A stretch of 64,000 bases of DNA from Pseudomonas sp. ATCC PTA-122608 (lineage in GTDB: Bacteria > Pseudomonadota > Gammaproteobacteria > Pseudomonadales > Pseudomonadaceae). Under the pieces are notes generated by a model, which saw only the letters and a program-made list of their open reading frames with translations, ran no database searches and was not told where the DNA came from. Positions 1-64,000 of the stretch are shown one piece after another; the stretch's first letter is position 1; each line of letters begins with the position of its first letter. A program made the position numbers and the translations under genes. Location of the stretch: positions 40,459 to 104,458 of the forward strand of contig NZ_LPNO01000002.1 of assembly GCF_001952855.1 (NCBI RefSeq), in the 5' to 3' direction.

Positions 1-10
1 CCCCCTCGCC

Positions 11-36
11 ACAGAAAAGCCCTCAAGTTCGAGGGC
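11..36 (-). terminator. Rho-independent terminator of the sulfatase operon
   Basis: Read on the minus strand, a 6-bp GC stem (GCCCTC/GAGGGC, positions 19-36) with a 6-nt loop is followed by TTTTCT. It lies 15 bases past the sulfatase stop codon, so it plausibly ends the ~15.6 kb minus-strand operon. Confidence 0.7.
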
Positions 37-50
37 AAGTGCTGCACTTG

Positions 51-1637
51 TTATTGCGCCGGGTTAGCCTTCATTTTTTCAGCAATCTTCTTGTCCACGG
101 CTTCGCGGATCTGGTCGATGCTGAAGCTGGCCGGTTTCTGGCTCGGCGGGTACTCGATAAACGTCTCGAGGAACTTCGCCGATTTAGTCACCGCCACTGC
201 ACCCAGGTAGATGTTTTTGGTGCTCCAGTCGTAGTACTGGTCAGACACCACATCCGCCCGCTCATACGGGTCCATCCTCAGGTTGAAGATCTTCGGTACG
301 CGCAGTTGCACGAACGGTTCGCTCCAGACCCGGAAACCACCCGGCTGGCGCTGTTCGGCGAACACCACTTTCCAGTTGTCGAAACGCACGGCTACCAGCA
401 CGCCATCGTCGTTGAAGTAGAAGAACTCGTTACGCGCGCCTTTGGGCTGTTGGCCGGTCAGGTACGGCAGTTGGTTGTAACCGTCCAGGTGCACCTTGAA
501 GTTGGTGCCACCCGCCGTCGGGGCCCAGCCCTTGAGCAGCTTGTCTTTCACGTCCCCATCGCCAGCGGCGGCCAGCAGGGTAGGGAACCAGTCCATGCCC
601 GAGACCATTTCGGTGGAAACTTCCCCAGGCTTGATCTTGCCCGGCCAGCGGATGATCGCCGGCACCCGGTAGGCACCTTCCCAGTTGGAGTCTTTCTCGT
701 TGCGGAACGGCGTGGTTGCCGCGTCCGGCCACGAGAACTGGTTCGGCCCGTTGTCGGTGGTGTAGACGACGATGGTGTTGTCGGCGATTTTCAGGTCGTC
801 GAGGGTTTGCAGGAGTTTGCCCACATCGGCGTCGTGCTCCAGCATGCCGTCGGCGTACTCGTTGCCGGGCATGCCGCTCTGGCCCTTCATCGAATCACGC
901 ACGTGGGTGAACACGTGCATGCGTGTGGTGTTCATCCACACGAAGAACGGCTTGTTGGCTTCGGCCTGCTTCTTGATGAACGCCTGCGCGGCGGCAGTGG
1001 TTTCGTCGTCGATGGTTTCCATGCGTTTGGCGGTCAACGCGCCGGTGTCTTCGATCTTTCCGTCGGCAAAACTGTGGATCACGCCGCGTGGGGTGTTGGC
1101 CTTGACGAACTCGGCATCATCCTTGGGCCAGTACGGGCGTTCCGGCTCTTCTTCGGCGTTGAGGTGGTACAGGTTGCCGAAGAACTCATCGAAGCCATGG
1201 TTGGTGGGCAAGTATTCATCCCGGTCACCCAGGTGGTTCTTGCCGAATTGCCCGGTGGAATAGCCCAGCCCTTTAAGCGCCTGGGCGATGGTGATATCGC
1301 GTTTTTGCAGACCCACCGGCGCGCCGGGGATACCCACCTTGGACAAGCCAGTGCGCAACGGCGTCTGGCCTGTGATAAAGGATGAGCGCCCGGCGGTGCA
1401 GCTGTTCTCCGCGTAGTAGTCGGTGAACAGCATGCCTTCCTTGGCGATGCGGTCGATATTCGGGGTTTTGTAACCCACCACGCCCATGGAATAGGCGCTG
1501 ATGTTAGTTTGCCCAATGTCATCACCGAATATCACAAGGATATTCGGCTTTTCGGCGGCCCAGGCTGAAGCCGAGACCCCCATCACCGATACCGCCACCA
1601 GGGCGAGTTTCGGCAGCCACTTGCGTATGCGAGTCAT
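51..1637 (-). CDS. Exported class I sulfatase (arylsulfatase family)
   Basis: A 528-residue alkaline-phosphatase-superfamily sulfatase predicted to hydrolyse sulfate esters in the periplasm. It has a signal peptide (about residues 1-28, cleavage near ASAWA/AEK), metal-binding Asp in ILVIFGDDIG (about 39-40) and a formylglycine-type motif CTAGR with the modifiable Cys at residue 80. CTAGR differs from the classical C-x-P-S-R but fits the C-x-A-x-R sulfatase subgroup. The start at 1637 is chosen because AAAGGAG sits at good spacing; an ORF extension to 1682 lacks a comparable site. It is the last gene of the long operon, 76 bp after the HAD phosphatase. No formylglycine-generating enzyme or anSME gene is visible in the window. 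The substrate cannot be told from sequence. Confidence 0.88.
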   Translation of the reverse strand: MTRIRKWLPKLALVAVSVMGVSASAWAAEKPNILVIFGDDIGQTNISAYSMGVVGYKTPNIDRIAKEGMLFTDYYAENSCTAGRSSFITGQTPLRTGLSKVGIPGAPVGLQKRDITIAQALKGLGYSTGQFGKNHLGDRDEYLPTNHGFDEFFGNLYHLNAEEEPERPYWPKDDAEFVKANTPRGVIHSFADGKIEDTGALTAKRMETIDDETTAAAQAFIKKQAEANKPFFVWMNTTRMHVFTHVRDSMKGQSGMPGNEYADGMLEHDADVGKLLQTLDDLKIADNTIVVYTTDNGPNQFSWPDAATTPFRNEKDSNWEGAYRVPAIIRWPGKIKPGEVSTEMVSGMDWFPTLLAAAGDGDVKDKLLKGWAPTAGGTNFKVHLDGYNQLPYLTGQQPKGARNEFFYFNDDGVLVAVRFDNWKVVFAEQRQPGGFRVWSEPFVQLRVPKIFNLRMDPYERADVVSDQYYDWSTKNIYLGAVAVTKSAKFLETFIEYPPSQKPASFSIDQIREAVDKKIAEKMKANPAQ

Positions 1638-1713
1638 ATGACTTGCTCCTTTCTCGGCTTGAGTCGCGTTGCTTGCGACCAACGTTTATTACAGTCCATC
1701 GTGACGTCTTTTC

Positions 1714-2715
1714 TTATTGCACCTGCTGTTGCACAGCCGGCTCGAAAGGGTAGATGCGCTTCCACTCGGTCGCCATGTCCACCACGTTCCAGCCTTTTGT
1801 CTTTGCTTCGTCCAGCGCCTTGTCCAGGCGCCCGATCTGAGAATTGCGGTCATAGGCCCACTCGCGCTTGGCGTCGGTGTGGTGCACCAGGCCCATGAAA
1901 CGTTTGCCGGAGCCTGCGGCTGTCCACTGGAGCATTTGCAGGTCGCCGTCGGAGTTGCCGAAGGCCAGGATCGGCCGGCGGCCAATGATCGAGTCGATGC
2001 TTTCCGGCTTGCCCGGGCCATCGTCGTTGTGGGCGAGCCTGGCGGTGCGCAGTACCTGCGGAGCACCGTCCTTGATCTGGAACGCGGTGACGAAGTTGGA
2101 GCCGATCACCTGTTCCGGTGGCACGCCATACACCACCTCGGCGAAGGCGCGCATGAACGCGGTATCCCCGCCGGAAACGATGTAGGTCTTGAATTGCTGG
2201 CTGCGCAGGTAGTCGAGCATCTCCAGCATCGGCTGGTAGATCATCTCGGTGTAGGGCTTGCCGGTCTTCGGGTGACGGGCCTGGGCGAGCCAGGTTTTGG
2301 CGTTATCGATAAAGGCGTCGGTGCTGATGCCGGTATGAGTCGCGCCGATGATTTTCAGCAGGCCTTCCATGCCGCTTTGGGCCAGGGCCTGGTGATCATT
2401 TTCGAGCACAGCCTTGAATGGCTGGGTGGTTTTCCAGTCGGGATGCTGGGGGGCCAGGCGCTTGATTTCGTCGAAGGCAAACAGCACCTCGAAGTAGGCC
2501 GGCTGTTCGGTCCACAGTGTGCCGTCGTTATCGAATACAGCGATGCGTTCAGCGGGTTTTACAAAGTCCATGGAGCCTTCCGTGGTGACGGCCTGGACGA
2601 ACTCGATGATGTGCTTTTTGCTCGGCCCTTCGTTCCACGAGGGCAGCGGATCGGCGGCCAGGGCCGGCAAGCTCAACAGCAGCAGAAGGGGCAAGACGGA
2701 ACGGAGGGACGTCAT
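1714..2715 (-). CDS. Exported HAD-superfamily phosphatase
   Basis: A 333-residue haloacid-dehalogenase-like hydrolase with a signal peptide (about 1-20, SLPALA/AD). Motif I is FDNDGTLW (nucleophile Asp62, acid/base Asp64), motif II lies in [11 protein letters not shown] and the motif IV acidic pair in [11 protein letters not shown], so it should be a Mg-dependent phosphohydrolase. The substrate is unknown. The start ATG at 2715 overlaps the BatD-like stop as ATGA, which fixes the start and couples translation. An exported HAD enzyme next to an exported sulfatase suggests that the operon deals with esterified periplasmic or extracellular compounds. Confidence 0.82.
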
Positions 2716-3761
2716 GGGAAATCCTTTTCGCGACGGGGGTTCAGTGGTAGCAAGCGTAGTCGACGAAACCACCAGCGCAATGCCCCGCAACCACGTCGCC
2801 ACAGCGGCGGAATTCGTGGCCATATGCCATGTGCGAGGTACGTGGCCACCACCAACAACACCAACGCAGCGCCCCAAGCCAACCCGTGTTGCGACAACTG
2901 CCAGCGGCTGTGCTGGCCGAGTTGCTTGAGGTCTTCGGCGATGGAAAACGTCGGCGTGTAGGCGCTCGCTGCTTGTGCCTCGACGGTAACTTGCGGCACA
3001 CGCGTCACTTGCAGCCGATGGTTGCGGCTGTCCCACCATTTCACGACGATAGCCGGCAGTTGGTAGCGACCGGCTTGCTCGACGCGGTACACCTGCCGGT
3101 CGATGCGTTGGCCGCCGCTGATGTTGCCGCGTCCATCATCCAGGTTGCTGATGACCGGCGACTGCGGATAACGGCGCAGGCCTTTTACCTGTGCCTGGTC
3201 GGGCGGCGGCAAGGACAGGCCGGGGGTGTTGTCGGCTTGCAGGGTGAGCGTGCGGGTGAGGGTGTCACCGACCTTGAGCGGTGTGGTGGTGACGGTCTGG
3301 GTCAGGCGCAAACCATCAGCCACCAATACCGTTTCCCCGGGTTCAAATCCCGGCGGTTGGGTGGCCTGGAAGTACAGCGGTGCTGTTTGCGCACTCAGAG
3401 GCGCGCTGGCCTGCCCGGGCTGGGCCTGCACAGTCAGCGGCGGAATATTGAAGGTCTGGGCCACGGCGGGCGTGATGCGGTAGCGGTAACGCATGCCGTA
3501 GAAGGTCTTGCCCTCGATCACCTGGTTCACGTGCTCGGACTCACTGTCCGGCGCCTGCACCCGTGCGCCGGGCAGTTGCAGCGGCGGCAGGCTGGCGGCG
3601 GCGGTGAACCAACTGTCGGTCAATACATCGACCTGCAATTGCAGTTGCTCGCCCACTACCACGTTGTTGCCAGGCACCAGTTGCGCCTGCACCCTCAATT
3701 GCGGTTCGGCCGCCCACAGCGGGCCTGCGATCAGCAGCAACAGCCAGCAGAGCCGGCTCAT
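2712..3761 (-). CDS. BatD-like (oxygen tolerance family) membrane protein
   Basis: A 349-residue protein with a signal peptide ([20 protein letters not shown]), a periplasmic region with Ig-like beta repeats typical of BatD ([35 protein letters not shown]-like segments) and a C-terminal membrane helix (about 290-312) with a basic cytoplasmic tail. BatD proteins accompany MoxR ATPases and VWA proteins in Bat operons, where a role as a membrane scaffold is assumed. Both ends overlap the neighbours by ATGA (3758-3761 and 2712-2715), so the ATG at 3761 is preferred over the longer ORF start at 3839. Confidence 0.8.
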
Positions 3762-5257
3762 GGCTGGGCTCCCTGATCCTGGAGGCTGAACTTGCGGCGC
3801 AAGAAGTTCGCCGGTGACGTCGTCAGATTCTGCAACCACAGCGCATCGTTGCTTGCCTGCTCCGTCTGGATCGCCTTGCTCTTGCCCTTGCCGGCCGTCT
3901 TGTCGAACTTGACCGCATCGGGCTTCACCTCGGGGGCGTTATCCGAGGCGTTCTCCGTGTCTTTCTTCAGCGCCAGGGCGAGTGCCAGGTTGGCGCTGGC
4001 TTCGGGGAATTGTGGCTGTAGCTGCAATGCCTGCTGGTAGGCGGCAATGGCATCGTCGAACTTGAAGCGACGCACGTGGATATTGCCGCGGTAGAACGCG
4101 GCCTGTGCGGTGTCGAGTTGGGCAAAGGTCGCCAGGGCCAGGTCGTAATCGGCAGCGTTGTAGGCGGCAATGCCTTTCCAATACGGGTCGACAAACAGCG
4201 CGGCAGCGGCGGGGTAGTGATGGTGTTCGAAAGCCCAGCGGCCTTGTTGATCGCGAGTGAAGAACGCGTCGGTCAGCGCGTTGGCTTCGGCGGGCGCGGG
4301 TTGCAGGAATACCCCCAGCAGCAGCACCGCCATCCAGTTCAGGCTCCAGCCCCGGCGCACACTGAAAAACGCCAACAGCAACAGCGGCCAGCACAGCCAG
4401 TAACCGGCATCTTTCCATTGCAGGTTGCGCTGTTGTTCGTCGGCATTCTGGAAGTGCTGTTGGGCATGGAGTTCGACCCAGTCCAGGTCGTAATCGTTGA
4501 GGGTCAGGCTACCCAGTGGCGCATCAGTGGCCGACGCCAGTTGCTTCAAGGCGCCGGCATCGAAGTTCACGCCGACCGCCAGTACCAGCACCTGCAGCGG
4601 GCTGTCCGCCAAGTGTTGTTTGAGCTGTGGCAGCTGTGCCGGATCGACGCCGTCGGTGACCAGCAACAGCGTGCCAGGGGCTTTTTCGGCCGCCAGCAAA
4701 CGCTTGGCCTGGTCGATCACTCCGGCGACATCCCGCCCGGGCTTGCTGATCAGGTCGGTGGCCAGGGCCTGGATAAAACTGTCGAGCAATGCCGGGTCGT
4801 CCGTTGGTGGCAATACCAGATGCGCGCTGCCGGCATACACGATCAACCCAGTACGCGCGCCCTGGCGACGCTGTACCAGGTCCTGCAATTTGTGCTTGGT
4901 GGCTTGCAGGCGGGTAGGCGGCACGTCAGCGGTGTCCATCGACGGCGACAGGTCGAGGGCGATGATCAGCGGCGCGCGATTCTCCAGGAAGTCGGGCCGG
5001 TCCTGTTCCCAAGTGGGCCCGGCACTGGCCAGTGCGCCGAGAATCAGCAAGGCGCTGACCAGATGCACCGGCCGCAGGCGATGAGGGTCGGTCGGGGTCA
5101 GCAGTAAATGCGGCAACAAGTGCGGGGCGATATTGCCCCTCAAGCGTCGTTGCAGGTCCTTGCTGCGGCGCCACAACAGTGGCAGCAACAGGCCAAGCAA
5201 CCCAAGCAGTAGCCAGACCGGGCGCAGGAAGTGGAAGTCACTGAGGTTGAACTCCAT
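3758..5257 (-). CDS. VWA-TPR membrane protein (BatB/BatC-like fusion)
   Basis: A 499-residue protein. N-terminal membrane helices (about 12-30 and 62-80) lead to a von Willebrand A domain with an intact MIDAS motif DLSPS (in [13 protein letters not shown], about residue 101) and LLLVTDGVD. Two further helices (about 290-325) precede a C-terminal TPR segment ([20 protein letters not shown]) and a Lys-rich tail. In Bacteroides-type Bat operons BatB (VWA) and BatC (TPR) are often separate; here they are one chain. It is predicted to sit in the inner membrane and to bind a metal-dependent partner. Its start overlaps the preceding VWA gene by 20 bp. Confidence 0.83.
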
Positions 5258-6245
5258 CGCGGACCTCCCGATGGCGCAGTCCCAAGTGCGGCCACAACGC
5301 GGCGATCAGGTGATACAGCGCGAGCAGGCCGATGGCGGCCGTCAGTGGCATCCAGAACAGATCACGCTTGGGCTGGTGGCTGAGGGTTTTCACCTGATGC
5401 GGGGTGATCTGGTCGAGGGTGGCGTAGACCTGGTCCAGGGTGTCGCGGTTCTCCGCCCGGAAATACCGCCCGCCGGTGGCTTCGGCAATCTGTTGCAGCG
5501 CGCTCAGGTTGACCTTTGACTCACCTGAAGCGCCCGGGTCGCCAATGCCGATGGTATGAATCACCACGCCCTTGGCCGCTGCCATGGACGCCGCATGGTC
5601 GGGCGGGATCGCACTGCTGGTGTCGTTGCCGTCGGTGAGCAGGATCAGCACTTTCTCTTGTTCATGGGCCTGGTCCAGCAGCTTCAGGCTCAGGCCAATG
5701 GCATCGCCAATCGCGGTGTTGGGCCCGGCCATGCCGATGCCGCTGTCATCCAGCAGCAGCGACAGGCTGGCGTGGTCCAGGGTCAATGGCGCCTGGGGAT
5801 AGGCGCCGCTGCCAAACAGGATCAGGCCGATACGGTCGTCCTTGCGGCGCTGGATAAAGCCATGCACCACCTGTTTGACGGCGGCCAGGCGGTTGATCTT
5901 CTGGCCGTTGGTGTCGGTAAAGTCCTGGGTTTCCATGGACTGTGAGATGTCGATGGCCAGCATCAAGTCCCGCACCGGCTGTTGGCGCTCGATGGGTTTT
6001 TCGATCCACACCGGGCGGGCAATGGCCAGTACCAACAATGCCCACACCAGCAGGTTGAGCAGCAGTTGCAGGCGGTTGCTGCGAATGCCGCTTGCCTTCG
6101 GCGTCTGGCCCACGGCCCGGCTGAGGCTGGCGAAAAACGGCACGCGCACGGCGCTGCGGGCTTCACGGTATTCCGGCAGGTAACGGTAGGCCAGCCACGG
6201 CAGCGGCAGCAAAAGCAGCAGCCAGGAATAATCAAGCTGCCACAT
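5238..6245 (-). CDS. VWA-domain membrane protein (BatA-like)
   Basis: A 335-residue BatA-type protein. Helices at about 6-20 and 50-70 precede a VWA domain with MIDAS motif DISQS (AIDISQSMETQ) and LILLTDGNDTS, and a C-terminal helix (WMPLTAAIGLLALYHLIAAL) anchors it. The start at 6245 (MWQLDYSW) matches the family's usual short N-terminus before the first helix. It overlaps the DUF4381 gene by 14 bp. Together with the next VWA-TPR protein it probably forms the membrane part of a MoxR/VWA complex. Confidence 0.83.
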   Translation of the reverse strand: MWQLDYSWLLLLLPLPWLAYRYLPEYREARSAVRVPFFASLSRAVGQTPKASGIRSNRLQLLLNLLVWALLVLAIARPVWIEKPIERQQPVRDLMLAIDISQSMETQDFTDTNGQKINRLAAVKQVVHGFIQRRKDDRIGLILFGSGAYPQAPLTLDHASLSLLLDDSGIGMAGPNTAIGDAIGLSLKLLDQAHEQEKVLILLTDGNDTSSAIPPDHAASMAAAKGVVIHTIGIGDPGASGESKVNLSALQQIAEATGGRYFRAENRDTLDQVYATLDQITPHQVKTLSHQPKRDLFWMPLTAAIGLLALYHLIAALWPHLGLRHREVRDGVQPQ

Positions 6246-6699
6246 GGTGATGCTCCACCCAGGCTTTGCACTGGGCCAACAGCTGTTCGCGTTGCGCGCT
6301 GGAAACATTCACCGAACCATACGCAAGGCTTGCCAGTTGGTGGCTGAAGTCCTCCGGCAGCGGGGCCTTGGCATGGCGCAGCAGGAACGCCTGCCAGTCG
6401 GCGCCACTCAAGGTTGGCACGCGCTGGCGCTCCTCCGGCGCAAGCGGCATCGACAGCGCCACACGCTTGAGCAATTCGGGCAATTCGCGCAGGTCTTCCA
6501 GCGCGTTGAGGCGCGCCAAGGCTTCGCGGCGATAGGCATTGCGCCGCCAGCGCAGCCAGGCGCGGATGCCCAGCACCAGCAAGGCAATCGCGAGTGACCC
6601 CAGCAGCGCCCACCAACCCCAGCTCTGTGGCCAATAGCTGACCGGCGCAGGGAGGCCCAACTCCTTGAGTTGCTCGATACTCGGCACATTGGGGTTCAT
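6232..6699 (-). CDS. DUF4381 single-pass membrane protein
   Basis: A 155-residue protein with one membrane helix (WGWWALLGSLAIALLVLGIRAWL, about 27-48), a basic stop-transfer segment and a cytoplasmic helical domain (LEDLRELPELLKRVAL, SGADWQAFLLRHA). DUF4381 proteins typically lie between DUF58 and VWA genes in MoxR operons; the function is unknown. The start ATG overlaps the DUF58 stop as ATGA (6696-6699). Confidence 0.78.
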   Translation of the reverse strand: MNPNVPSIEQLKELGLPAPVSYWPQSWGWWALLGSLAIALLVLGIRAWLRWRRNAYRREALARLNALEDLRELPELLKRVALSMPLAPEERQRVPTLSGADWQAFLLRHAKAPLPEDFSHQLASLAYGSVNVSSAQREQLLAQCKAWVEHHHVAA

Positions 6700-7631
6700 C
6701 GCCGCGCTCCATTGCGCCGGCCCAGTTCATCACGCAGCTGGTCAACTGCGGGCAGCGCCGTGCTGACCATCAACAAAGGCACTTGGCTGCGGCGCAGCAG
6801 ACTGGCGACGTCCTTGAGCCGTCCGCCAAGAAAGTCGCCCAAGGGCTGGCGCACCTGGCGTTTCTGTACGGCCAGCTCGACCTGTAGTTGACCTTGGGTA
6901 ACCATCAAATGCCCGCTGTCGGGCACGTTCAGTGCCAGCGGGTCATAGACTTGCAGGGCGATCACATCGTTGTGGGCCGACAGTTGCCGCATCAATTGCA
7001 GAGTGCGATCACCGGCCCCGGCGAAGTCACTGACAATGCAGATCAGGTGGTCATGCCCGGCCAGCGCCAGGCATTGTTGCAGCACCTTGTCGAGCTGGCC
7101 GTCAGCTTCATGGTCCGGATTACTCGCATTCAGCGCGGCGTTTTGTTCGACGATCCGGCTGCACAGAATTTCGACGCGCTTGCGGCTGCGCAACGGCGCC
7201 ACGCTGTCGATACGCTCATCGTTGAACACCACCCCGCCGACCCGGTCGCCGGCGTTGAACACCATCCACGCGGCCAGCGCACCCAACTCGGCGGCGACGG
7301 CAGATTTGAAGCTGCGCACCGAGCCGAAGAACATCGACATGCGTTGGTCGACCACAATCAGCGCCGGGCGGTCGCGCTCTTCGGTAAAGGTGCGGATCAC
7401 CGGTTTGCCGGTGCGCAGGGAAGCGCGCCAGTCCAGGTGGCGTAGATCATCGCCGGGCTGATAGCGGCGCAGTTCGTCGAAGTTCAGGCCGCGCCCGCGA
7501 AGTCGCGAGGCATGGTTGCCGGCGAGAATGCTGCCCTGGGGCTGGCGCGCGACAAAGCTCAGGCCGCGGGCCTGGAACTGCAGGGCCATCAACTGCCCCA
7601 GGGACACATAGACCAGGCCGTCGGTGCTCAT
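6696..7631 (-). CDS. DUF58 protein (MoxR-associated, VWA-like)
   Basis: A 311-residue DUF58 protein. Landmarks are GNHASRLRGRGLNFDELRRY, GDDLRHLDWRASLRTGKP and RPALIVVDQRMSMFFGS, which resembles a degenerate VWA/MIDAS site (DQRMS). DUF58 proteins are constant partners of MoxR ATPases, probably as adaptor or substrate. The start at 7631 overlaps the MoxR stop by ATGA; the in-frame extension to 7856 is antisense-like low-complexity sequence inside moxR and is rejected. Confidence 0.85.
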   Translation of the reverse strand: MSTDGLVYVSLGQLMALQFQARGLSFVARQPQGSILAGNHASRLRGRGLNFDELRRYQPGDDLRHLDWRASLRTGKPVIRTFTEERDRPALIVVDQRMSMFFGSVRSFKSAVAAELGALAAWMVFNAGDRVGGVVFNDERIDSVAPLRSRKRVEILCSRIVEQNAALNASNPDHEADGQLDKVLQQCLALAGHDHLICIVSDFAGAGDRTLQLMRQLSAHNDVIALQVYDPLALNVPDSGHLMVTQGQLQVELAVQKRQVRQPLGDFLGGRLKDVASLLRRSQVPLLMVSTALPAVDQLRDELGRRNGARR

Positions 7632-8602
7632 GCCGGGATCGCCACTTTGTCCAGCAGGCGGTCCAGCACCTGGTCGGCGCTGACACCATCGGCCACCGCG
7701 TCGTAGCTCAATTGCAGGCGATGACGCAGTACCGGATGCGCCACGGTGCGCACGTTGTCCGGGGTCACAAAGGTCTGACCCTGCAACCAGGCATCGGCAC
7801 GGGCTGCGCGGTCCAGGCCGATGCCCCCACGGGGACTGGCGCCAAGGCTGATCCAACGCGCCAGGTCGGCGTCGTAGTCGCCGGGATGGCGGGTGGCGTT
7901 GATCAGGTCGATCAGGTAGCGGTCGATCGCGGGGGACACCTGGATCGCGCTGACTTCCTTGCGGGCAGCGAAGATCACCTCGGGGGCGAGGCTGAAGCCC
8001 TGGGTGGCCGCCGTGGCTGCATGCTGCTCTTCTTCACGCAGAAGGCGCAGCACCTGGCTTTCGTTTTCGGCACTGGGGTAATCCAGCAGGACTTTCATCA
8101 GGAATCGGTCCATCTGCGCTTCAGGCAGTGGGTAAGTGCCTTCCTGTTCGATGGGGTTCTGGGTGGCGACCACAATAAACAGCTCGGGCAGCGGATGGCT
8201 GGCGCCGGCCACGGTGATCTGGCGCTCTTCCATGGCTTCGAGCAAGGCCGCCTGGACCTTGGCCGGGGCGCGGTTGATTTCGTCCGCAAGGATCAGGTTG
8301 CCGAACAGAGGGCCTGGCTGGAAGCGGATCTGGTTCTGGCCGTCCACCTGGTGCAGCACCTCGGCGCCGGTGATGTCCGAGGGCAGCAGGTCGGGAGTGA
8401 ACTGGATACGGCTCATCTTCGCATCCAGGTGCCGGGCCAGGGCCTTGACCGTGCGAGTCTTCGCCAGCCCCGGCAAGCTTTCCAGCAGCAAGTGACCGTT
8501 GGCCAGCAGGCCGATGAGCATCTGCCGAATCACCTGGTCCTGGCCCAGCACGCTTTCGGCAATGCTGGCTTGCAGGGCAGTTAAATCGTTGAGCGCTGTC
8601 AT
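7628..8602 (-). CDS. MoxR-family AAA+ ATPase
   Basis: A 324-residue MoxR ATPase. The family-specific Walker A is ESLPGLAKTRTV (about 42-53), Walker B is LILADEINRAPAKVQ, sensor I is VVATQNPIEQEGTYPLPEAQ, and the C-terminal lid has WISLGASPRGG. MoxR proteins act as chaperone-like ATPases that help mature or metallate partner enzymes. ATG at 8602 is used (AAGGAAG upstream); a GTG directly before it at 8605 is possible. It follows the Pro-rich protein gene by 24 bp and is translationally coupled to DUF58. Confidence 0.92.
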   Translation of the reverse strand: MTALNDLTALQASIAESVLGQDQVIRQMLIGLLANGHLLLESLPGLAKTRTVKALARHLDAKMSRIQFTPDLLPSDITGAEVLHQVDGQNQIRFQPGPLFGNLILADEINRAPAKVQAALLEAMEERQITVAGASHPLPELFIVVATQNPIEQEGTYPLPEAQMDRFLMKVLLDYPSAENESQVLRLLREEEQHAATAATQGFSLAPEVIFAARKEVSAIQVSPAIDRYLIDLINATRHPGDYDADLARWISLGASPRGGIGLDRAARADAWLQGQTFVTPDNVRTVAHPVLRHRLQLSYDAVADGVSADQVLDRLLDKVAIPA

Positions 8603-8626
8603 CACAATCTTCCTTGAAACAGTGGG

Positions 8627-9208
8627 TCACCAGGGTGCGGCAACCACGATGTACTGCACGGTACTGCCGACGTATTGCGGCTGGTACCACGTGGGCCCGC
8701 AATGTTGGTAGGCCACGCCATTGGCGATCACCGAGACGCAATCCACGGGCACCGTGGTGACGCGTGTCCCGATCGCGAGGATGGTCGCCGTGGTCGCGCC
8801 GATGACGGCGGCGGTAGCCCACGGGTGGTACCAGTCATCTCCGTGGGGCGGCGGAGGCGGTGGTGGAGGAGGCGGCATCGGGTACGGATGCGGCCCCGGT
8901 TGTGGTCCGGGTCCCGGATAGGGATGAGGGCCAGGTTGTGGCCCTGGATACGGATGCGGACCAGGCTCGGGGTGCGGCCCTGGCTGAGGATGGGGCTGCG
9001 GGTGCGGCTCCGGGTGTGGTGGCATCGGACGGGGTGCGGGCATGGGGTGCGGCGCCGGCATAGGAGGACGGTAACCACCACCGCCACCATGGGGCACCAC
9101 AAACGTCCGTGCACCACCGCCGCCTCGCAGTTGCCAGGCTTGGGCGGTAACCGGATCGAACAGCGTCAGCAGCAAACTCGCGGTCAGCACCGCCGCTGTG
9201 CTTTTCAT
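8627..9208 (-). CDS. Secreted His/Pro-rich protein of unknown function
   Basis: A 193-residue protein: signal peptide (about 1-24), a Gly-rich stretch, then residues of about 48-122 made almost only of Pro, His, Gly and Gln in imperfect PHPxPGPxPGP repeats ending in a run of ten prolines, then a hydrophobic segment (ATAAVIGATTATILAI) and a conserved Cys-containing tail (YQHCGPTWYQPQYVGSTVQ). The His/Pro-rich part could bind metal or span the periplasm; this is inference. ATGA overlap with the DUF2092 gene (9205-9208) fixes the start. Confidence 0.75.
   Translation of the reverse strand: MKSTAAVLTASLLLTLFDPVTAQAWQLRGGGGARTFVVPHGGGGGYRPPMPAPHPMPAPRPMPPHPEPHPQPHPQPGPHPEPGPHPYPGPQPGPHPYPGPGPQPGPHPYPMPPPPPPPPPPHGDDWYHPWATAAVIGATTATILAIGTRVTTVPVDCVSVIANGVAYQHCGPTWYQPQYVGSTVQYIVVAAPW
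8848..9060. repeat. Low-complexity CCN/GGN tract encoding the Pro/His repeats
   Basis: Imperfect short direct repeats rich in GGN on the plus strand (CCN in the coding sense). The most regular part, about 8848-8880, is a G-run that could form G-quadruplex structures on the non-coding strand. It is coding DNA, but length changes by slippage between strains are likely. Confidence 0.6.
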
Positions 9209-9957
9209 GGCTGTTCTCCCTGAGGCTCCAACTGTTGCAGGGGCACCGCGCGGGCGCCGGCCGGTGGGGTGAACTCAAAGTCGGCAGGCTTGGGCGAGCT
9301 GTTGAGTTGCCACAAGTAGTTGACGCTGTGCCTTGGGTGTTCGGCGGTGTCGCGACGGCTGATCACCAGTCGGCAGGGCAGCGGCTGCGAGCCTTGGCGA
9401 ATCCACAACTGCCAGTCGATGTCCGGCTGGCGGTAGGCGTAGTGGGTGCAGGTCTGGCCGTCGATGGTTTCGCTGCCGATCAGCACGGCGTTGCTGATGC
9501 CCACCTCCTTGGCGGTGCCGGGGTTCCAGCGGAACAGGTCGGCCAGCGGCAACTCGATGCCGTAACGTTCGCTCAACTGATCAAGCAACCCGCCGATATT
9601 GGCCGGCGCAGCCTGGTTGGCGAAGTAGCCGCTGCGACTGTCGTAGAGGGTGAAGCTTTTGCCGTTGTAGAACAGGCTGCGGCGCTCACCGTCGCTTTCC
9701 ACCGAGACTTGCAGCTTGTCTGGCTGCATCGCCGCGAGGCGGGTCTGGTGGCTGAATTCGATGGTCTGGCCGTTATCCAGCACCTGGTCAGTGTGGCTGT
9801 GGGCGTCGATGCGGAACTGCTGCAGGCTGCGCAGGTAACCGCCCATCTGTTCCAGGGCGGTCAGGGCCTTGGGTTCGAGTTCATCGGCCCAGGCCGTGGT
9901 GCTGGCGCTGAATATCAGGCCGATCAACAAAACGCGTGTGCAATGAAAACTGCGCAT
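9205..9957 (-). CDS. DUF2092 periplasmic protein
   Basis: A 250-residue exported protein with a signal peptide (about 1-24, TTAWA/DE). The body (MGGYLRSLQQFRIDAHSHTD, LFYNGKSFTLYDSRSGYFA, FEFTPPAGARAVPL) matches the DUF2092 pattern, a LolA/LppX-like fold proposed to bind lipids or hydrophobic ligands. It sits between the barrel genes and the MoxR block of the operon, 12 bp after the preceding barrel gene. The function is unknown; a shuttle for a lipid-like ligand between inner membrane and barrels is a guess from the fold. Confidence 0.7.
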   Translation of the reverse strand: MRSFHCTRVLLIGLIFSASTTAWADELEPKALTALEQMGGYLRSLQQFRIDAHSHTDQVLDNGQTIEFSHQTRLAAMQPDKLQVSVESDGERRSLFYNGKSFTLYDSRSGYFANQAAPANIGGLLDQLSERYGIELPLADLFRWNPGTAKEVGISNAVLIGSETIDGQTCTHYAYRQPDIDWQLWIRQGSQPLPCRLVISRRDTAEHPRHSVNYLWQLNSSPKPADFEFTPPAGARAVPLQQLEPQGEQP

Positions 9958-9969
9958 GGCGCACCTCGT

Positions 9970-11007
9970 TCAAAGCATGAAAGTCGGGATTACCGGGATA
10001 AACGACAGGCGGAAATTCCAGCGGCTGCTGATCAGGTCGTCGGCGTGGATCACCGAGTACTGCACCTCACCGGAAATGCGCACCGGTAGCTTGCCGAAGT
10101 ACACAATCCGTCCGGCACCGAGGCCGATAGGGAAGTTGACCTTGTTGCCGCCTTCGGCTTTCCAGTTGACGGTGACGTTGGGCGTCATGCCCACCCGCCA
10201 CTGGCTGGGGCCGGGAATGTTGCGCTGGATGAAGTACTGGATATTGGTCAGGCTGACGTCTTTGCGCCGGGCATCACCGCCCACCGACCACCAGTGCTGG
10301 GGGAACACTCCCAGGGTCCAGTCTTCTCCGAGGTAGGCGGCGACGAATGCCGGGCCCAGGGAATACTTGCCGGTGCCCAGCACGTCTTTTTCAGCGGTGG
10401 GGAACATCGCCGTCGGACCGAAGCCCCAAACCATTTTCCCGCCATTGGCAAAGCGGATCGGTTGCTTGGGCGAGAACACGCCCACATAAGCCAGGTCGCC
10501 AAACCCCGAGGTGCGGTCGAAAGGATCGTTGACCACCGACGGGAAATCCCGGTCGGTCAGCACACCAGAAGGACTCATGCCAGCCAGGCCGCCGGCCTTC
10601 TGATTGATCGGTGCGCTGACGTAGCTGATGGGCAGGCGGTTGATCAGGTTCCAGTCTTCACCGAGGGAAATCGGGAAGGTGGGCATGAAGCTGTATTTGC
10701 CCAGGTAGCGAGTGCCGTTGCTGTGGGGCCCCTTGAGCGCGCTGTAGTCGAACTGGTTGAACAGCAGCACCAGGTTGCCCACCGGGTTGTCCATCAGCTT
10801 GGCGATCTGCTCGGTCGAGGGCTCGCAGCCGGCCTTGACCACTTGCTTGAGGTCGATATCAAAGTCTTGTTGCAGGCGGTGGCAGGTCTCGGCATCGGCC
10901 TTGGCGACCGGGCTGGCGCGGGTGCCCAGGTCCGGCAGATTGGCGGCAGATACGCCAACACTGCTGAACAAACCTGCACACAGGGCGGCACAGCGCACGC
11001 TGTTCAC
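9970..11007 (-). CDS. Predicted outer-membrane beta-barrel protein
   Basis: A 345-residue protein with a signal peptide (about 1-21, GVSAA/NL), a short Cys-containing N-terminal segment (two Cys, about 42 and 61) and many amphipathic strands such as WNLINRLPISYVSAP, GFGDLAYVGVFSP and WTLGVFPQHWWSVGG. It ends near Phe-x-Leu (IPTFML), compatible with a barrel. It resembles the neuromedin U-like/hypothetical transporter barrels found beside DUF1254 genes. It overlaps the next barrel gene by ATGA. Confidence 0.65.
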   Translation of the reverse strand: MNSVRCAALCAGLFSSVGVSAANLPDLGTRASPVAKADAETCHRLQQDFDIDLKQVVKAGCEPSTEQIAKLMDNPVGNLVLLFNQFDYSALKGPHSNGTRYLGKYSFMPTFPISLGEDWNLINRLPISYVSAPINQKAGGLAGMSPSGVLTDRDFPSVVNDPFDRTSGFGDLAYVGVFSPKQPIRFANGGKMVWGFGPTAMFPTAEKDVLGTGKYSLGPAFVAAYLGEDWTLGVFPQHWWSVGGDARRKDVSLTNIQYFIQRNIPGPSQWRVGMTPNVTVNWKAEGGNKVNFPIGLGAGRIVYFGKLPVRISGEVQYSVIHADDLISSRWNFRLSFIPVIPTFML

Positions 11008-11909
11008 CAGACATACTGCAGGCGGAAGGTCCAGGTGTTCACGTCGGGTGAGCCGGTGCGCTCGGAGACCGTGTCGTTATAGGCGATCAGGCCGCCAAAC
11101 TGGGGTGACAACATAAAACCCAGGCTGGCGCCCAGCAGGCCGTTTTCCTGTTTGTTGTCTTGCCAGTCGCCATCGATCTTGCTTTCGCCGCCGCGGTTGT
11201 AGGTGGCGTCCAGTGAAACCCAGAGCGCGCGGTTGATGGTGTAGCTGTAGTGACCCTCGATGGCGTACAGCGGCTTTTGTTCCAGCTTGCTGTCGCCGTG
11301 GTAGTCCTTGTTGTCGCCGAACAGCGACACGTAGGTGTTGATCTCCAGCCAGGTCGGGCCAATCGGGGTGCCGAAGCCCAGTTCGGGCTTGAACACCCAG
11401 CGGTTGGAGCCGATGTTGATGATGCGGTCTTTATCGTAATCACCGGTGGGCATGGTCACCCACAGCGCGCCGGTGAGGAACGTCTCGGGTTTCCAGCTGG
11501 CGAACTCCTCGGCGGTCAGTGCCGGGCCACCAAAGATGTTATGGGCGAACACAATCTGCGTGTCGCCCATACCACCGTTGCGCTTGGTACCGCTGAAAAA
11601 CTGGGCGTTGTCGAACGACGCCGAAACGTCGGCGTAAGGCTGGATAAACTGGATGGCGCTGTTGCGCCCGTCGATGCCGAATGAACGGGCGTAACGGAAC
11701 AGATAGAGGTCGGCGTCCAACGACAGGCCGTTGATTGGCAATGTCGTGTCGATCGGGGTGTTGGTGTCGACCCGATTGTAGTAGCCGAACACCATGTTCA
11801 GGTCCGTCGGGGAGTTTTGCCAATCCCTGGCATTGTCGGCAAACCCTATCCCTGGCATCAGTGCCAGTGTGGCGGCGGTAAACGCACTCAGTTGACTACG
11901 TGAAACCAT
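11004..11909 (-). CDS. Outer-membrane transporter-like barrel (SphA/MetA-pathway type)
   Basis: A 301-residue protein: signal peptide (about 1-24, GIGFA/DN), barrel strands (LYLFRYARSFGI, WLEINTYVSLFGDN, LYAIEGHYSYTIN) and a C-terminal Trp (LQYVW) typical of BamA-recognised barrels. It resembles the 'MetA-pathway of phenol degradation' transporter family, whose members are thought to carry hydrophobic compounds. Substrate unknown. It lies 58 bp after the DUF1254 gene. Confidence 0.7.
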   Translation of the reverse strand: MVSRSQLSAFTAATLALMPGIGFADNARDWQNSPTDLNMVFGYYNRVDTNTPIDTTLPINGLSLDADLYLFRYARSFGIDGRNSAIQFIQPYADVSASFDNAQFFSGTKRNGGMGDTQIVFAHNIFGGPALTAEEFASWKPETFLTGALWVTMPTGDYDKDRIINIGSNRWVFKPELGFGTPIGPTWLEINTYVSLFGDNKDYHGDSKLEQKPLYAIEGHYSYTINRALWVSLDATYNRGGESKIDGDWQDNKQENGLLGASLGFMLSPQFGGLIAYNDTVSERTGSPDVNTWTFRLQYVW

Positions 11910-11967
11910 GGCTCTACTCCTTGTAAATGCCTGATGTCAGGGTGCAGCGGTGCTACTTGATCAGGCG

Positions 11968-13368
11968 TTATTTGATCGGTGTGAGCGGTGGCAGCTTCCA
12001 TTGGCCATTGCCCACTTCGGGCTTGGGCAGGTAAATGCGCAATACGGCATAGAACGGGCCGGGCGGTGCGGGCAGCCAGTTGCTTTGTTCGGCTTTCGGT
12101 GGCTCGTGGTGCGCCACCAGCAGCGTCAGGCCGCCATCGGCGTCGAGCTTGAAGTTGGGCAACATCCGCGAGTTGAGCAGGTAGCGCTTCTTCAGGTTCG
12201 GCACCAGCAGCTTGGTCTTGGCGTCGTACATGGTCAGCGACCAGAACGCATCCGCCGGTGGCAACTGGTCCTTGGCGAAGTGCACGGTGTAACTGTGGCG
12301 CGCGCCGTTGGCCGGTTTGCCTTCGCTGTCGACGAAGTAGCTCAGGTAGGCGGCCTCATCCGTCGAGTTGCCGAAGATCCCCAGGTTGGCGCCCACGTAG
12401 CGATACAGATAATTGTTGTTCAGATGGTCTCGCGAGCCGAAGAAATCGCCACTGGCCACTTGGTGAGTGTCGATCTTGTCCTTCTTGAACGCTGCAAACT
12501 CAGCCTTGCCATCAGCAATCCCGTCTTCCAGGGCCTTGCGTTGTTCAACCGTCAGGGCCTTGAGGTCAAACGGTTTGCCGGCCTCGACGCCGATCTTGGC
12601 AAAACGCGCGAGCACCTCTTTTTCACTGTCCTGAGGCGCCGCATAGCCCAGCATGAAGTTCAGGTAGCGGAACAGGTGCACGCTGTCGCTCATGTTGGGG
12701 GTTGGCTTGGGCCAGGCGATTTTCGGCGGCTTGATCGGTTTCGGCTGGTTCACATAGTTGCTGAGGGTCTGGACCTTGTAGCCGCCCTGGATCTGCTTGA
12801 CCTTGGCGAGGTCCTTGTCATCGAACAATTGGGTGCGGTACAGGGCGTAGGCGATGTTGCTTTCGCTGTACACCACGCGGTCGACATTGGGGGGCTGCTG
12901 ACCTTTCCAGTCAGGGCCGGCGATCATGTAGTGGCCGCCGTTGTTGCCGGTGCTGCGGGTGCCCAGGTAGCCGAAGTTCTGGGTGTAGAGGTCGATCAAC
13001 TGCACCGAGTAGTAGCGGTTGTCTTCGATCTTCGGCAGGGTCAGTACTACCGGCTCGGCGCGCAGGTCCAGCCAGACAAAGGAGTAGGGCGTGTCCGAAT
13101 TCGGTGTAATGAACGCAGTGTCCTTGGGCGTGAACACTTGCGCGGTGTTGCCGATATGGTTGAACGGCGCCTTGAAGTTCGGCCCGGTCTTGTCAACGGC
13201 CTGGGTGTAGAGGGTCTTGTACATCTCCACCACCGGGAAGCCATACAGGTAAGCCTCCTTGGCGATGGCCCGGGCTTCACTCGGCGTGGCGGTGAAATCG
13301 GCCCAGGCGCCGGTACTCATGAGAATCGAGAGGCTCGCCAACAGCAGGCGCGTCGGTGTTCGAATCAT
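11968..13368 (-). CDS. Exported DUF1254/DUF1214 protein
   Basis: A 466-residue protein with signal peptide (about 1-23, TGAWA/DF), an N-terminal DUF1254 domain (AYLYGFPVVEMYKT, FITPNSDTPYSFVWLDLR) and a C-terminal DUF1214 domain (WSLTMYDAKTKLLVPN, YLLNSRMLPNFKLDADGG, NWLPAPPGPFYAVLRIY). Such proteins are exported and structurally known, but their biochemical role is not settled. It is the second of two DUF1254 genes in tandem, 12 bp after the first. Confidence 0.85.
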   Translation of the reverse strand: MIRTPTRLLLASLSILMSTGAWADFTATPSEARAIAKEAYLYGFPVVEMYKTLYTQAVDKTGPNFKAPFNHIGNTAQVFTPKDTAFITPNSDTPYSFVWLDLRAEPVVLTLPKIEDNRYYSVQLIDLYTQNFGYLGTRSTGNNGGHYMIAGPDWKGQQPPNVDRVVYSESNIAYALYRTQLFDDKDLAKVKQIQGGYKVQTLSNYVNQPKPIKPPKIAWPKPTPNMSDSVHLFRYLNFMLGYAAPQDSEKEVLARFAKIGVEAGKPFDLKALTVEQRKALEDGIADGKAEFAAFKKDKIDTHQVASGDFFGSRDHLNNNYLYRYVGANLGIFGNSTDEAAYLSYFVDSEGKPANGARHSYTVHFAKDQLPPADAFWSLTMYDAKTKLLVPNLKKRYLLNSRMLPNFKLDADGGLTLLVAHHEPPKAEQSNWLPAPPGPFYAVLRIYLPKPEVGNGQWKLPPLTPIK

Positions 13369-13380
13369 GTTGTTGCGTCC

Positions 13381-14820
13381 TTACTGAATCAGTCGGATGT
13401 CGTCGAGTTTCCAGCTCTTATCGAAGTAGGCCTCGGTAGGCGCATACAGTCGGAAATAGCTGAACCAGTGTTTGCCGGGCAGAGTTTGCACCCAGTTGCT
13501 CTCGAAGTCTTTTGGCGCGTGAGGTCCGAAGTAAAGATCTATCGAACCGTCGGCATTTTTCTTCAAATCCTGGCGTGACGACAGGTCGGCCTTGCGCTGC
13601 GGGTTGTCGATCAGGCAGCGGCTGTCTATGTCATACACGGTCATCGACCAGAACTGTTTGGCCGGTGGGTTGGCGCCGATGTGCAGGGTGTAGGACTTGC
13701 TGCCGTCGAGCCATTGGCCCTTGTTGTCGGTGTAGGCGCCGAGGTAAGTCTGGCCCAGGCCCGATGTCTTGGAAACCATGCCTTTGGTGTTGGTCACCGC
13801 TTCGTAGAACCAGGCGCTGCGTTCCCACAGCTGGTCGTAATAGGCCACGCGCTGGGACGGCTCGGTGATGTTGAGCACGGTGTCCCATTGCCGGTCTTTC
13901 CAGTACTGCGCCTGGGGGAAACGCTTGGCGAAGGCGTTGGCCTTGGCGATCAATTCACCCATTTGCACGCCTTGCTCCAGGGCTTGGCGCTGGTGTTCGT
14001 TAGGGTTGAAGGGTTTGTCCTTCTCGATGCCCAGGCTGGACAGCATGGCCATGTAGAAACGGTCGCGTTCGTTGACCGGCTCTTTCTGGATAATCCCGTG
14101 CAGTCGCTGCCAGTAGGCCATGCCACGCGGCTGGGTGCCGGACCAGGGTTTGCCGCCGGGGGACAGCAAACGGGTCTTGCCGGGATTGGCGCGCTGGGCG
14201 TAGGGGTACATCTTGAACTGCTCGACCAAGGCCTTGCCTTTTGCCGGGTCTGGGTCGAGTACGCGAAAGCCTACCAGTATGTTCATGGTTTCCGACTTGG
14301 CGAGGTAGTATTTGCCTGCATCGGCCGGGGGTTCCTGGCCTGGTGGCAACACCAGGTACTTGCCGCCTTTACCTTGGTCGGGGCCGGTCTGGCCCATGTC
14401 GATGATTGCTCGTTGCCAGAAATCACCGATCCCGCCGGCCGTTGGCCCCGGCGGCAGCTCAATTACCAATGGCCCGGTTTCGTTGAGGTCGACGAAACCG
14501 AGGATATAAGGCGTGGTTGCGTTGGCGGTGATCACGCCGAGTTTGTCTTCATAGGTGGTCAGCACCATCAGGTCGCCACTGCGGGCGCCCAGCTTGGTGC
14601 TGAATTCGTCCTGCCATTGGGCGTATGACACCAGCGGCAAGGCCCACAGATAACTTTGGGTGGCCTGCTGGAAATCCAGTTCGCCGTACAGCTTGGCGAT
14701 TTCGCTGTGGGCCGGCAGCTCACCTTCCATCGTGATTGGGTCGATGCGCGTATCCAGCGCGTGCGCGCTGGCGGTCAGGGCCAACAGGCTTAAACCGGCA
14801 CTCCGAAGCAGAGCGTGCAT
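13381..14820 (-). CDS. Exported DUF1254/DUF1214 protein, second paralogue
   Basis: A 479-residue protein with signal peptide (about 1-21, ASAHA/LD). DUF1254 landmarks are SYLWALPLVSYAQWQDEF and ANATTPYILGFVDLNETGP; DUF1214 landmarks are FWSMTVYDIDSRCLIDN and SNWVQTLPGKHWFSYFRLY. It diverges strongly from the neighbouring DUF1254 protein, so the pair is an old duplication or a recruited set rather than a recent repeat. It lies 9 bp after the first barrel gene of the operon. Confidence 0.85.
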   Translation of the reverse strand: MHALLRSAGLSLLALTASAHALDTRIDPITMEGELPAHSEIAKLYGELDFQQATQSYLWALPLVSYAQWQDEFSTKLGARSGDLMVLTTYEDKLGVITANATTPYILGFVDLNETGPLVIELPPGPTAGGIGDFWQRAIIDMGQTGPDQGKGGKYLVLPPGQEPPADAGKYYLAKSETMNILVGFRVLDPDPAKGKALVEQFKMYPYAQRANPGKTRLLSPGGKPWSGTQPRGMAYWQRLHGIIQKEPVNERDRFYMAMLSSLGIEKDKPFNPNEHQRQALEQGVQMGELIAKANAFAKRFPQAQYWKDRQWDTVLNITEPSQRVAYYDQLWERSAWFYEAVTNTKGMVSKTSGLGQTYLGAYTDNKGQWLDGSKSYTLHIGANPPAKQFWSMTVYDIDSRCLIDNPQRKADLSSRQDLKKNADGSIDLYFGPHAPKDFESNWVQTLPGKHWFSYFRLYAPTEAYFDKSWKLDDIRLIQ

Positions 14821-14829
14821 AAAATGTCC

Positions 14830-15621
14830 TTATTTCCCAAATGTGACGTTGATCCCGGCAAACAGGGTGAACTGCGGCAGGCCATCGCCTTTGCGGGCAA
14901 CCGTCCACTGCGGTTCGATATAGGCGTTGAGGATATTGCTGCCGGATTTCCAGGCCTTGCCGGCACCGAAACCGATAGGGATGTAATGGGTGTCGTTTTT
15001 CAGGTCAAACGTCCAGGTGCCGGTGGAGCGCAGGTACCAGCCCTTGGGCAGGTTATGGATGATGAACGGCTGGAAAGTGGCACTTTCCACATGGGCGCGA
15101 TCGCTGTCGCCGGCGAAGGAGCTTTGGTATTGAACCAGAGCGCCGAGCAGGCCGCGGGGCGAGGCATCGATGGCCACCGCCGCCAAGCCGGCCTGCCACT
15201 TGCCGGTGCCCAGTTCATCGTGCTCGGCGGTAGGCGCGGTGATTTGCGGGCCGATGCCCAACTGCACGCCGTCGGTCTTGAGCAGGAAAATATCGAACAG
15301 GTTCAAGTCGCCGATCCCTGTGGTGTAGCCGCTGTGGGGATCGGGGCGGGTGCTGATGGGCAATGTCGCGCGCAACAGCTGGGGCACCCCGATGAAGTCC
15401 GAGGGCGCAACGGGCAGCGTGCCGCGCAGCAGCATGTCGTTGGTGTGGGCGTTAGTGTCGAATAACTTCGGGGTGTAATAGTCCTGCAGGTTTGCACCCG
15501 GTGCGAGGTTCAACGGGTTGTTACTCTTGTTGGCGGTGTCGACGTTGTCGGCCTGGGCCGAAATTGCGGGCAACACTGAAGCCACCAGCACAACTGCCGG
15601 AATATACGATGACTTAAGCAT
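14830..15621 (-). CDS. Outer-membrane beta-barrel, first gene of the operon
   Basis: A 263-residue protein with signal peptide (MLKSSYIPAVVLVASVLPAI, cleavage near SAQA/DN) and a barrel body (GIGDLNLFDIFLLKTDGVQ, WYLRSTGTWTFDLKN, ILNAYIEPQWTVA) ending FTLFAGINVTFGK. The ATG at 15621 follows a strong GGGGAG; a start at 15693 would add a non-signal-like stretch. The promoter of the whole minus-strand operon should lie in 15622-15855, where I see AT-rich sequence but no convincing operator. Confidence 0.7.
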   Translation of the reverse strand: MLKSSYIPAVVLVASVLPAISAQADNVDTANKSNNPLNLAPGANLQDYYTPKLFDTNAHTNDMLLRGTLPVAPSDFIGVPQLLRATLPISTRPDPHSGYTTGIGDLNLFDIFLLKTDGVQLGIGPQITAPTAEHDELGTGKWQAGLAAVAIDASPRGLLGALVQYQSSFAGDSDRAHVESATFQPFIIHNLPKGWYLRSTGTWTFDLKNDTHYIPIGFGAGKAWKSGSNILNAYIEPQWTVARKGDGLPQFTLFAGINVTFGK

Positions 15622-15855
15622 GACCACTCCCCAATTCCCTGGTGATGTTCCCGATAGCGCGTTTGTGAAGGCTAGGGGGCTGTCCTTATTCACTATTACG
15701 TGTAGGACATGTCGTTTGAAGCTAGCAGTAAATTTAAGACTCGCTAGTCAATCGAAAGAATTAGTTGTTTGTTGAGGGCGGCATCACGGACGCTATGAAT
15801 AATGGCAAATTGCCTCAAACGCCGCTGCTGTGCAACGGCATTGAGGGGGAGGGGA

Positions 15856-16215
15856 TCAGAGGAGCATTGATTTGACTTTGTCACGCAACTGATCAATCGA
15901 GAACGGTTTGGCAATCACCTGGGTGCCAACCGGCACATTGATATTCTCGGCGTAACCACTGGCAAACAGAATCGGCAGGACAGGTCTCAGCTCACGGGCC
16001 TTGGCGGCCAGTTCCACGCCGCTCATACCCGGCAGGCCGTGGTCGGTCATCATCAGGTCGATGGTTTTTCCGGCGTCTTTGATGATGTCCAGGGCGCTTT
16101 CAGCGTCTGCCGCTTCAAGTACCTGGAACTCCAGCTCTTCGAGGACATCGACGATCAGCATGCGCACGATGGCGTCGTCTTCGACTACTAGGATGGTGGA
16201 GGCAGAGGCGGACAT
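15856..16215 (-). CDS. Single-domain response regulator (receiver only)
   Basis: A 119-residue CheY-like receiver with acidic pocket VEDD (12-14), phospho-acceptor Asp58 (MMTDHGLPGMSG), Ser/Ala-type switch FASGYA and Lys in VIAKPFS. No output domain is present. The start at 16215 is chosen by homology of the VEDD distance to the N-terminus. It is divergent from the large hybrid kinase at 16472, so it may receive phosphate from that or another kinase in the cluster. Confidence 0.85.
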   Translation of the reverse strand: MSASASTILVVEDDAIVRMLIVDVLEELEFQVLEAADAESALDIIKDAGKTIDLMMTDHGLPGMSGVELAAKARELRPVLPILFASGYAENINVPVGTQVIAKPFSIDQLRDKVKSMLL

Positions 16216-16471
16216 AGTGAGGGTTCCCGAGAAGTGGAGGGTGCAGGTCTTGATCAGTCGAAAGACCATCCTCTAATGAGTCGCGTCAATCTCGGCAAGT
16301 TCCCGAAACAGGGTCGGCATTGTGCCGGTAATGATTGGAAATGTCCCGTTCAAGGAACAGAAGTGCAAAGGCGTTATGCGGTCAATGCCACCATGGCCAG
16401 CAGAAAAATAGCGTTCAACCGCGACTTTGGGGCAAACTCCTCGTTTTTCCGTATTTGGCCAAGGCATGCCC

Positions 16472-19400
16472 ATGACTCCCGCGTCGTCCGTCGATGAGAA
16501 AAGCTTCCGTAAATTGCTGGGCCGCAACGTAGCGCTGCCGCTGAGTGTCGGCGTGCTCAGCGCGGTGTTTTTCGTCTGCCTGATCACCTATCTGTTGTCG
16601 GTGATCCAGTGGGTGGAACACACCGACCGGGTGATCAACAATCTCAACGAAACCTCGAAGCTGACCGTGGACCTGGAAACCGGCATGCGCGGCTTCCTGA
16701 TCACTGGCGACGAGCACTTCCTCGACCCGTACGAAGTGGCCAAGCCGCGAATCATTTCCGACTTGCGCAACTTGCAGGCATTGGTGGCGGACAATCCGGA
16801 GCAGGTGGATCGCCTCAAGCGTCTGGAATCGTTGCAACTGGCGTGGAACACCTACGCCCAGTCGATGATTGATATGCAGCGCCAGAGCGGTGATTTTCGC
16901 ACCGCTGTGAAAGCAGGGCGCGGTAAAAGCCTGACGGACGAGATTCGCAAGGAGTACGACCGGGCGGTGGCGATGGAGCAACAGTTCCGCATCACCCGCA
17001 ATGAGGACGTCACCCGTACCACGATCATCAGCGTCAGCTTGTATCTGGTGTTTGTGCTCGGCCTGAGTGGCTTCCTGGCGTATATCGGAAGAAAGAATTT
17101 AATCGAACTTTCAACAAGTTACAGTGAAAACCTCGCGTCACAACAGAAGATTGCCAAGCGCCTGGAGCAGCAAGCCTGGCTGCGCAACGGCCAGACCGAA
17201 CTGGCCGAACAGGTCCTGGGCCAACTGACGTTGAACCTGCTGGGCCGCAACATTTTGCAGTTCTTCGCCCAATACATGGGCTCGGCAGTGGCGGCGCTGT
17301 ACGTGCGTGAAGAGCACGGCGGCCTCACGCGCGTGGCCACCTATGGTTTCTCTCGCGAGCAAGAGCAGCAGGAGCAGTCGATTTACAACGATGAAGGCAT
17401 CGTCGGCCAGTCGGTGCGGCAGGATCGCCTGATTCGCCTGGACGATGTGCCGGTGGACTACTTCAAGGTCAGTTCCGGCCTCGGCGAGGGCCCGACCCGC
17501 AGTGTGATGGTGGTGCCGACCAGTGATGATGGCCGGGTCAACGGCGTAATCGAACTGGGCTTTTTGCGCGCCCTGGACGACCGTGATGTCGAGCTGCTGG
17601 AGTTGATTGCCGGCAACATCGGTACGTCCATCGAAGCGGCGCGTTATCGCCAGCGCCTGCAGGAAGTGCTGGCCGAAACCCAGCAGCTTAATGAAGAGCT
17701 GCAAGTGCAGCAGGAAGAGCTCAAGACCGCCAACGAAGAGTTGGAGGAACAGTCCCGCATCCTCAAGGAATCCCAGGCCCACTTGGAAACCCAGCAGGCG
17801 GAGCTGGAGCAGACCAACGAACAACTGGCGGAGCAGACCCAGACCCTGGCCGAGCAACGCGATGCCATGGACCAGAAAAACGTCCAGCTCAACCGCGTAC
17901 AGATCGAGCTGGAAGAGCGCGCCGACGAGTTGCAGCGCTCCAGCAAGTATAAATCCGAATTCCTCGCCAACATGTCCCACGAGCTGCGCACGCCGCTGAA
18001 CAGCTCGTTGATCCTGGCCAAGTTGCTGGCGGAAAACCCGCAGGAAAATCTCAGCGCCGAACAGGTCAAGTTCGCCGAGTCGATCTATTCGGCCGGCAAC
18101 GACCTGCTCAACCTGATCAATGACATCCTCGACATCTCCAAGGTCGAGGCCGGCAAGCTGGAAATGCGCCCGGAGAACTCCAGCGTGGCACGCCTGGTGG
18201 ATGGCTTGCGCGGCATGTTCGAGCCGCTGGCAGCCGACCGCAAGCTCGGGTTTCAGGTGGAGGTGCAGGAAGGCACACCGCACATGCTGTTCACCGACCG
18301 CCAGCGCCTGGAACAGATTCTGAAGAACCTGCTGTCCAACGCGGTCAAGTTCACCGAGAAAGGCGAGGTCAGCCTGTCGGTATCCCGGGCACCGGGCGAG
18401 GGCGTCGCCTTTACCGTGCGCGACTCGGGGATAGGTATTGCTCCGGACCAGCAGGAAAGCATCTTCGAAGCCTTCCGTCAGGCCGATGGCACCACCAACC
18501 GCCGTTACGGCGGCACCGGCCTGGGCCTGTCGATCTCCCGGGACCTGGCGAACCTGTTGGGCGGCTATATCAGTGTCACCAGCGAACCTGGCCAGGGCAG
18601 CGTCTTTACCCTGGTGGTGCCCGAGCACTATGTAGAGCGTGACGAAGACACCCCGGCGCTGGAACAGCCGCGCGCGGTGGTCCCTGCGCCTGCACCAGCC
18701 CCGATCAAGGTCTCGCCGATGCCGATCGCCCACGAAGCGCAGATCCCGCGCTTTATCGATGACCGCGACAAGGCTCCATTCGCCACGCGTTGCATCCTGG
18801 TGGTGGAGGACGAGCCGAACTTTGCGCGCATCCTCTTCGACCTGGCTCATGAGCTGGGTTACCACTGCCTGGTGGCCCATGGCGCGGATGAAGGTTACGC
18901 CCTGGCAGAACAATACATTCCCGACGCGATCCTGCTGGACATGCGCCTGCCGGACCATTCCGGCCTGACCGTGCTGCAACGTCTCAAGGAGCATGCCGGA
19001 ACCCGTCACATCCCGGTGCACGTGATTTCCGTGGAAGACCGCGTCGAAGCGGCCATGCACATGGGCGCCGTCGGGTACGCGGTCAAGCCGACCACCCGCG
19101 AAGAGCTCAAGGATGTGTTTGCTCGCCTGGAAGCCAAGCTGACGCAGAAGGTCAAGCGTGTGCTGCTGGTGGAAGACGATGACCTACAGCGTGACAGTAT
19201 CGCGCGCCTGATCGGCGACGATGACATCGAGATCACCGCTGTAGGCTTCGCCCAGGAGGCCCTGGACCTGCTGCGCACCCACATCTATGACTGCATGATC
19301 ATCGACCTTAAGCTCCCGGACATGCTCGGTAACGAGCTGCTCAAGCGCATGTCCACCGAGGATATCTGCTCGTTCCCGCCGGTGATCGTCTACACCGGGC

Positions 19401-19969
19401 GCAACCTGACCCGGGACGAAGAGGCCGAACTGCGCAAGTATTCGCGCTCGATCATCATCAAGGGCGCACGCTCCCCCGAGCGTTTGCTGGACGAGGTCAC
19501 ACTCTTTCTGCACAAAGTCGAATCCCAGCTGTCCCATGAACGCCAGACAATGCTCAGGACCGCCCGCAGCCGCGACAAGGTCTTCGAAGGGCGCAAGATC
19601 CTGCTGGTGGATGACGATGTGCGCAATATTTTCGCCCTGACCAGTGCCCTGGAGCACAAGGGCGCGATTGTCGTGATCGGCCGTAATGGCCGCGAGGCGA
19701 TCGAGAAACTCAATGAAGTCGATGACATCGACCTGGTGCTGATGGACGTGATGATGCCGGAGATGGACGGTTACGAGGCCACGGCCTTGATCCGCCAGGA
19801 CCCGCGCTGGCGCAAGCTGCCGATCATCGCGGTGACGGCCAAGGCCATGAAGGACGATCAGGAGCGTTGCCTGGCGGCAGGCTCCAACGATTACCTGGCC
19901 AAGCCCATTGACCTGGACCGGTTGTTTTCATTGATTCGCGTGTGGCTACCCAAGATGGAACGGATTTAA
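16472..19969 (+). CDS. CHASE3-GAF hybrid histidine kinase with three receivers
   Basis: An 1165-residue membrane sensor kinase. Order: membrane helix (about 20-44), CHASE3-type periplasmic domain (GMRGFLITGDEHFLDPY), second helix (about 180-205), GAF domain (about 240-390), long Gln/Glu-rich coiled coil (about 390-490), HisKA with His503 (MSHELRTPLNS), HATPase with GTGLGLSISRDLANLLGG, then receivers with Asp823 (LLDMRLPD), Asp945 (IIDLKLPD) and Asp1092 (LMDVMMPEMDG). The start at 16472 has AAGG at good spacing; ATG at 16466 is in frame but too close to it. The stop abuts the TTG of cheR, so the two are co-translated. Confidence 0.9.
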   Translation: MTPASSVDEKSFRKLLGRNVALPLSVGVLSAVFFVCLITYLLSVIQWVEHTDRVINNLNETSKLTVDLETGMRGFLITGDEHFLDPYEVAKPRIISDLRNLQALVADNPEQVDRLKRLESLQLAWNTYAQSMIDMQRQSGDFRTAVKAGRGKSLTDEIRKEYDRAVAMEQQFRITRNEDVTRTTIISVSLYLVFVLGLSGFLAYIGRKNLIELSTSYSENLASQQKIAKRLEQQAWLRNGQTELAEQVLGQLTLNLLGRNILQFFAQYMGSAVAALYVREEHGGLTRVATYGFSREQEQQEQSIYNDEGIVGQSVRQDRLIRLDDVPVDYFKVSSGLGEGPTRSVMVVPTSDDGRVNGVIELGFLRALDDRDVELLELIAGNIGTSIEAARYRQRLQEVLAETQQLNEELQVQQEELKTANEELEEQSRILKESQAHLETQQAELEQTNEQLAEQTQTLAEQRDAMDQKNVQLNRVQIELEERADELQRSSKYKSEFLANMSHELRTPLNSSLILAKLLAENPQENLSAEQVKFAESIYSAGNDLLNLINDILDISKVEAGKLEMRPENSSVARLVDGLRGMFEPLAADRKLGFQVEVQEGTPHMLFTDRQRLEQILKNLLSNAVKFTEKGEVSLSVSRAPGEGVAFTVRDSGIGIAPDQQESIFEAFRQADGTTNRRYGGTGLGLSISRDLANLLGGYISVTSEPGQGSVFTLVVPEHYVERDEDTPALEQPRAVVPAPAPAPIKVSPMPIAHEAQIPRFIDDRDKAPFATRCILVVEDEPNFARILFDLAHELGYHCLVAHGADEGYALAEQYIPDAILLDMRLPDHSGLTVLQRLKEHAGTRHIPVHVISVEDRVEAAMHMGAVGYAVKPTTREELKDVFARLEAKLTQKVKRVLLVEDDDLQRDSIARLIGDDDIEITAVGFAQEALDLLRTHIYDCMIIDLKLPDMLGNELLKRMSTEDICSFPPVIVYTGRNLTRDEEAELRKYSRSIIIKGARSPERLLDEVTLFLHKVESQLSHERQTMLRTARSRDKVFEGRKILLVDDDVRNIFALTSALEHKGAIVVIGRNGREAIEKLNEVDDIDLVLMDVMMPEMDGYEATALIRQDPRWRKLPIIAVTAKAMKDDQERCLAAGSNDYLAKPIDLDRLFSLIRVWLPKMERI

Positions 19970-20785
19970 TTGGAAAGAAGCACTGACATCGAACTGCGCT
20001 TGCTGATTGAGGCCATTTACCTCAAGTACAGCTATGACTTTCGTGATTACTCCGGGGCTTCGGTCAAGCGCCGCGTGGCCCATGCGCTGCGCCAGTTTGA
20101 CTGCGCCACCATTTCGGCCTTGCAGGAGCGGGTGCTGCATGACCCGACGGCGTTCATGCAGTTGCTGCAGTTCCTGACGATTCCGGTCAGCGAGATGTTT
20201 CGCGACCCCTCGCATTTCCTGGCGATTCGCCAGGAAGTGGTGCCGCTGCTCAAGACCTACCCGTCGATCAAGATCTGGATCGCCGGCTGCAGCACCGGGG
20301 AAGAGGTGTACTCCATGGCCATCCTGTTGCGTGAGGAAGGCTTGCTGGAGCGCACCATCATCTACGCCACCGACATCAACCCCCGGTCCCTGGAAAAAGC
20401 CAAGCAGGGGATTTTTTCACTTGAGAACATCCGCGCTTATACCCATAACTACCAGCAGGCCGGGGGCCAGCGTTCGTTTGCTGATTACTACACCGCGGCT
20501 TACGATCATGCGATCTTCGACAAGACCCTGCGGGAGAACGTGACGTTCGCTGATCACAGCCTGGCAACGGATAGCGTATTCTCAGAAACTCAATTAATTT
20601 CATGCCGTAACGTATTGATTTATTTCAATAAAAAATTGCAGGATAGAGCGTTTGGATTGTTCCATGAGTCGCTGTGTCATCGCGGCTTCCTGGTGCTGGG
20701 CAGTAAGGAAACCCTGGATTTTTCCGGCTACAGCAAACAGTTCGAACCCCTGGTCAAGCAAGAACGGATCTACCGAAAATTATGA
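19970..20785 (+). CDS. CheR-type protein-glutamate methyltransferase
   Basis: A 271-residue SAM-dependent methyltransferase of the CheR family. The N-terminal helical domain (SGASVKRRVAHALRQF) is followed by the SAM-binding core IWIAGCSTGEEVYSMAI, ATDINPRSLEKAKQGIF and LISCRNVLIYFNK. TTG at 19970 begins directly after the kinase stop codon, with GGAACGGA upstream inside that gene. No MCP chemoreceptor lies in the window, so the methyl acceptor is probably a kinase or other coiled-coil protein of this cluster. Confidence 0.9.
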   Translation: MERSTDIELRLLIEAIYLKYSYDFRDYSGASVKRRVAHALRQFDCATISALQERVLHDPTAFMQLLQFLTIPVSEMFRDPSHFLAIRQEVVPLLKTYPSIKIWIAGCSTGEEVYSMAILLREEGLLERTIIYATDINPRSLEKAKQGIFSLENIRAYTHNYQQAGGQRSFADYYTAAYDHAIFDKTLRENVTFADHSLATDSVFSETQLISCRNVLIYFNKKLQDRAFGLFHESLCHRGFLVLGSKETLDFSGYSKQFEPLVKQERIYRKL

Positions 20786-21381
20786 ATGAAGCTGCTGCCA
20801 GCCCGGTATCCGGGATCGAGGCTGTTGTGATCGGCGCTTCCGCAGGCGGCGTCGAGGCGTTGCTGAGCATTTTTGGTGAATTACCGGCGAACTTCGACCT
20901 GCCGATCATCACCGTGCTGCACCTGCCGGACGAGCGCCGCAGCCAGTTGGCGGAAGTGTTCGACCGTCGCGTATCGATGAAGGTAGTTGAAGCGCGCGAC
21001 AAAGAAGTGATCCAGCCCGGCACCCTGTATTTTGCCGGCCCCGGTTATCACCTGTCGGTGGAACACGACCGCAGCCTCTCACTGAGCCAGGAGGACCGCG
21101 TGCACCATTCCCGGCCGGCCATTGACTACCTGTTCGAGTCGGCTGCCGATGTGTACGGCTCTGGCCTGATGGCGATCCTGCTGACGGGCGCCAACCAGGA
21201 TGGCGCCCGTGGCCTGGCCCATGTCAAACAGTGCGGTGGTACGACGGTGGTTCAGGACCCCGACGAGGCGCGAGTAGCCATCATGCCCCGGGCCGCCCTG
21301 AAGCTGCACACACCGGACCATATTCTTCCCTTGAGCCGCATTGGCACTTTGCTGGCTTCCCTGGAATCTTCCCCATGTTAA
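20782..21381 (+). CDS. CheB-type methylesterase without receiver domain
   Basis: A 199-residue CheB catalytic domain with triad residues Ser20 (IGASAGGVE), His47 (VLHLPDERR) and Asp140 (LTGANQDGARG). The usual N-terminal receiver is absent, so the enzyme is not switched by its own phosphorylation. ATGA overlap with cheR (20782-20785) and 7-bp overlap with the next gene show tight coupling. It probably demethylates or deamidates the same target that CheR modifies. Confidence 0.9.
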   Translation: MNEAAASPVSGIEAVVIGASAGGVEALLSIFGELPANFDLPIITVLHLPDERRSQLAEVFDRRVSMKVVEARDKEVIQPGTLYFAGPGYHLSVEHDRSLSLSQEDRVHHSRPAIDYLFESAADVYGSGLMAILLTGANQDGARGLAHVKQCGGTTVVQDPDEARVAIMPRAALKLHTPDHILPLSRIGTLLASLESSPC

Positions 21382-22568
21382 GTACTGTCCAGGCCAAACT
21401 GCTGATCGTCGACGATCTGCCGGAAAACCTGCTGGCCCTTGAAGCGCTGATCAAGCGCGAAGACCGCCAGGTCTACAAGGCATTAAGCGCCGACGAGGCC
21501 TTGTCGCTGTTGCTGGAGCACGAGTTCGCCATGGCCATTCTCGACGTGCAGATGCCCGGCATGAATGGTTTTGAGCTGGCCGAGCTGATGCGCGGCACCG
21601 AAAAGACCAAGAACATTCCGATCGTGTTTGTCAGCGCCGCCGGGCGTGAGCTCAACTATGCGTTCAAGGGCTACGAAAGCGGCGCCGTGGACTTCCTGCA
21701 CAAGCCGCTGGATATCCATGCGGTCAAGAGCAAGGTCAATGTGTTCGTCGACCTGTACCGCCAGAGCAAGGCGATGAAGCAGCAGGTTGAAGCTCTGGAG
21801 CAAAGCCGCCGCGAACAGGAAGCCTTGCTCACGCGCCTGCAGGCCACCCAGGCCGAACTTGAACAAGCCGTGCGCATGCGCGATGACTTCATGTCGATCG
21901 TTGCCCATGAGGTGCGTACGCCCCTCAACGGGCTGATCCTGGAAACCCAGTTGCGCAAGATGCACCTGGCCCGGGACAACGCTGCGGCTTTTACCATGGA
22001 CAAGATGCACGCCATGGTCGACCGCGATGAGCGGCAGATCCATAGCCTGATTCGCTTGATCGAAGACATGCTGGACGTGTCGCGCATCCGCACCGGCAAG
22101 CTGTCGATCCGCCCCGGGCGCTTTGACCTGACGCAACTGGTGCACAACCTGCTGGAGAATTTCGCCCCGCAAGTAGCGGCGGCCGAGTCCTCGGTGAAGT
22201 GGGTGCAGGAAGGGCCGGTGGAGGGCAACTGGGATGAATTCCGTATCGAACAGGTGGTGTCCAACCTGCTGACCAACGCCTTGCGCTACGGCGCCAAGAG
22301 CCCGGTGGAAGTGCGGGTGTATGCAGAGCATGGCGAAGCGCGGGTGGAAGTGCGCGACCACGGGATCGGCATCAGCGAAGACAACCAGAAACGGATCTTC
22401 CAGCAGTTTGAGCGGGTGTCGGCCAATCACGCGGTGGCGGGCCTGGGCCTGGGGTTGTTTATCTCCGAGCAGATTATCGCGGCCCACGGCGGTACTATCG
22501 AAGTCGAAAGCCGGATAGGCGAGGGTGCCTTGTTCCGCGTCTGCCTGCCCCTGGGGCCGCAGGCGTGA
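21375..22568 (+). CDS. Receiver-histidine kinase (REC-HisKA-HATPase)
   Basis: A 397-residue soluble kinase: N-terminal receiver (Asp57 in AILDVQMPGMNG), coiled coil (about 125-165), HisKA with His178 (VAHEVRTPLNG), HATPase with RDHGIGISEDN and GLGLGLFISEQI. With the receiver first, its kinase activity is likely set by phosphotransfer from another kinase such as the upstream hybrid. ATG at 21375 overlaps cheB; the longer ORF start lies inside cheB in another frame. Confidence 0.88.
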   Translation: MLSTVQAKLLIVDDLPENLLALEALIKREDRQVYKALSADEALSLLLEHEFAMAILDVQMPGMNGFELAELMRGTEKTKNIPIVFVSAAGRELNYAFKGYESGAVDFLHKPLDIHAVKSKVNVFVDLYRQSKAMKQQVEALEQSRREQEALLTRLQATQAELEQAVRMRDDFMSIVAHEVRTPLNGLILETQLRKMHLARDNAAAFTMDKMHAMVDRDERQIHSLIRLIEDMLDVSRIRTGKLSIRPGRFDLTQLVHNLLENFAPQVAAAESSVKWVQEGPVEGNWDEFRIEQVVSNLLTNALRYGAKSPVEVRVYAEHGEARVEVRDHGIGISEDNQKRIFQQFERVSANHAVAGLGLGLFISEQIIAAHGGTIEVESRIGEGALFRVCLPLGPQA

Positions 22569-22646
22569 AATCAATCGTGAATCCGACGCAACCTCTGCGT
22601 GACCCTATGGTCGTATCAGCAGCAATTGACCGGACAAAGGCTTCCC

Positions 22647-23024
22647 ATGAGTGAAGATGCGCAAGATGTGGTTCTGATCGTCGAAGATGACGAGTCGATT
22701 ATGTTTGTGTTGGGTGAGTACCTGTCGGGCCTCGGTTACCGGGTATTGAAGGCGATTGATGGCGAGCAGGCATTTGAAATCCTCGCCACCAAGCCGCACC
22801 TGGACCTGATGGTCACCGACTATCGCCTGCCAGGTGGTATCTCCGGCGTGCAGATCGCCGAGCCTGCGATCAAGCTGCGACCGGAATTGAAGGTGATCTT
22901 TATCAGCGGTTACCCGCAGGAGATTCTCGACTGCAACAGCCCGATCACGCGCAATGCGCCGATCCTGGCCAAGCCGTTTGACCTGGATACGTTGCAGGAA
23001 CATATCCAGCGCTTGTTGGCTTAA
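22647..23024 (+). CDS. Single-domain response regulator
   Basis: A 125-residue receiver with VEDDE (13-16), phospho-acceptor Asp58 (MVTDYRLPGG), FISGYP and ILAKPFD. No output domain. The start at 22647 has AAAGG upstream. It follows the receiver-kinase gene by 78 bp and converges on the minus-strand hybrid kinase. It may be a phosphate sink or diffusible partner of these kinases. Confidence 0.85.
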   Translation: MSEDAQDVVLIVEDDESIMFVLGEYLSGLGYRVLKAIDGEQAFEILATKPHLDLMVTDYRLPGGISGVQIAEPAIKLRPELKVIFISGYPQEILDCNSPITRNAPILAKPFDLDTLQEHIQRLLA

Positions 23025-23054
23025 GCCTTGTGAAGGGGGGAGCGCGCTCCCTCT

Positions 23055-24725
23055 TCAAGCCTTGATCATTTCCCTCACCTTTGCCGTCAACAAATCAAAG
23101 GTGAATGGCTTGGTGATCATCTGCATGCCCGGGTCCAGAAAACCGCCCCTCACCGCCGCATGCTCTGCATAGCCAGTGATAAACAGCACCTTCAAGTCCG
23201 GGCGTACCTGTCGCCCGATTTCCGCCAGTTGCCGGCCATTCATGCCGGGCAGGCCGACGTCGCTGATCAGGAGGTCAATCCGCTGGCTGGACTCGATGAT
23301 CGGCATGGCGCTGTCGGCGTCACCGGCTTCAACGAAGGCATAGCCCAGTTCGCTCAGCACGGCGCTGACCAGCACCCGCACGGCCGGGTCGTCCTCGACG
23401 ATCAACACCGTCTCGCCAGCGTTGGCGAACGGCAGCAGCGCCGGGTTGAGAGGTTCATCTGCAATGACCTCGCCGACAAACCGCGGCAGGAACAGGCTGA
23501 CGGTGGTGCCTTGGCCCACAACGCTGTGGATCGACACATGCCCATGGGACTGGCGCGCAAACCCGTAGATCATCGACAACCCCAGCCCGGTACCCTGGCC
23601 GATGGGTTTGGTGGTAAAGAACGGGTCAAACGCGCGGCTGATCACGCTCTCGGGCATGCCGCAGCCGGTGTCGCTGACGCTCAGTTCCACGTAGTCGCCA
23701 GGGTTGAGGGTGCCGTAGGCTGCGGTAAAGACGCTGTCGAGGTGGCGGTTGGTGGTTTCCACCACCAGTTGGCCGCCGTTGGGCATTGCATCCCGAGCAT
23801 TGATGGCCAGGTTGAGCAGGGCGCTTTCCAGTTGATTGGGGTCGACTTCGGCGGTCCATAGTTGCTCGGTCAGCCGGATGTTCAGGGTGATGCTTTCGTT
23901 GAGGCTGCGTTGCAGCAGCTCACCCATCGAACTCACCAATTGGTTGATCTGTACCGGTTTGGAATCCAATGACTGGCGACGGGAAAAGGCCAGCAGGCGG
24001 TGGGTCAGGGCGGCCGCGCGGTTCGCCGACGTGACACCCAGGTCAATCAGGCTGTCGAGGTCTTCAGTGCGGCCCCGAGCGACGCGCCTTCGCAGCAGCT
24101 CCAGGCTGCCGATGATGCCCGTCAGCATGTTGTTGAAGTCATGGGCGATACCGCCGGTCAATTGGCCGACGGCTTCCATTTTCTGCGACTGGCGCAACGC
24201 TTCTTCGTTGTTGCGCAGTTGAGCCGTGCGCTCTTCCACCTGTTGCTCAAGGGTTTCCAGGGTGCGTTGCAGGCGTTGCTCGCTCTGGCTCAGTTCGATC
24301 AACCGGTCGCGGGCCTCGTACTGCCGGCGGCGCCCGCGCAGCGCCGTGGTCACAAGGCTGATCAAGGTAACCGGATGGAATGGCCGCTCGAGGAACGTCA
24401 CGTTGCCGAGTAACTTGCTCAGGTGTGAGGAACCGTTCTGTTCGCTGCCGCCATGGTGCGTCATCAGCACAATCGGCAGGTCTGACCACGCCGGTTGTTG
24501 ATGCAGGTGCGTGAGCAGCGGCTCCAGGTCGATACCGCGCATGGCCTCGGCGGCAATGACCAGCAAGCCTGCACCGTGCTCCAGCTCCTCGCAGAGCATC
24601 TGCAAATGGCTGGCGATGACGCCATTGAAACCGGCCTCATTGAGCATCATCAATGCCAATGAGCTGTCACGCCCCAGTGGCGCCAGAATGATCGCCCGTT
24701 CGGAGATGGCCGGTAGGCCACTCAT
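23055..24725 (-). CDS. Hybrid histidine kinase with degenerate N-terminal receiver
   Basis: A 556-residue soluble protein. Residues 1-130 look like a receiver fold that has lost its phospho-acceptor (LLVIAAEAM where Asp is expected), followed by a coiled coil, HisKA with His195 (GGIAHDFNNMLTG), HATPase (DTGCGMPESV, GQGTGLGLSMIYG) and a C-terminal receiver (VEDD; Asp in LISDVGLPGMNG). Its start overlaps the kaiC-like stop by ATGA (24722-24725), which implies a functional pair. The pseudo-receiver could be the contact with the KaiC-like ATPase; this is inference. Confidence 0.88.
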   Translation of the reverse strand: MSGLPAISERAIILAPLGRDSSLALMMLNEAGFNGVIASHLQMLCEELEHGAGLLVIAAEAMRGIDLEPLLTHLHQQPAWSDLPIVLMTHHGGSEQNGSSHLSKLLGNVTFLERPFHPVTLISLVTTALRGRRRQYEARDRLIELSQSEQRLQRTLETLEQQVEERTAQLRNNEEALRQSQKMEAVGQLTGGIAHDFNNMLTGIIGSLELLRRRVARGRTEDLDSLIDLGVTSANRAAALTHRLLAFSRRQSLDSKPVQINQLVSSMGELLQRSLNESITLNIRLTEQLWTAEVDPNQLESALLNLAINARDAMPNGGQLVVETTNRHLDSVFTAAYGTLNPGDYVELSVSDTGCGMPESVISRAFDPFFTTKPIGQGTGLGLSMIYGFARQSHGHVSIHSVVGQGTTVSLFLPRFVGEVIADEPLNPALLPFANAGETVLIVEDDPAVRVLVSAVLSELGYAFVEAGDADSAMPIIESSQRIDLLISDVGLPGMNGRQLAEIGRQVRPDLKVLFITGYAEHAAVRGGFLDPGMQMITKPFTFDLLTAKVREMIKA

Positions 24726-26224
24726 GAACTTTCATCCTTGAGCAGCGGGTTATCGGTACCCATGTACGTCGGCACACCGCGCAACACACCTTGGAATGTA
24801 TCCAGAGGCTCACCGATGGTCATGCCCGTGCTGCCGATACGGTATTCGCGAATCGTCGACTCATGGCTGCCGGTGCGTTTCTTGATGATCGAGATAGCCC
24901 GGCGGACTTTGCCGAGGGCTTCGAAGTAACGCAGCAGGATCACGGTGTCCGCCAGGTAGGTGATGTCCACCGGCGCTTGCATGTCGCCCACCAGCCCGTG
25001 TTGGGCAACGGTCATGAAGGTCGCGGCGCCACGACGGTTGAGGTACAGCAGCAGCTCGTGCATGTGCAGGATCAGCGCGTTTTCTTCCGGCATCGCGGCC
25101 TGGTAGCCGTTGACGCTGTCGATCACCACGGTCTTGATCCCGCGCTCATCCACGCAACGCCGCACCCGATGGGAGAACTCACCGGGGGAAAGCTCGGCGG
25201 CGTCCACTTGCTCGATCAGCAGGTTGCCGGTGTCTTGCAGAGCCTGCAGGTCGATACCCATGTTTTTCATGCGCTCGAACAGCAGGCCCAGTTCTTCATC
25301 AAAAATGAACAGCGCGGCTTTTTCGCCCCGGGCGACGGCTGCTGCCGCGAAGATCATCGAGATCAGCGATTTGCCGGTACCGGCCGGGCCCAGGATCAAC
25401 GTGCTGGAACCGGTCTCGATCCCGCCGCCCAGCAATGCATCCATCTCGCGGATGCCGCTGGTCAAGGTCTGGCGGTTGTAGCCGCCACGGTGCTCGGCCG
25501 CCACCAGACGCGGGAACACATGCACGCCGCCTTCCATGATGGTGAAGTCGTGGAAGCCACCGCGGTACTTCTGACCACGGTACTTCACAATCCGCACGCG
25601 GCGGCGTTCTGCGCCGTAGTTGGGGGTCAGTTCTTCCAGGCGAATCACGCCGTGGGCCACGCTGTGCACGGTTTTGTCGAGAGACTCGGTGGTCAGGTCA
25701 TCCAGCAGCAATACAGTGGCGTCGTAGCGCACGAAGTAGTGCTTGATCGCCAGGATCTGCCGGCGGTAGCGCAGGGAGCTTTGCGCCAGCAGGCGGATTT
25801 CCGAGAGGCTGTCGATCACGACGCGGGTCGGTTTGACCCGTTCCACCACTTCAAAAATCTGTCGGGTTGCTTCACCCAGCTCAAGGTCCGAGGAGTACAG
25901 CAGGCTCTGCTGGTGTTCGGCATTGAGCAGGCTTTCCGGCGGGGTCAGTTCAAAGATGTGGATGTGTTCATCCAGGTCCCAGCCATGGGACTTGGCACCC
26001 TGGCGCAACTCGCGCTCGGTTTCCGACAGGGTGATGTACAGCGATCGTTCGCCGCTTTTTGCGCCGGCCTGGAGGAATTGCAGGGCCACGGTGGTTTTAC
26101 CGGTGCCGGGTTCACCTTCCAGCAGGAACAAATGGCTACGGGAAAGCCCCCCGGCAAGAATGTCGTCCAGACCTTCAATACCGGTGGCCGCCTTTGCTGT
26201 GAACAGCTCTTTGGATGTAGACAA
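24722..26224 (-). CDS. Double-domain KaiC-like ATPase
   Basis: About 500 residues with two RecA-like KaiC domains: CI with Walker A GEPGTGKTT and ITLSETERE, CII with GPAGTGKSL and acidic FDEELG. The region matching the cyanobacterial Ser431/Thr432 phosphosite reads DITYLADTVILLRYFE, i.e. Thr-Tyr rather than Ser-Thr. There is no kaiA or kaiB in the window. TTG at 26224 is preferred because GAGG lies 7 bases upstream and it gives the common (M)STSKEL N-terminus; GTG at 26242 is the alternative. Coupled to the hybrid kinase by ATGA, it probably works as an ATP-driven signalling scaffold rather than a clock. Confidence 0.88.
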   Translation of the reverse strand: MSTSKELFTAKAATGIEGLDDILAGGLSRSHLFLLEGEPGTGKTTVALQFLQAGAKSGERSLYITLSETERELRQGAKSHGWDLDEHIHIFELTPPESLLNAEHQQSLLYSSDLELGEATRQIFEVVERVKPTRVVIDSLSEIRLLAQSSLRYRRQILAIKHYFVRYDATVLLLDDLTTESLDKTVHSVAHGVIRLEELTPNYGAERRRVRIVKYRGQKYRGGFHDFTIMEGGVHVFPRLVAAEHRGGYNRQTLTSGIREMDALLGGGIETGSSTLILGPAGTGKSLISMIFAAAAVARGEKAALFIFDEELGLLFERMKNMGIDLQALQDTGNLLIEQVDAAELSPGEFSHRVRRCVDERGIKTVVIDSVNGYQAAMPEENALILHMHELLLYLNRRGAATFMTVAQHGLVGDMQAPVDITYLADTVILLRYFEALGKVRRAISIIKKRTGSHESTIREYRIGSTGMTIGEPLDTFQGVLRGVPTYMGTDNPLLKDESS

Positions 26225-26345
26225 GAAGTGCCCTCGGGTCACAAATAAGTAGTCGGCAGCGCCGGCTGGGGCGCGCCATATTTACTTGACCGTAGCGGCG
26301 TGTGGCGGTTCAACGTTTTGTATCAATTACAGCTTCTTGCTGTAC

Positions 26346-27404
26346 CTACAGCCCTTGTTGCAACGCCGGATCGTCCGGATTTTGCTGTTCCAACTGGGCC
26401 AGCAACACCTGCACATTCTGCAACTGGCCGGTTTCCTTCCAGTAATTCACCAGCAAGACCCGCGCCTTGCGATTGGCCGGGTTGCGCTGAATGATCTCTT
26501 CCAACTGGCGCTGGGCGGCTTCCAGCTCCTGCTGGGCGTGCAGGGTGGTGGCCAAGTCGTAGCGGTAATCCTGATTGTTCGGTTCCAGCTCCACCGCACG
26601 GGACAGGCTGAGTAACGCAAACGCCCGCTCACCGTGGTGCAGCAGCCACATGCCAAGGGCATGTTGCAGATAGGCCGAATCGGGGTGGGCCTGCAACTGC
26701 TTGGCCAATAGCTGGCGGGACTCGTCGACCTTGCCCTGTTTGTCCAGCAGTTCGATTTGCGCGACCACCGCTTGCAGGTTATCCGGTTGCAGGCGCATCG
26801 CCTGTTCCAGGGCATTTTGAGCGTCGGGCAACAATGCGCTGTGAATGTACAGGCGTGCCAGCTGAATCCAACCTTCGGGACTCTCGGGTTGTCCCTTGAG
26901 CAACTTCACGTATTCGTCGAGTACCTGCTGCAACGGGCCGAAGTACAGGCCGAGGGTATCGGGAGAAAGCCCCAGCAAGGCATTGGCTGCGGCAAACCGA
27001 ACGCTTTGCTCCGGGTCATCCAGCAATGGGCCGAGCAACAGTGTGCGCTGGCCGCTGGGCACCAGGCCGACGATGCTGTGAATCGCCGCCTCGCGCACCA
27101 TGGGCGCGTCATTGGTGAGGTCCTTGTCCGCCAGCTTCAGGGCCTGGGGGCTGGGGTAATTGGGCAGTTCGGCATGCAGCGCAGCGCGGCGCACATCGGA
27201 GAGGTCCGGGCGGCCCAGCTGTTGATACAGCACACGGGCGGCGCCGGGTTCGCCGTTGTGCGCCTGTTTCAAGGCCTTGGTGTAACCGTGGGCGATGGCC
27301 GGCGGCACCACCACCGGCGGCGTACGGGTGAAATACCACGTGATCAGCACAATAAACAACAGGGCGCACAGGCCGATGATGGAGTAACGGCGTGACTTTG
27401 ACAT
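26346..27404 (-). CDS. HEAT/TPR-repeat membrane-anchored protein
   Basis: A 352-residue protein with one N-terminal helix (YSIIGLCALLFIVLITWYF, about 7-26), a HEAT-like section (APMVREAAIHSIVGL, QSVRFAAANALLGLSP) and several TPRs (ALEQAMRLQPDNLQAVVAQI, LSRAVELEPNNQDYRYDLAT, EIIQRNPANRKARVLL). It resembles the soluble part of CcmH/NrfG-type scaffolds but has no cytochrome-biogenesis neighbours. It likely assembles partner proteins at the inner membrane facing the periplasm. It lies 121 bp from the kaiC-like start, on the same strand. Confidence 0.72.
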   Translation of the reverse strand: MSKSRRYSIIGLCALLFIVLITWYFTRTPPVVVPPAIAHGYTKALKQAHNGEPGAARVLYQQLGRPDLSDVRRAALHAELPNYPSPQALKLADKDLTNDAPMVREAAIHSIVGLVPSGQRTLLLGPLLDDPEQSVRFAAANALLGLSPDTLGLYFGPLQQVLDEYVKLLKGQPESPEGWIQLARLYIHSALLPDAQNALEQAMRLQPDNLQAVVAQIELLDKQGKVDESRQLLAKQLQAHPDSAYLQHALGMWLLHHGERAFALLSLSRAVELEPNNQDYRYDLATTLHAQQELEAAQRQLEEIIQRNPANRKARVLLVNYWKETGQLQNVQVLLAQLEQQNPDDPALQQGL

Positions 27405-27479
27405 GCAGGCGTCCGAAAGCTTGGCAGCTAGTGCAAAGCCATCAGCTTCGGTCAGGTCACCGCGAGTGTCAAACCCGTA

Positions 27480-28370
27480 TCACGTCAGCACGAACTCAAT
27501 CGGCTCAAGGGCCGGCGGCAGCTCGGTTTCGCCGAGGGCCGCAAGAATCTCGCGCTCCAGGTTGCGGGCGATGGCGTTGCAGGGCAGGTCGTTTTCGTCG
27601 AAGCCGAAGGGGTCTTCGAGGTCGTCACCGATTTCATCCAGGCCGAAGAAGGTGTAGCTGACGATGGCGGTAAATACCGGCGTCAGCCAGCCCAGCGGCT
27701 CGGCCATGGCGAAGGGCAGCAGAATGCAGAACAGGTAGATGGTGCGGTGCAGCAGCAGGGTGTAGGGGAAGGGCAGTGGGGTGTGTTTGATTCGCTCGCA
27801 CGAGGCCTGGACCTGGCTCAGGCCGTATAGCCGGGTTTCGAGTTGGGTGTAGCGCCAGTCGCTGATGTGGCCTTGTTCGGCGAGTTTCGAGCAGCGGGCG
27901 CCGAGGTCTTGCAGGATGCTGTCGGGGAGGTTGGGGTGGCTGGGCTCGACGTAGGCCCACGGCTTCATCGCCTGGGCTTCGTCTTCCAGGCGCAGGCGGG
28001 CGATCAGGCCATGGGCGAAGCCGCACAGGCCGCGTAGTACGGCTTCTCGGTCGGTGGGGGTGAGGATTTGGGTTTCGCGGATCAGTGAGCGTATTTCGAT
28101 GATCATCTGGCCCAGTTGTTTGCGGCCTTCCCACCAGCGGTCGTAGCAGGCGTTGTTGCGAAAGCTCATGAAGATCGACAGGGACAGGCCGAGGAGGGTG
28201 AAAGGTGTGGCGTTGACCTTGGAGAAGTAGGCCGGGTGCAGGGTTTCTACCAGCACGATGACTGAGGCCAGCAGGGTTACCAGCAAGCTGCGTAAGGCGA
28301 TGCGCTTGGCGATTGAGCCCTTCAGGGAGAACAGGATGCCGAGCAGGTTGGGTTTGGGACGGACGATCAT
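27480..28370 (-). CDS. Bestrophin-family (YneE-like) anion channel
   Basis: A 296-residue membrane protein of the bacterial bestrophin family: N-terminal MIVRPKPNLLGILFSLKGS, helix 1 (SLLVTLLASVIVLVETL), the family hallmark FRNNACYDRWWEGRKQLG, later helices (LLLHRTIYLFCILLPFAMAEP, VFTAIVSYTFFGLDEIGDDL) and the conserved EDPFGFDENDLP. It is expected to form pentameric anion channels in the inner membrane. The upstream side is the gene-free repeat region, so it should have its own promoter. Confidence 0.88.
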   Translation of the reverse strand: MIVRPKPNLLGILFSLKGSIAKRIALRSLLVTLLASVIVLVETLHPAYFSKVNATPFTLLGLSLSIFMSFRNNACYDRWWEGRKQLGQMIIEIRSLIRETQILTPTDREAVLRGLCGFAHGLIARLRLEDEAQAMKPWAYVEPSHPNLPDSILQDLGARCSKLAEQGHISDWRYTQLETRLYGLSQVQASCERIKHTPLPFPYTLLLHRTIYLFCILLPFAMAEPLGWLTPVFTAIVSYTFFGLDEIGDDLEDPFGFDENDLPCNAIARNLEREILAALGETELPPALEPIEFVLT

Positions 28371-28479
28371 GGGCGGGCTTCTTGGGTGGCGCAGGCTGTC
28401 AGGTTAGAAGCCTGTTTGCGTTGCGTCCAATTGCTTGGGCTGACTGGGTGATTGGTGGGGTCTATCGTCGGGGCTTTTG

Positions 28480-28804
28480 GTGTACATATCCGTTGCTGCG
28501 GTAACGGCGGCTTATGGTTCCGCTCTTACAGCGGGTCACTTTTGGCAAACGCCCCAAAAGTAACCAAAAGGTCTTTGCCCCACCACTCGGTGCCTCGCCT
28601 GGGCTCGGCATGCCCGCACTCCGGCCCGGTTCCGCGGGCCGCCGCGACGGGCCATCCATGGCCCGGCGCGGCTAAATCGGCTTCCCTGCCGATTTACCCG
28701 CTCCACCGTGCCTACTTGCGGCCATCGTGGTTGACGGGGCCCGCAGATCAAGATCACAAGCAGATCAAAAGCAGAGCACAGCGGCCTACAGGCCGGCTTG
28801 AGTG
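28480..28804 (+). repeat. Dispersed ~320 bp repeat, left copy
   Basis: This stretch matches the reverse complement of 29007-29323. Shared blocks include CCGCTCTTACAGCGG near one end, GCCCCACCACTCGG in the middle and CAGCGGCCTACAGGCCGGCT at the other end. The copies differ mostly in the central part around 28620-28730, where each has its own small palindromes. It resembles a non-coding repeat family common in fluorescent pseudomonads, but I cannot name the family with certainty. Confidence 0.75.
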
Positions 28805-28849
28805 TTAGAAGCAGAGGCAAGATCCAGAGCGAAAACAGATCTGCTTTCC

Positions 28850-28950
28850 TGTAGGAGCGAGCTTGCTCGCGAAAAACCAGAGGGCGCCGCGTTCATCCAG
28901 GATGCCAGCGTCATCGTTAACGACCTTCGCGAGCAAGCCCGCTCCCACAT
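28850..28950. repeat. REPIN (pair of inverted REP sequences)
   Basis: GTAGGAGCGAGCTTGCTCGC at 28851 and the inverse TTCGCGAGCAAGCCCGCTCC at 28926 form two REP units in opposite orientation, separated by about 50 bases. The left unit carries two substitutions against the usual P. fluorescens core. Confidence 0.85.
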
Positions 28951-29006
28951 TTGGACCGTGCCCGCTTTAGCTTCTGATTTTGCTGTTGCTGTTGCTTCAC
29001 CACCCC

Positions 29007-29323
29007 CACTCAAGCCGGCCTGTAGGCCGCTGTGCCCTTGATCTGCTGTTGATCTTGATCTTAGGCGCCCCGTTAAACCACGCTGGCCGAACGAAGGCTT
29101 TGGAGCGTGGGTAACCCGGCAGGATGCCGGGTTAGCCGCGCTGGGCCAAGGATGGCCCATCGCGGCGGCCCACGCTCCAAAGCCGGAGTGAGGGAACTCC
29201 GAGCCTAAGCGAGGAGCCGAGTGGTGGGGCAAGAGCGTTTTGCTTACTTTTGCGCTCTTCAAAAGTGAGCCGCTGTAAGAGCGGAACCCATCGAAGCCGT
29301 TACCCAAATAACGGATATACACC
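29007..29323 (-). repeat. Dispersed ~320 bp repeat, right copy (inverted)
   Basis: Inverse copy of 28480-28804, with conserved ends (CAAGCCGGCCTGTAGGCCGC and CCGCTGTAAGAGCGG). Together with the left copy and the REPIN between them it could fold the whole interval into a long imperfect stem. Confidence 0.75.
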
Positions 29324-29473
29324 CAAACCTCACCCAAAAAACAACACCCCATTGGCCAAACCAGTCAACCAAGTTGAAAGCTTTGACCATTGCCCACCCA
29401 CCGCTCTAGAGCGACTATTTCACCGGTCTACGTACCCATCCTGAAAATAAAAACCACACAGGGATTTGAAGCG

Positions 29474-31123
29474 ATGCGTGATTACTCGGCTGCCACCACC
29501 CAGTTCAACTACCAATACACCGTCGACGCCGCCTTGTCGGGCAACCTGCAGGCCCTCAACGCCTGCGTCGAATGCTGCGACCGCCACGCCTTACCCGGCC
29601 GCATCGCGCTGTTCTGGGAGGGCAAGGACGGCCGCAGCGCCACGTCCACCTTCACCCAATTGCAACACCAGGCCGCCCGCTTCGCCAACTTCCTCCTGGC
29701 CCAGGGCGTCAATCGCGGCGACAAGGTAGCAGGCCTCCTGCCACGCACCGCCGAGTTACTGATAGTGGTACTCGCCACCTGGCGCATCGGCGCGGTCTAT
29801 CAACCGCTGTTCACCGCCTTCGGCCCCAAAGCCATCGAACACCGCCTCAACAGCTCTGGCGCCGCGCTGGTGGTGACCGACGCCGTCAACCGCCAAAAGC
29901 TCAATGAAGTGGCCGACTGCCCAACCATCGTCACCGTCGCCGGCCCCAACGGCGAAGGCATTGTGCGCGGCGATTTCAGCTTCTGGGCCGAACTGCCCAA
30001 CTATTCCAACACCTGTGAACCCGTATTGCTGGGCGCCGACGACCCGTTCCTGCTGATGTTCACCTCCGGCACCACCGGCCCGTCGAAATCCCTGGCAGTA
30101 CCGCTCAAGGCAATCGTGGCTTTCCAGAGCTACACCCGCGACGCCGTCGACCTGCGCCCCGAAGACGCATTCTGGAACGTCGCCGATCCGGGCTGGGCCT
30201 ATGGCATCTATTTCGGCGTGACCGGCCCCTTGTCCATGGGCCACCCGATCACCTTCTACGACGGCCCGTTCACCCTCGAAAGCACTTGCCGCGTCATCAA
30301 CAAGTACGGGATCACCAACCTCACCGGATCGCCCACGGCCTACCGCATGCTGATCGCCGGCGGCGAGCAGTTCGCCAAGTCGATCAAGGGCAAGCTGCGC
30401 ATTGTCAGCAGCGCCGGCGAGCCGTTGAACCCAGAAGTGATCCGCTGGTTTGCAGACAACCTCGGCGTGACCATCCACGACCACTATGGCCAGACCGAAT
30501 TGGGCATGGTGCTGTGCAATCACCACGGCCTGGAACACCCGGTGCACGTCGGCTCTGCCGGCTTTGCCTCGCCAGGCCACCGCATCGTGGTACTGGACGA
30601 CAACCATCAGGAACTGCCCGCCGGCCAACCAGGCATCCTCGCCATCGACCGCGAACAATCGCCGATGTGCTGGTTCGCCGGCTACGACGGGGTCAAGACC
30701 AAAGCCTTCGTCGGCAAGTACTACCTCAGCGGCGACACCGTGGAGCTGAACCCCGACGGCAGCATCAGCTTTGTCGGGCGCAGTGACGATGTGATCACCA
30801 CTTCCGGTTACCGCGTCGGCCCATTCGATGTGGAAAGTGCGTTGATCGAGCATCCGGCGGTGGTGGAGGCGGCAGTGGTGGGCAAGCCATGCCCGGAACG
30901 CACCGAGATCGTCAAAGCCTTTGTGGTGCTCAGCGAGCAATACCGCGCCGAGCCGGCCCTGGCCGAGGAGCTGCGCCAGCACGTGCGCAAGCGCCTGGCG
31001 GCTCACTCGTACCCACGGGAAATCGAATTTGTCAGCGAGCTGCCCAAGACCCCGAGCGGCAAGCTGCAACGCTTCATTTTGCGTAATCAGGAAATTGCCA
31101 AGGCCCAGGCGGCCACGGCGTGA
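29474..31123 (+). CDS. fadDx: Short/branched-chain acyl-CoA synthetase
   Basis: A 549-residue AMP-forming acyl-CoA ligase: A3 motif [16 protein letters not shown]5 YGQTELG, A7 [20 protein letters not shown], and the catalytic C-terminal lysine in [12 protein letters not shown]. It activates a carboxylate to its CoA thioester and opens a five-gene operon whose products fit 2-methyl-branched acyl-CoA oxidation; the P. putida PP_2213-PP_2217 (fadDx-fadB1x) order is the same. The start at 29474 has an AGGGA/GAAG region upstream. Exact substrate not determinable. Confidence 0.85.
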
Positions 31124-31145
31124 CCCATTCTTCAAGGAAACAGTG

Positions 31146-31913
31146 ATGCAGATTGAGAACAAGGTTTTTCTGGTCAGCGGCGGCGCTTCAGGCCTCGGCG
31201 CGGCAACGGCCGAGATGCTCGTAGCAGCCGGTGCCAAGGTGATGCTGGTGGACCTGAACGCCGACGCCGTCGCCGCCCAGGCTGAAAAGCTCGGTGAGCA
31301 AGCGCGAAGCGTGGTCGCGGATATCAGCCAGGAAGCCGCGGCGGAAGCGGCAGTGCAGGCCACGGTTGCGGCCTTTGGTGGTTTGCATGGGCTGGTCAAC
31401 TGCGCCGGTGTGGTTCGCGGCGAGAAAATCCTTGGCAAAAATGGCCCTCACGTTCTGGCCAACTTCGCCCAGGTGATCAACGTCAACCTGATCGGCAGTT
31501 TCAACCTGCTGCGCCTGGCTGCGGCGGCTATAGCTGAAACCGAGGCAAATGCCGATGGCGAGCGCGGGGTGATCATTAACACCGCTTCGGTGGCCGCGTT
31601 TGACGGCCAGATTGGCCAGGCCGCCTATGCCGCCTCCAAGGGCGCGATCGCCAGCCTGACCCTGCCTGCCGCCCGTGAACTGGCGCGCTACGGGATTCGG
31701 GTGATGACCATTGCCCCCGGCATTTTCGAAACCCCGATGATGGCCGGCATGACCCCGGAAGTGCGCGAGTCCCTCGCCGCCGGCGTGCCATTCCCGCCGC
31801 GCCTGGGCAAGCCAGGCGAGTACGCCGCGCTGGTGCGGCATATCATTGAAAACAGCATGCTCAACGGCGAGGTGATCCGTCTCGACGGTGCCTTGCGCAT
31901 GGCAGCCAAATAA
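31146..31913 (+). CDS. fadB2x: 3-hydroxyacyl-CoA dehydrogenase, SDR type (HSD10-like)
   Basis: A 255-residue NAD-dependent short-chain dehydrogenase with [16 protein letters not shown] for cofactor binding, NCAGV, catalytic Ser in [12 protein letters not shown] and Tyr-x3-Lys in AAYAASKGA, and the HSD10-like [13 protein letters not shown]10 enzymes oxidise 2-methyl-3-hydroxybutyryl-CoA in isoleucine degradation. AAGGAAA precedes the ATG; the thiolase gene follows after 10 bp. Confidence 0.88.
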
Positions 31914-31923
31914 GGAGATTTTC

Positions 31924-33108
31924 ATGACTGATCCCATCGTTATTGTCAGCGCAGTACGCACCCCAATGGGCGGGTTTCAGGGCGACCTCAAGGGCCTGAC
32001 CGCCCCGCAACTGGGTGCTGCGGCGATTCGTGCAGCGGTCGAGCGTGCCGGTATCGCCACCGATGCCGTGGATGAAGTGCTGTTCGGTTGCGTGCTGCCC
32101 GCCGGCCTCGGTCAGGCGCCTGCGCGTCAGGCCGCTCTCGGCGCCGGCCTGGATAAATCGACCCGTTGCACCACCCTCAACAAGATGTGCGGCTCGGGCA
32201 TGGAAGCCACGATCCTGGCCCATGACTCGCTGCTGGCGGGCAGTGTGGAGGTGGTTATCGCCGGTGGCATGGAGAGCATGTCCAACGCGCCGTACCTGCT
32301 GGACCGCGCCCGCAGCGGTTACCGCATGGGCCACGGCCGGGTGCTCGACCACATGTTCCTCGACGGCCTTGAAGACGCCTACGACAAGGGCCGCCTGATG
32401 GGCACCTTTGCCGAAGACTGCGCCGAGCACAACGGCTTTTCCCGTGAAGCCCAGGACGCGTTTGCCATTGCCTCCCTGACCCGTGCGCAACAGGCGATCA
32501 CCGACGGTAACTTCATCGCCGAAATCGTCCCGGTGCAGGTCACCGTGGGCAAGGAACAGAAAACCATCACTCACGACGAGCAACCACCTAAAGCAAAGCT
32601 GGACAAGATCGCCACCTTGAAGCCGGCCTTCCGCGAAGGCGGCACGGTGACGGCGGCCAACTCCAGTTCGATTTCCGATGGTGCGGCGGCGTTGCTGCTG
32701 ATGCGCGAATCTGAAGCGCAGAAGCGCGGGCTCAAGCCGCTGGCGGTGATCCATGGCCACGCGGCGTTTGCCGATGAGCCAGGCCTGTTCCCGGTCGCGC
32801 CGGTGGGGGCGATCCGCAAGCTGATGAGCAAGACCGGCTGGAACCTCGACGAAGTCGACCTGTTTGAAATCAACGAAGCCTTTGCCGTGGTCAGCCTGGT
32901 GACCATGAGCAAGCTGGAAATTCCCCACAGCAAGGTCAACATCCACGGCGGCGCCTGCGCCCTGGGCCATCCGATCGGCGCGTCCGGCGCGCGGATCCTG
33001 GTGACCCTGCTCTCGGCCCTGCGCCAGAAAGGCCTCAAGCGCGGCGTTGCGGCGATCTGCATCGGCGGCGGTGAAGCCACGGCCATGGCCGTTGAATGCC
33101 TGTACTAA
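31924..33108 (+). CDS. fadAx: Acetyl-CoA acyltransferase (thiolase II type)
   Basis: A 394-residue thiolase with nucleophile Cys89 (LNKMCGSGMEA), GGACALGHPIGASGAR (His, about 350) and the second catalytic Cys in AAICIGGGEATA. It should cleave 2-methylacetoacetyl-CoA or acetoacetyl-CoA. The start at 31924 is preceded by AAGGAG; the longer ORF starts inside the SDR gene. Confidence 0.9.
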   Translation: MTDPIVIVSAVRTPMGGFQGDLKGLTAPQLGAAAIRAAVERAGIATDAVDEVLFGCVLPAGLGQAPARQAALGAGLDKSTRCTTLNKMCGSGMEATILAHDSLLAGSVEVVIAGGMESMSNAPYLLDRARSGYRMGHGRVLDHMFLDGLEDAYDKGRLMGTFAEDCAEHNGFSREAQDAFAIASLTRAQQAITDGNFIAEIVPVQVTVGKEQKTITHDEQPPKAKLDKIATLKPAFREGGTVTAANSSSISDGAAALLLMRESEAQKRGLKPLAVIHGHAAFADEPGLFPVAPVGAIRKLMSKTGWNLDEVDLFEINEAFAVVSLVTMSKLEIPHSKVNIHGGACALGHPIGASGARILVTLLSALRQKGLKRGVAAICIGGGEATAMAVECLY

Positions 33109-33117
33109 GGAACACCT

Positions 33118-34245
33118 ATGCTCCCGAATGACGAACAACTGCAAATCAGCGAAGCTGCCCGGCAATTTGCCCAGGAACGGCTCAAGCCGTTCGCCGCCGA
33201 GTGGGACCGCGAGCATCGCTTTCCCAAGGAAGCCATTGGCGAAATGGCCGAGCTGGGCTTTTTCGGCATGCTGGTCCCGGAACAGTGGGGCGGTTGCGAC
33301 ACCGGCTACCTGGCCTACGCCATGGCCCTGGAAGAGATTGCCGCTGGCGACGGCGCCTGCTCGACCATCATGAGCGTGCACAACTCGGTGGGCTGCGTGC
33401 CGATCCTCAAGTTCGGCAACGATCAACAGCGAGAACAGTTCCTCAAGCCCTTGGCCAGCGGGGCGATGCTCGGGGCGTTTGCCTTGACCGAGCCTCAGGC
33501 CGGTTCCGATGCCAGCGGCCTGAAAACCCGGGCCCGTCTAGAGGGCGATCATTACGTGCTCAACGGCTGCAAACAGTTCATCACCTCCGGGCAGAACGCC
33601 GGAATCGTGATTGTGTTTGCGGTTACCGATCCGGCTGCCGGCAAGCGCGGTATCAGCGCCTTTATCGTGCCCACCGACTCGCCGGGCTACAGCGTGGCGC
33701 GGGTCGAGGACAAACTCGGCCAGCACGCCTCCGACACCTGCCAGATTCTGTTTGAAGACCTGAAGGTGCCGGTGGCCAACCGTTTGGGTGAAGAGGGCGA
33801 AGGCTACCGGATCGCCCTGGCCAACCTCGAAGGCGGGCGCGTCGGCATTGCTTCGCAAGCGGTGGGCATGGCGCGGGCGGCGTTCGAGGCCGCTCGGGAT
33901 TACGCCCGCGAGCGGGAAAGCTTTGGCAAGCCGATCATCGAGCACCAGGCCGTGGCCTTCCGCCTGGCAGACATGGCGACCCAAATCGCAGTCGCCCGGC
34001 AGATGGTGCATTACGCTGCAGCCCTGCGTGACAGCGGCAAGCCGGCGCTGGTGGAGGCGTCCATGGCCAAGCTGTTTGCTTCGGAAATGGCCGAAAAGGT
34101 CTGTTCGCAAGCATTGCAAACCCTCGGCGGTTACGGTTACCTGAGCGACTTTCCCCTGGAGCGGATCTACCGCGATGTGCGGGTCTGCCAGATTTACGAA
34201 GGCACCAGCGATATTCAACGCATGGTCATTTCACGCAATCTCTGA
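33118..34245 (+). CDS. Acyl-CoA dehydrogenase (short/branched-chain type)
   Basis: A 375-residue FAD-dependent acyl-CoA dehydrogenase: [43 protein letters not shown] and the C-terminal [16 protein letters not shown] are family signatures. It lies between thiolase and hydratase, 9 bp from each, as in the P. putida fadAx cluster, where a dehydrogenase of this position is linked to 2-methylbutyryl-CoA. Confidence 0.9.
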
Positions 34246-34254
34246 GGAGTATCT

Positions 34255-35028
34255 ATGAGTTACGAAACCATTTTGCTGGACGTCCAGGGCCGTGTGGGGC
34301 TGATCACCCTCAATCGCCCGCAAGCGCTGAACGCCCTGAACGCGCAGCTGGTCAGTGAGTTGAACCAGGCGCTGGACAGCCTCGAAGCCAACCCGGAAAT
34401 CGGTTGCATCGTGCTCACGGGCTCGAAAAAAGCCTTTGCCGCCGGCGCCGACATCAAGGAAATGGCCGAGCTGACCTACCCGCAGATCTACCTCGACGAC
34501 CTGTTCAGCGACAGCGACCGCGTGGCCAACCGCCGCAAGCCGATCATCGCCGCAGTCAACGGCTTCGCCTTGGGCGGCGGTTGTGAACTGGCCTTGATGT
34601 GCGACTTCATCCTGGCCGGTGACAACGCCAAGTTTGGCCAGCCGGAAATCAACCTCGGCGTGCTGCCGGGAATGGGCGGCACCCAGCGCCTGACCCGCGC
34701 CGTGGGCAAGGCCAAGGCCATGGAAATGTGCCTGACCGGGCGCTTTATCGATGCCGTGGAAGCGGAGCGCTGCGGGATTGTTGCGCGGATCGTGCCGGCG
34801 GATGAGTTGCTGGACGAGGCGCTGAAAGTCGCGACCCTGATCGCCAGCAAATCGGTGCCCATCAGCATGATGGTCAAGGAAAGCGTCAACCGCGCGTTTG
34901 AAGTGAGCCTGTCGGAAGGCGTGCGCTTTGAGCGCCGGGTGTTCCATGCGGCGTTTGCCACACTGGATCAGAAGGAAGGCATGGCGGCGTTTGTAGCCAA
35001 GCGTGCGCCGGAGTTCAAGGACAAATAA
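34255..35028 (+). CDS. fadB1x: Enoyl-CoA hydratase
   Basis: A 257-residue crotonase-fold hydratase. Oxyanion-hole segments [14 protein letters not shown] and [14 protein letters not shown] are present, and both catalytic glutamates are visible in the GCELAL region and in [18 protein letters not shown]. It hydrates the enoyl-CoA produced by the dehydrogenase just upstream. It is the last gene of the plus-strand operon; the perfect REPIN hairpin 30 bp downstream may also stop transcription. Confidence 0.9.
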
Positions 35029-35057
35029 ACACTGTCCTGAAACGCTGAAGATCAAAA

Positions 35058-35149
35058 ATGTGGGAGCGGGCTTGCTCGCGAAGGCGGTGGATCAGTCGAT
35101 ACATCTGGTGACTGTCACACCGCCTTCGCGAGCAAGCCCGCTCCCACAT
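35058..35149. repeat. REPIN with perfect 32-bp arms between convergent operons
   Basis: Positions 35058-35089 are the exact reverse complement of 35118-35149, with a 28-nt spacer. The core is the P. fluorescens REP sequence. It sits in the 140-bp gap where two acyl-CoA operons converge, so the hairpin can act as a bidirectional transcription barrier or mRNA stabiliser. Confidence 0.92.
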
Positions 35150-35168
35150 GGGTTCTGCGAAATACCTG

Positions 35169-36320
35169 TTACAGCTGGTAGTTTTTCAACTCTCTGGCAA
35201 TCACCATCCGCTGAATCTCGCTGGTGCCCTCGTAAATCTGGGTAATCCGCGCATCCCGGTAATAACGCTCCACCGGGTAATCCTCCAGATACCCATAACC
35301 CCCATGGATCTGCATCGCCGACGAGCAGACCTTCTCGGCCATTTCCGAGGCGAACAGTTTGGCCTGGGACGCTTCCGACAGGCACGGCTTGCCCGCACTG
35401 CGCAACCGCGCGGCGTGCAGGATCAGCAGGCGCGCTGCATTCAGGCGGGTTTGCATGTCGGCCAGCATATTCGCCACGCTCTGATGCTCAATGATCGCCT
35501 TGTCGAACTGCACGCGGTCACGGGCGTAGGCCAGCGCGGCTTCAAAGGCGGCGCGGGCGATGCCCAGCGCCTGGGCGGCGATTCCGATGCGCCCGCCTTC
35601 GAGGTTGGACAGGGCGATGGCCAGGCCTTTGCCGCGTTCGCCCAGCAGGTTGGCTCCGGGCACGGTGCATTGGTTGAGGGTGACGGCGCAGGTGTCGGAG
35701 GCACGAATGCCCATCTTGTGTTCGGTGCGGTCCACCACGAAGCCCGGGGTGTTGGTGGGCACCAGGAACGCCGAGATGCCTTTCTTGCCCAGGTCCGGGT
35801 CGGTCACCGCAAACACGATCGCCAGCTTGGCGCGCTTGCCGTTGCTGACAAATTGCTTGGCGCCGTTGATCACCCATTGGCCGTCCCGCAGTTCGGCGCG
35901 GGTGCGCAGGTTGTGCGCTTCGGAACCGGCCTGGGGTTCGGTCAGGCAGAAGCACCCAATGGCCTGGCCGCTGGCCAGTTCCGCCAGCCAGGTTTCCTTT
36001 TGTGCTTGTGAGCCGTAGTTGAGGATTGGCCCGCAACCCACTGAATTATGGATACTCATCAGCGCGCCGGTGGCGCCGTCACCGGCGGAAATCTCTTCCA
36101 CCGCCAAGGCGTAGGCCACGTAGTCGACATAGGTGCCGCCCCATTCTTCGGGCACGACCATGCCCAGTAAACCCAGTTCGCCCATCTTGGCGACCAACCC
36201 ATCATCGATCCAGCCGGCTTTTTCCCAGGCCTGGGCGTGGGGCGCGATTTCGCCACGGGCAAAGTCCCGGGCCATGTCGCGGATCATTACTTGTTCTTCA
36301 GTAAATTCAATATCTTGCAT
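35169..36320 (-). CDS. Acyl-CoA dehydrogenase (isobutyryl-CoA dehydrogenase-like)
   Basis: A 383-residue acyl-CoA dehydrogenase paralogous to 33118-34245: [47 protein letters not shown], and C-terminal [21 protein letters not shown]. Coupling with a 3-hydroxyisobutyryl-CoA hydrolase-like gene 3 bp upstream points to valine-derived isobutyryl-CoA as substrate; this rests on context. Confidence 0.88.
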
Positions 36321-36323
36321 GGC

Positions 36324-37427
36324 TTAGTTCCCGTTCTTGTCGAAGTCGCGGAAGAAGCTTTCGACATGATCAGCCTCCAACGCCTGGAGGGTTGGAGGGT
36401 TCCAGCGAGGGGTTTTGTCCTTGTCGATCAGCAGGGCGCGCACGCCTTCGATCAGGTCGCCACGGTTGAACCACTGGCGATCCAGGTGCAACTCCAGGGC
36501 AAAGCACTGCTCCAGTGGCAGGTGGCGCCCGCGGCGCAGCATCTGCAGGGTCACGGCCATGGCCAGGGGCGAGCGGGTTTGCATCAGGCTTGCGGTGGTC
36601 AGTGCCCAGTCATGGCTGTCGGCAACCGTGACTTGCTGCAATTGCTCGACGATGCTCGGCACATCCGGCAAGGCAAAGAAGTGGTCGATGGCCGGGCGCA
36701 GCGCCGCCAGTGGGGCGTCAGGCAGTTGCTGCACGGCAAGGCTGGCCAGCACGCCCTGTAGATCCTTGAGCGGTGAGTCGTGCCATGTCAGGCGGTCGAG
36801 CCGCTGATCGAGCTCGGTTAACCTGGCGCTGTCGAGGTACCAGTCTGCAAGCCCGCAATACAGTGCGTCGGCCGCGCGAATCTGCACGCCGGTCACGCCG
36901 AGGTAGATCCCCAGTTCACCGGGAATACGCGGCAGGAAATAGCTGCCGCCTACGTCAGGGAAATAACCGATGGCCACTTCAGGCATTGCCAGGCGGCTGC
37001 GTTCAGTGACCACCCGCAGGTCGGCGCCTTGCACCAGGCCCATGCCGCCGCCGAGGACGAAGCCGTCCATCAGCGCCAGGACTGGTTTGCGGTAGTTGTG
37101 GATGGCCAGGTCGAGGGCGTATTCCTCGACGAAGAAATCTTCGTGGAGTGTGTCGCCGCTCTTGAAGCTGTCGTACAGCGAGCGAATGTCGCCACCGGCG
37201 CAAAAGGCTTTTTCACCTGCGCCGCGCAAGACGATGGCATGCACCGCTGGGTCGTCCTCCCAGGCCTGCAAGTGCCGGCTGAGGCTACGGACCATGTCCA
37301 GGGTAATGGCGTTAAGGCCGGTGGGGCGATTGAGGGTCAGGTGGCCTATGTGGTTGCGTACCTGCGCCAGGACCTCGTCGTGCACGACCCCGGCGCTGCT
37401 TGCCTCGGATGAAACCTGAGCAGTCAT
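36324..37427 (-). CDS. 3-hydroxyisobutyryl-CoA hydrolase-like enoyl-CoA hydratase
   Basis: A 367-residue crotonase-family protein longer than simple hydratases, as usual for HIBYL-CoA hydrolases. Key segments are KAFCAGGDIRSLYDS, LMDGFVLGGGMGLVQGAD, and AMPEVAIGYFPDVGGSYFLPR with the catalytic Glu of the hydrolase group, plus C-terminal NRGDLIEGVRALLIDKDKTP. It would release 3-hydroxyisobutyrate in valine breakdown. The start at 37427 follows GGGAG at ideal spacing; the ORF start at 37460 does not. Confidence 0.85.
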   Translation of the reverse strand: MTAQVSSEASSAGVVHDEVLAQVRNHIGHLTLNRPTGLNAITLDMVRSLSRHLQAWEDDPAVHAIVLRGAGEKAFCAGGDIRSLYDSFKSGDTLHEDFFVEEYALDLAIHNYRKPVLALMDGFVLGGGMGLVQGADLRVVTERSRLAMPEVAIGYFPDVGGSYFLPRIPGELGIYLGVTGVQIRAADALYCGLADWYLDSARLTELDQRLDRLTWHDSPLKDLQGVLASLAVQQLPDAPLAALRPAIDHFFALPDVPSIVEQLQQVTVADSHDWALTTASLMQTRSPLAMAVTLQMLRRGRHLPLEQCFALELHLDRQWFNRGDLIEGVRALLIDKDKTPRWNPPTLQALEADHVESFFRDFDKNGN

Positions 37428-37569
37428 CTCTAACTCCCTGCTTTTATTGTTCTTTATCAAGATGTTCGCGGGCGAACCATCTCGCGATCGTAACAGTGCA
37501 AATTTGGCCAGTACAAGTCGGAATCATGCAGGTCGTTTTTGCATTTATGCCCTAGGGACGATGCTGGCC

Positions 37570-38283
37570 CTAACGTTGGAAAACCGCGCCGATCGTCCGC
37601 CGCCGCGCATACCGCTCGCTGGCCTGGATCAGTTCTTCCAGCTCCTGCTGCGTCACGTCCAGGAACTGCTCACGCTCGGCCAGTGCCTGCTTGAGGTCTT
37701 CGGCGCTGATGCCGGGGTTTTCGATGGCCGTTGGCAGGAAGTTCGGTGCAGCGGGTTCGCTGGCTCCCTTGGGGTATCGCGTGCGCGTTGCGTTGTTATA
37801 GGCCAGGGCGCAGGCCAGCAAGGCAGCGGCGCCCAGCATCACGGCGCCCAGTTCGTGCAAGCCGATGGAAATCGATGCGGGATCAGCCAACACCAGGCTC
37901 ATCGCCAGCCCGCCTGCAGGCGGGTGCAGGCAGCGCAGCCAGCAGATCAGGATGACCGTCATCCCGGCCGCCAGGCACGCGCTGCCCAACGTACGTCCCA
38001 GCACCCGCGCCACCAGCAGGGCAACGACCCCGGCACACAGGTAGCTGCCAATAATCGACCAGGGCTGGGCCAATGCTCCGGATGACACGGCAAACAGCAG
38101 AACCGCCGAGGCTCCCAGCGGGCCTATGAGGTGCAAGGCCACCTCCATGCCAAACACTTGGGCGCACACCCAAACACTGAACAAAGTGCCCAGGGACATG
38201 CCGATGGCGGCACGGCTCCATTCGGCAGGGCGGGTATTGATGGCAGCAGGTAACCAGCGAGCGAGCATTGACAGACGATCCAT
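37570..38283 (-). CDS. HPP-family integral membrane protein
   Basis: A 237-residue protein with four to five membrane helices and the family motif LRCLHPPAGGLAMSL plus PLGASAVLLFAV. A C-terminal cytoplasmic tail (about 180-237) is charged and helical (LKQALAEREQFLDVTQQELEELIQ segment). HPP proteins have been implicated in nitrite transport in chloroplasts; the bacterial role is open. It stands alone, 142 bp from the valine-type operon start. Confidence 0.85.
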   Translation of the reverse strand: MDRLSMLARWLPAAINTRPAEWSRAAIGMSLGTLFSVWVCAQVFGMEVALHLIGPLGASAVLLFAVSSGALAQPWSIIGSYLCAGVVALLVARVLGRTLGSACLAAGMTVILICWLRCLHPPAGGLAMSLVLADPASISIGLHELGAVMLGAAALLACALAYNNATRTRYPKGASEPAAPNFLPTAIENPGISAEDLKQALAEREQFLDVTQQELEELIQASERYARRRTIGAVFQR

Positions 38284-38447
38284 AAAAAGCGGGCGAAAAA
38301 AAAGGCTTGCCTGGTTTCCCGGAAAAGCCCTTCAAAAAAACAGTTCCTGCATTTGGGGGAGGAACCTGTGCAGTGTGCCCATCGGACAAGGTTGCTGCAA
38401 TTGCATATTAATGCCGATCAAGTGCAGTATTTTTGCAGTTAACCGAC

Positions 38448-38723
38448 CTAGCCAAAGGGTATCAGCCGGGTTGGCGGCGGCAGGTGGCTGCTGATCTTGC
38501 CCAGCACCCGATCATTGGTTTCCTCGTTGATCAGCAGGTTCTGTACGTTTTCCCGCAGTGACGGATCGTTGGCCAGAGGCCCCTTGAGTACTACCAGTGC
38601 ATCGCGCAATCCCATGAGCCGATCCAGTTTGGGTAGCGGGAGGTAACCCACATTTACTTTGTCCAGAGATAAACACGCAACAGCTTCAGAGATTGAGGGG
38701 GCGGGCAATCGATGGTCGGACAC
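38448..38723 (-). CDS. Small protein of unknown function
   Basis: A 91-residue ORF starting with GTG at 38723, supported by GAGGA 7 bases upstream. No signal peptide, membrane helix or known motif is recognised. The sequence is Leu-rich and amphipathic (LPLPKLDRLMGLRDALVVL, NLLINEETNDRVLGKI), compatible with a small helical cytoplasmic protein. It lies between the HPP gene and the arn operon without clear coupling to either. Confidence 0.5.
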   Translation of the reverse strand: MSDHRLPAPSISEAVACLSLDKVNVGYLPLPKLDRLMGLRDALVVLKGPLANDPSLRENVQNLLINEETNDRVLGKISSHLPPPTRLIPFG

Positions 38724-39141
38724 AGAAGATTCCTCTAAATGAAATAAACGGCAGGGCTAATTGCTGTTTAAAACTTATTTATTGTTATTGCGGCTGTTTA
38801 TTTAAAGCGGGATAAGTCTTGATGGCTTACTGCTACGCTCTTCGTTTTTCTAGAGATACACAGGAAGGCCCTACACCAAGCCTTTGAGGCTCTGAAAATA
38901 ACTGGCAGGTAGTAATTAATTAACTCACTTGGCAGGCGAGTCTACAGTCGGGGACATGTAGCGGGAAGGGATGTTGCATCGGTAGTTGCGGATAGGTGCG
39001 TAGGATCTTTCTCGATAGTTAATATCTGGAAAGTTTCAAAGTTGAATGGAGAAAGAAGTTTCTTACGTGCACTTGGACGTATAACTACGGAAAGTACTGG
39101 CGAGGAATAAGCGGTCTACGCCGCTTATCCCGCACCCAGTA
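38724..39141. other. Intergenic region, no gene seen
   Basis: About 420 bp, AT-richer than the surroundings, with no ORF that looks coding. It should hold the promoter of the small ORF ending at 38448 and the end of the arn transcript (hairpin at 39107-39128). I see no recognisable operator. Confidence 0.6.
39107..39128 (-). terminator. Hairpin at the end of the arn operon
   Basis: An 8-bp inverted repeat (ATAAGCGG/CCGCTTAT, 6-nt loop) begins 13 bases past the stop codon of the last arn-operon gene. There is no T-run on the minus strand, so a rho-independent terminator is only tentative. Confidence 0.4.
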
Positions 39142-40764
39142 TCAAGGTTGCGCTGTTTTGACCAAATGTAGCAACACATAGGGGTTCTTGTCGAACTCAC
39201 CAGTCAGCACCGGTTGCAGTGAGCGAAAGCGCGGGTCGCTTAACGCCTCATAGTCCGACTGGCTCATGATCAGCCAGGCCGGTGCCTGGATCGGTGCCAG
39301 GTCGGCGGGCAACTGGGTAAACAACGGTACTCGGTCGCAATCGAGGTTGACCATGAACTTGATGGCCTTGGCGTCCTTTCCGAGCGCATGCAGTACCAGC
39401 GGCGCCGGTTGCTGCTGGGTCAGCGCATGGGCCTGGAGGGTAAAGGTGCGCGTGTCGTACAGGCGGCGTTCCAGGGGTTCGACCATCACGATATACGCCA
39501 GCCACACCGCAAGTACCGCGGAGAAGGCCGGCCCCAGGTAGCGAAGGCGCCGGTTGAACAAAAAGCCCAAGGTCAGCGTCTGGAGTGCAATCAGGATCCC
39601 GAACACCGGATTGAGGCTGCCGATCTGCTCGGGAAAGCGATGACGCGCCACGAACAAACCTGCGATCAGTAGCCCCGGAATCACCGTCCACAGCGCCAGC
39701 ATCAGCCAGCGCAGCCCGGCGAACAGTTTTCCCCGTGCTACCTGGAATGGATACGCCGCGATGATCGCCGCCATGGGCAGCATCGGCAGCACATAGCGGG
39801 CCTTTTTCGCCTGGGGCACCGACAAGCCGATCATCACGATCAAGCCGGCGGCAAGGCAGTACAGCACCAGTTTCAGCGCTGGACCTTTGTCCTCGCGACC
39901 GCCAGCCGCCACCGCAAGTAGTGCCAGCAGGGCCAGCGGGTACGCCGGCGCGTAGTTGCCCAGTGAACTGCTGAAGTAATACAGCACGCTGCCGGAGCCT
40001 TCGGTACCGTCCATGCGGCCGAGGAACTGCATGCGGATCACGTCCTGCATGAAGGTTTCACCGCCGCTGAGCTTGGCCAGCAGCAACAGCAGGCCGACGC
40101 ACGCTGCCAGCAACGCCAACGCCAACAGGCCAAAACTGAACAGCTGCCGCCATTGACGATTGATCAGGTAATAGCTGCACAACATGCCCGTGGGAATCAC
40201 CAGGCCGATCGGCCCACGGATCGCGAACCCCAGGATCAGCAGCAGAAACAGCCAATGCAGACGACGGCAGGCGCCGAAATGGTCATGGGCATAACCCAGG
40301 TAAAACACCGCCAGGGCCACTGCAGCCAGCATCTGGTCGAGGGACACTGCGCGGGTTTCGCTGATGAAGGTACTGCTGAGCAGCAGCACCGCAATGCTCA
40401 GCAACGCCCAGCGCCGGGAGTAGGGCGCGGTCAGCCGGTAGATCAGCACCACGATCAGCGCTGAAGCAATGGCCGTCGGCAACCAGGCCGTCAGGCTGGT
40501 GACCTGCCCCAGGGGCAAGGACAGCAGCCAGGTCAGCAGTGTCGAAGTGGCCAGGTAATCGGCGTAAGGCTGGCCATACGTCGTCGGGAAGAACCCCGGC
40601 CCATGGCGCAGCATCTCCTGGGCGAACAGCACGAAGCGCGAATCAAAGCCGATGATGGCCTGGTTCCAGTTGCCCGCGATAAACAGGATCAGTGCCAGGA
40701 GCCCCAGTACCCATGAGTGTCGGCGGATCGTCGGGTTGAGCAGGGGCGGATGAACTTTGTCCAC
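39142..40764 (-). CDS. ArnT-like glycosyltransferase, second copy
   Basis: A 540-residue polytopic GT83/PMT-type membrane protein. The first periplasmic loop carries an acidic residue as in ArnT (WNQAIIGFDSRFVLFAQEML segment), followed by about ten helices and a soluble C-terminal part. It differs clearly from the canonical ArnT encoded at 42898-44553. It lies 3 bp after ugd at the end of the arn operon, which suggests transfer of a sugar from a polyprenyl carrier to lipid A or another envelope acceptor. Confidence 0.75.
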   Translation of the reverse strand: MDKVHPPLLNPTIRRHSWVLGLLALILFIAGNWNQAIIGFDSRFVLFAQEMLRHGPGFFPTTYGQPYADYLATSTLLTWLLSLPLGQVTSLTAWLPTAIASALIVVLIYRLTAPYSRRWALLSIAVLLLSSTFISETRAVSLDQMLAAVALAVFYLGYAHDHFGACRRLHWLFLLLILGFAIRGPIGLVIPTGMLCSYYLINRQWRQLFSFGLLALALLAACVGLLLLLAKLSGGETFMQDVIRMQFLGRMDGTEGSGSVLYYFSSSLGNYAPAYPLALLALLAVAAGGREDKGPALKLVLYCLAAGLIVMIGLSVPQAKKARYVLPMLPMAAIIAAYPFQVARGKLFAGLRWLMLALWTVIPGLLIAGLFVARHRFPEQIGSLNPVFGILIALQTLTLGFLFNRRLRYLGPAFSAVLAVWLAYIVMVEPLERRLYDTRTFTLQAHALTQQQPAPLVLHALGKDAKAIKFMVNLDCDRVPLFTQLPADLAPIQAPAWLIMSQSDYEALSDPRFRSLQPVLTGEFDKNPYVLLHLVKTAQP

Positions 40765-40767
40765 GTC

Positions 40768-42147
40768 TTAGGCTTCCTCGGCCTGAGGCGCCCAGTTTTG
40801 CTGGGGGATCGGCAACTGGCAGGATTCGCCGCGGCCCATCGGGAAGTACTGGATGCCTTTGCGGGCGAGGCGCTCACCGTCGTACAGGTTGCGACCGTCG
40901 AAGATCACCGGGGTTTTCAGGCGCTGCTGGATCAAGTCGAAGTCCGGTGCCTTGAACTGCTGCCATTCGGTGCAAATGATCAAGGCGTCGGAGCCGCTCA
41001 AGGTCGATTCCGGGGTACCCATCAGCATCAGGCGCGGGTCATCGCCGTAAATACGCTGGGTTTCCTGCATGGCTTCCGGGTCGAACGCCCGCACATTGGC
41101 GCCGGCAGCCCACAGGGCTTCCATCAGCACCCGGCTGGGTGCGTCGCGCATGTCGTCGGTGTTGGGTTTGAACGCCAGGCCCCACAAGGCGAAGGTTTTG
41201 CCCCGCAGGTCACCCTTGAAGAACGCGTTGGCACGCTCGAACAGCTTGCTCTTCTGGCGCTGGTTGATGGCTTCCACGGCTTCCAGCAGGTCGCTGGAGC
41301 AGTTGGCGGCCTTGGCGCTGTGGATCAGGGCGCGCATGTCCTTGGGGAAGCACGAACCGCCATAACCGCATCCCGGGTAGATAAAGTGGTAGCCGATACG
41401 CGAGTCGGCACCGATGCCCAGGCGCACGGCTTCGATGTCGGCGCCGAGGTGTTCGGCCAGTTCGGCGATCTGGTTGATGAAGCTGATCTTGGTGGCCAGC
41501 ATGCAGTTGGCAGCGTACTTGGTCAGTTCGGCGCTGCGCAGGTCCATGAAGATGATGCGGTCGTGGTTGCGGTTGAACGGTGCATACAGTTCGCGCATCA
41601 CCTCGCGCACTTCTTCGCGTTCGCAACCGATGACGATACGGTCCGGGCGGCGGCAGTCGGCAACGGCCGAGCCTTCCTTGAGGAATTCCGGGTTGGAGAC
41701 GATATCGAAGTCCAGGTGGCGGCCCGCAACGCGCAAGGCTTTTTCCATGTGGGCGCGCAAGGTGTCGCCGGTGCCGACAGGCACGGTGGATTTTTCCACC
41801 AGGATCACTGGATCGATCCGGTGACGGGCCACCGCATCGCCTACCGACAGCACGTATTTCAAGTCGGCCGAGCCGTCTTCGTCCGAAGGCGTGCCCACGG
41901 CGATAAACAGCACTTCGCCGTGTTCGACCGCGAGTTTTTCGTCATAGGTAAACGTCAGGCGTCCGCCTTCGAGATTTTCCTTGACCATCGCCGCCAGGCC
42001 CGGCTCGAAAATGCTCACGTGGCCCTGTTGCAGCAACTTGACCTTGTTCTCGTCTACGTCCATGCAGATGACATCGTGACCGACTTCGGCCAATACAGTG
42101 GCCTGCACCAGACCGACGTAACCACTACCAAATACACTGATTTTCAT
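40768..42147 (-). CDS. ugd: UDP-glucose 6-dehydrogenase
   Basis: A 459-residue enzyme oxidising UDP-glucose to UDP-glucuronate with NAD. The N-terminal Rossmann motif [36 protein letters not shown] and catalytic Cys in [15 protein letters not shown] are present. It feeds UDP-glucuronate to ArnA. The start overlaps the arnF stop by ATGA (42144-42147). Confidence 0.93.
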
Positions 42148-42557
42148 GGGGCATTCCTGGGACTTGTAGTGCTAGCACGACGAGAGTTGATAGTCAGGAC
42201 TCCGAGAATGACCAAGGCCACCCCCGCAGTTTTTGAAACGGAAAAATGTTCGTTGAAGACCGGCAGGCTGGCAGCCAGCAGGTACACCAACGCGTAGCTG
42301 ATGCTGAGCAGCGAGTAGGCGCGCCCCAGCGGCAAATCTTTCAGGGCGCCGAGCCAGCAGAGCATCGAGAGGGCATAGGCGATGATCGCCAGGATCACCA
42401 AGCCCAGCGCGCCGAGGTCGATGGCGCCGGTGTTGAGTGCTGTCAGCCATTCAGCGGGCAGCGGCAGGCGCGTCATGCTCCAGCGCATGCCCAACTGGGC
42501 ACCGCTGACCAACGCAACGCTGCCCAGGGCCAGGGCAAAACCGCGAGCGCGACTCAT
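42144..42557 (-). CDS. arnF: ArnF subunit of undecaprenyl-phosphate-L-Ara4N flippase
   Basis: A 137-residue EamA/SMR-type protein with four membrane helices ([68 protein letters not shown]). With ArnE it flips the L-Ara4N lipid carrier across the inner membrane. It overlaps arnE and ugd by ATGA. Confidence 0.9.
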
Positions 42558-42901
42558 ACCTGACGCCCCAGCAGCACCACACCGGCAATCACCAGCAGCA
42601 CACCGAACCAGTGGCGGCCATCGATGTGTTCATGGAACACAAAGCGCGCCACCAGGGTGACCAGTACAAAGTTGAGGCTGAGCATCGGGTAGGCGATGCC
42701 GACTTCCAGGCGTTGCAGCACCAGCAGCCACACCAGCAAACCCAGGCCCAGGCACACCAGCGCCGACCACAGCCACGGCGAGCGCAACTTTAAGGCCCAG
42801 CCGTCGGGCTGGTCACGCCAGCCTTCCACGGCAAACTTCTGGGACACCTGGCCCATGCAGGTCAGCAGGCAGGCACCTAACAACAGCAGCAGAGTGGTCA
42901 T
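42554..42901 (-). CDS. arnE: ArnE subunit of undecaprenyl-phosphate-L-Ara4N flippase
   Basis: A 115-residue SMR-like protein with four helices ([72 protein letters not shown]). It is the partner of ArnF. ATGA overlaps with arnT and arnF show strict coupling. Confidence 0.9.
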
Positions 42902-44553
42902 GGCGCGCTCTGCGGGTAGATCAAAATCACGATATTGCCCTGCTCGTAACGCTTGCCGTCTTTAGGCAGCAGGTCAACTTCCTGGCGTTCGTCGTCACCT
43001 TTGACCCGCATCACCACGCCCACCGAGCCTTGTTTGCGCGCATCGCTCATCCATTGCTGGACGCTGGCGGCATCGATCTTGCGGTAAGCGGTGTCCGGGA
43101 AGGCGATGCCGTATTTCACTTCGCCAACGGTGTTGTAGAGCATCACTTCAGGCCGCTGCAGGCGCCACGACAAGGCCGATGCAGCGCCGAGGTCGTTGCT
43201 CAGCAACGCAGTGGTCGGCTGCAGTTCCTGGAGGTGATCGATGATGAACTGGTCCGGGGTCTTGTTATAAACCACCGAGTGCGGCAACGCGGCCGGCACC
43301 AGCGCCACCAGCAACCAACTGCCAATCACCGGCGCGGCCCACATCTGCAGCGGGCGGGCGGCTTGCAGCAGGTTGGCGATGATCCAGCCGAACAGGAACA
43401 CGAACACCAGCACCAGGCTCAGAGTTTCCTGGCCGTGCTCATACACCGGCTTCTTCAACTGGAACCAGGTCAGGGCCAGCAGGCCCAGCACGCCGATGAT
43501 CAGGTTCAGCCAGCCATTGATGCGCAATACGCGGCCACGGGCCTGGCCCAGTTTCTCGGCCAGGGTATGCCCCATCAACAACGCCAGAGGCAGCAGGCAC
43601 GGCATGATGTAGGACGGCAGCTTGCCTTTGGCCAGGCTGAAGAACGCCAGCGGCATCAGTAGCCATAGCAGCAGGAAGCCGATGTTGGCACTGCGCTTTT
43701 CCAGCCACGCCTGTTTCACGGTGGACGGCAGCAACGCCATCCACGGCAGGCTGAACGCGACCAGCAGCGGCAGGTAGTACCAGAACGGCTCGGCATGTTG
43801 CGCATCGTCGCCGGCAAAGCGCTGGATGTGCTCGTGCCAGAAGAAGAAGTTCCAGTAATCCGGTTCCTGGGCATGCACCATCAGGGCCCAGGGCAGGCTC
43901 ACGAGAATCGCCACGGCCACGGCCACCAGGCCATAGGTGAGCAGTTCACGGAAGCGTTTCTGCCAGAGCATGTAGGGCAGGGCGATCAACACCGGCAACA
44001 ACCAGGCGAGGAAACCCTTGGTCATGAAGCCCATGCCACAGGCGAACCCGAGCAAGGCCCACGACCACAAGCGGCCACGGGTCGTGGTGCTGTCGAAACA
44101 GAACCACAGCGCGGCGCCGGTCAGGTTGACCCAGAAGGTGAACTGCGGATCGAGGTTGGCATAGCCCGCCAGGAACGCGACGCTGACGAAACTCATGTAC
44201 AGCACGGCGCTGACCAGGCTCTTGCGCGGGTCGTTCCACAAACGCCGGGCCACGCAGTACACCAGCAGGATGCTCAAGCCGGTGCTCAAGGCCGAGGCGA
44301 AACGCACGCCGAACAGGTTCTGGCCGAAGATCGCCTGGCCCAGCGCGATCATCCAGTAGCCGGCCGCAGGCTTCTCGAAGTAGCGAATCCCCATGAAGTG
44401 CGGCGAAGCCCATTTGCCGGTCAGCAGCATTTCCTGGCTGATCTGCGCATAGCGGGTTTCGTCGGGAATCCATAGACCATGGGTGGCCAACGGGATCAGG
44501 TAGAACACCCCGAAAGCCAGCAGGAGCAGGGGCAGGGCCCAGCGCCGGATCAT
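42898..44553 (-). CDS. arnT: ArnT, L-Ara4N transferase to lipid A
   Basis: A 551-residue polytopic glycosyltransferase, close to the E. coli ArnT length. The first periplasmic loop has the catalytic-type acidic motif [18 protein letters not shown], followed by [19 protein letters not shown], about twelve helices and a C-terminal periplasmic domain. It moves L-Ara4N from undecaprenyl phosphate to lipid A phosphates, which lowers binding of polymyxin and cationic peptides. Confidence 0.93.
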
Positions 44554-45437
44554 GCCTTTTGCACTCCGAGCCAGCCTTCACGGCCGCTCAGCGCACCGCG
44601 CACCAGCTGTTGCTGGGGCAGGGTGCTCAGGTCGGCGGGCAACAGGTCGCCCAACGGTTTGAATTGAATGCCGCGCTGCCCTGCCTGGGCGAGCAACTGA
44701 CGAAAATCATTGGCCATCAGAATCCCTTCTACTTCTGCGTGGATCGTATAGACGTTGAGCTTCGACGGCTTGAAGCGGTCGAGGATGTACGCGTTGAAAT
44801 CCTTGGCGGCCACCACCGGGCCCACGACTTCGTCGAAGGTCGGCATGTCTACCGGAATTTGTGGAGTGCCGGCACTGCCATCCGCCAGGGTTGGCCGGAA
44901 CAGGCTGGTACCCCGGCAATCGCTGTTGTAACGGAAGTTGAACGATTGCTTGGCTTGCACCACGCGCTCATCGGAACGCCAGCCGGCGGCGGCTGAGCAG
45001 TCGATGCGCTCACCGAGGATGTCGCTCAAGGTGTCGACGCCACGGCGAATCTGTTCGATCAACTGTGCATCGCTCCAACTCCCGGTGTTGGCTTGCCAGC
45101 CATGGTGGTCCCAGGCGTGCAGCCCGACTTCATGCCCGGCAGCCTTGGCCTGGCGCATCAAGTGCCCCAGGTCGCGGCCAATGGGTTTGCCCGGCCAGGC
45201 GGTGCCGGCCAGCAAAATGTCCCAGCCGTACAAACCGGCAGCGTTGGAGCGCAGCATCTTCCACAGGAATTGCGGGCGGATCAGGCGCCACAAGTGGCGC
45301 CCCATGTTGTCCGGCCCGACGCTGAAGAAGAAGGTCGCCTTGACCCCGGCTTCGTCGAGCGACTCCAACAACCTTGGCACGCCTTCGCGGGTGCCTCGGT
45401 AGGTGTCGACGTCGATGCGTAGACCCGCTTGCATCAA
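44550..45437 (-). CDS. arnD: ArnD, undecaprenyl-phosphate-L-Ara4FN deformylase
   Basis: A 295-residue NodB-type deacetylase: [17 protein letters not shown] with the metal-binding Asp, [13 protein letters not shown], and metal-ligand histidines in [11 protein letters not shown]. It removes the formyl group from the lipid-linked sugar on the cytoplasmic face. ATGA overlaps with arnA and arnT. Confidence 0.92.
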
Positions 45438-47425
45438 CGCTTGTCCGCGATTTCGAGCATGGCTTCACGCAGGAAGAAATCCAGGGTGTTGCCGATGGTT
45501 TCACTCATCTCGACGGTAGGCTCCCAGTTCAGCAGGCGCTTGGCGTTGTCGATGCTTGGCTTGCGGTGTGCCACGTCCTGGTAACCGGTGCCGTAGAACG
45601 CCTTGCTCTCTACGTCGCGGAAACCGGCAAACGGAGGGAAGTTGCTGCGCAGCGGGTGAGCTTCGAACTGACGCAGCAGTTCTTCGCCCAACTGACGGAT
45701 GCTGGCTTCGTTCTCCGGGTTACCGATGTTGATGATCTGGCCGTTGCAGTTATCGTTGTCGTTATCGATGATGCGGGCCAGGGCTTCGATGCCGTCGGCG
45801 ATGTCAGTGAAGCAGCGCTTCTGCTCGCCGCCGTCGAACAGACGGATTGGCGTGCCTTCCACCAGGTTCAGGATCAACTGGGTGATGGCGCGGGAGCTGC
45901 CGATACGGGCCGAGTCCAGGCGGTCGAGGCGCGGGCCCATCCAGTTGAATGGACGGAACAGGGTGAACTTCAGGCCTTTGTCGCCGTAAGCCCAGATCAC
46001 GCGGTCCAGCAGTTGCTTGGAAACCGAGTAGATCCAGCGCTGCTTGTTGACCGGGCCCACCACCAGGTTGGAGGTGTCTTCGTCGAAGTACTGGTCCTGG
46101 CACATGCCATACACTTCGGACGTCGACGGGAAGATCACGCGCTTGTTGTACTTCACGCAGTAGCGAACCAGTTTCAGGTTCTCTTCGAAGTCCAGTTCAA
46201 ATACGCGCAACGGGTTGCGGGTGTACTCGATCGGGGTGGCGATGGCTACCAGCGGCAGGACCACGTCGCACTTCTTGATGTGGTACTCGATCCACTCGGA
46301 GTGGATGCTGATGTCGCCTTCCACATAGTGGAAGTTCGGGTGGCTGCGCAGGCGCTCGATCGCGTCGGAGCCAATGTCCAGGCCGTAGATTTCGTAACGG
46401 TCATCACGCAGCAGGCGCTCGGACAGGTGGTTGCCGATAAAGCCGTTCACACCCAGGATCAGCACGCGGGTGCGGCGTGGCTTGCGGCCGGACTCGGCAC
46501 CGCGCAGGACGGAACCGTCCACCAGGCCCAGTTCATCCGCCAGGGACGGGCCGGCCAGGTACAGGCCGTTTTCGTTGCGCTGGCCGAACTTGACCACCAG
46601 GGAGTCTTCGCCGCAGGCGATGCGCAGCGGGTTGACGCTGATCACGCGGCCTGGTGCCAGGCCTTCGTTGCCTTTGACGACTTCAGCGTTCCAGACGATC
46701 AGCTTGTGCTCGCCCACGGCGCAGAAGGCACCCGGGTAAGGCTGGGTAACGGCGCGTACCAGGTTGAACAGTTCTTCAGCCGGTTTTTTCCAGTCCAGCT
46801 TGCCGTCTGCTGCGGTACGACGACCGAAGTAGCTGGCTTTGCTTTCGTCTTGGGCGGTTTCGGTCAGCTTGCCTTGGGCCAGTTGTGGCAGTGCGTCGCG
46901 CAGCAGGCTGGTGGCGGCGTCACGCAGTTTGGCGTGCAAGGTCAGGCCGGTGTCGGTGCGGTCGATCACGACTTTCTGCTGGGCCAGGATCGCGCCGGCA
47001 TCGGCACGCTTGACCATACGGTGCAGGGTCACGCCGGTTTCGGTTTCGCCGTTGACCAGTACCCAGTTGGCCGGTGCGCGGCCACGGTATTGTGGCAGCA
47101 GGGAGCCGTGCAGGTTGAACGCGCCTTTCTTGGCGGTGGCCAGCAGGGCTTCGCTCAGCAGGTTGCGGTAGTAGAACGAGAAAATGTAGTCCGGGTTCAG
47201 CTTGGCGATGCGCTCAATCCACAGCGGGTGGTTGGCGTCTTCCGGGGCATGCACCGGGATGCCGTTGCGGGCGCACAGTTGCGCGACGGAACCGTAGAAA
47301 TTGTTTTCCTTGGGGTCATCGGCATGGGTGAACACGGCAGCAATTTCGTAACCCGCATTGAGCAGGGCTTCGATGCCTGCACAGCCAATATCGTGGTAAG
47401 CGAAGACAACAGCTTTTGAATTCAT
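45434..47425 (-). CDS. arnA: ArnA, bifunctional formyltransferase/UDP-glucuronate decarboxylase
   Basis: A 663-residue two-domain enzyme. The N-terminal formyltransferase (about 1-305) has [19 protein letters not shown] with catalytic Asn and His; the C-terminal decarboxylase (about 317-663) has the NAD motif [27 protein letters not shown] and catalytic [10 protein letters not shown]. It both makes UDP-Ara4O and formylates UDP-Ara4N. Between those two steps the aminotransferase ArnB is required, whose gene is not in this operon. Confidence 0.95.
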
Positions 47426-48456
47426 GACGAAACCTGATCGGAAGGAGAAGTAGAAGTGTGGGAGGAGGTCAGGCCGTCGACCGTGAAGGTCTCGGCCGGC
47501 GCTGCCGGTTGGTTGCGCAGCACTTTTTCAATAAAGAACCGTGGGCGGGCCCGCACATCGCTGTACATGCGGCCCAGGTATTCACCCAAGAGGCCCATGC
47601 CGATGAACTGGCCACCGGTGAACACGAACAGCACGGCGAACAGCACGAACATGCCGTCACCGGCCCAGCCGGCACCGAAGGCCAGGCGCATCACGATCAA
47701 TGCGACCGCAAACAGCATGCCGAGGGCCGCCAGGCTGAAACCGACGATGCTCAACAGGCGCAATGGCGTGGTGGTCATGCAGGTCAGCAGGTCGAACATC
47801 AGGCTGATCAGGCGCATCGGGCTGTACTTGGACTCGCCGTGCTCACGCTCGGCGTGGTGCACGAGGATTTCCGTGGTGTGGCGCGCAAAGCTGTTGGCCA
47901 GGATCGGGATGAAGGTACTGCGCTCGCGGCAGGCCAGCATCGCGTCGACGATGGTGCGGCGGTAAGCGCGCAGCATGCAGCCGTAGTCGCTCATGGCGAC
48001 GCCCGTGGAGCGTTGTACGGCGAGGTTGATCAAGCGCGACGGCCAGCGGCGAAAGGCTGAGTCCTGGCGGTTGTTGCGCACGGTGGCAACCACGTCGTAG
48101 CCCAAGGCGGCCTGCTCGACCAAGCGCGGGATTTCTTCCGGCGGGTTTTGCAGGTCGGCGTCCAGGGTGATCACGACGTCGCCCCGGCAATGCTCGAAGC
48201 CGGCCATGATCGCGGCGTGCTGGCCGTAGTTGCGGTTGAGGATCACCGCGACCACGTTGCTGCCTTCGAGGGCGGCGGCGTCTTCCAGCAATTGCGCGGA
48301 GTTGTCGCGGCTGCCGTCGTCCACCAGGACGATTTCGTATTCGTAGGCCAGTTGCTTGCAGGCCGCCATGGTGCGGCGCAGCAGTTCAGGCAGGCTTTCT
48401 TGTTCGTTGTAGACCGGGATAACGATCGACACGCAATGAATTGGGTAGGGTTTCAA
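47422..48456 (-). CDS. arnC: ArnC, undecaprenyl-phosphate Ara4FN transferase
   Basis: A 344-residue GT2 glycosyltransferase: [35 protein letters not shown] and catalytic [14 protein letters not shown], then two C-terminal helices ([39 protein letters not shown]). TTG at 48456 is the start, with GAGG 10 bases upstream; the ATG 8 bases upstream is out of frame and closes after three codons. It is the first gene of this operon. Confidence 0.93.
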
Positions 48457-48925
48457 AGATTCATTACCTCGGGGGTTAGAGCAACTTGAAGCGTAAAGAC
48501 AGCAGTCATCAACAGCCTGGAGAAGCAGGCGCTTGATTAAAAATAACGTGGATTCATGGCATTCATTCGTGAGTCCTGACAGGTGACGGTGGGTCTTCCA
48601 TGGCTTACGTGAGTAAAGACCAAAATGCTTAAAGGTAAAGCGGAATCAACGAGTTAACCTGCGAAGTACGGTTCGTTCTCAAGTCGTGCCGCCAAGATTA
48701 AGCGCAAAAATGTTCAACGAATATGAAACGCAGATGAAAAAGTCGTTTTTCTGGCAGGTAGACAGCTAGGGTTCAGGTAAACAACATCAATGCGCACAAC
48801 CCCGTGTTCGCGGTGTGTGGCGGGGCAGTGGTGTTTTCCCGCGCGCGGGTTCATTCCTGAACAATCTTCTCTGCAATGCCGTGCAAGTGCCGGTAAAGTA
48901 AGCCATCTCTTGCCAGGGCAGTCGG
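48457..48925. other. Divergent promoter region of arnC; no arnB
   Basis: About 470 bp without a supportable gene. In many Gammaproteobacteria arnB lies here; it does not. The region must carry the arnC promoter (minus) and that of the secreted-protein gene (plus). GGTTAACTCGTTGATTC near 48650 faintly resembles a PhoP-type direct repeat but is too weak to call. Confidence 0.55.
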
Positions 48926-49714
48926 ATGAATAGCGTGCAGCGTTTACGGCCAATGTTGATGGTGTTGTTAATGACGGTGGCCTGGGCCACGAGTGTGCGG
49001 GCCGATGACGGCGTGGCACTGACGGCCATCGACCAGGTGCCCGATGGCGTAGAAGTGCGGGGTAAACAGGTCGGTGCCTTCACCTGGAGTGATAAACAGG
49101 GCAAGAACCTGTTGGTGCTCGCTGAGCAAGTCAGCGAACGCGACGACGACGGCGCGCAGTCGGCCTTTGTCTACGCGGCCCAGTACCTGCTCGACGGTGA
49201 TCGGCCCAAGCGGGTGTGGATGCTCTACGACGACGTGCAGCATTGCGAGTTCGACGCCGGGGCGCACTACAACACCGAGGCCACCAAGGTTACCGATCTA
49301 CTGGGTGACGGCATCAGCCAGGTGACGGTGGGTTACAGCCGTACCTGCACCAGCGATGTCAGCCCCAATGATTTCAAGCTGATCATGCACATCGGCAAGT
49401 CGCAGAAGTACCGCCTGCGCGGCATCGACCGCTATGGCGCCAGCTGGTGGGATGAAGACGCCGGCGCCCTGCAAGGCATGCCGTTGCCCAAGGATTGCAG
49501 CATCGTCGCCCAGCAAGCGCTGGTCAGCCAGTACAAGGAGCAGGGCACCGAGCTGCCGCTTCCCGGCTGTTATGGCGACGAGGAGGACTTTGCCAAGGCG
49601 CCCAAACCGTACCTGGCGTTCATGCGCCAGCACTGGTTTGCCTTGATGCAGAAGCAGGACACCAACTGGAGCCAGCAGCAGACGCCAGCCCCGACGGAAG
49701 ACGATCAGGAATAG
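48926..49714 (+). CDS. Secreted protein of unknown function
   Basis: A 262-residue protein with a signal peptide (LMVLLMTVAWATSVRA/DD, about 10-26). The body is soluble and acidic, with paired Cys (HCEFDAG, YSRTCTSD, KDCSIV, LPGCYGD) that could form disulfides, and the phrase VTDLLGDGISQVTVGYSRTC seen in the M949_RS01915-type surface-polysaccharide-related family. That family link is tentative. The C-terminus is Gln-rich. It appears to be a single-gene unit. Confidence 0.6.
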   Translation: MNSVQRLRPMLMVLLMTVAWATSVRADDGVALTAIDQVPDGVEVRGKQVGAFTWSDKQGKNLLVLAEQVSERDDDGAQSAFVYAAQYLLDGDRPKRVWMLYDDVQHCEFDAGAHYNTEATKVTDLLGDGISQVTVGYSRTCTSDVSPNDFKLIMHIGKSQKYRLRGIDRYGASWWDEDAGALQGMPLPKDCSIVAQQALVSQYKEQGTELPLPGCYGDEEDFAKAPKPYLAFMRQHWFALMQKQDTNWSQQQTPAPTEDDQE

Positions 49715-49758
49715 CCCCATGGATTGACCTGCGCTAGACTCGGCGCTCGCCAATTCAC

Positions 49759-49798
49759 TAAATATGTCGATTAAACAGATGGTTAGTCGACATATTTA
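49759..49798. promoter_or_regulatory. 16-8-16 inverted repeat, candidate recombinase core site
   Basis: TAAATATGTCGATTAA (49759-49774) and TTAGTCGACATATTTA (49783-49798) are inverse with one mismatch (15 of 16), around the 8-bp spacer ACAGATGG. The layout matches tyrosine-recombinase core sites (two arms around a 6-8 bp crossover region). It ends 19 bases before the start codon of the recombinase gene, so it may also serve as its operator. Confidence 0.65.
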
Positions 49799-49817
49799 AT
49801 CCAAAGGCTGATCTACC

Positions 49818-50732
49818 TTGACTGAGTCTACCCGCAACCCGCTGACCCTCTACCTCACCCGCCTGGCGCCTTCCAGCCAGCTGACCATGCGCTACGTGCT
49901 GCAAGACGCCGCCGACCGCCTGGGCTTTGAAGACATCAACCTCGAAGACATCGACTGGCACTTGCTGCAACCCGAACACGTTATGGCCCTGGTGGCGGCG
50001 CTGCGGGAAGACGGTTATGCGCCGAACACCTCCTCGCTGTACGTCAACGCCGTGCGCGGGGTGATGAACGAAGCCTGGCGCATGAGTCTGATCAGCCAGG
50101 ACCACCTGTTGAAGATGCGCTCGGTCAAGGCCATGGCCGGCACACGGCTGAGCCAGGGTCGCAACCTGCGGCGCACCTTGATTCGTGAGTTGATGGAGGT
50201 CTGCGCCGCCGACCCGCGCCCCCAGGGCCTGCGGGATGCAGCGGTGATCGGGATCCTGTATGGCTCGGGGATGCGCAAGTCGGAGTCGGTGAATATCGAG
50301 CTGGGCCAGGTCAATTTTGACGAGCGCAGCCTGCAGGTCACCGGCAAGGGCAACAAACAACTGATCAAGTACGCGCCGGCCTGGGCCTTTGCCAAGCTGG
50401 AGGCGTGGCTTGAGTTCCGTCGCAGCCAGTTGAAACCCGGTGAGCAGGACGACAGGTTCCTGTTCAACCGCATTCGCCGGGGCAGCCATATCACCCGCGA
50501 GCGCATCACCAAGCACGCGATTTACTACATCGCCCGCCAGCGCGGCGAGCAAGTCGGCGTGAAGATCATGCCCCATGATTTCCGCCGTTCGTTCATCACC
50601 CGGGTGATTGAAGAGTACGACCTGTCCATCGCCCAGAAGCTGGCGCACCACACCAATATCCAGACCACCGCCAACTATGACGTGCGTGACGACAATGAAC
50701 GGCGGCGGGCGGTGGATCGATTTGATTTGTAG
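49818..50732 (+). CDS. Solitary tyrosine recombinase
   Basis: A 304-residue integrase/recombinase: N-terminal SAM-like core-binding domain (about 8-100) and catalytic domain with Arg153 (YGSGMRKSE), Lys177 (VTGKGNK), His253-x-x-Arg256 (MPHDFRRSF), His278 (KLAHHTN) and the nucleophile Tyr287 (TTANYDV). All catalytic residues are intact. The start is TTG at 49818 with AAAGG upstream. No phage, transposon or integron gene surrounds it and no att-type tRNA is nearby, so it may be a Xer-like or DNA-inversion enzyme acting on the adjacent inverted repeat. Confidence 0.88.
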   Translation: MTESTRNPLTLYLTRLAPSSQLTMRYVLQDAADRLGFEDINLEDIDWHLLQPEHVMALVAALREDGYAPNTSSLYVNAVRGVMNEAWRMSLISQDHLLKMRSVKAMAGTRLSQGRNLRRTLIRELMEVCAADPRPQGLRDAAVIGILYGSGMRKSESVNIELGQVNFDERSLQVTGKGNKQLIKYAPAWAFAKLEAWLEFRRSQLKPGEQDDRFLFNRIRRGSHITRERITKHAIYYIARQRGEQVGVKIMPHDFRRSFITRVIEEYDLSIAQKLAHHTNIQTTANYDVRDDNERRRAVDRFDL

Positions 50733-50759
50733 CGCCCTTGCAAAAAAAAGATTGAATAT

Positions 50760-50785
50760 TCACACCTAATGTTATTTAAATAACA
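50760..50785 (+). promoter_or_regulatory. Candidate DeoR operator upstream of deoK
   Basis: The 26 bases TCACACCTAATGTTA...TAACA contain the perfect palindrome GTTATTTAAATAAC (50771-50784). They match the inverse of 54942-54967 at 22 of 26 positions. Location just before deoK and before deoR/deoC makes this the likely binding site of the DeoR-family regulator. Confidence 0.75.
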
Positions 50786-50793
50786 AAACAAAA

Positions 50794-50820
50794 GCGTCAC
50801 GACCTGCCTGGTCGTGACGC
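50794..50820. promoter_or_regulatory. Perfect 11-bp hairpin in the deoK leader
   Basis: GCGTCACGACC (50794-50804) and GGTCGTGACGC (50810-50820) pair perfectly around TGCCT. It lies between the operator and the deoK start, hence probably in the leader RNA. On the minus strand it is followed by TTTTGTTTTG, which looks like an intrinsic terminator aimed at transcripts leaving deoK in antisense. Confidence 0.65.
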
Positions 50821-50837
50821 AACAAGGTGGAATAGCA

Positions 50838-51758
50838 ATGGGCAAGATCGCAGTCATCGGCAGCAATATGGTGGATTTGATCACCTACATCGACCGCATG
50901 CCGGTCCAGGGCGAAACCCTGGAAGCGCCGGGCTTTGCCCTGGGTTGCGGCGGCAAAGGGGCCAACCAGGCGGTGGCGGCAGCCAAGCTTGGGGCGGATG
51001 TGTTGATGCTCAGCAAAGTCGGCGACGACATGTTTGCCGACAACACACTGGCCAACTTCCAGCGTTTTGGTATCGACACCCGTTATGTACAGCGGGTGGC
51101 CGGTGTGTCCAGCGGCGTGGCGCCGATTTTCGTGCGGGCCGACTCCCACAACAGCATTTTGATCGTCAAGGGCGCCAATGCGCATTTGCTGCCGGCGGAT
51201 ATCGACGCGGCGGCCGCCGACCTGCGTGAGTGCACGCTGATCGTGCTGCAACTGGAGATCAATCTGCCGACGGTCTATTACGCCATCGAATTCGCTCACC
51301 GCCATGGCATCGCCGTGCTGCTCAATCCTGCGCCGGCGTTGGCCGGGTTGAGCGCTGAGCACTTGGCGCAGCTGGATTTCCTGATCCCCAACGAATCCGA
51401 ACTGGCGTTGATTACTGGCCAAGTCGTGGACTCGCCGGACTCGGCCCGCACGGCTGCACGCACCCTTGTCGCCAGCGGCATTCGTCACGTGATCGTCACC
51501 CTCGGCGAACACGGTGCGCTGTACGTGGGCGAGGAGGGCGAATTCGAGGTGCCGGGTCAGCGGGTCGACGCCCGTGACACCACCGGCGCCGGTGACGCCT
51601 TTATCGGTTGCTTCGTTCAGCACTGGAGCCGCGACGGCCAAATCCGTCATGCCATGGAGCAGGCGGTGGCGTATTCGGCGTGCTCGGTCACGGCGCTGGG
51701 TACCCAGACCTCTTATCCCGACAGCGAAGCATTCGCCCGCTTCCAGCAACAGCGCTAA
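50838..51758 (+). CDS. deoK: Ribokinase-family sugar kinase (deoxyribokinase-like)
   Basis: A 306-residue PfkB kinase: N-terminal GSNMVDLITYIDRMPVQGE, sugar-binding GGKGANQAVAAAKLGADV, and C-terminal ATP/catalytic motif DTTGAGDAFIGCF with the base Asp. It phosphorylates a pentose at C5. With deoP, deoX and deoC nearby the substrate is most likely 2-deoxy-D-ribose, yielding deoxyribose 5-phosphate for DeoC. The ATG at 50838 follows AAGGTGG. Confidence 0.82.
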   Translation: MGKIAVIGSNMVDLITYIDRMPVQGETLEAPGFALGCGGKGANQAVAAAKLGADVLMLSKVGDDMFADNTLANFQRFGIDTRYVQRVAGVSSGVAPIFVRADSHNSILIVKGANAHLLPADIDAAAADLRECTLIVLQLEINLPTVYYAIEFAHRHGIAVLLNPAPALAGLSAEHLAQLDFLIPNESELALITGQVVDSPDSARTAARTLVASGIRHVIVTLGEHGALYVGEEGEFEVPGQRVDARDTTGAGDAFIGCFVQHWSRDGQIRHAMEQAVAYSACSVTALGTQTSYPDSEAFARFQQQR

Positions 51759-51786
51759 CGCCCTCTACCCAGCCCGGAGAACAATA

Positions 51787-53118
51787 ATGAACAAACCTGC
51801 GCTGCAACAGACACCCGATGGTTTCTACCTGAACCGCACGCCCTGGTTCGCCTTTATCCTGCTGTGCAGCATCTTTGCCTTGTGGGCGGCAGCGGCGAGC
51901 ATGAATGACGTGCTGATCGCCCACTTCAAGAAGGCGTTTTTGCTCAGTGATTTCCAGACCGCCTTTGTGCAGTCGGCGTTTTACCTGGGCTACTTCTTTG
52001 TTGCGATTCCGGCCGCGATGGTGGTTCGTCGGTTCAGCTACAAGACCACGATCCTGATCGGCCTGCTGCTGTACATGTTCGGCTGCCTGTTGTTTTTCCC
52101 GGCGGCGTCCACGGCCAAGTACGGCATGTTTTTGCTGGCGCTGTTCGTGATTGCTGCCGGCCTGTCGTTCCTGGAGACGGCGTGCAACACCTACTCGACA
52201 CTGATGGGCCCACGGGAAACCGGGACCCGGCGCTTGAACATCTCCCAGACCTTTCATCCGTTCGGCGCCATGGCCGGGGTGTACGTGGGCAGCTTCGTGA
52301 TGTTCAAGGACACCGACGCCACCACCCAACAACTGCAGCAGATGAGCGTCTCCGAGGCGGCGGTGCAGCAGTTGCAAATGATTCAGTCCACGTTGTTGCC
52401 CTACAAGTGGATGATCGCTGTGCTGGTGCTGATGTTTATCCTGATCGCCATCACCCGGTTCCCGGCCTGCAAGGGCAATAAGCCGGCCGACAGCAAGCCC
52501 GGGAGCCTGCGTCAAAGCCTGGGACGGCTGTGGCGTAACCCGCGCTTCACCTTTGGCGTACTCGCGCAGTTTCTGTACGTGGGCGCGCAGGTGGGCGTGT
52601 GGAGCTTCACCATCCGCCTGGCCATGCAAATGGGCGGCATGAATGAACGCAGCGCTTCATGGTTTCTGCTCACCACCTTTGCCGCCTACTTTGTCGGCAA
52701 GATGATCGCCAACTTGCTGATGCGCCGACTGCACCCGGCCAGGGTCCTGGCGATTTACGGCGTGCTGTGCATCGTGCTGCTGGCCTACACCATTCTGGTG
52801 CCGAACATCTCGGCGGTGTACGCAGCGGTCGGCGTGAGCATTTTCCTCGGCCCCTGCTGGCCGACAATCTACGGCTTGACCATCGATGGCCTGGGCGAGG
52901 ACACCGGCGTCGGCGGTTCATTGCTGGTGATGAGCATTGTCGGCGGCGGAGTGATTCCGATCTTCCAGGGCCTGTTGTCCGACGCCAGCGGGGGCAACAT
53001 GCAGTTGGCCTACAGCGTGCCGTTGCTGTGCTTTATCGTGATCGTGATCTATGCGGTCAAATGCCTGCGCCAGTCAGACACCGCCCCGTTGGGCTCGGCA
53101 GCAGCGGTGGCCTCATGA
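51787..53118 (+). CDS. deoP: MFS sugar transporter (FucP/DeoP type)
   Basis: A 443-residue major facilitator protein with twelve predicted helices. FucP-like features are NDVLIAHFKKAFLLSDFQT, QSAFYLGYFFVAIPAAMVV, AAGLSFLETACNTYSTLMGP and NISQTFHPFGAMAGVYVG. It should import a sugar by proton symport; the operon suggests 2-deoxyribose. GGAGA precedes the start; the stop overlaps deoX by ATGA. Confidence 0.82.
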   Translation: MNKPALQQTPDGFYLNRTPWFAFILLCSIFALWAAAASMNDVLIAHFKKAFLLSDFQTAFVQSAFYLGYFFVAIPAAMVVRRFSYKTTILIGLLLYMFGCLLFFPAASTAKYGMFLLALFVIAAGLSFLETACNTYSTLMGPRETGTRRLNISQTFHPFGAMAGVYVGSFVMFKDTDATTQQLQQMSVSEAAVQQLQMIQSTLLPYKWMIAVLVLMFILIAITRFPACKGNKPADSKPGSLRQSLGRLWRNPRFTFGVLAQFLYVGAQVGVWSFTIRLAMQMGGMNERSASWFLLTTFAAYFVGKMIANLLMRRLHPARVLAIYGVLCIVLLAYTILVPNISAVYAAVGVSIFLGPCWPTIYGLTIDGLGEDTGVGGSLLVMSIVGGGVIPIFQGLLSDASGGNMQLAYSVPLLCFIVIVIYAVKCLRQSDTAPLGSAAAVAS

Positions 53119-54161
53119 ACACGCATATGCCGCTGTATCGTGCGGTGTTTGGCGAGCAGGAAAAGATCCTGTTGCAGTCTGGGGATTTCAAGGTCAGCGC
53201 CTGGACGTACCCGTCCGGCGTGCTGGCTGTGGCCCTGGAGAACAGCCGTGGGCGGCTTGTCGTGCTGCCTTATCAAGGGCAGATGATCTGGTCGGCCGTG
53301 TTCGACGGCTGTGACCTGACCATGAGCAACCTGTTTGAACAGCCTCGTCCCAGCCCGACGATCATCGATACCTACGGCTGCTTCATGTTCCACAGTGGCC
53401 TGCTGCGCAATGGTTGCCCGGCGCCGGATGATACGCATGCGCTGCACGGTGAAATGCCCTGCGCGCCCATGGACACGGCCTGGCTGGAAATAGGCGAGGG
53501 CTTTGTGCGCCTGGGCGGCTCGTATCAATACGCCAAGGGATTCGGTGATCGTTACCGGGCGTGCCCCAGCGTGACCCTGCGCGCCGATTCGGCCGTGTTC
53601 GACATCGACATGGACGTGACCAACCTGGCCGGCAAGCCCATGGACCTGATGTACATGGCCCACATGAACTACGCCTATGTGGCCGGCGGCCGGTTCGTCG
53701 AGCCGCTGGGTATGCAGCGCCTGCGCCTGCGTACCAGCGTGCCGGACCACGTCAAGCCAACACCCGACTGGAGCGCCTACATGGCGCAGCTGGCCGAGCA
53801 TCCAGCCCAGTTGGCCTGCCTCGATCAGCCGGCGCTGTATGACCCTGAGATTGTGTTTTTCTTAGACGGCGTGGGTACCGACGCCACGGGCCACGCGCAC
53901 TTTCTGCTGGAGCATAGCGATGGCGCGGCGTTCTACACCCGTTACCTTCCCGAACAGTTCGAGCACGCCGCACGCTGGATTCTGCACACGCCGGATCAAC
54001 AAGTGGCGGCCTTCGTGCTCCCGTCAACCTGCGAGCCCGAAGGCTATAACGCCGAGAAAGCCAAAGGTCACGTGCGTCAGCTGGCAGCCGGGGCCAGCGC
54101 TTCGTTCAGCGTGACCACCGGCTACTTGAATGCGCAAGAGCGGCAGCGGTTGCTGGATTAG
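53115..54161 (+). CDS. deoX: DUF4432 aldose-epimerase-like protein (DeoX-like)
   Basis: A 348-residue galactose-mutarotase-fold protein of the DUF4432 type (LPYQGQMIWSAVFDG, MFHSGLLRNGCP, ALHGEMPCAPMDTAWLE, MAHMNYAYVAGGRF). DeoX of the Salmonella deoQKPX operon is an uncharacterised protein of this kind, presumed to interconvert anomers of deoxyribose. The gene ends by a 3-4 bp antiparallel overlap with the regulator gene. Confidence 0.75.
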   Translation: MNTHMPLYRAVFGEQEKILLQSGDFKVSAWTYPSGVLAVALENSRGRLVVLPYQGQMIWSAVFDGCDLTMSNLFEQPRPSPTIIDTYGCFMFHSGLLRNGCPAPDDTHALHGEMPCAPMDTAWLEIGEGFVRLGGSYQYAKGFGDRYRACPSVTLRADSAVFDIDMDVTNLAGKPMDLMYMAHMNYAYVAGGRFVEPLGMQRLRLRTSVPDHVKPTPDWSAYMAQLAEHPAQLACLDQPALYDPEIVFFLDGVGTDATGHAHFLLEHSDGAAFYTRYLPEQFEHAARWILHTPDQQVAAFVLPSTCEPEGYNAEKAKGHVRQLAAGASASFSVTTGYLNAQERQRLLD

Positions 54162-54916
54162 ACCAGCAATTGCGCGCCGCTGGCCTGAATGGCGTCCTTG
54201 TAGGCGCGGGGGATTTTCTTGTCGCTGACCACGTACTGAAAGTCGCCCAGGGTGGCGAAGTGAGCGGTGCGCACTGTGTCGAATTTGCTGAAGTCGGCGA
54301 GCAGCACCCGTTGCTGGGCCTGGCGCAGGACCTTTTGCTTGACCTCGACTTCATTGAAGTTGAAGCACGTCACGCCGAACTCCTGACTGACGCCCGCGGC
54401 GGTCACGAAGGCCCACGTCAGGCGCACGCTGTCGAGAATGCTGCTTTCGGCACTGCTTTCAAACACCTGGTTCTTGCGGTGAAAAGTGCCGCCGCATAAC
54501 ACGATGTGGCAGTTGGGCTTGTTCTGCAGCCTGAGCAGCACGTTCAACGAGCTGCACACCGCGGTGAACTCCAGCTCATCAGGGATGAAATCAATGACAA
54601 AGGGCGAGGTGGTGCCGCAGTCGAAAAATACCGTGTCACCGGGTTGTATCAACCGGGCGGCGAGCTTGCCGATGCGACGCTTTTCCTCGACGTGGCGCGT
54701 GTCCTGATCGGCTACCCGATAATCGCTGGCCTCGCTGCCGACCCGGGTGATATGGCCACCGAGCAGGCGCAAGTGATCGGTGAAGTGGCTCAGATCCCGG
54801 CGCAGGGTCATCTCGGACACGTCCAGCAGCGCGGCCATTTCCCTCAGGTGAATGGCGTTCTGGTCCTGCAAGGCTTGTTGGATAAGCTTGAGTCGCTCGG
54901 CTTTTCTACTGTCCAC
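54158..54916 (-). CDS. DeoR-family transcriptional repressor
   Basis: A 252-residue regulator with an N-terminal winged helix (REMAALLDVSEMTLRRDLSH) and a C-terminal sugar-phosphate sensor domain (IQPGDTVFFDCGTTSPFVID, VLCGGTFHRKNQVFES, ADFSKFDTV). It starts with GTG at 54916. It is convergent to deoX and divergent from deoC, with the shared 26-bp motif in the deoC gap, so it likely represses both deoKPX and deoC until a deoxyribose (phosphate) ligand binds. Confidence 0.88.
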   Translation of the reverse strand: MDSRKAERLKLIQQALQDQNAIHLREMAALLDVSEMTLRRDLSHFTDHLRLLGGHITRVGSEASDYRVADQDTRHVEEKRRIGKLAARLIQPGDTVFFDCGTTSPFVIDFIPDELEFTAVCSSLNVLLRLQNKPNCHIVLCGGTFHRKNQVFESSAESSILDSVRLTWAFVTAAGVSQEFGVTCFNFNEVEVKQKVLRQAQQRVLLADFSKFDTVRTAHFATLGDFQYVVSDKKIPRAYKDAIQASGAQLLV

Positions 54917-54941
54917 GAGTATTCCAGGGCTTGATTGTTTG

Positions 54942-54967
54942 TGTTAAATAAGTAACATTAAGTGTGA
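54942..54967 (-). promoter_or_regulatory. Candidate DeoR operator in the deoR-deoC gap
   Basis: Inverse copy of the 50760-50785 sequence (22 of 26 identical), including GTTA-N6-TAAC. It lies 26 bp upstream of the regulator start and about 80 bp before deoC, which suits autoregulation and repression of deoC. Confidence 0.75.
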
Positions 54968-55045
54968 GTATTGTAACGTATTTTATGTGAGCGCTGTGAC
55001 AAGCGGTACACGAACATTGGCAACATACAGGCAAGGACTCGTTAA

Positions 55046-55729
55046 ATGAACACTCTTCAACCCGCAGCACTGGCGAAGTACATCGATCACACCTTGCTGG
55101 CTCCCGACGCCTCCCGTGAGCAGATCCGCACCTTGTGCGAAGAAGCCCGGGAACATGGCTTTTATTCGGTGTGCGTGAATTCAGGCCAGGTGCCTTACGC
55201 CGCGTCGTGCCTGACCGACGATAGCGTGGTGATTTGTGCGGTGGTGGGTTTCCCGCTGGGTGCCGGCCTGAGTGATACCAAGGCATTTGAAGCCCAACGG
55301 GCAATTGCCGCCGGGGCAGGGGAGATCGATATGGTGCTCAATATCGGTTGGTTGAAGGAAGGGCTGCTGGACGCGGTGCGCGATGACATTGCCTTGGTCC
55401 ACAAGACCTGCGGCGCCGTGCCGTTGAAAGTGATCCTGGAAACCTGCCTGCTCGACGACGAACAGAAAGTCCAGGCGTGCGAGATCTGCCGGGATTTGGG
55501 CGTGGCGTTCGTCAAGACGTCCACCGGGTTCAGCCGCAGCGGCGCAACGGTCGAAGACGTGGCACTGATGCGCAAAACCGTGGGTGCCGGGGTTGGGGTC
55601 AAGGCCTCCGGTGGCGTGCGCGATTATGAGACGGCGATCAAGATGATCAATGCCGGGGCAACACGTCTGGGCAGCAGTTCGGGGATAGCGATTGTGGGCG
55701 GCGTGATGACGGCCGCGAGCGGTTACTGA
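55046..55729 (+). CDS. deoC: Deoxyribose-phosphate aldolase
   Basis: A 227-residue class I aldolase cleaving 2-deoxyribose 5-phosphate into glyceraldehyde 3-phosphate and acetaldehyde. Schiff-base Lys157 ([11 protein letters not shown]), Lys186 ([11 protein letters not shown]) and Asp95 ([12 protein letters not shown]) are all present. AAGGA precedes the ATG. It completes the pathway started by deoP and deoK. Confidence 0.93.
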
Positions 55730-55796
55730 TCCAGATCCGATTGACTGTAGGCCCGCCTGTAACCTGATCCGCCAACTGCCTTGAACTCTGCCCGGC

Positions 55797-55829
55797 ACCC
55801 GCGCTCGCAATAAGTAGGGCGCGGGTTTT
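55797..55829 (+). terminator. Rho-independent terminator after deoC
   Basis: Stem ACCCGCGC (55797-55804) / GCGCGGGT (55819-55826) followed by TTTG within TTTT. It begins about 70 bases after the deoC stop. Confidence 0.7.
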
Positions 55830-55866
55830 GCCGCGTGCCGTGTTCATTCAGTCAAGGGAGCAGACC

Positions 55867-56091
55867 ATGGATACCTACAACATCAACAAGACCGGCACGG
55901 GTTGGGCACTGACCAAGCAGGGCTCGGCGCGGCCGTCGAAAACGGCGGAAACCAAAGAGGCGATCGTTGAGTTGGCGAAGGAATTTCTCAGCGACAAGAC
56001 GGCGTCGCTGAGGATTCACAGCATGGACGGGCGGATTCAGGAGGAGCGCACGTACCCGCGCAAAGCTGATCCGACACGATCTCCAGGCTAA
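55867..56091 (+). CDS. DUF2188 small protein
   Basis: A 74-residue protein of the DUF2188 type: an N-terminal strand pattern (YNINKTGTGWALTKQGSARP), a helix (TKEAIVELAKEFLSD) and a C-terminal strand with DGRIQEERTYPR. Function unknown. The start at 55867 follows GGGAG; the upstream terminator separates it from deoC. Confidence 0.78.
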   Translation: MDTYNINKTGTGWALTKQGSARPSKTAETKEAIVELAKEFLSDKTASLRIHSMDGRIQEERTYPRKADPTRSPG

Positions 56092-56103
56092 CCGAGTACC
56101 AAA

Positions 56104-56193
56104 TGTGGGAGCGGGCTTGCTCGCGAAAGCGGAGTGTCAGGCACTACATGTGTGACTGATCCACCGCCTTCGCGAGCAAGCCCGCTCACACAC
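56104..56193. repeat. REPIN, slightly diverged
   Basis: TGTGGGAGCGGGCTTGCTCG at 56104 and the inverse GCGAGCAAGCCCGCTCACAC near 56172 form an inverted REP pair with mismatches in the outer part (CTCACACA instead of CTCCCACA). It lies between the convergent DUF2188 and SDR genes. Confidence 0.88.
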
Positions 56194-56210
56194 TGGATTG
56201 ACGTCCGGCC

Positions 56211-57068
56211 TTAGAGAATCGGCTTGCCACCGGTCACCGCATAGCGCGAGCCCGAGATGTAACTCGCCTCATCCGACGCCAGCAGCACATAGATCGGTGC
56301 CACTTCCACCGGCTGTCCCGGGCGGCCCAGTGGCGTCTCGCTGCCAAAGCTGTTCACGTCCTCATCGGGCATGGTCGAGACAATCAACGGCGTCCAGATC
56401 GGCCCTGGCGCCACACTGTTCACACGGATGCCCTTGCTGCCCAAGAGTTGCGCCAGGCCGCCGGTAAAGTTGGCAATTGCGCCCTTGGTGGCCGCATACG
56501 CCAGCAACGTCGGCTTGGGCATATCGGAGTTCACCGAACTGGTATTGATGATCGACCCGCCGGCCTTCATATGTGGCAGGGCCGCCTTGCAGATGCGAAA
56601 CATCGCAGTGATGTTGATATCGAAGGTCTTGACCCATTCCTCGTCGGGAATCTCTTCCAGAGTCTCGTGGGTCATCTGGAACGCTGCGTTATTCACCAGC
56701 ACGTCGATACGCCCGAACTGCTCGACGGTTTGGTCGACAATCGCCTGGCAGTTGGCCTTTTGCGCGAGGTCCCCGGGTAACAGCAGGCACTGGCGACCGG
56801 CTTCTTCCACCCAGCGTGCGGTTTCCTTCGCGTCCTCGTGTTCATCCAGGTAGGCGATGGCCACGTCGGCACCTTCACGGGCAAAGGCAATCGCCACGGC
56901 GCGGCCGATGCCGCTGTCGGCGCCGGTGATCAGGGCGATCTTGTTGGCCAGGCGGCCGGAGCCGGTGTAGCTCTTTTCGCCGCAGTCGGGGTAGGGGTCC
57001 ATCTTCTTCTGCGAACCGGGAACGGATTGGGCCTGGCTGGCGAAAGGTGGGCGTGGGTAGTCAGTCAT
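56211..57068 (-). CDS. SDR-family oxidoreductase (YghA-like)
   Basis: A 285-residue short-chain dehydrogenase with the N-terminal extension typical of the YghA/YhdF group (SQKKMDPYPDCGEKSYTGSG), NAD(P) motif ITGADSGIGRAVAIAFA, NNAAFQM, catalytic Ser in IINTSSVNSD and Tyr-x3-Lys in AYAATKGAI, and C-terminal YISGSRYAVTGGKPIL. Substrate unknown; relatives are often stress-induced. Start 57068 follows GGAG. Confidence 0.88.
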   Translation of the reverse strand: MTDYPRPPFASQAQSVPGSQKKMDPYPDCGEKSYTGSGRLANKIALITGADSGIGRAVAIAFAREGADVAIAYLDEHEDAKETARWVEEAGRQCLLLPGDLAQKANCQAIVDQTVEQFGRIDVLVNNAAFQMTHETLEEIPDEEWVKTFDINITAMFRICKAALPHMKAGGSIINTSSVNSDMPKPTLLAYAATKGAIANFTGGLAQLLGSKGIRVNSVAPGPIWTPLIVSTMPDEDVNSFGSETPLGRPGQPVEVAPIYVLLASDEASYISGSRYAVTGGKPIL

Positions 57069-57075
57069 CTCAATC

Positions 57076-57102
57076 TCCATAGATCACAACGGGTTCTATG
57101 GA
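57076..57102 (-). promoter_or_regulatory. Leader hairpin overlapping the SDR ribosome-binding site
   Basis: On the minus strand TCCATAG and CTATGGA (7 bp each, 13-nt loop) pair; the downstream arm includes the first bases of the GGAG site for the gene at 57068. It could limit ribosome access. Confidence 0.35.
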
Positions 57103-57166
57103 TTAGTAATTTTGCGCGCGGCAATAGTTGTAATCGATTCCCGCCAGGCCCGACGAATGGTTGCAA

Positions 57167-57439
57167 TCAACCGTGCTGGCAGGCATCGCCCAGGCGCATG
57201 TAGTCCAGCTCATGCCGCACGCCGTGGCTGTCGATGTAGACCATGTGGCCCTTGACCGGACCGCACTCGGTGGATGATTCGGTACTGACCCGCACCACCT
57301 TGGCGATATCCAGGTCCTGAGAGTAGTCGTACGTCTCGCTGGCGGGTGCGCTGGCACTCACAGTGGGCGCCGTGGCTTCGCCCTGGGCGATGGCCAGTGT
57401 GCTGAACAGGCCCAGCACGGCAATAAGCAGATAACGCAT
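57167..57439 (-). CDS. DUF2790 small periplasmic protein
   Basis: A 90-residue exported protein: signal peptide (MRYLLIAVLGLFSTLAIA, about 1-18), a short Ala/Thr linker and the DUF2790 core (YDYSQDLDIAKVVRVST, ECGPVKGHMVYIDSHGVRHE, YMRLGDACQHG) with two Cys likely paired. The family is common in pseudomonads and of unknown function. Start 57439 follows GGAGG. Confidence 0.82.
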   Translation of the reverse strand: MRYLLIAVLGLFSTLAIAQGEATAPTVSASAPASETYDYSQDLDIAKVVRVSTESSTECGPVKGHMVYIDSHGVRHELDYMRLGDACQHG

Positions 57440-57716
57440 GAGAACCTCCGGCACCACGAAGGTGGTGGCTTGACTGTGGGGCTCATTCTACAAAGCGCCT
57501 GCCGGGGGGATGAACGCCTGCGGGCCAATAGCAGACATCAGCCAAATCGATGCGCGCAGGCGCTTATATTCATTTGAGAGTAACAGCTGATTTTTTATTA
57601 CTTCCAAAGCCCGATACCTCTGCGGCACAGTCGCTGCCTTTATTCCAGGCCCCGACTCAGGGGGCGTTGGCGGATGATTGTTGAGACGGGCGATAGGTCT
57701 CGTAAGGGAGCAAGGC

Positions 57717-58229
57717 ATGGGTGTCAGTCAGGCCCTCGGTTACCCATTGATTGGGCAGATGTTCCAAAAGGATTACCAGTGGTTGTGCAGCTCAGTCAGG
57801 CGAACCTTGGGGTGTCATCACAGCGCACAGGACATTGCCTCGGAAACCTTCCTGCGGGTGTTGTCGCTACCGGACCCCGCCGCTATTCGCGAACCTCGGG
57901 CGCTGTTGACCACCATCGCCCGGCGCCTGGTTTACGAGGGCTGGCGTCGGCAGGACCTGGAACGTGCGTACCTTGAAAGCCTGGCCCACGCGCCCGTGCC
58001 GGTGAACCCGTCACCCGAAGAGCGGGTGTTGGTCATTGAGGCTTTGCTGGCCGTGGATCGCCTGCTGGACGGGCTGTCCGCCAAGGCCAAGGCGGCGTTT
58101 CTTTACCATCAACTGGACGGCCTGACCTACAGCCAGATCGGCGAGCGCTTGCAGGTCTCCACCAGCCGTGTACAGCAATACATGGCCGATGCCTTCAAGC
58201 GCTGCTACCTGGTGATGGCCCAGCCATGA
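57717..58229 (+). CDS. ECF sigma factor (FecI type)
   Basis: A 170-residue sigma-70 family protein with region 2 (CHHSAQDIASETFLRVLSL) and region 4 (LDGLTYSQIGERLQVSTSRV) and little between them, as in iron-starvation sigma factors. It starts at 57717 after AAGGGAG. It is coupled to the FecR-type anti-sigma gene by ATGA and should transcribe the TonB receptor gene downstream in response to its ligand. No clear Fur box was seen in the 277-bp gap upstream. Confidence 0.9.
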   Translation: MGVSQALGYPLIGQMFQKDYQWLCSSVRRTLGCHHSAQDIASETFLRVLSLPDPAAIREPRALLTTIARRLVYEGWRRQDLERAYLESLAHAPVPVNPSPEERVLVIEALLAVDRLLDGLSAKAKAAFLYHQLDGLTYSQIGERLQVSTSRVQQYMADAFKRCYLVMAQP

Positions 58230-59173
58230 GCCTTTTGCGCCCGGAAGAAACCGTGGTGGAGGAGGCCGCGCGGTGGATGGCCCTGCTGCAATCGGAGCAC
58301 GCCAGCACTCAGGAACGGCAGGCCTTCGAGACGTGGTGCGCGGCTGACATTCGTCACCGCCAGGTAATTGATCAAATGAGCGGTGGCATGGGGCTGTTGC
58401 GCAATCATGCATTGCGCGGAGTGCCCAGCGAGCACCTTTTGCATAGCCTGAAAGCACCGTCCAGCCGTCGACGTTTTGTCGCTGGCAGCCTGGGTATCGT
58501 CGCGTTGGCAGCGCTGTTTCTCGGTCGTCGCCAGGGCTGGTTGGGGGATACCGGCGAGCTGTCCACTGGCACTGGGGAGCGTAAACACTTCACGCTGGAC
58601 GACGGCAGCTTGCTGACGCTGAACGCACAGAGCCGGGCGATTGCGCGTTTCGATGCACACCGGCGTGTGCTGGAGTTACGGGATGGGGAGTTGCTGGTGG
58701 ACGTGGCCAAGGACCCGGCGCGGCCCTTCGTGGTGCAAACCCGGCATGGCCAGATTCGCGCGTTGGGTACCCGATTCCTGGTGCAGCGTTACGAAGCGTC
58801 CACCCGTCTGTTGATGCTGCATTCGCGAGTGGAAGTGGTCACTCAGGACGGCGCGCGTCAAATCGTGGAGGCGGGGCAGAGCATGCGGTTTGATCAACAG
58901 CACACCTTTGGCCTTGGCCCCCTCAAGGGCGATGAAACCGGTTGGACCCAAGGACGCCTTGAAGTCCACGACCGGGCGTTAAGCGAAGTGATCGACAGCC
59001 TGCGCAGCTATCGCCCCGGGATTCTGCGCCTGAGCCCCAATGTGGCGCAGCTGCGCCTGAGCGGCATCTATCCCCTGGACGATACGGACCGCACCCTGCA
59101 GTTGCTGGAGAATTCATTACCGATTCGCGTGACGTATCACAGCGCCTATTGGGTAAGTATTGAGGCCCGTTAA
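58226..59173 (+). CDS. FecR-type anti-sigma factor
   Basis: A 315-residue protein: N-terminal DUF4880 cytoplasmic domain (ARWMALLQSEHASTQERQAF, FETWCAADIRHRQV), one membrane helix (FVAGSLGIVALAALFLG, about 84-100), then the periplasmic FecR domain (FTLDDGSLLTLNAQSRA, GELLVDVAKDPARPFVV, GTRFLVQRY) and a C-terminal STN-like end. It relays the receptor signal to the sigma factor. Confidence 0.9.
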   Translation: MSLLRPEETVVEEAARWMALLQSEHASTQERQAFETWCAADIRHRQVIDQMSGGMGLLRNHALRGVPSEHLLHSLKAPSSRRRFVAGSLGIVALAALFLGRRQGWLGDTGELSTGTGERKHFTLDDGSLLTLNAQSRAIARFDAHRRVLELRDGELLVDVAKDPARPFVVQTRHGQIRALGTRFLVQRYEASTRLLMLHSRVEVVTQDGARQIVEAGQSMRFDQQHTFGLGPLKGDETGWTQGRLEVHDRALSEVIDSLRSYRPGILRLSPNVAQLRLSGIYPLDDTDRTLQLLENSLPIRVTYHSAYWVSIEAR

Positions 59174-59274
59174 ACCGGTTATAAACTCATAGCATCTTCG
59201 CCTAAACACCGCCCTATAAAAACGCGTCTGCCGCTGCTCAACCCCTGTAGACACATTCAACAGGGAGATCCTCG

Positions 59275-62196
59275 ATGTTCTTATTCAAACAACAATTACC
59301 TCGACTGACGCTGGCGGCGGCGTTGGCGATGGGTGTCTGCAGCACCTGCGTAATGGCCCAGGAAGCGGCCAGCCAGGTGTTCAGCTTTGATATCGCCGGC
59401 GGTCCGCTCGATACGGTGCTGCTGGATATTTCCCGGCAGACCGGCGTGATGATTTCCTTCAATCAGCAGTTGGTTCAGGGCAAGCGCAGCGCCCCCATTC
59501 GCGGAGATTTGGGCAGCCTGCAAGCGGTGGACAAAGCGTTACAGGGCAGCGGCCTGCAAGTCAGCGACAGCGAACAGGGGCTGACGGTGCACGCAGCGCC
59601 CGTGACCTCCACCAACGCCGTCCCGGCCGCGGGGAAAAGTACTGACTACCGTATGGAAAAAGTCACAGTGACCGGCTCGGCGATTCGTCGGGTGGACGCG
59701 GAAACGGCCGTGCCGGTGACCATCCTGCGGGTCGAGCAATTGCGCGAGCAGGGTGTGAGCACTACCGAGGAGTTGATTAGCCGCATCTCGGCGAACCAAT
59801 CTTCCGTTGGCTCCGGGCGTTCGGTGGGTTCCAGCAGCGGCGGTGCAGCGTTTGCCGACTTGCGCGGGATTGGCGCGAACAAAACCCTGGTGCTGCTCAA
59901 CGGCCGGCGCCTGAGCAACAACGCCGTCAACACCACCAACGGCTCCGGGGTGGACTTGAACACCATCCCGTTCGCCGCTATCGACCGTGTGGAAGTGCTG
60001 CGCGATGGCGCGTCGGCGCTGTACGGCACCGACGCGATCGGTGGGGTGATCAACTTCATCACCAAGACCAGCCTGACCGGCGGCCAGCTCTCGACCAATT
60101 ACGATTCGCCGACCCGCTCCGGCGGTGGTGACAGCCATAACTTCAGCGGCAGTTATGGTTTTGGCGACCTTGAAGACGACCGCTTCAACGTATTTGGCGT
60201 GGTCAGCTATGACAAGCAGACGCGCCTGGCCGCCAAGGACCGCGACTACACCTACAACTACCAGCCCGGTCGCGGCCTGGATTTCACCTCGGGCACCGCC
60301 GCCCCGGCGAACTGGAGCCAGGGCAGCAACGCGACCAACCCGCTGGCCGGCTCCGGCTGTAACTCCCCCGGGTTGCTGTCACGCAATGGCATCTGCCGCC
60401 AAAGCCTGTGGAGTTACCTGGACCTGGTGCCGGAAACCGAAAAAACCTCGGCCTTTGCCAAAGCCACCGGCAAGCTGGCCGATGACCACACCGTGAGCCT
60501 TGAGTACTTCTGGGCGCGCAACGAAAACCGCACGCAGATCGGCCCGGGGACCCTGATGGGCGCCCAAGTGAATCCGAGAACGGCGTTCTATCCGGGCAAC
60601 GGCATCACTCCGGGCCCGACGGGTTTTGCCCTGGACCCAACACAACCCGTGGATGTGAACTGGCGCGAAACCGACGCCGGGGCGCGCAAGCACGAAGATG
60701 ACAACACCAGCCAGCGCCTGCTGCTGAGCTTCGAGGGCAACGTGGCGAACTGGGACTACAACGTCGGTGCGTCCTACAACCAGAACAAAGTGGTGCAAAC
60801 CATTCTGGACGGTTATGTGAACGACCAGACCATCAGCCAGGGTATCGCCAACGGCGTGATCAACCCGTTCGGGCCGCAGAGCGAAGCGGGCAGGGCGTTG
60901 CTCGCCTCCAGCCGCGTCGATGGCGATTACGCCACTGCCGTGGGCCGAGTGAAGAGTATCGACGGTCGCGTCAGCCGTGAAATCGGCGACTGGTTTGGCG
61001 CAGGTCCCACAGGCCTGGCGCTGGGTGGCGAATACCGCAAGGAAGATTTTCACCAGGACTTCGCCCAATTCGCCGAGACCGTGCAGAGCCTCGGCGTAGA
61101 CCCCAATGGTGCGGTACGCGGCAATCGCAGCGTCTCGGCCGAGTACGCCGAGGTGAATGTGCCGGTGCTCGAAAGCCTGGAGCTGTCCGCGGCGGTGCGT
61201 CATGACAAATACAGCGACTTCGGCAGCACCACCAACCCGAAATACTCGTTCCGTTTTCAGCCATTCAAAGAGCTGGTGGTTCGCGGCGCCTACAGCGAAG
61301 GGTTCCGTGCGCCGTCGCTGTATGAGTTGTACAACCCGACCTACACCAGCTACACCGTGGCCAACTACAACGACCCGCGCCTGTGCCCGGGCGGTACGCC
61401 GGCCAATGGAGGGATCGGTAACCGCGACTGCGCCCAACAGTTCCGCCGGCAAACGGGCGGCAACGGCAGCTTGAGCCCGGAAACCGCACGTAACGTGACC
61501 TTTGGCTTCGTGTTTCAACCGATTGAGCGCCTCAGTGCCGCCCTGGATTTCTGGTGGATCACCATCGCCAACCAGATCGCCGAGTTCCCCGAGTCCTCGG
61601 TATTTGACGACCCGGATGCCTACGGCGACCGCTTGATTCGCAAGGCCGACGGCTCCATCGATCACATCGTTACCGGCCTGGCCAACCTCGGGAAAACCAA
61701 GACCAACGGCGTGGATGTGAGTTTCGATTACCGCTTCCCGAGCACCGCCATCGGTGACTTCGGGATCGGCCTGCAAGGCACCTACGTCAACGAATACAAA
61801 TACCAACAGGAGCTCAAAGGCGACTACATCGACAAACTCGGTGATTTTCGTGGCGGCGAATTCTCCACCGCTGGCGCCGTTGCACGCTGGCGCCACAGCC
61901 TGACCGGCACCTGGGCCCGCGGACCGCTGGGCGTCAGCCTGACCAACCGCTACACCAGTGGCTATCACGACTCGGACCCGGAAACCCATGATTCCGTAGG
62001 CTCCTACAATGTCTGGGACCTGGCGGGTACCTACAACTGGAACAAGTCCCTGGCCGTCACATTGGGCGCGAAGAACCTGTTCGACCGCGCGCCGCCATTC
62101 AGCAACCAGACCTACGCGTTCCAGAGCGGGTACGACCCCAAGTACGCCGACCCGTTTGGGCGGATCCTCTACACCCGAGTCAGTTACAACTTCTGA
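59275..62196 (+). CDS. TonB-dependent receptor with STN signalling domain
   Basis: A 973-residue outer-membrane receptor: signal peptide (about 1-28), secretin/TonB short N-terminal domain (about 35-105, FDIAGGPLDTVLLDISRQTG), plug (VTVTGSAIRRVDAETAVPVT, LRGIGANKTLVLLNGRRLS, VLRDGASALYGTDAIGGVI) and a 22-strand barrel ending LYTRVSYNF. The STN domain fits FecI/FecR signalling. The plug resembles receptors for diverse organic substrates (COG1629, 'iron complex' annotation) more than classical siderophore receptors, so the ligand is open. Confidence 0.9.
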   Translation: MFLFKQQLPRLTLAAALAMGVCSTCVMAQEAASQVFSFDIAGGPLDTVLLDISRQTGVMISFNQQLVQGKRSAPIRGDLGSLQAVDKALQGSGLQVSDSEQGLTVHAAPVTSTNAVPAAGKSTDYRMEKVTVTGSAIRRVDAETAVPVTILRVEQLREQGVSTTEELISRISANQSSVGSGRSVGSSSGGAAFADLRGIGANKTLVLLNGRRLSNNAVNTTNGSGVDLNTIPFAAIDRVEVLRDGASALYGTDAIGGVINFITKTSLTGGQLSTNYDSPTRSGGGDSHNFSGSYGFGDLEDDRFNVFGVVSYDKQTRLAAKDRDYTYNYQPGRGLDFTSGTAAPANWSQGSNATNPLAGSGCNSPGLLSRNGICRQSLWSYLDLVPETEKTSAFAKATGKLADDHTVSLEYFWARNENRTQIGPGTLMGAQVNPRTAFYPGNGITPGPTGFALDPTQPVDVNWRETDAGARKHEDDNTSQRLLLSFEGNVANWDYNVGASYNQNKVVQTILDGYVNDQTISQGIANGVINPFGPQSEAGRALLASSRVDGDYATAVGRVKSIDGRVSREIGDWFGAGPTGLALGGEYRKEDFHQDFAQFAETVQSLGVDPNGAVRGNRSVSAEYAEVNVPVLESLELSAAVRHDKYSDFGSTTNPKYSFRFQPFKELVVRGAYSEGFRAPSLYELYNPTYTSYTVANYNDPRLCPGGTPANGGIGNRDCAQQFRRQTGGNGSLSPETARNVTFGFVFQPIERLSAALDFWWITIANQIAEFPESSVFDDPDAYGDRLIRKADGSIDHIVTGLANLGKTKTNGVDVSFDYRFPSTAIGDFGIGLQGTYVNEYKYQQELKGDYIDKLGDFRGGEFSTAGAVARWRHSLTGTWARGPLGVSLTNRYTSGYHDSDPETHDSVGSYNVWDLAGTYNWNKSLAVTLGAKNLFDRAPPFSNQTYAFQSGYDPKYADPFGRILYTRVSYNF

Positions 62197-62239
62197 TTTT
62201 TCATCAGGTCTGGACGCTGCTCTATAAATTAGGCTGGTT

Positions 62240-62266
62240 CGCTGCACCTACCTCCTAGGTGCAGCG
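62240..62266 (+). terminator. Hairpin after the TonB receptor gene
   Basis: A perfect 11-bp stem (GCTGCACCTA/TAGGTGCAGC plus a closing C-G pair) with a CCTCC loop lies 44 bases past the receptor stop. Only a weak T-rich tail follows, so intrinsic termination is likely but not certain. Confidence 0.55.
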
Positions 62267-62314
62267 TGATTCTCCTGTCCATAACCTTATTCCAAAACGG
62301 TATTTCCGCGCCCT

Positions 62315-62354
62315 TCATAAGACTCCTTATGATCACGTCATAACTCGTTATGAC
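62315..62354. promoter_or_regulatory. Two palindromic operators before the GntR gene
   Basis: TCATAAGACTCCTTATGA (62315-62332) and GTCATAACTCGTTATGAC (62337-62354) are perfect palindromes sharing TCATAA/TTATGA half-sites, spaced 4 bp apart, and end 11 bases before the GntR start. This is typical of GntR autoregulation. Confidence 0.75.
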
Positions 62355-62365
62355 AAGTGACCCTG

Positions 62366-63127
62366 ATGAACGAATCAACCGTCGCCTTATCCCCTCTGTC
62401 CAGCGTTCCGCTGCATGCCCAACTGCGGGATCTACTGCGCAGCCGCATCCTCGATGGTGAGTACGCGCCGAATACCCAGATGCCTTCCGAAAGCGAGCTG
62501 GGTGCGCGCTTCAAAGTCAGCCGCATCACCGTGCGCCAGGCCTTGGGTGATCTGCAAAAGGAAGGTCTGATCTACAAGATCCACGGCAAGGGTACCTTCG
62601 TCTCCAAGCCCAAGGCTTATCAGAACGTCAGTACTCTGCAAGGGTTGGGCGAGTCCATGACCGAGCGCGGCTATGAAGTGATCAACCGTCTGCGCAGCTA
62701 CCGCTTTGTGCCCGCTGACAAGTTGGTGGCCGAGCGCCTGGGCGTGGAGGAGGGCACCACTGTCACGCAGATCAAGCGCGTACGGCTGATCAACCGCGAG
62801 CCGGTGTCGCTGGAAATCACCTACCTCAGCCAGGCCCTGGGCGAACGCCTGGAAAACGCCGACCTGGTGACCCGCGACATCTTTCTGATCCTGGAGAACG
62901 ACTGCGGCCTGCAACTGGGTCACGCCGATGTGGCGATTGACGCGGTGCTCGCCGACAGCGAACTGACCCAGGCGCTGAACGTGGAGGCGGGTTCGCCGAT
63001 CATGCGCATCGAGCGCCTGACCCACACCGCCGACGGCCAGCCGGTGGACTTTGAACACCTGTATTACCGCGGCGATGCGTTTCAGTACCGCCTGCGCATC
63101 GACCGTCAGCGAGGTAGCCGCCCGTGA
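62366..63127 (+). CDS. GntR/HutC-family regulator with UTRA domain
   Basis: A 253-residue regulator: winged helix (MPSESELGARFKVSRITVRQ, IHGKGTFVSKPKAYQ) and a UTRA ligand domain (RGYEVINRLRSYRFVPADK, LINREPVSLEITYLSQ, HLYYRGDAFQYRLRI). ATG at 62366 is preferred over GTG at 62357 because AAGTGA is well spaced. GTGA overlap couples it to the flavoprotein gene. Confidence 0.87.
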   Translation: MNESTVALSPLSSVPLHAQLRDLLRSRILDGEYAPNTQMPSESELGARFKVSRITVRQALGDLQKEGLIYKIHGKGTFVSKPKAYQNVSTLQGLGESMTERGYEVINRLRSYRFVPADKLVAERLGVEEGTTVTQIKRVRLINREPVSLEITYLSQALGERLENADLVTRDIFLILENDCGLQLGHADVAIDAVLADSELTQALNVEAGSPIMRIERLTHTADGQPVDFEHLYYRGDAFQYRLRIDRQRGSRP

Positions 63128-64000
63128 GCCGCAAAACCCTGGAAATGGAATACGACATCGTGGTGATCGGCGGCGGCACCGCCGGCCCCATGGCAGCGAT
63201 CAAGGCCAAGGAGGCCAACCGCGATTTACGCGTTCTGTTGATCGACAAGGCCAACGTCAAACGCAGCGGCGCCATCAGCATGGGCATGGACGGGCTGAAC
63301 AACGCGATTATTCCAGGCCACTCCACGCCGGAGCAGTACACCAAGGAAATCACGATCGCCAACGACGGCATCGTCAACCAGGCGGCGGTGTATGCCTACG
63401 CGACCCACAGCTTTGAAACCATCGAGCAGTTGGACCGCTGGGGCGTGAAGTTCGAGAAAGACGAAACCGGCGATTACGCGGTGAAAAAAGTCCATCACAT
63501 GGGCGCTTACGTGCTGCCGATGCCGGAAGGGCACGACATCAAGAAGGTGCTGTATCGCCAGCTCAAGCGGGCGCGGGTCAACATCACCAACCGGCTGGTC
63601 TGCACCCGTTTGCTGACCGACAGCGAAGGCGCAGTAAACGGCGTGATGGGGTTTGACTGCCGCACGGCCGACTTCCAGGTGATCAAGGCCAAGGCGGTCA
63701 TCCTGTGCTGCGGCGCGGCCGGCCGCCTGGGTTTGCCATCGTCGGGTTACCTGATGGGCACCTATGAAAACCCGACCAACGCCGGCGACGGCTACGCCAT
63801 GGCCTACCACGCAGGTGCGGAACTGGCGAACCTGGAGTGCTTCCAGATCAACCCGCTGATCAAGGACTACAACGGCCCGGCCTGCGCTTATGTCACCGGG
63901 CCCTTGGGTGGCTACACCGCCAACAACAAGGGTGAGCGCTTTATTGAATGCGACTACTGGAGCGGGCAGATGATGTGGGAGTTCCACCAGGAGCTCGAAA
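63124..64000 (+). CDS. AprA-like flavoprotein (fumarate reductase/APS reductase fold), partial
   Basis: The first 292 residues of an FAD-binding protein, cut by the window end. N-terminal YDIVVIGGGTAGPMAAIKAKE is the dinucleotide motif; KANVKRSGAISMGMDGLNNA and YLMGTYENPTNAGDGYAMAYH fit the fumarate reductase/adenylylsulfate reductase alpha group. GTG at 63124 overlaps the GntR stop. In related pseudomonads such genes are followed by a ferredoxin and an ABC transporter for sulfonate-like compounds; whether that holds here is beyond the window. Confidence 0.82.
   Translation, partial: MSRKTLEMEYDIVVIGGGTAGPMAAIKAKEANRDLRVLLIDKANVKRSGAISMGMDGLNNAIIPGHSTPEQYTKEITIANDGIVNQAAVYAYATHSFETIEQLDRWGVKFEKDETGDYAVKKVHHMGAYVLPMPEGHDIKKVLYRQLKRARVNITNRLVCTRLLTDSEGAVNGVMGFDCRTADFQVIKAKAVILCCGAAGRLGLPSSGYLMGTYENPTNAGDGYAMAYHAGAELANLECFQINPLIKDYNGPACAYVTGPLGGYTANNKGERFIECDYWSGQMMWEFHQELE

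Follow-up and report, generated by a model that had tools for sequence, protein, structure and literature searches.

What does a solitary tyrosine recombinase of Pseudomonas act on, when the nearest candidate site is an inverted repeat directly in front of its own gene? The question arises from a stretch of 64 kb (the window), for which a sequence-only reading had described an intact, solitary recombinase with its own core-like site and had offered three explanations: a self-regulating enzyme, a resolvase for a remote identical site, or the remnant of an excised element. The description itself was borne out. The gene (49818–50732, forward strand, TTG start) is an open reading frame for a Xer-like protein of 304 aa that belongs to PF00589 (84.6 bits against a gathering threshold of 27.1; E 8.9e-24), and R153, K177, H253, R256, H277, H278 and Y287, which we take to be the catalytic R-K-H-R-H/W-Y set of tyrosine recombinases, are invariant across 15 aligned orthologues. 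The protein scores well below the NCBIfam equivalog cut-offs for XerC (112.7 vs. 335.15 bits), XerD (100 vs. 329.6), XerS (86.2 vs. 267) and XerA (92.3 vs. 220), and below that for integrase_gron (36.3 vs. 265). Among solved structures it is matched best by XerD, an XerC-like protein and XerA and less well by XerH, and its own structure model is poor (mean pLDDT 65). Two other Xer-like matches in the same genome, 32% and 29% identical to it, are presumably XerC and XerD.

Within the genus as defined by GTDB, 206 of 298 genomes match the recombinase at E ≤ 1e-20. Six of them, at E 5e-21 to 1e-20, were excluded as non-orthologous (the next weakest listed match lies at 1e-117) and 200 were kept; one genome (G005) has two matches at this threshold and the others one each. 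A survey of 148 genomes of the family added a clear orthologue in a single non-Pseudomonas genome, with neither palindrome nor dif in the 20 kb fetched around the gene (G423), and distant matches in five more. The best 80 named loci carrying the recombinase are all Pseudomonas, P. sp. K2I15 and P. yamanorum being the nearest. With a median dN/dS of 0.108 (519 pairs, random sample, dS 0.1–1.5), the gene is, by this measure, under strong purifying selection. The window holds no tRNA, and the earlier statement that no mobile element lies around the gene is uncontradicted within it, but it overlooks the activity of filamentous phages, integrated at dif, at the remote site described below. Upstream of the recombinase, reverse-strand genes at 42898–48456 resemble the lipid A aminoarabinose operon and are presumably arn; the gene just before the repeat (48926–49714) matches NF046077 of NCBIfam, a surface polysaccharide biosynthesis protein family, and a recurring gene block stands 5′ of the recombinase in many of the best 80 named loci.

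The repeat consists of a left arm (49759–49774, forward strand, TAAATATGTCGATTAA), an asymmetric 8-bp spacer (49775–49782, ACAGATGG) and a right arm (49783–49798, reverse strand, TTAGTCGACATATTTA, reverse complement TAAATATGTCGACTAA); the arms agree at 15 of 16 positions and the whole ends 20 bp 5′ of the gene, and both repeat and gene lie at the positions given by the sequence-only reading. The window has a single 16-8-16 pattern of this kind, where 100 shuffles give an expectation of 0.00. Further copies of the arms in the same genome did not stand out: at up to three mismatches we counted 35 matches, against 31 for a reversed control pattern, and the only two exact ones are the repeat itself, followed by three with two mismatches. 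Conservation of the repeat beside orthologues, the lack of which would by that reading's own terms have told against it, divides by clade. Scanned strictly (8-bp spacer, 12 or more matching positions of 16 in the arms), 30 of 32 loci of the fluorescens-type clade have the repeat 5′ of the gene, the other two having weaker versions in the same place, whereas 58 loci of other clades have different upstream DNA and lack the repeat in this form; we therefore rejected it as a feature of all clades. Nor did 26 loci scanned for strict repeats up to 10 kb from the gene, some on shorter stretches, have anything in common. In many loci of another clade (within L031–L055) a conserved leader of another kind, containing a motif that resembles GTTCAGACTTCTGCCGTTTATCG, lies some 60–165 bp before the gene. 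Repeated GTCAT/ATGAC half sites, partly with 8-bp spacing and perhaps operators, precede the recombinase in distant clades (L069, L070, L077, L080, L083, L085).

A second site came to light at the replication terminus. Scanning near dif, the XerCD site there, revealed a 12-8-12 palindrome, TAACTMAACTAA-N8-TTAGTTKAGTTA, upstream of dif in most loci and always named here by that linkage; it stands on the XerC-arm side. Searched genome-wide as TARCTMAACTAA-N8-TTAGTTKAGYTA at up to three mismatches, the palindrome occurs in 200 of 298 genomes and a reversed control pattern in 8. Recombinase and palindrome are found together in 193 genomes, the gene alone in 7, the palindrome alone in 7 and neither in 91 (odds ratio 358; Fisher p 7e-59, a value inflated because species are not independent). 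An impression that one group of genomes (group B) lacks the palindrome near dif was rejected, since the repeat threshold had been too strict. Four loci without recombinase keep the palindrome 0.75–1.6 kb from dif (L217–L220, in G035, G092, G220 and G169), either because the gene was lost recently or because of a gap in the assembly.

The palindrome is bound to dif at short range: over 90 loci, at least one genome being represented twice (L139/L315) and 8 prophage loci excluded, the median distance is 770 bp, and the overall range runs from 88 bp in phages to 3.5 kb. Around listed palindromes, 39 of 40 fetched loci have dif 609–3463 bp away, downstream and on the same side (for G005, whose dif was already known, a longer stretch was taken to include it); the exception, L331, has no dif within 3.5 kb. 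The gene is linked more loosely. A dif at no more than two mismatches was found in 47 of 56 genomes searched; leaving aside three recombinase-negative genomes and seven without a gene position, dif lies downstream of the recombinase in 37 of 37 (0.5–308 kb, median 35 kb) and in the same orientation in 34. Recombinase-negative genomes of few contigs also have dif, in 22 of 22 cases at up to three mismatches, and in all 20 of their dif regions fetched the palindrome is absent from about 2.6 kb upstream even at six mismatches. A single palindrome is present in 180 of the 200 palindrome-bearing genomes and several in 20, of which 12 are without an identified prophage. In these twelve genomes (G011, G051, G100, G129 and eight more) a second palindrome lies off dif, 14–185 kb apart where on the same contig.

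In the genome under study, the palindrome lies at C2:111387–111418 (70929–70960 in window numbering, outside the window), about 20 kb downstream of the recombinase gene and 1.36 kb before dif (C2:112749–112772). The recombinase thus has a putative cognate site near the replication terminus, as single-recombinase Xer/dif systems do, cognate in the sense of co-occurrence, and this dif-linked palindrome is probably its main target. The earlier reading's resolvase for a remote identical site thus comes near the mark, the remote site being related and not identical. How the two sites relate can be read from a matrix built on 48 distinct dif-linked sites, chromosomal and phage. It ranks the window repeat first in the 64 kb (score 2.9; next −6.5), picking exactly the inner 12-8-12 core (49763–49794), which is therefore probably the part that matters, and it finds the same register in 48 of 52 gene-adjacent repeats of relatives. 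Rank and shared register together suggest that the window repeat is a diverged relative of the dif-linked palindrome; its arms equal the consensus at 8 and 9 of 12 positions, and the spacer is different.

What this diverged copy does now is a separate matter. Its arms co-vary: in an alignment of 52 fluorescens-type loci, built without L114, L122, L125 and L144 because of shifted coordinates, 93.1% of dyad cells form a standard pair when G·U is counted in, and double changes occupy 47 cells against 13.8 after shuffling. Among the outer 12 pairs, G·U outnumbers A·C mismatches by 33 to 8, compared with 14 to 12 in dif-linked sites, counts that ignore phylogeny. Both observations would fit a repeat whose only role is that of a hairpin in the mRNA or an operator for the recombinase gene, with no crossover function, a possibility for the window repeat that we consider evenly balanced; against it, the matrix rank and the register kept in relatives make common descent or shared binding likely. 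Standing directly before the start codon, with mismatches that lean to G·U, the repeat may act as a brake on the recombinase; as a diverged copy of the palindrome, it has probably been retained for a role as operator and/or mRNA hairpin that would lower expression. The self-regulating recombinase of the sequence-only reading accordingly keeps its plausibility, given a repeat that is conserved in its clade, co-varies in its arms and lies immediately before the start codon.

Between palindrome and dif lies a slot whose content turns over. The 90 chromosomal loci contain 40 slot contents unrelated at the DNA level, some groups of which are still related as proteins; exactly one ORF of at least 80 aa fills 65 of the 90, and 11 have none. 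In the genome under study the slot encodes an HxlR regulator and a short-chain dehydrogenase. Ten slot proteins from nine slots gave HxlR, dehydrogenase, Cupin_5, hexapeptide transferase, DUF4019, Hsp20, carbonic anhydrase, carbon-nitrogen hydrolase and, in a phage slot, LprI as Pfam families, with no family for one protein. The slot of G108 is occupied by none other than the recombinase gene, and in this one sense the remnant of an excised element suggested earlier is possible. Another slot (L333, in G005) contains an IS21-type pair, presumably IstA and IstB, which accounts for its palindrome–dif distance of 3.46 kb.

Comparing 48 loci, prophage loci included, we found homology in the 750 bp of left flank in 151 of 1128 pairs and common slot content in only 18 of these 151; all 150 pairs homologous in the next 750 bp outward are also homologous in the inner 750 bp. 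A comparison of homology edges over 54 loci (one of them entered twice) covers 144 pairs on the left side: the edge falls inside or directly at the palindrome in 70 pairs, short of it by 10–42 bp in 52 and by more in 18, and past it in 4. On the right side, 31 of 73 pairs have homology that starts at dif. The left edge is blurred by upstream genes, many of which stop shortly ahead of the palindrome, and by a short intergenic stretch that is variable.

The likely carriers of new slots are filamentous phages. Eight multi-palindrome genomes have filamentous prophages near dif, with Rep (G2P), a Zot-type assembly protein, a secretin and a repressor identified by Pfam in examples. The repeat unit of all five tandem arrays terminates within the dif core, and internal junctions, where displayed, have a degraded XerD arm, which shows these prophages to be integrated at dif; a junction at dif with a degenerate XerD arm, as in IMEX phages, is found in all five. 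Integration at the palindrome itself was considered and rejected on the same array boundaries. The dif-proximal prophage carries a palindrome 88–1162 bp before dif, and in all eight genomes a further palindrome with different flanks stands outside the prophage. The phage module thus reads palindrome, cargo (mostly one gene) and dif-like attP. Scanning 2.9 million viral contigs yielded 39 with the palindrome, 34 of them with at least one inovirus marker match (in two a single weak one) and 25 with an XerC arm 88–1096 bp from the palindrome, one of these read across contig ends. None of the 39 matches a profile of this recombinase at E 1e-3, and 50,697 phage records gave 24 matches to it, all below 60% identity. 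Four related inoviruses, drawn from 22 matched phage-collection records (three from P. aeruginosa hosts, one from a bird swab), have dif-like sites and no palindrome at five mismatches. The one recombinase-negative genome found with a tandem prophage beside dif (G014; 80 of 91 such genomes searched) is likewise without a palindrome there. A dependence of these phages on the recombinase was dropped as an idea: Rep was found in 4 of 80 recombinase-positive and 1 of 80 recombinase-negative genomes (80 of 200 and 80 of 91, taken in listing order), figures that we did not consider usable.

Further evidence comes from slots common to phage and chromosome. When the 90 loci were compared with 86 phage stretches, up to 600 bp of flank being offered on each side, 10 had a phage match of at least 150 bp and six of these matches cover the phage slot: L112, L128 and L132 match that of L241 at 91.0, 88.7 and 92.0%, L301 and L325 that of L201 at 92.3 and 87.6%, and L333 that of L227 at 92.8%, followed by the IS21-type insertion. 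All six start at −3 to 0 of the palindrome. The right edge tells less: for viral contigs it is set by the cut at the XerC arm, and in L301 and L325 it coincides with the end of dif, but there host DNA flanks both of the sequences compared. No phage body markers surround the six slots within 10 kb per side (L112, L128, L132) or about 3.5 kb (the others), and the whole genomes behind L301 (G105) and L333 (G005) have no match to Rep. In two further loci (L105, L127) part of the slot matches phage, and in another two (L081, L218) phage-like DNA lies on the left side of the palindrome, which may mean that certain chromosomal palindromes belong to phage remnants. Taken together, these comparisons support slot transfer between phage and chromosome well.

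The position of the crossover is less clear. Four of the six transferred slots have the same spacer as the phage, and the remaining two have a single-base difference in it. L132 and L325 have hybrid arms, the right one as in the phage and the left one not, the arrangement that a crossover within the spacer would produce. In L112 and L128 neither arm equals that of the phage, in L301 both do, and in L333 the right arm differs, leaning opposite to the hybrid expectation. A wider test of linkage between left arm and left flank and between right arm and cargo had no clear result, and identical spacers in multi-site genomes appear, by eye, no rarer than the 10% of unrelated pairs. We regard a crossover point within the palindrome spacer as weakly supported.

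From dif linkage, co-occurrence, slot turnover, the phage modules and slot edges at palindrome and dif, we judge it somewhat more probable than its negation that the recombinase at 49818–50732 is the enzyme of a terminus-linked, site-specific cassette-exchange system with the palindrome as its main target. The following order of steps is proposed. Host XerCD would insert filamentous phage DNA at dif, as the array junctions imply, and the phage would bring its own palindrome–cargo–attP module. The solitary recombinase, by binding both palindromes, would recombine the chromosomal one with that of the phage, and the resulting deletion would remove the phage body along with the old cargo and leave new cargo between one palindrome and dif. 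Alternatively, exchange might proceed as a direct double crossover. Insertion followed by palindrome deletion would explain why 180 of 200 genomes have one palindrome in spite of slot turnover. It leaves unexplained that tandem prophages with identical, directly repeated palindromes persist in G171, G059, G200, G192 and G221; the recombinase cannot be constantly efficient, and its activity would have to be low, induced or under FtsK-like control. Nor would simple recombination be open to the host and phage palindromes in six of the eight prophage genomes, where their spacers are different or inverted. Seen more broadly, and here we are evenly divided, some two thirds of Pseudomonas species may possess a natural cassette-exchange platform at the terminus, in which a slot for one gene lies between the sites of two systems, XerCD/dif and recombinase/palindrome, with filamentous phages as the shuttles. 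Such a platform would let hosts acquire genes much as integrons do, by a different construction and perhaps to their benefit, and the phages would in turn pick up host genes.

Much of this evidence could also be arranged around defence or chromosome maintenance. A host device that evicts filamentous prophages from dif, with cargo exchange as a by-product, would leave the intermediate seen in the eight prophage genomes (palindrome, phage, phage palindrome, dif) and slots that match those of phages and lack phage markers. It is odd on such terms that the phages carry and keep a palindrome that could only harm them, and Rep is no rarer in genomes with the recombinase; we consider eviction unlikely, if a serious contender. 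Somewhat doubtful too, and in our estimate rather unlikely, is a second, single-recombinase system of chromosome dimer resolution beside XerCD/dif, comparable with XerS, XerH or XerL, in which the slot would be no more than a trace of phages hitting dif. The Xer-like protein, its strong purifying selection and the one palindrome per genome, near dif wherever both were placed except in L331, all speak for it, as does XerL of the Legionellales, which in the available text of PMC9765430 acts alone on long perfect arms and is accompanied by an element with a dif mimic. Against it, the genome under study has dif and two further Xer-like genes, and dif in all 22 recombinase-negative genomes indicates that a second dimer-resolution system is not needed; on its own it would also leave the loss of old palindromes during slot turnover and the slot edges at the palindrome unexplained.

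The tight linkage to dif (median 770 bp over the 90 loci) raises the thought that the recombinase is an architectural or regulatory partner of XerCD, with the palindrome as an accessory site and no recombination of its own. The expected catalytic residues are invariant, the distance to dif varies from 88 bp to 3.5 kb and the palindrome coincides with DNA breakpoints, and so we hold this to be very improbable. That a chance repeat merely adjoins an ordinary prophage integrase finds a foothold in the generic family match, yet the conserved repeat, the co-occurrence and the dif linkage contradict it, as do the phage records, whose 24 matches all fall below 60% identity; it deserves practically no credence.

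If cassette exchange is taken as the working interpretation, comparison with described systems places it between several of them. Like XerS/difSL, XerH/difH and XerL/dif, it pairs one Xer-like recombinase with a palindromic site near the terminus and with elements that mimic the site. It differs from these single-recombinase systems in that XerCD-type genes and dif coexist with it, the site adjoins dif and a variable gene slot lies between the two; XerCD/dif has not been replaced in the host, in which dif and two Xer-like matches are present. The closest in style is, by analogy, XerL of the Legionellales, with one recombinase and long uninterrupted site arms, found through the element with the dif mimic; in L. 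pneumophila the xerL gene lies more than 400 kb from its site (both from the accessible part of PMC9765430). A classical dif is given for P. aeruginosa by Carnoy and Roten (PMC2731167). Tandem dif integration and accessory genes near dif are described for the UPPhi phages in the available part of PMC7307601. With the IMEX phages (CTXphi, UPPhi) the site-bearing phages have in common a dif-like attP with a degraded XerD arm and tandem arrays at dif; unlike them, they add a second, host-type palindrome, mostly with a cargo gene before attP. Integrons, too, use a tyrosine recombinase to take up single genes at one fixed position, but here the integrase score lies below its cut-off, we saw no cassette array, and two recombination systems bound one slot. 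The pdif modules of Acinetobacter plasmids are genes bounded by Xer-type sites; here only one boundary is a XerCD site and the other belongs to a different recombinase. Engineered recombinase-mediated cassette exchange swaps cargo between two heterospecific, non-cross-reacting sites from one molecule to another; the present exchange would be natural, located at the replication terminus and supplied by phage donors.

In the available portions of PMC9765430, PMC2731167, PMC8138268, PMC7307601, PMC10653934, PMC10534721 and PMC2718517, no second recombinase site beside dif is described, and the accessible part of a large classification of tyrosine recombinases (PMC8138268) has no solitary Pseudomonas class that we could see. 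Titles and the beginnings of abstracts of open PubMed Central papers, a scope that leaves subscription papers and preprints aside, yielded nothing on this recombinase/palindrome system, and the letters of the palindrome were found in 36 papers, of which the 15 listed mostly concern human DNA methylation. A conserved and unexplained recombinase gains a concrete candidate target. If cassette exchange is correct, it represents a gene-exchange system that we have not found described, it explains one strain-variable spot at the Pseudomonas chromosome terminus, and filamentous phages move single genes into a fixed place without staying. Cargo of the slot includes a small heat-shock protein, carbonic anhydrase, a hexapeptide transferase and a dehydrogenase, and the pair of recombination sites is open to direct study on reporter plasmids. 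Two features of the terminus itself are added here. DNA to the right of dif turns over faster than the slot: of 1128 pairs, 36 show homology in the 750 bp nearest to dif and 4 in the stretch that follows. A number of loci (L196, L197, L299, L303, L304 and others) have a changed XerC arm in dif, with CGTGTAATG replacing CGCATAATG.
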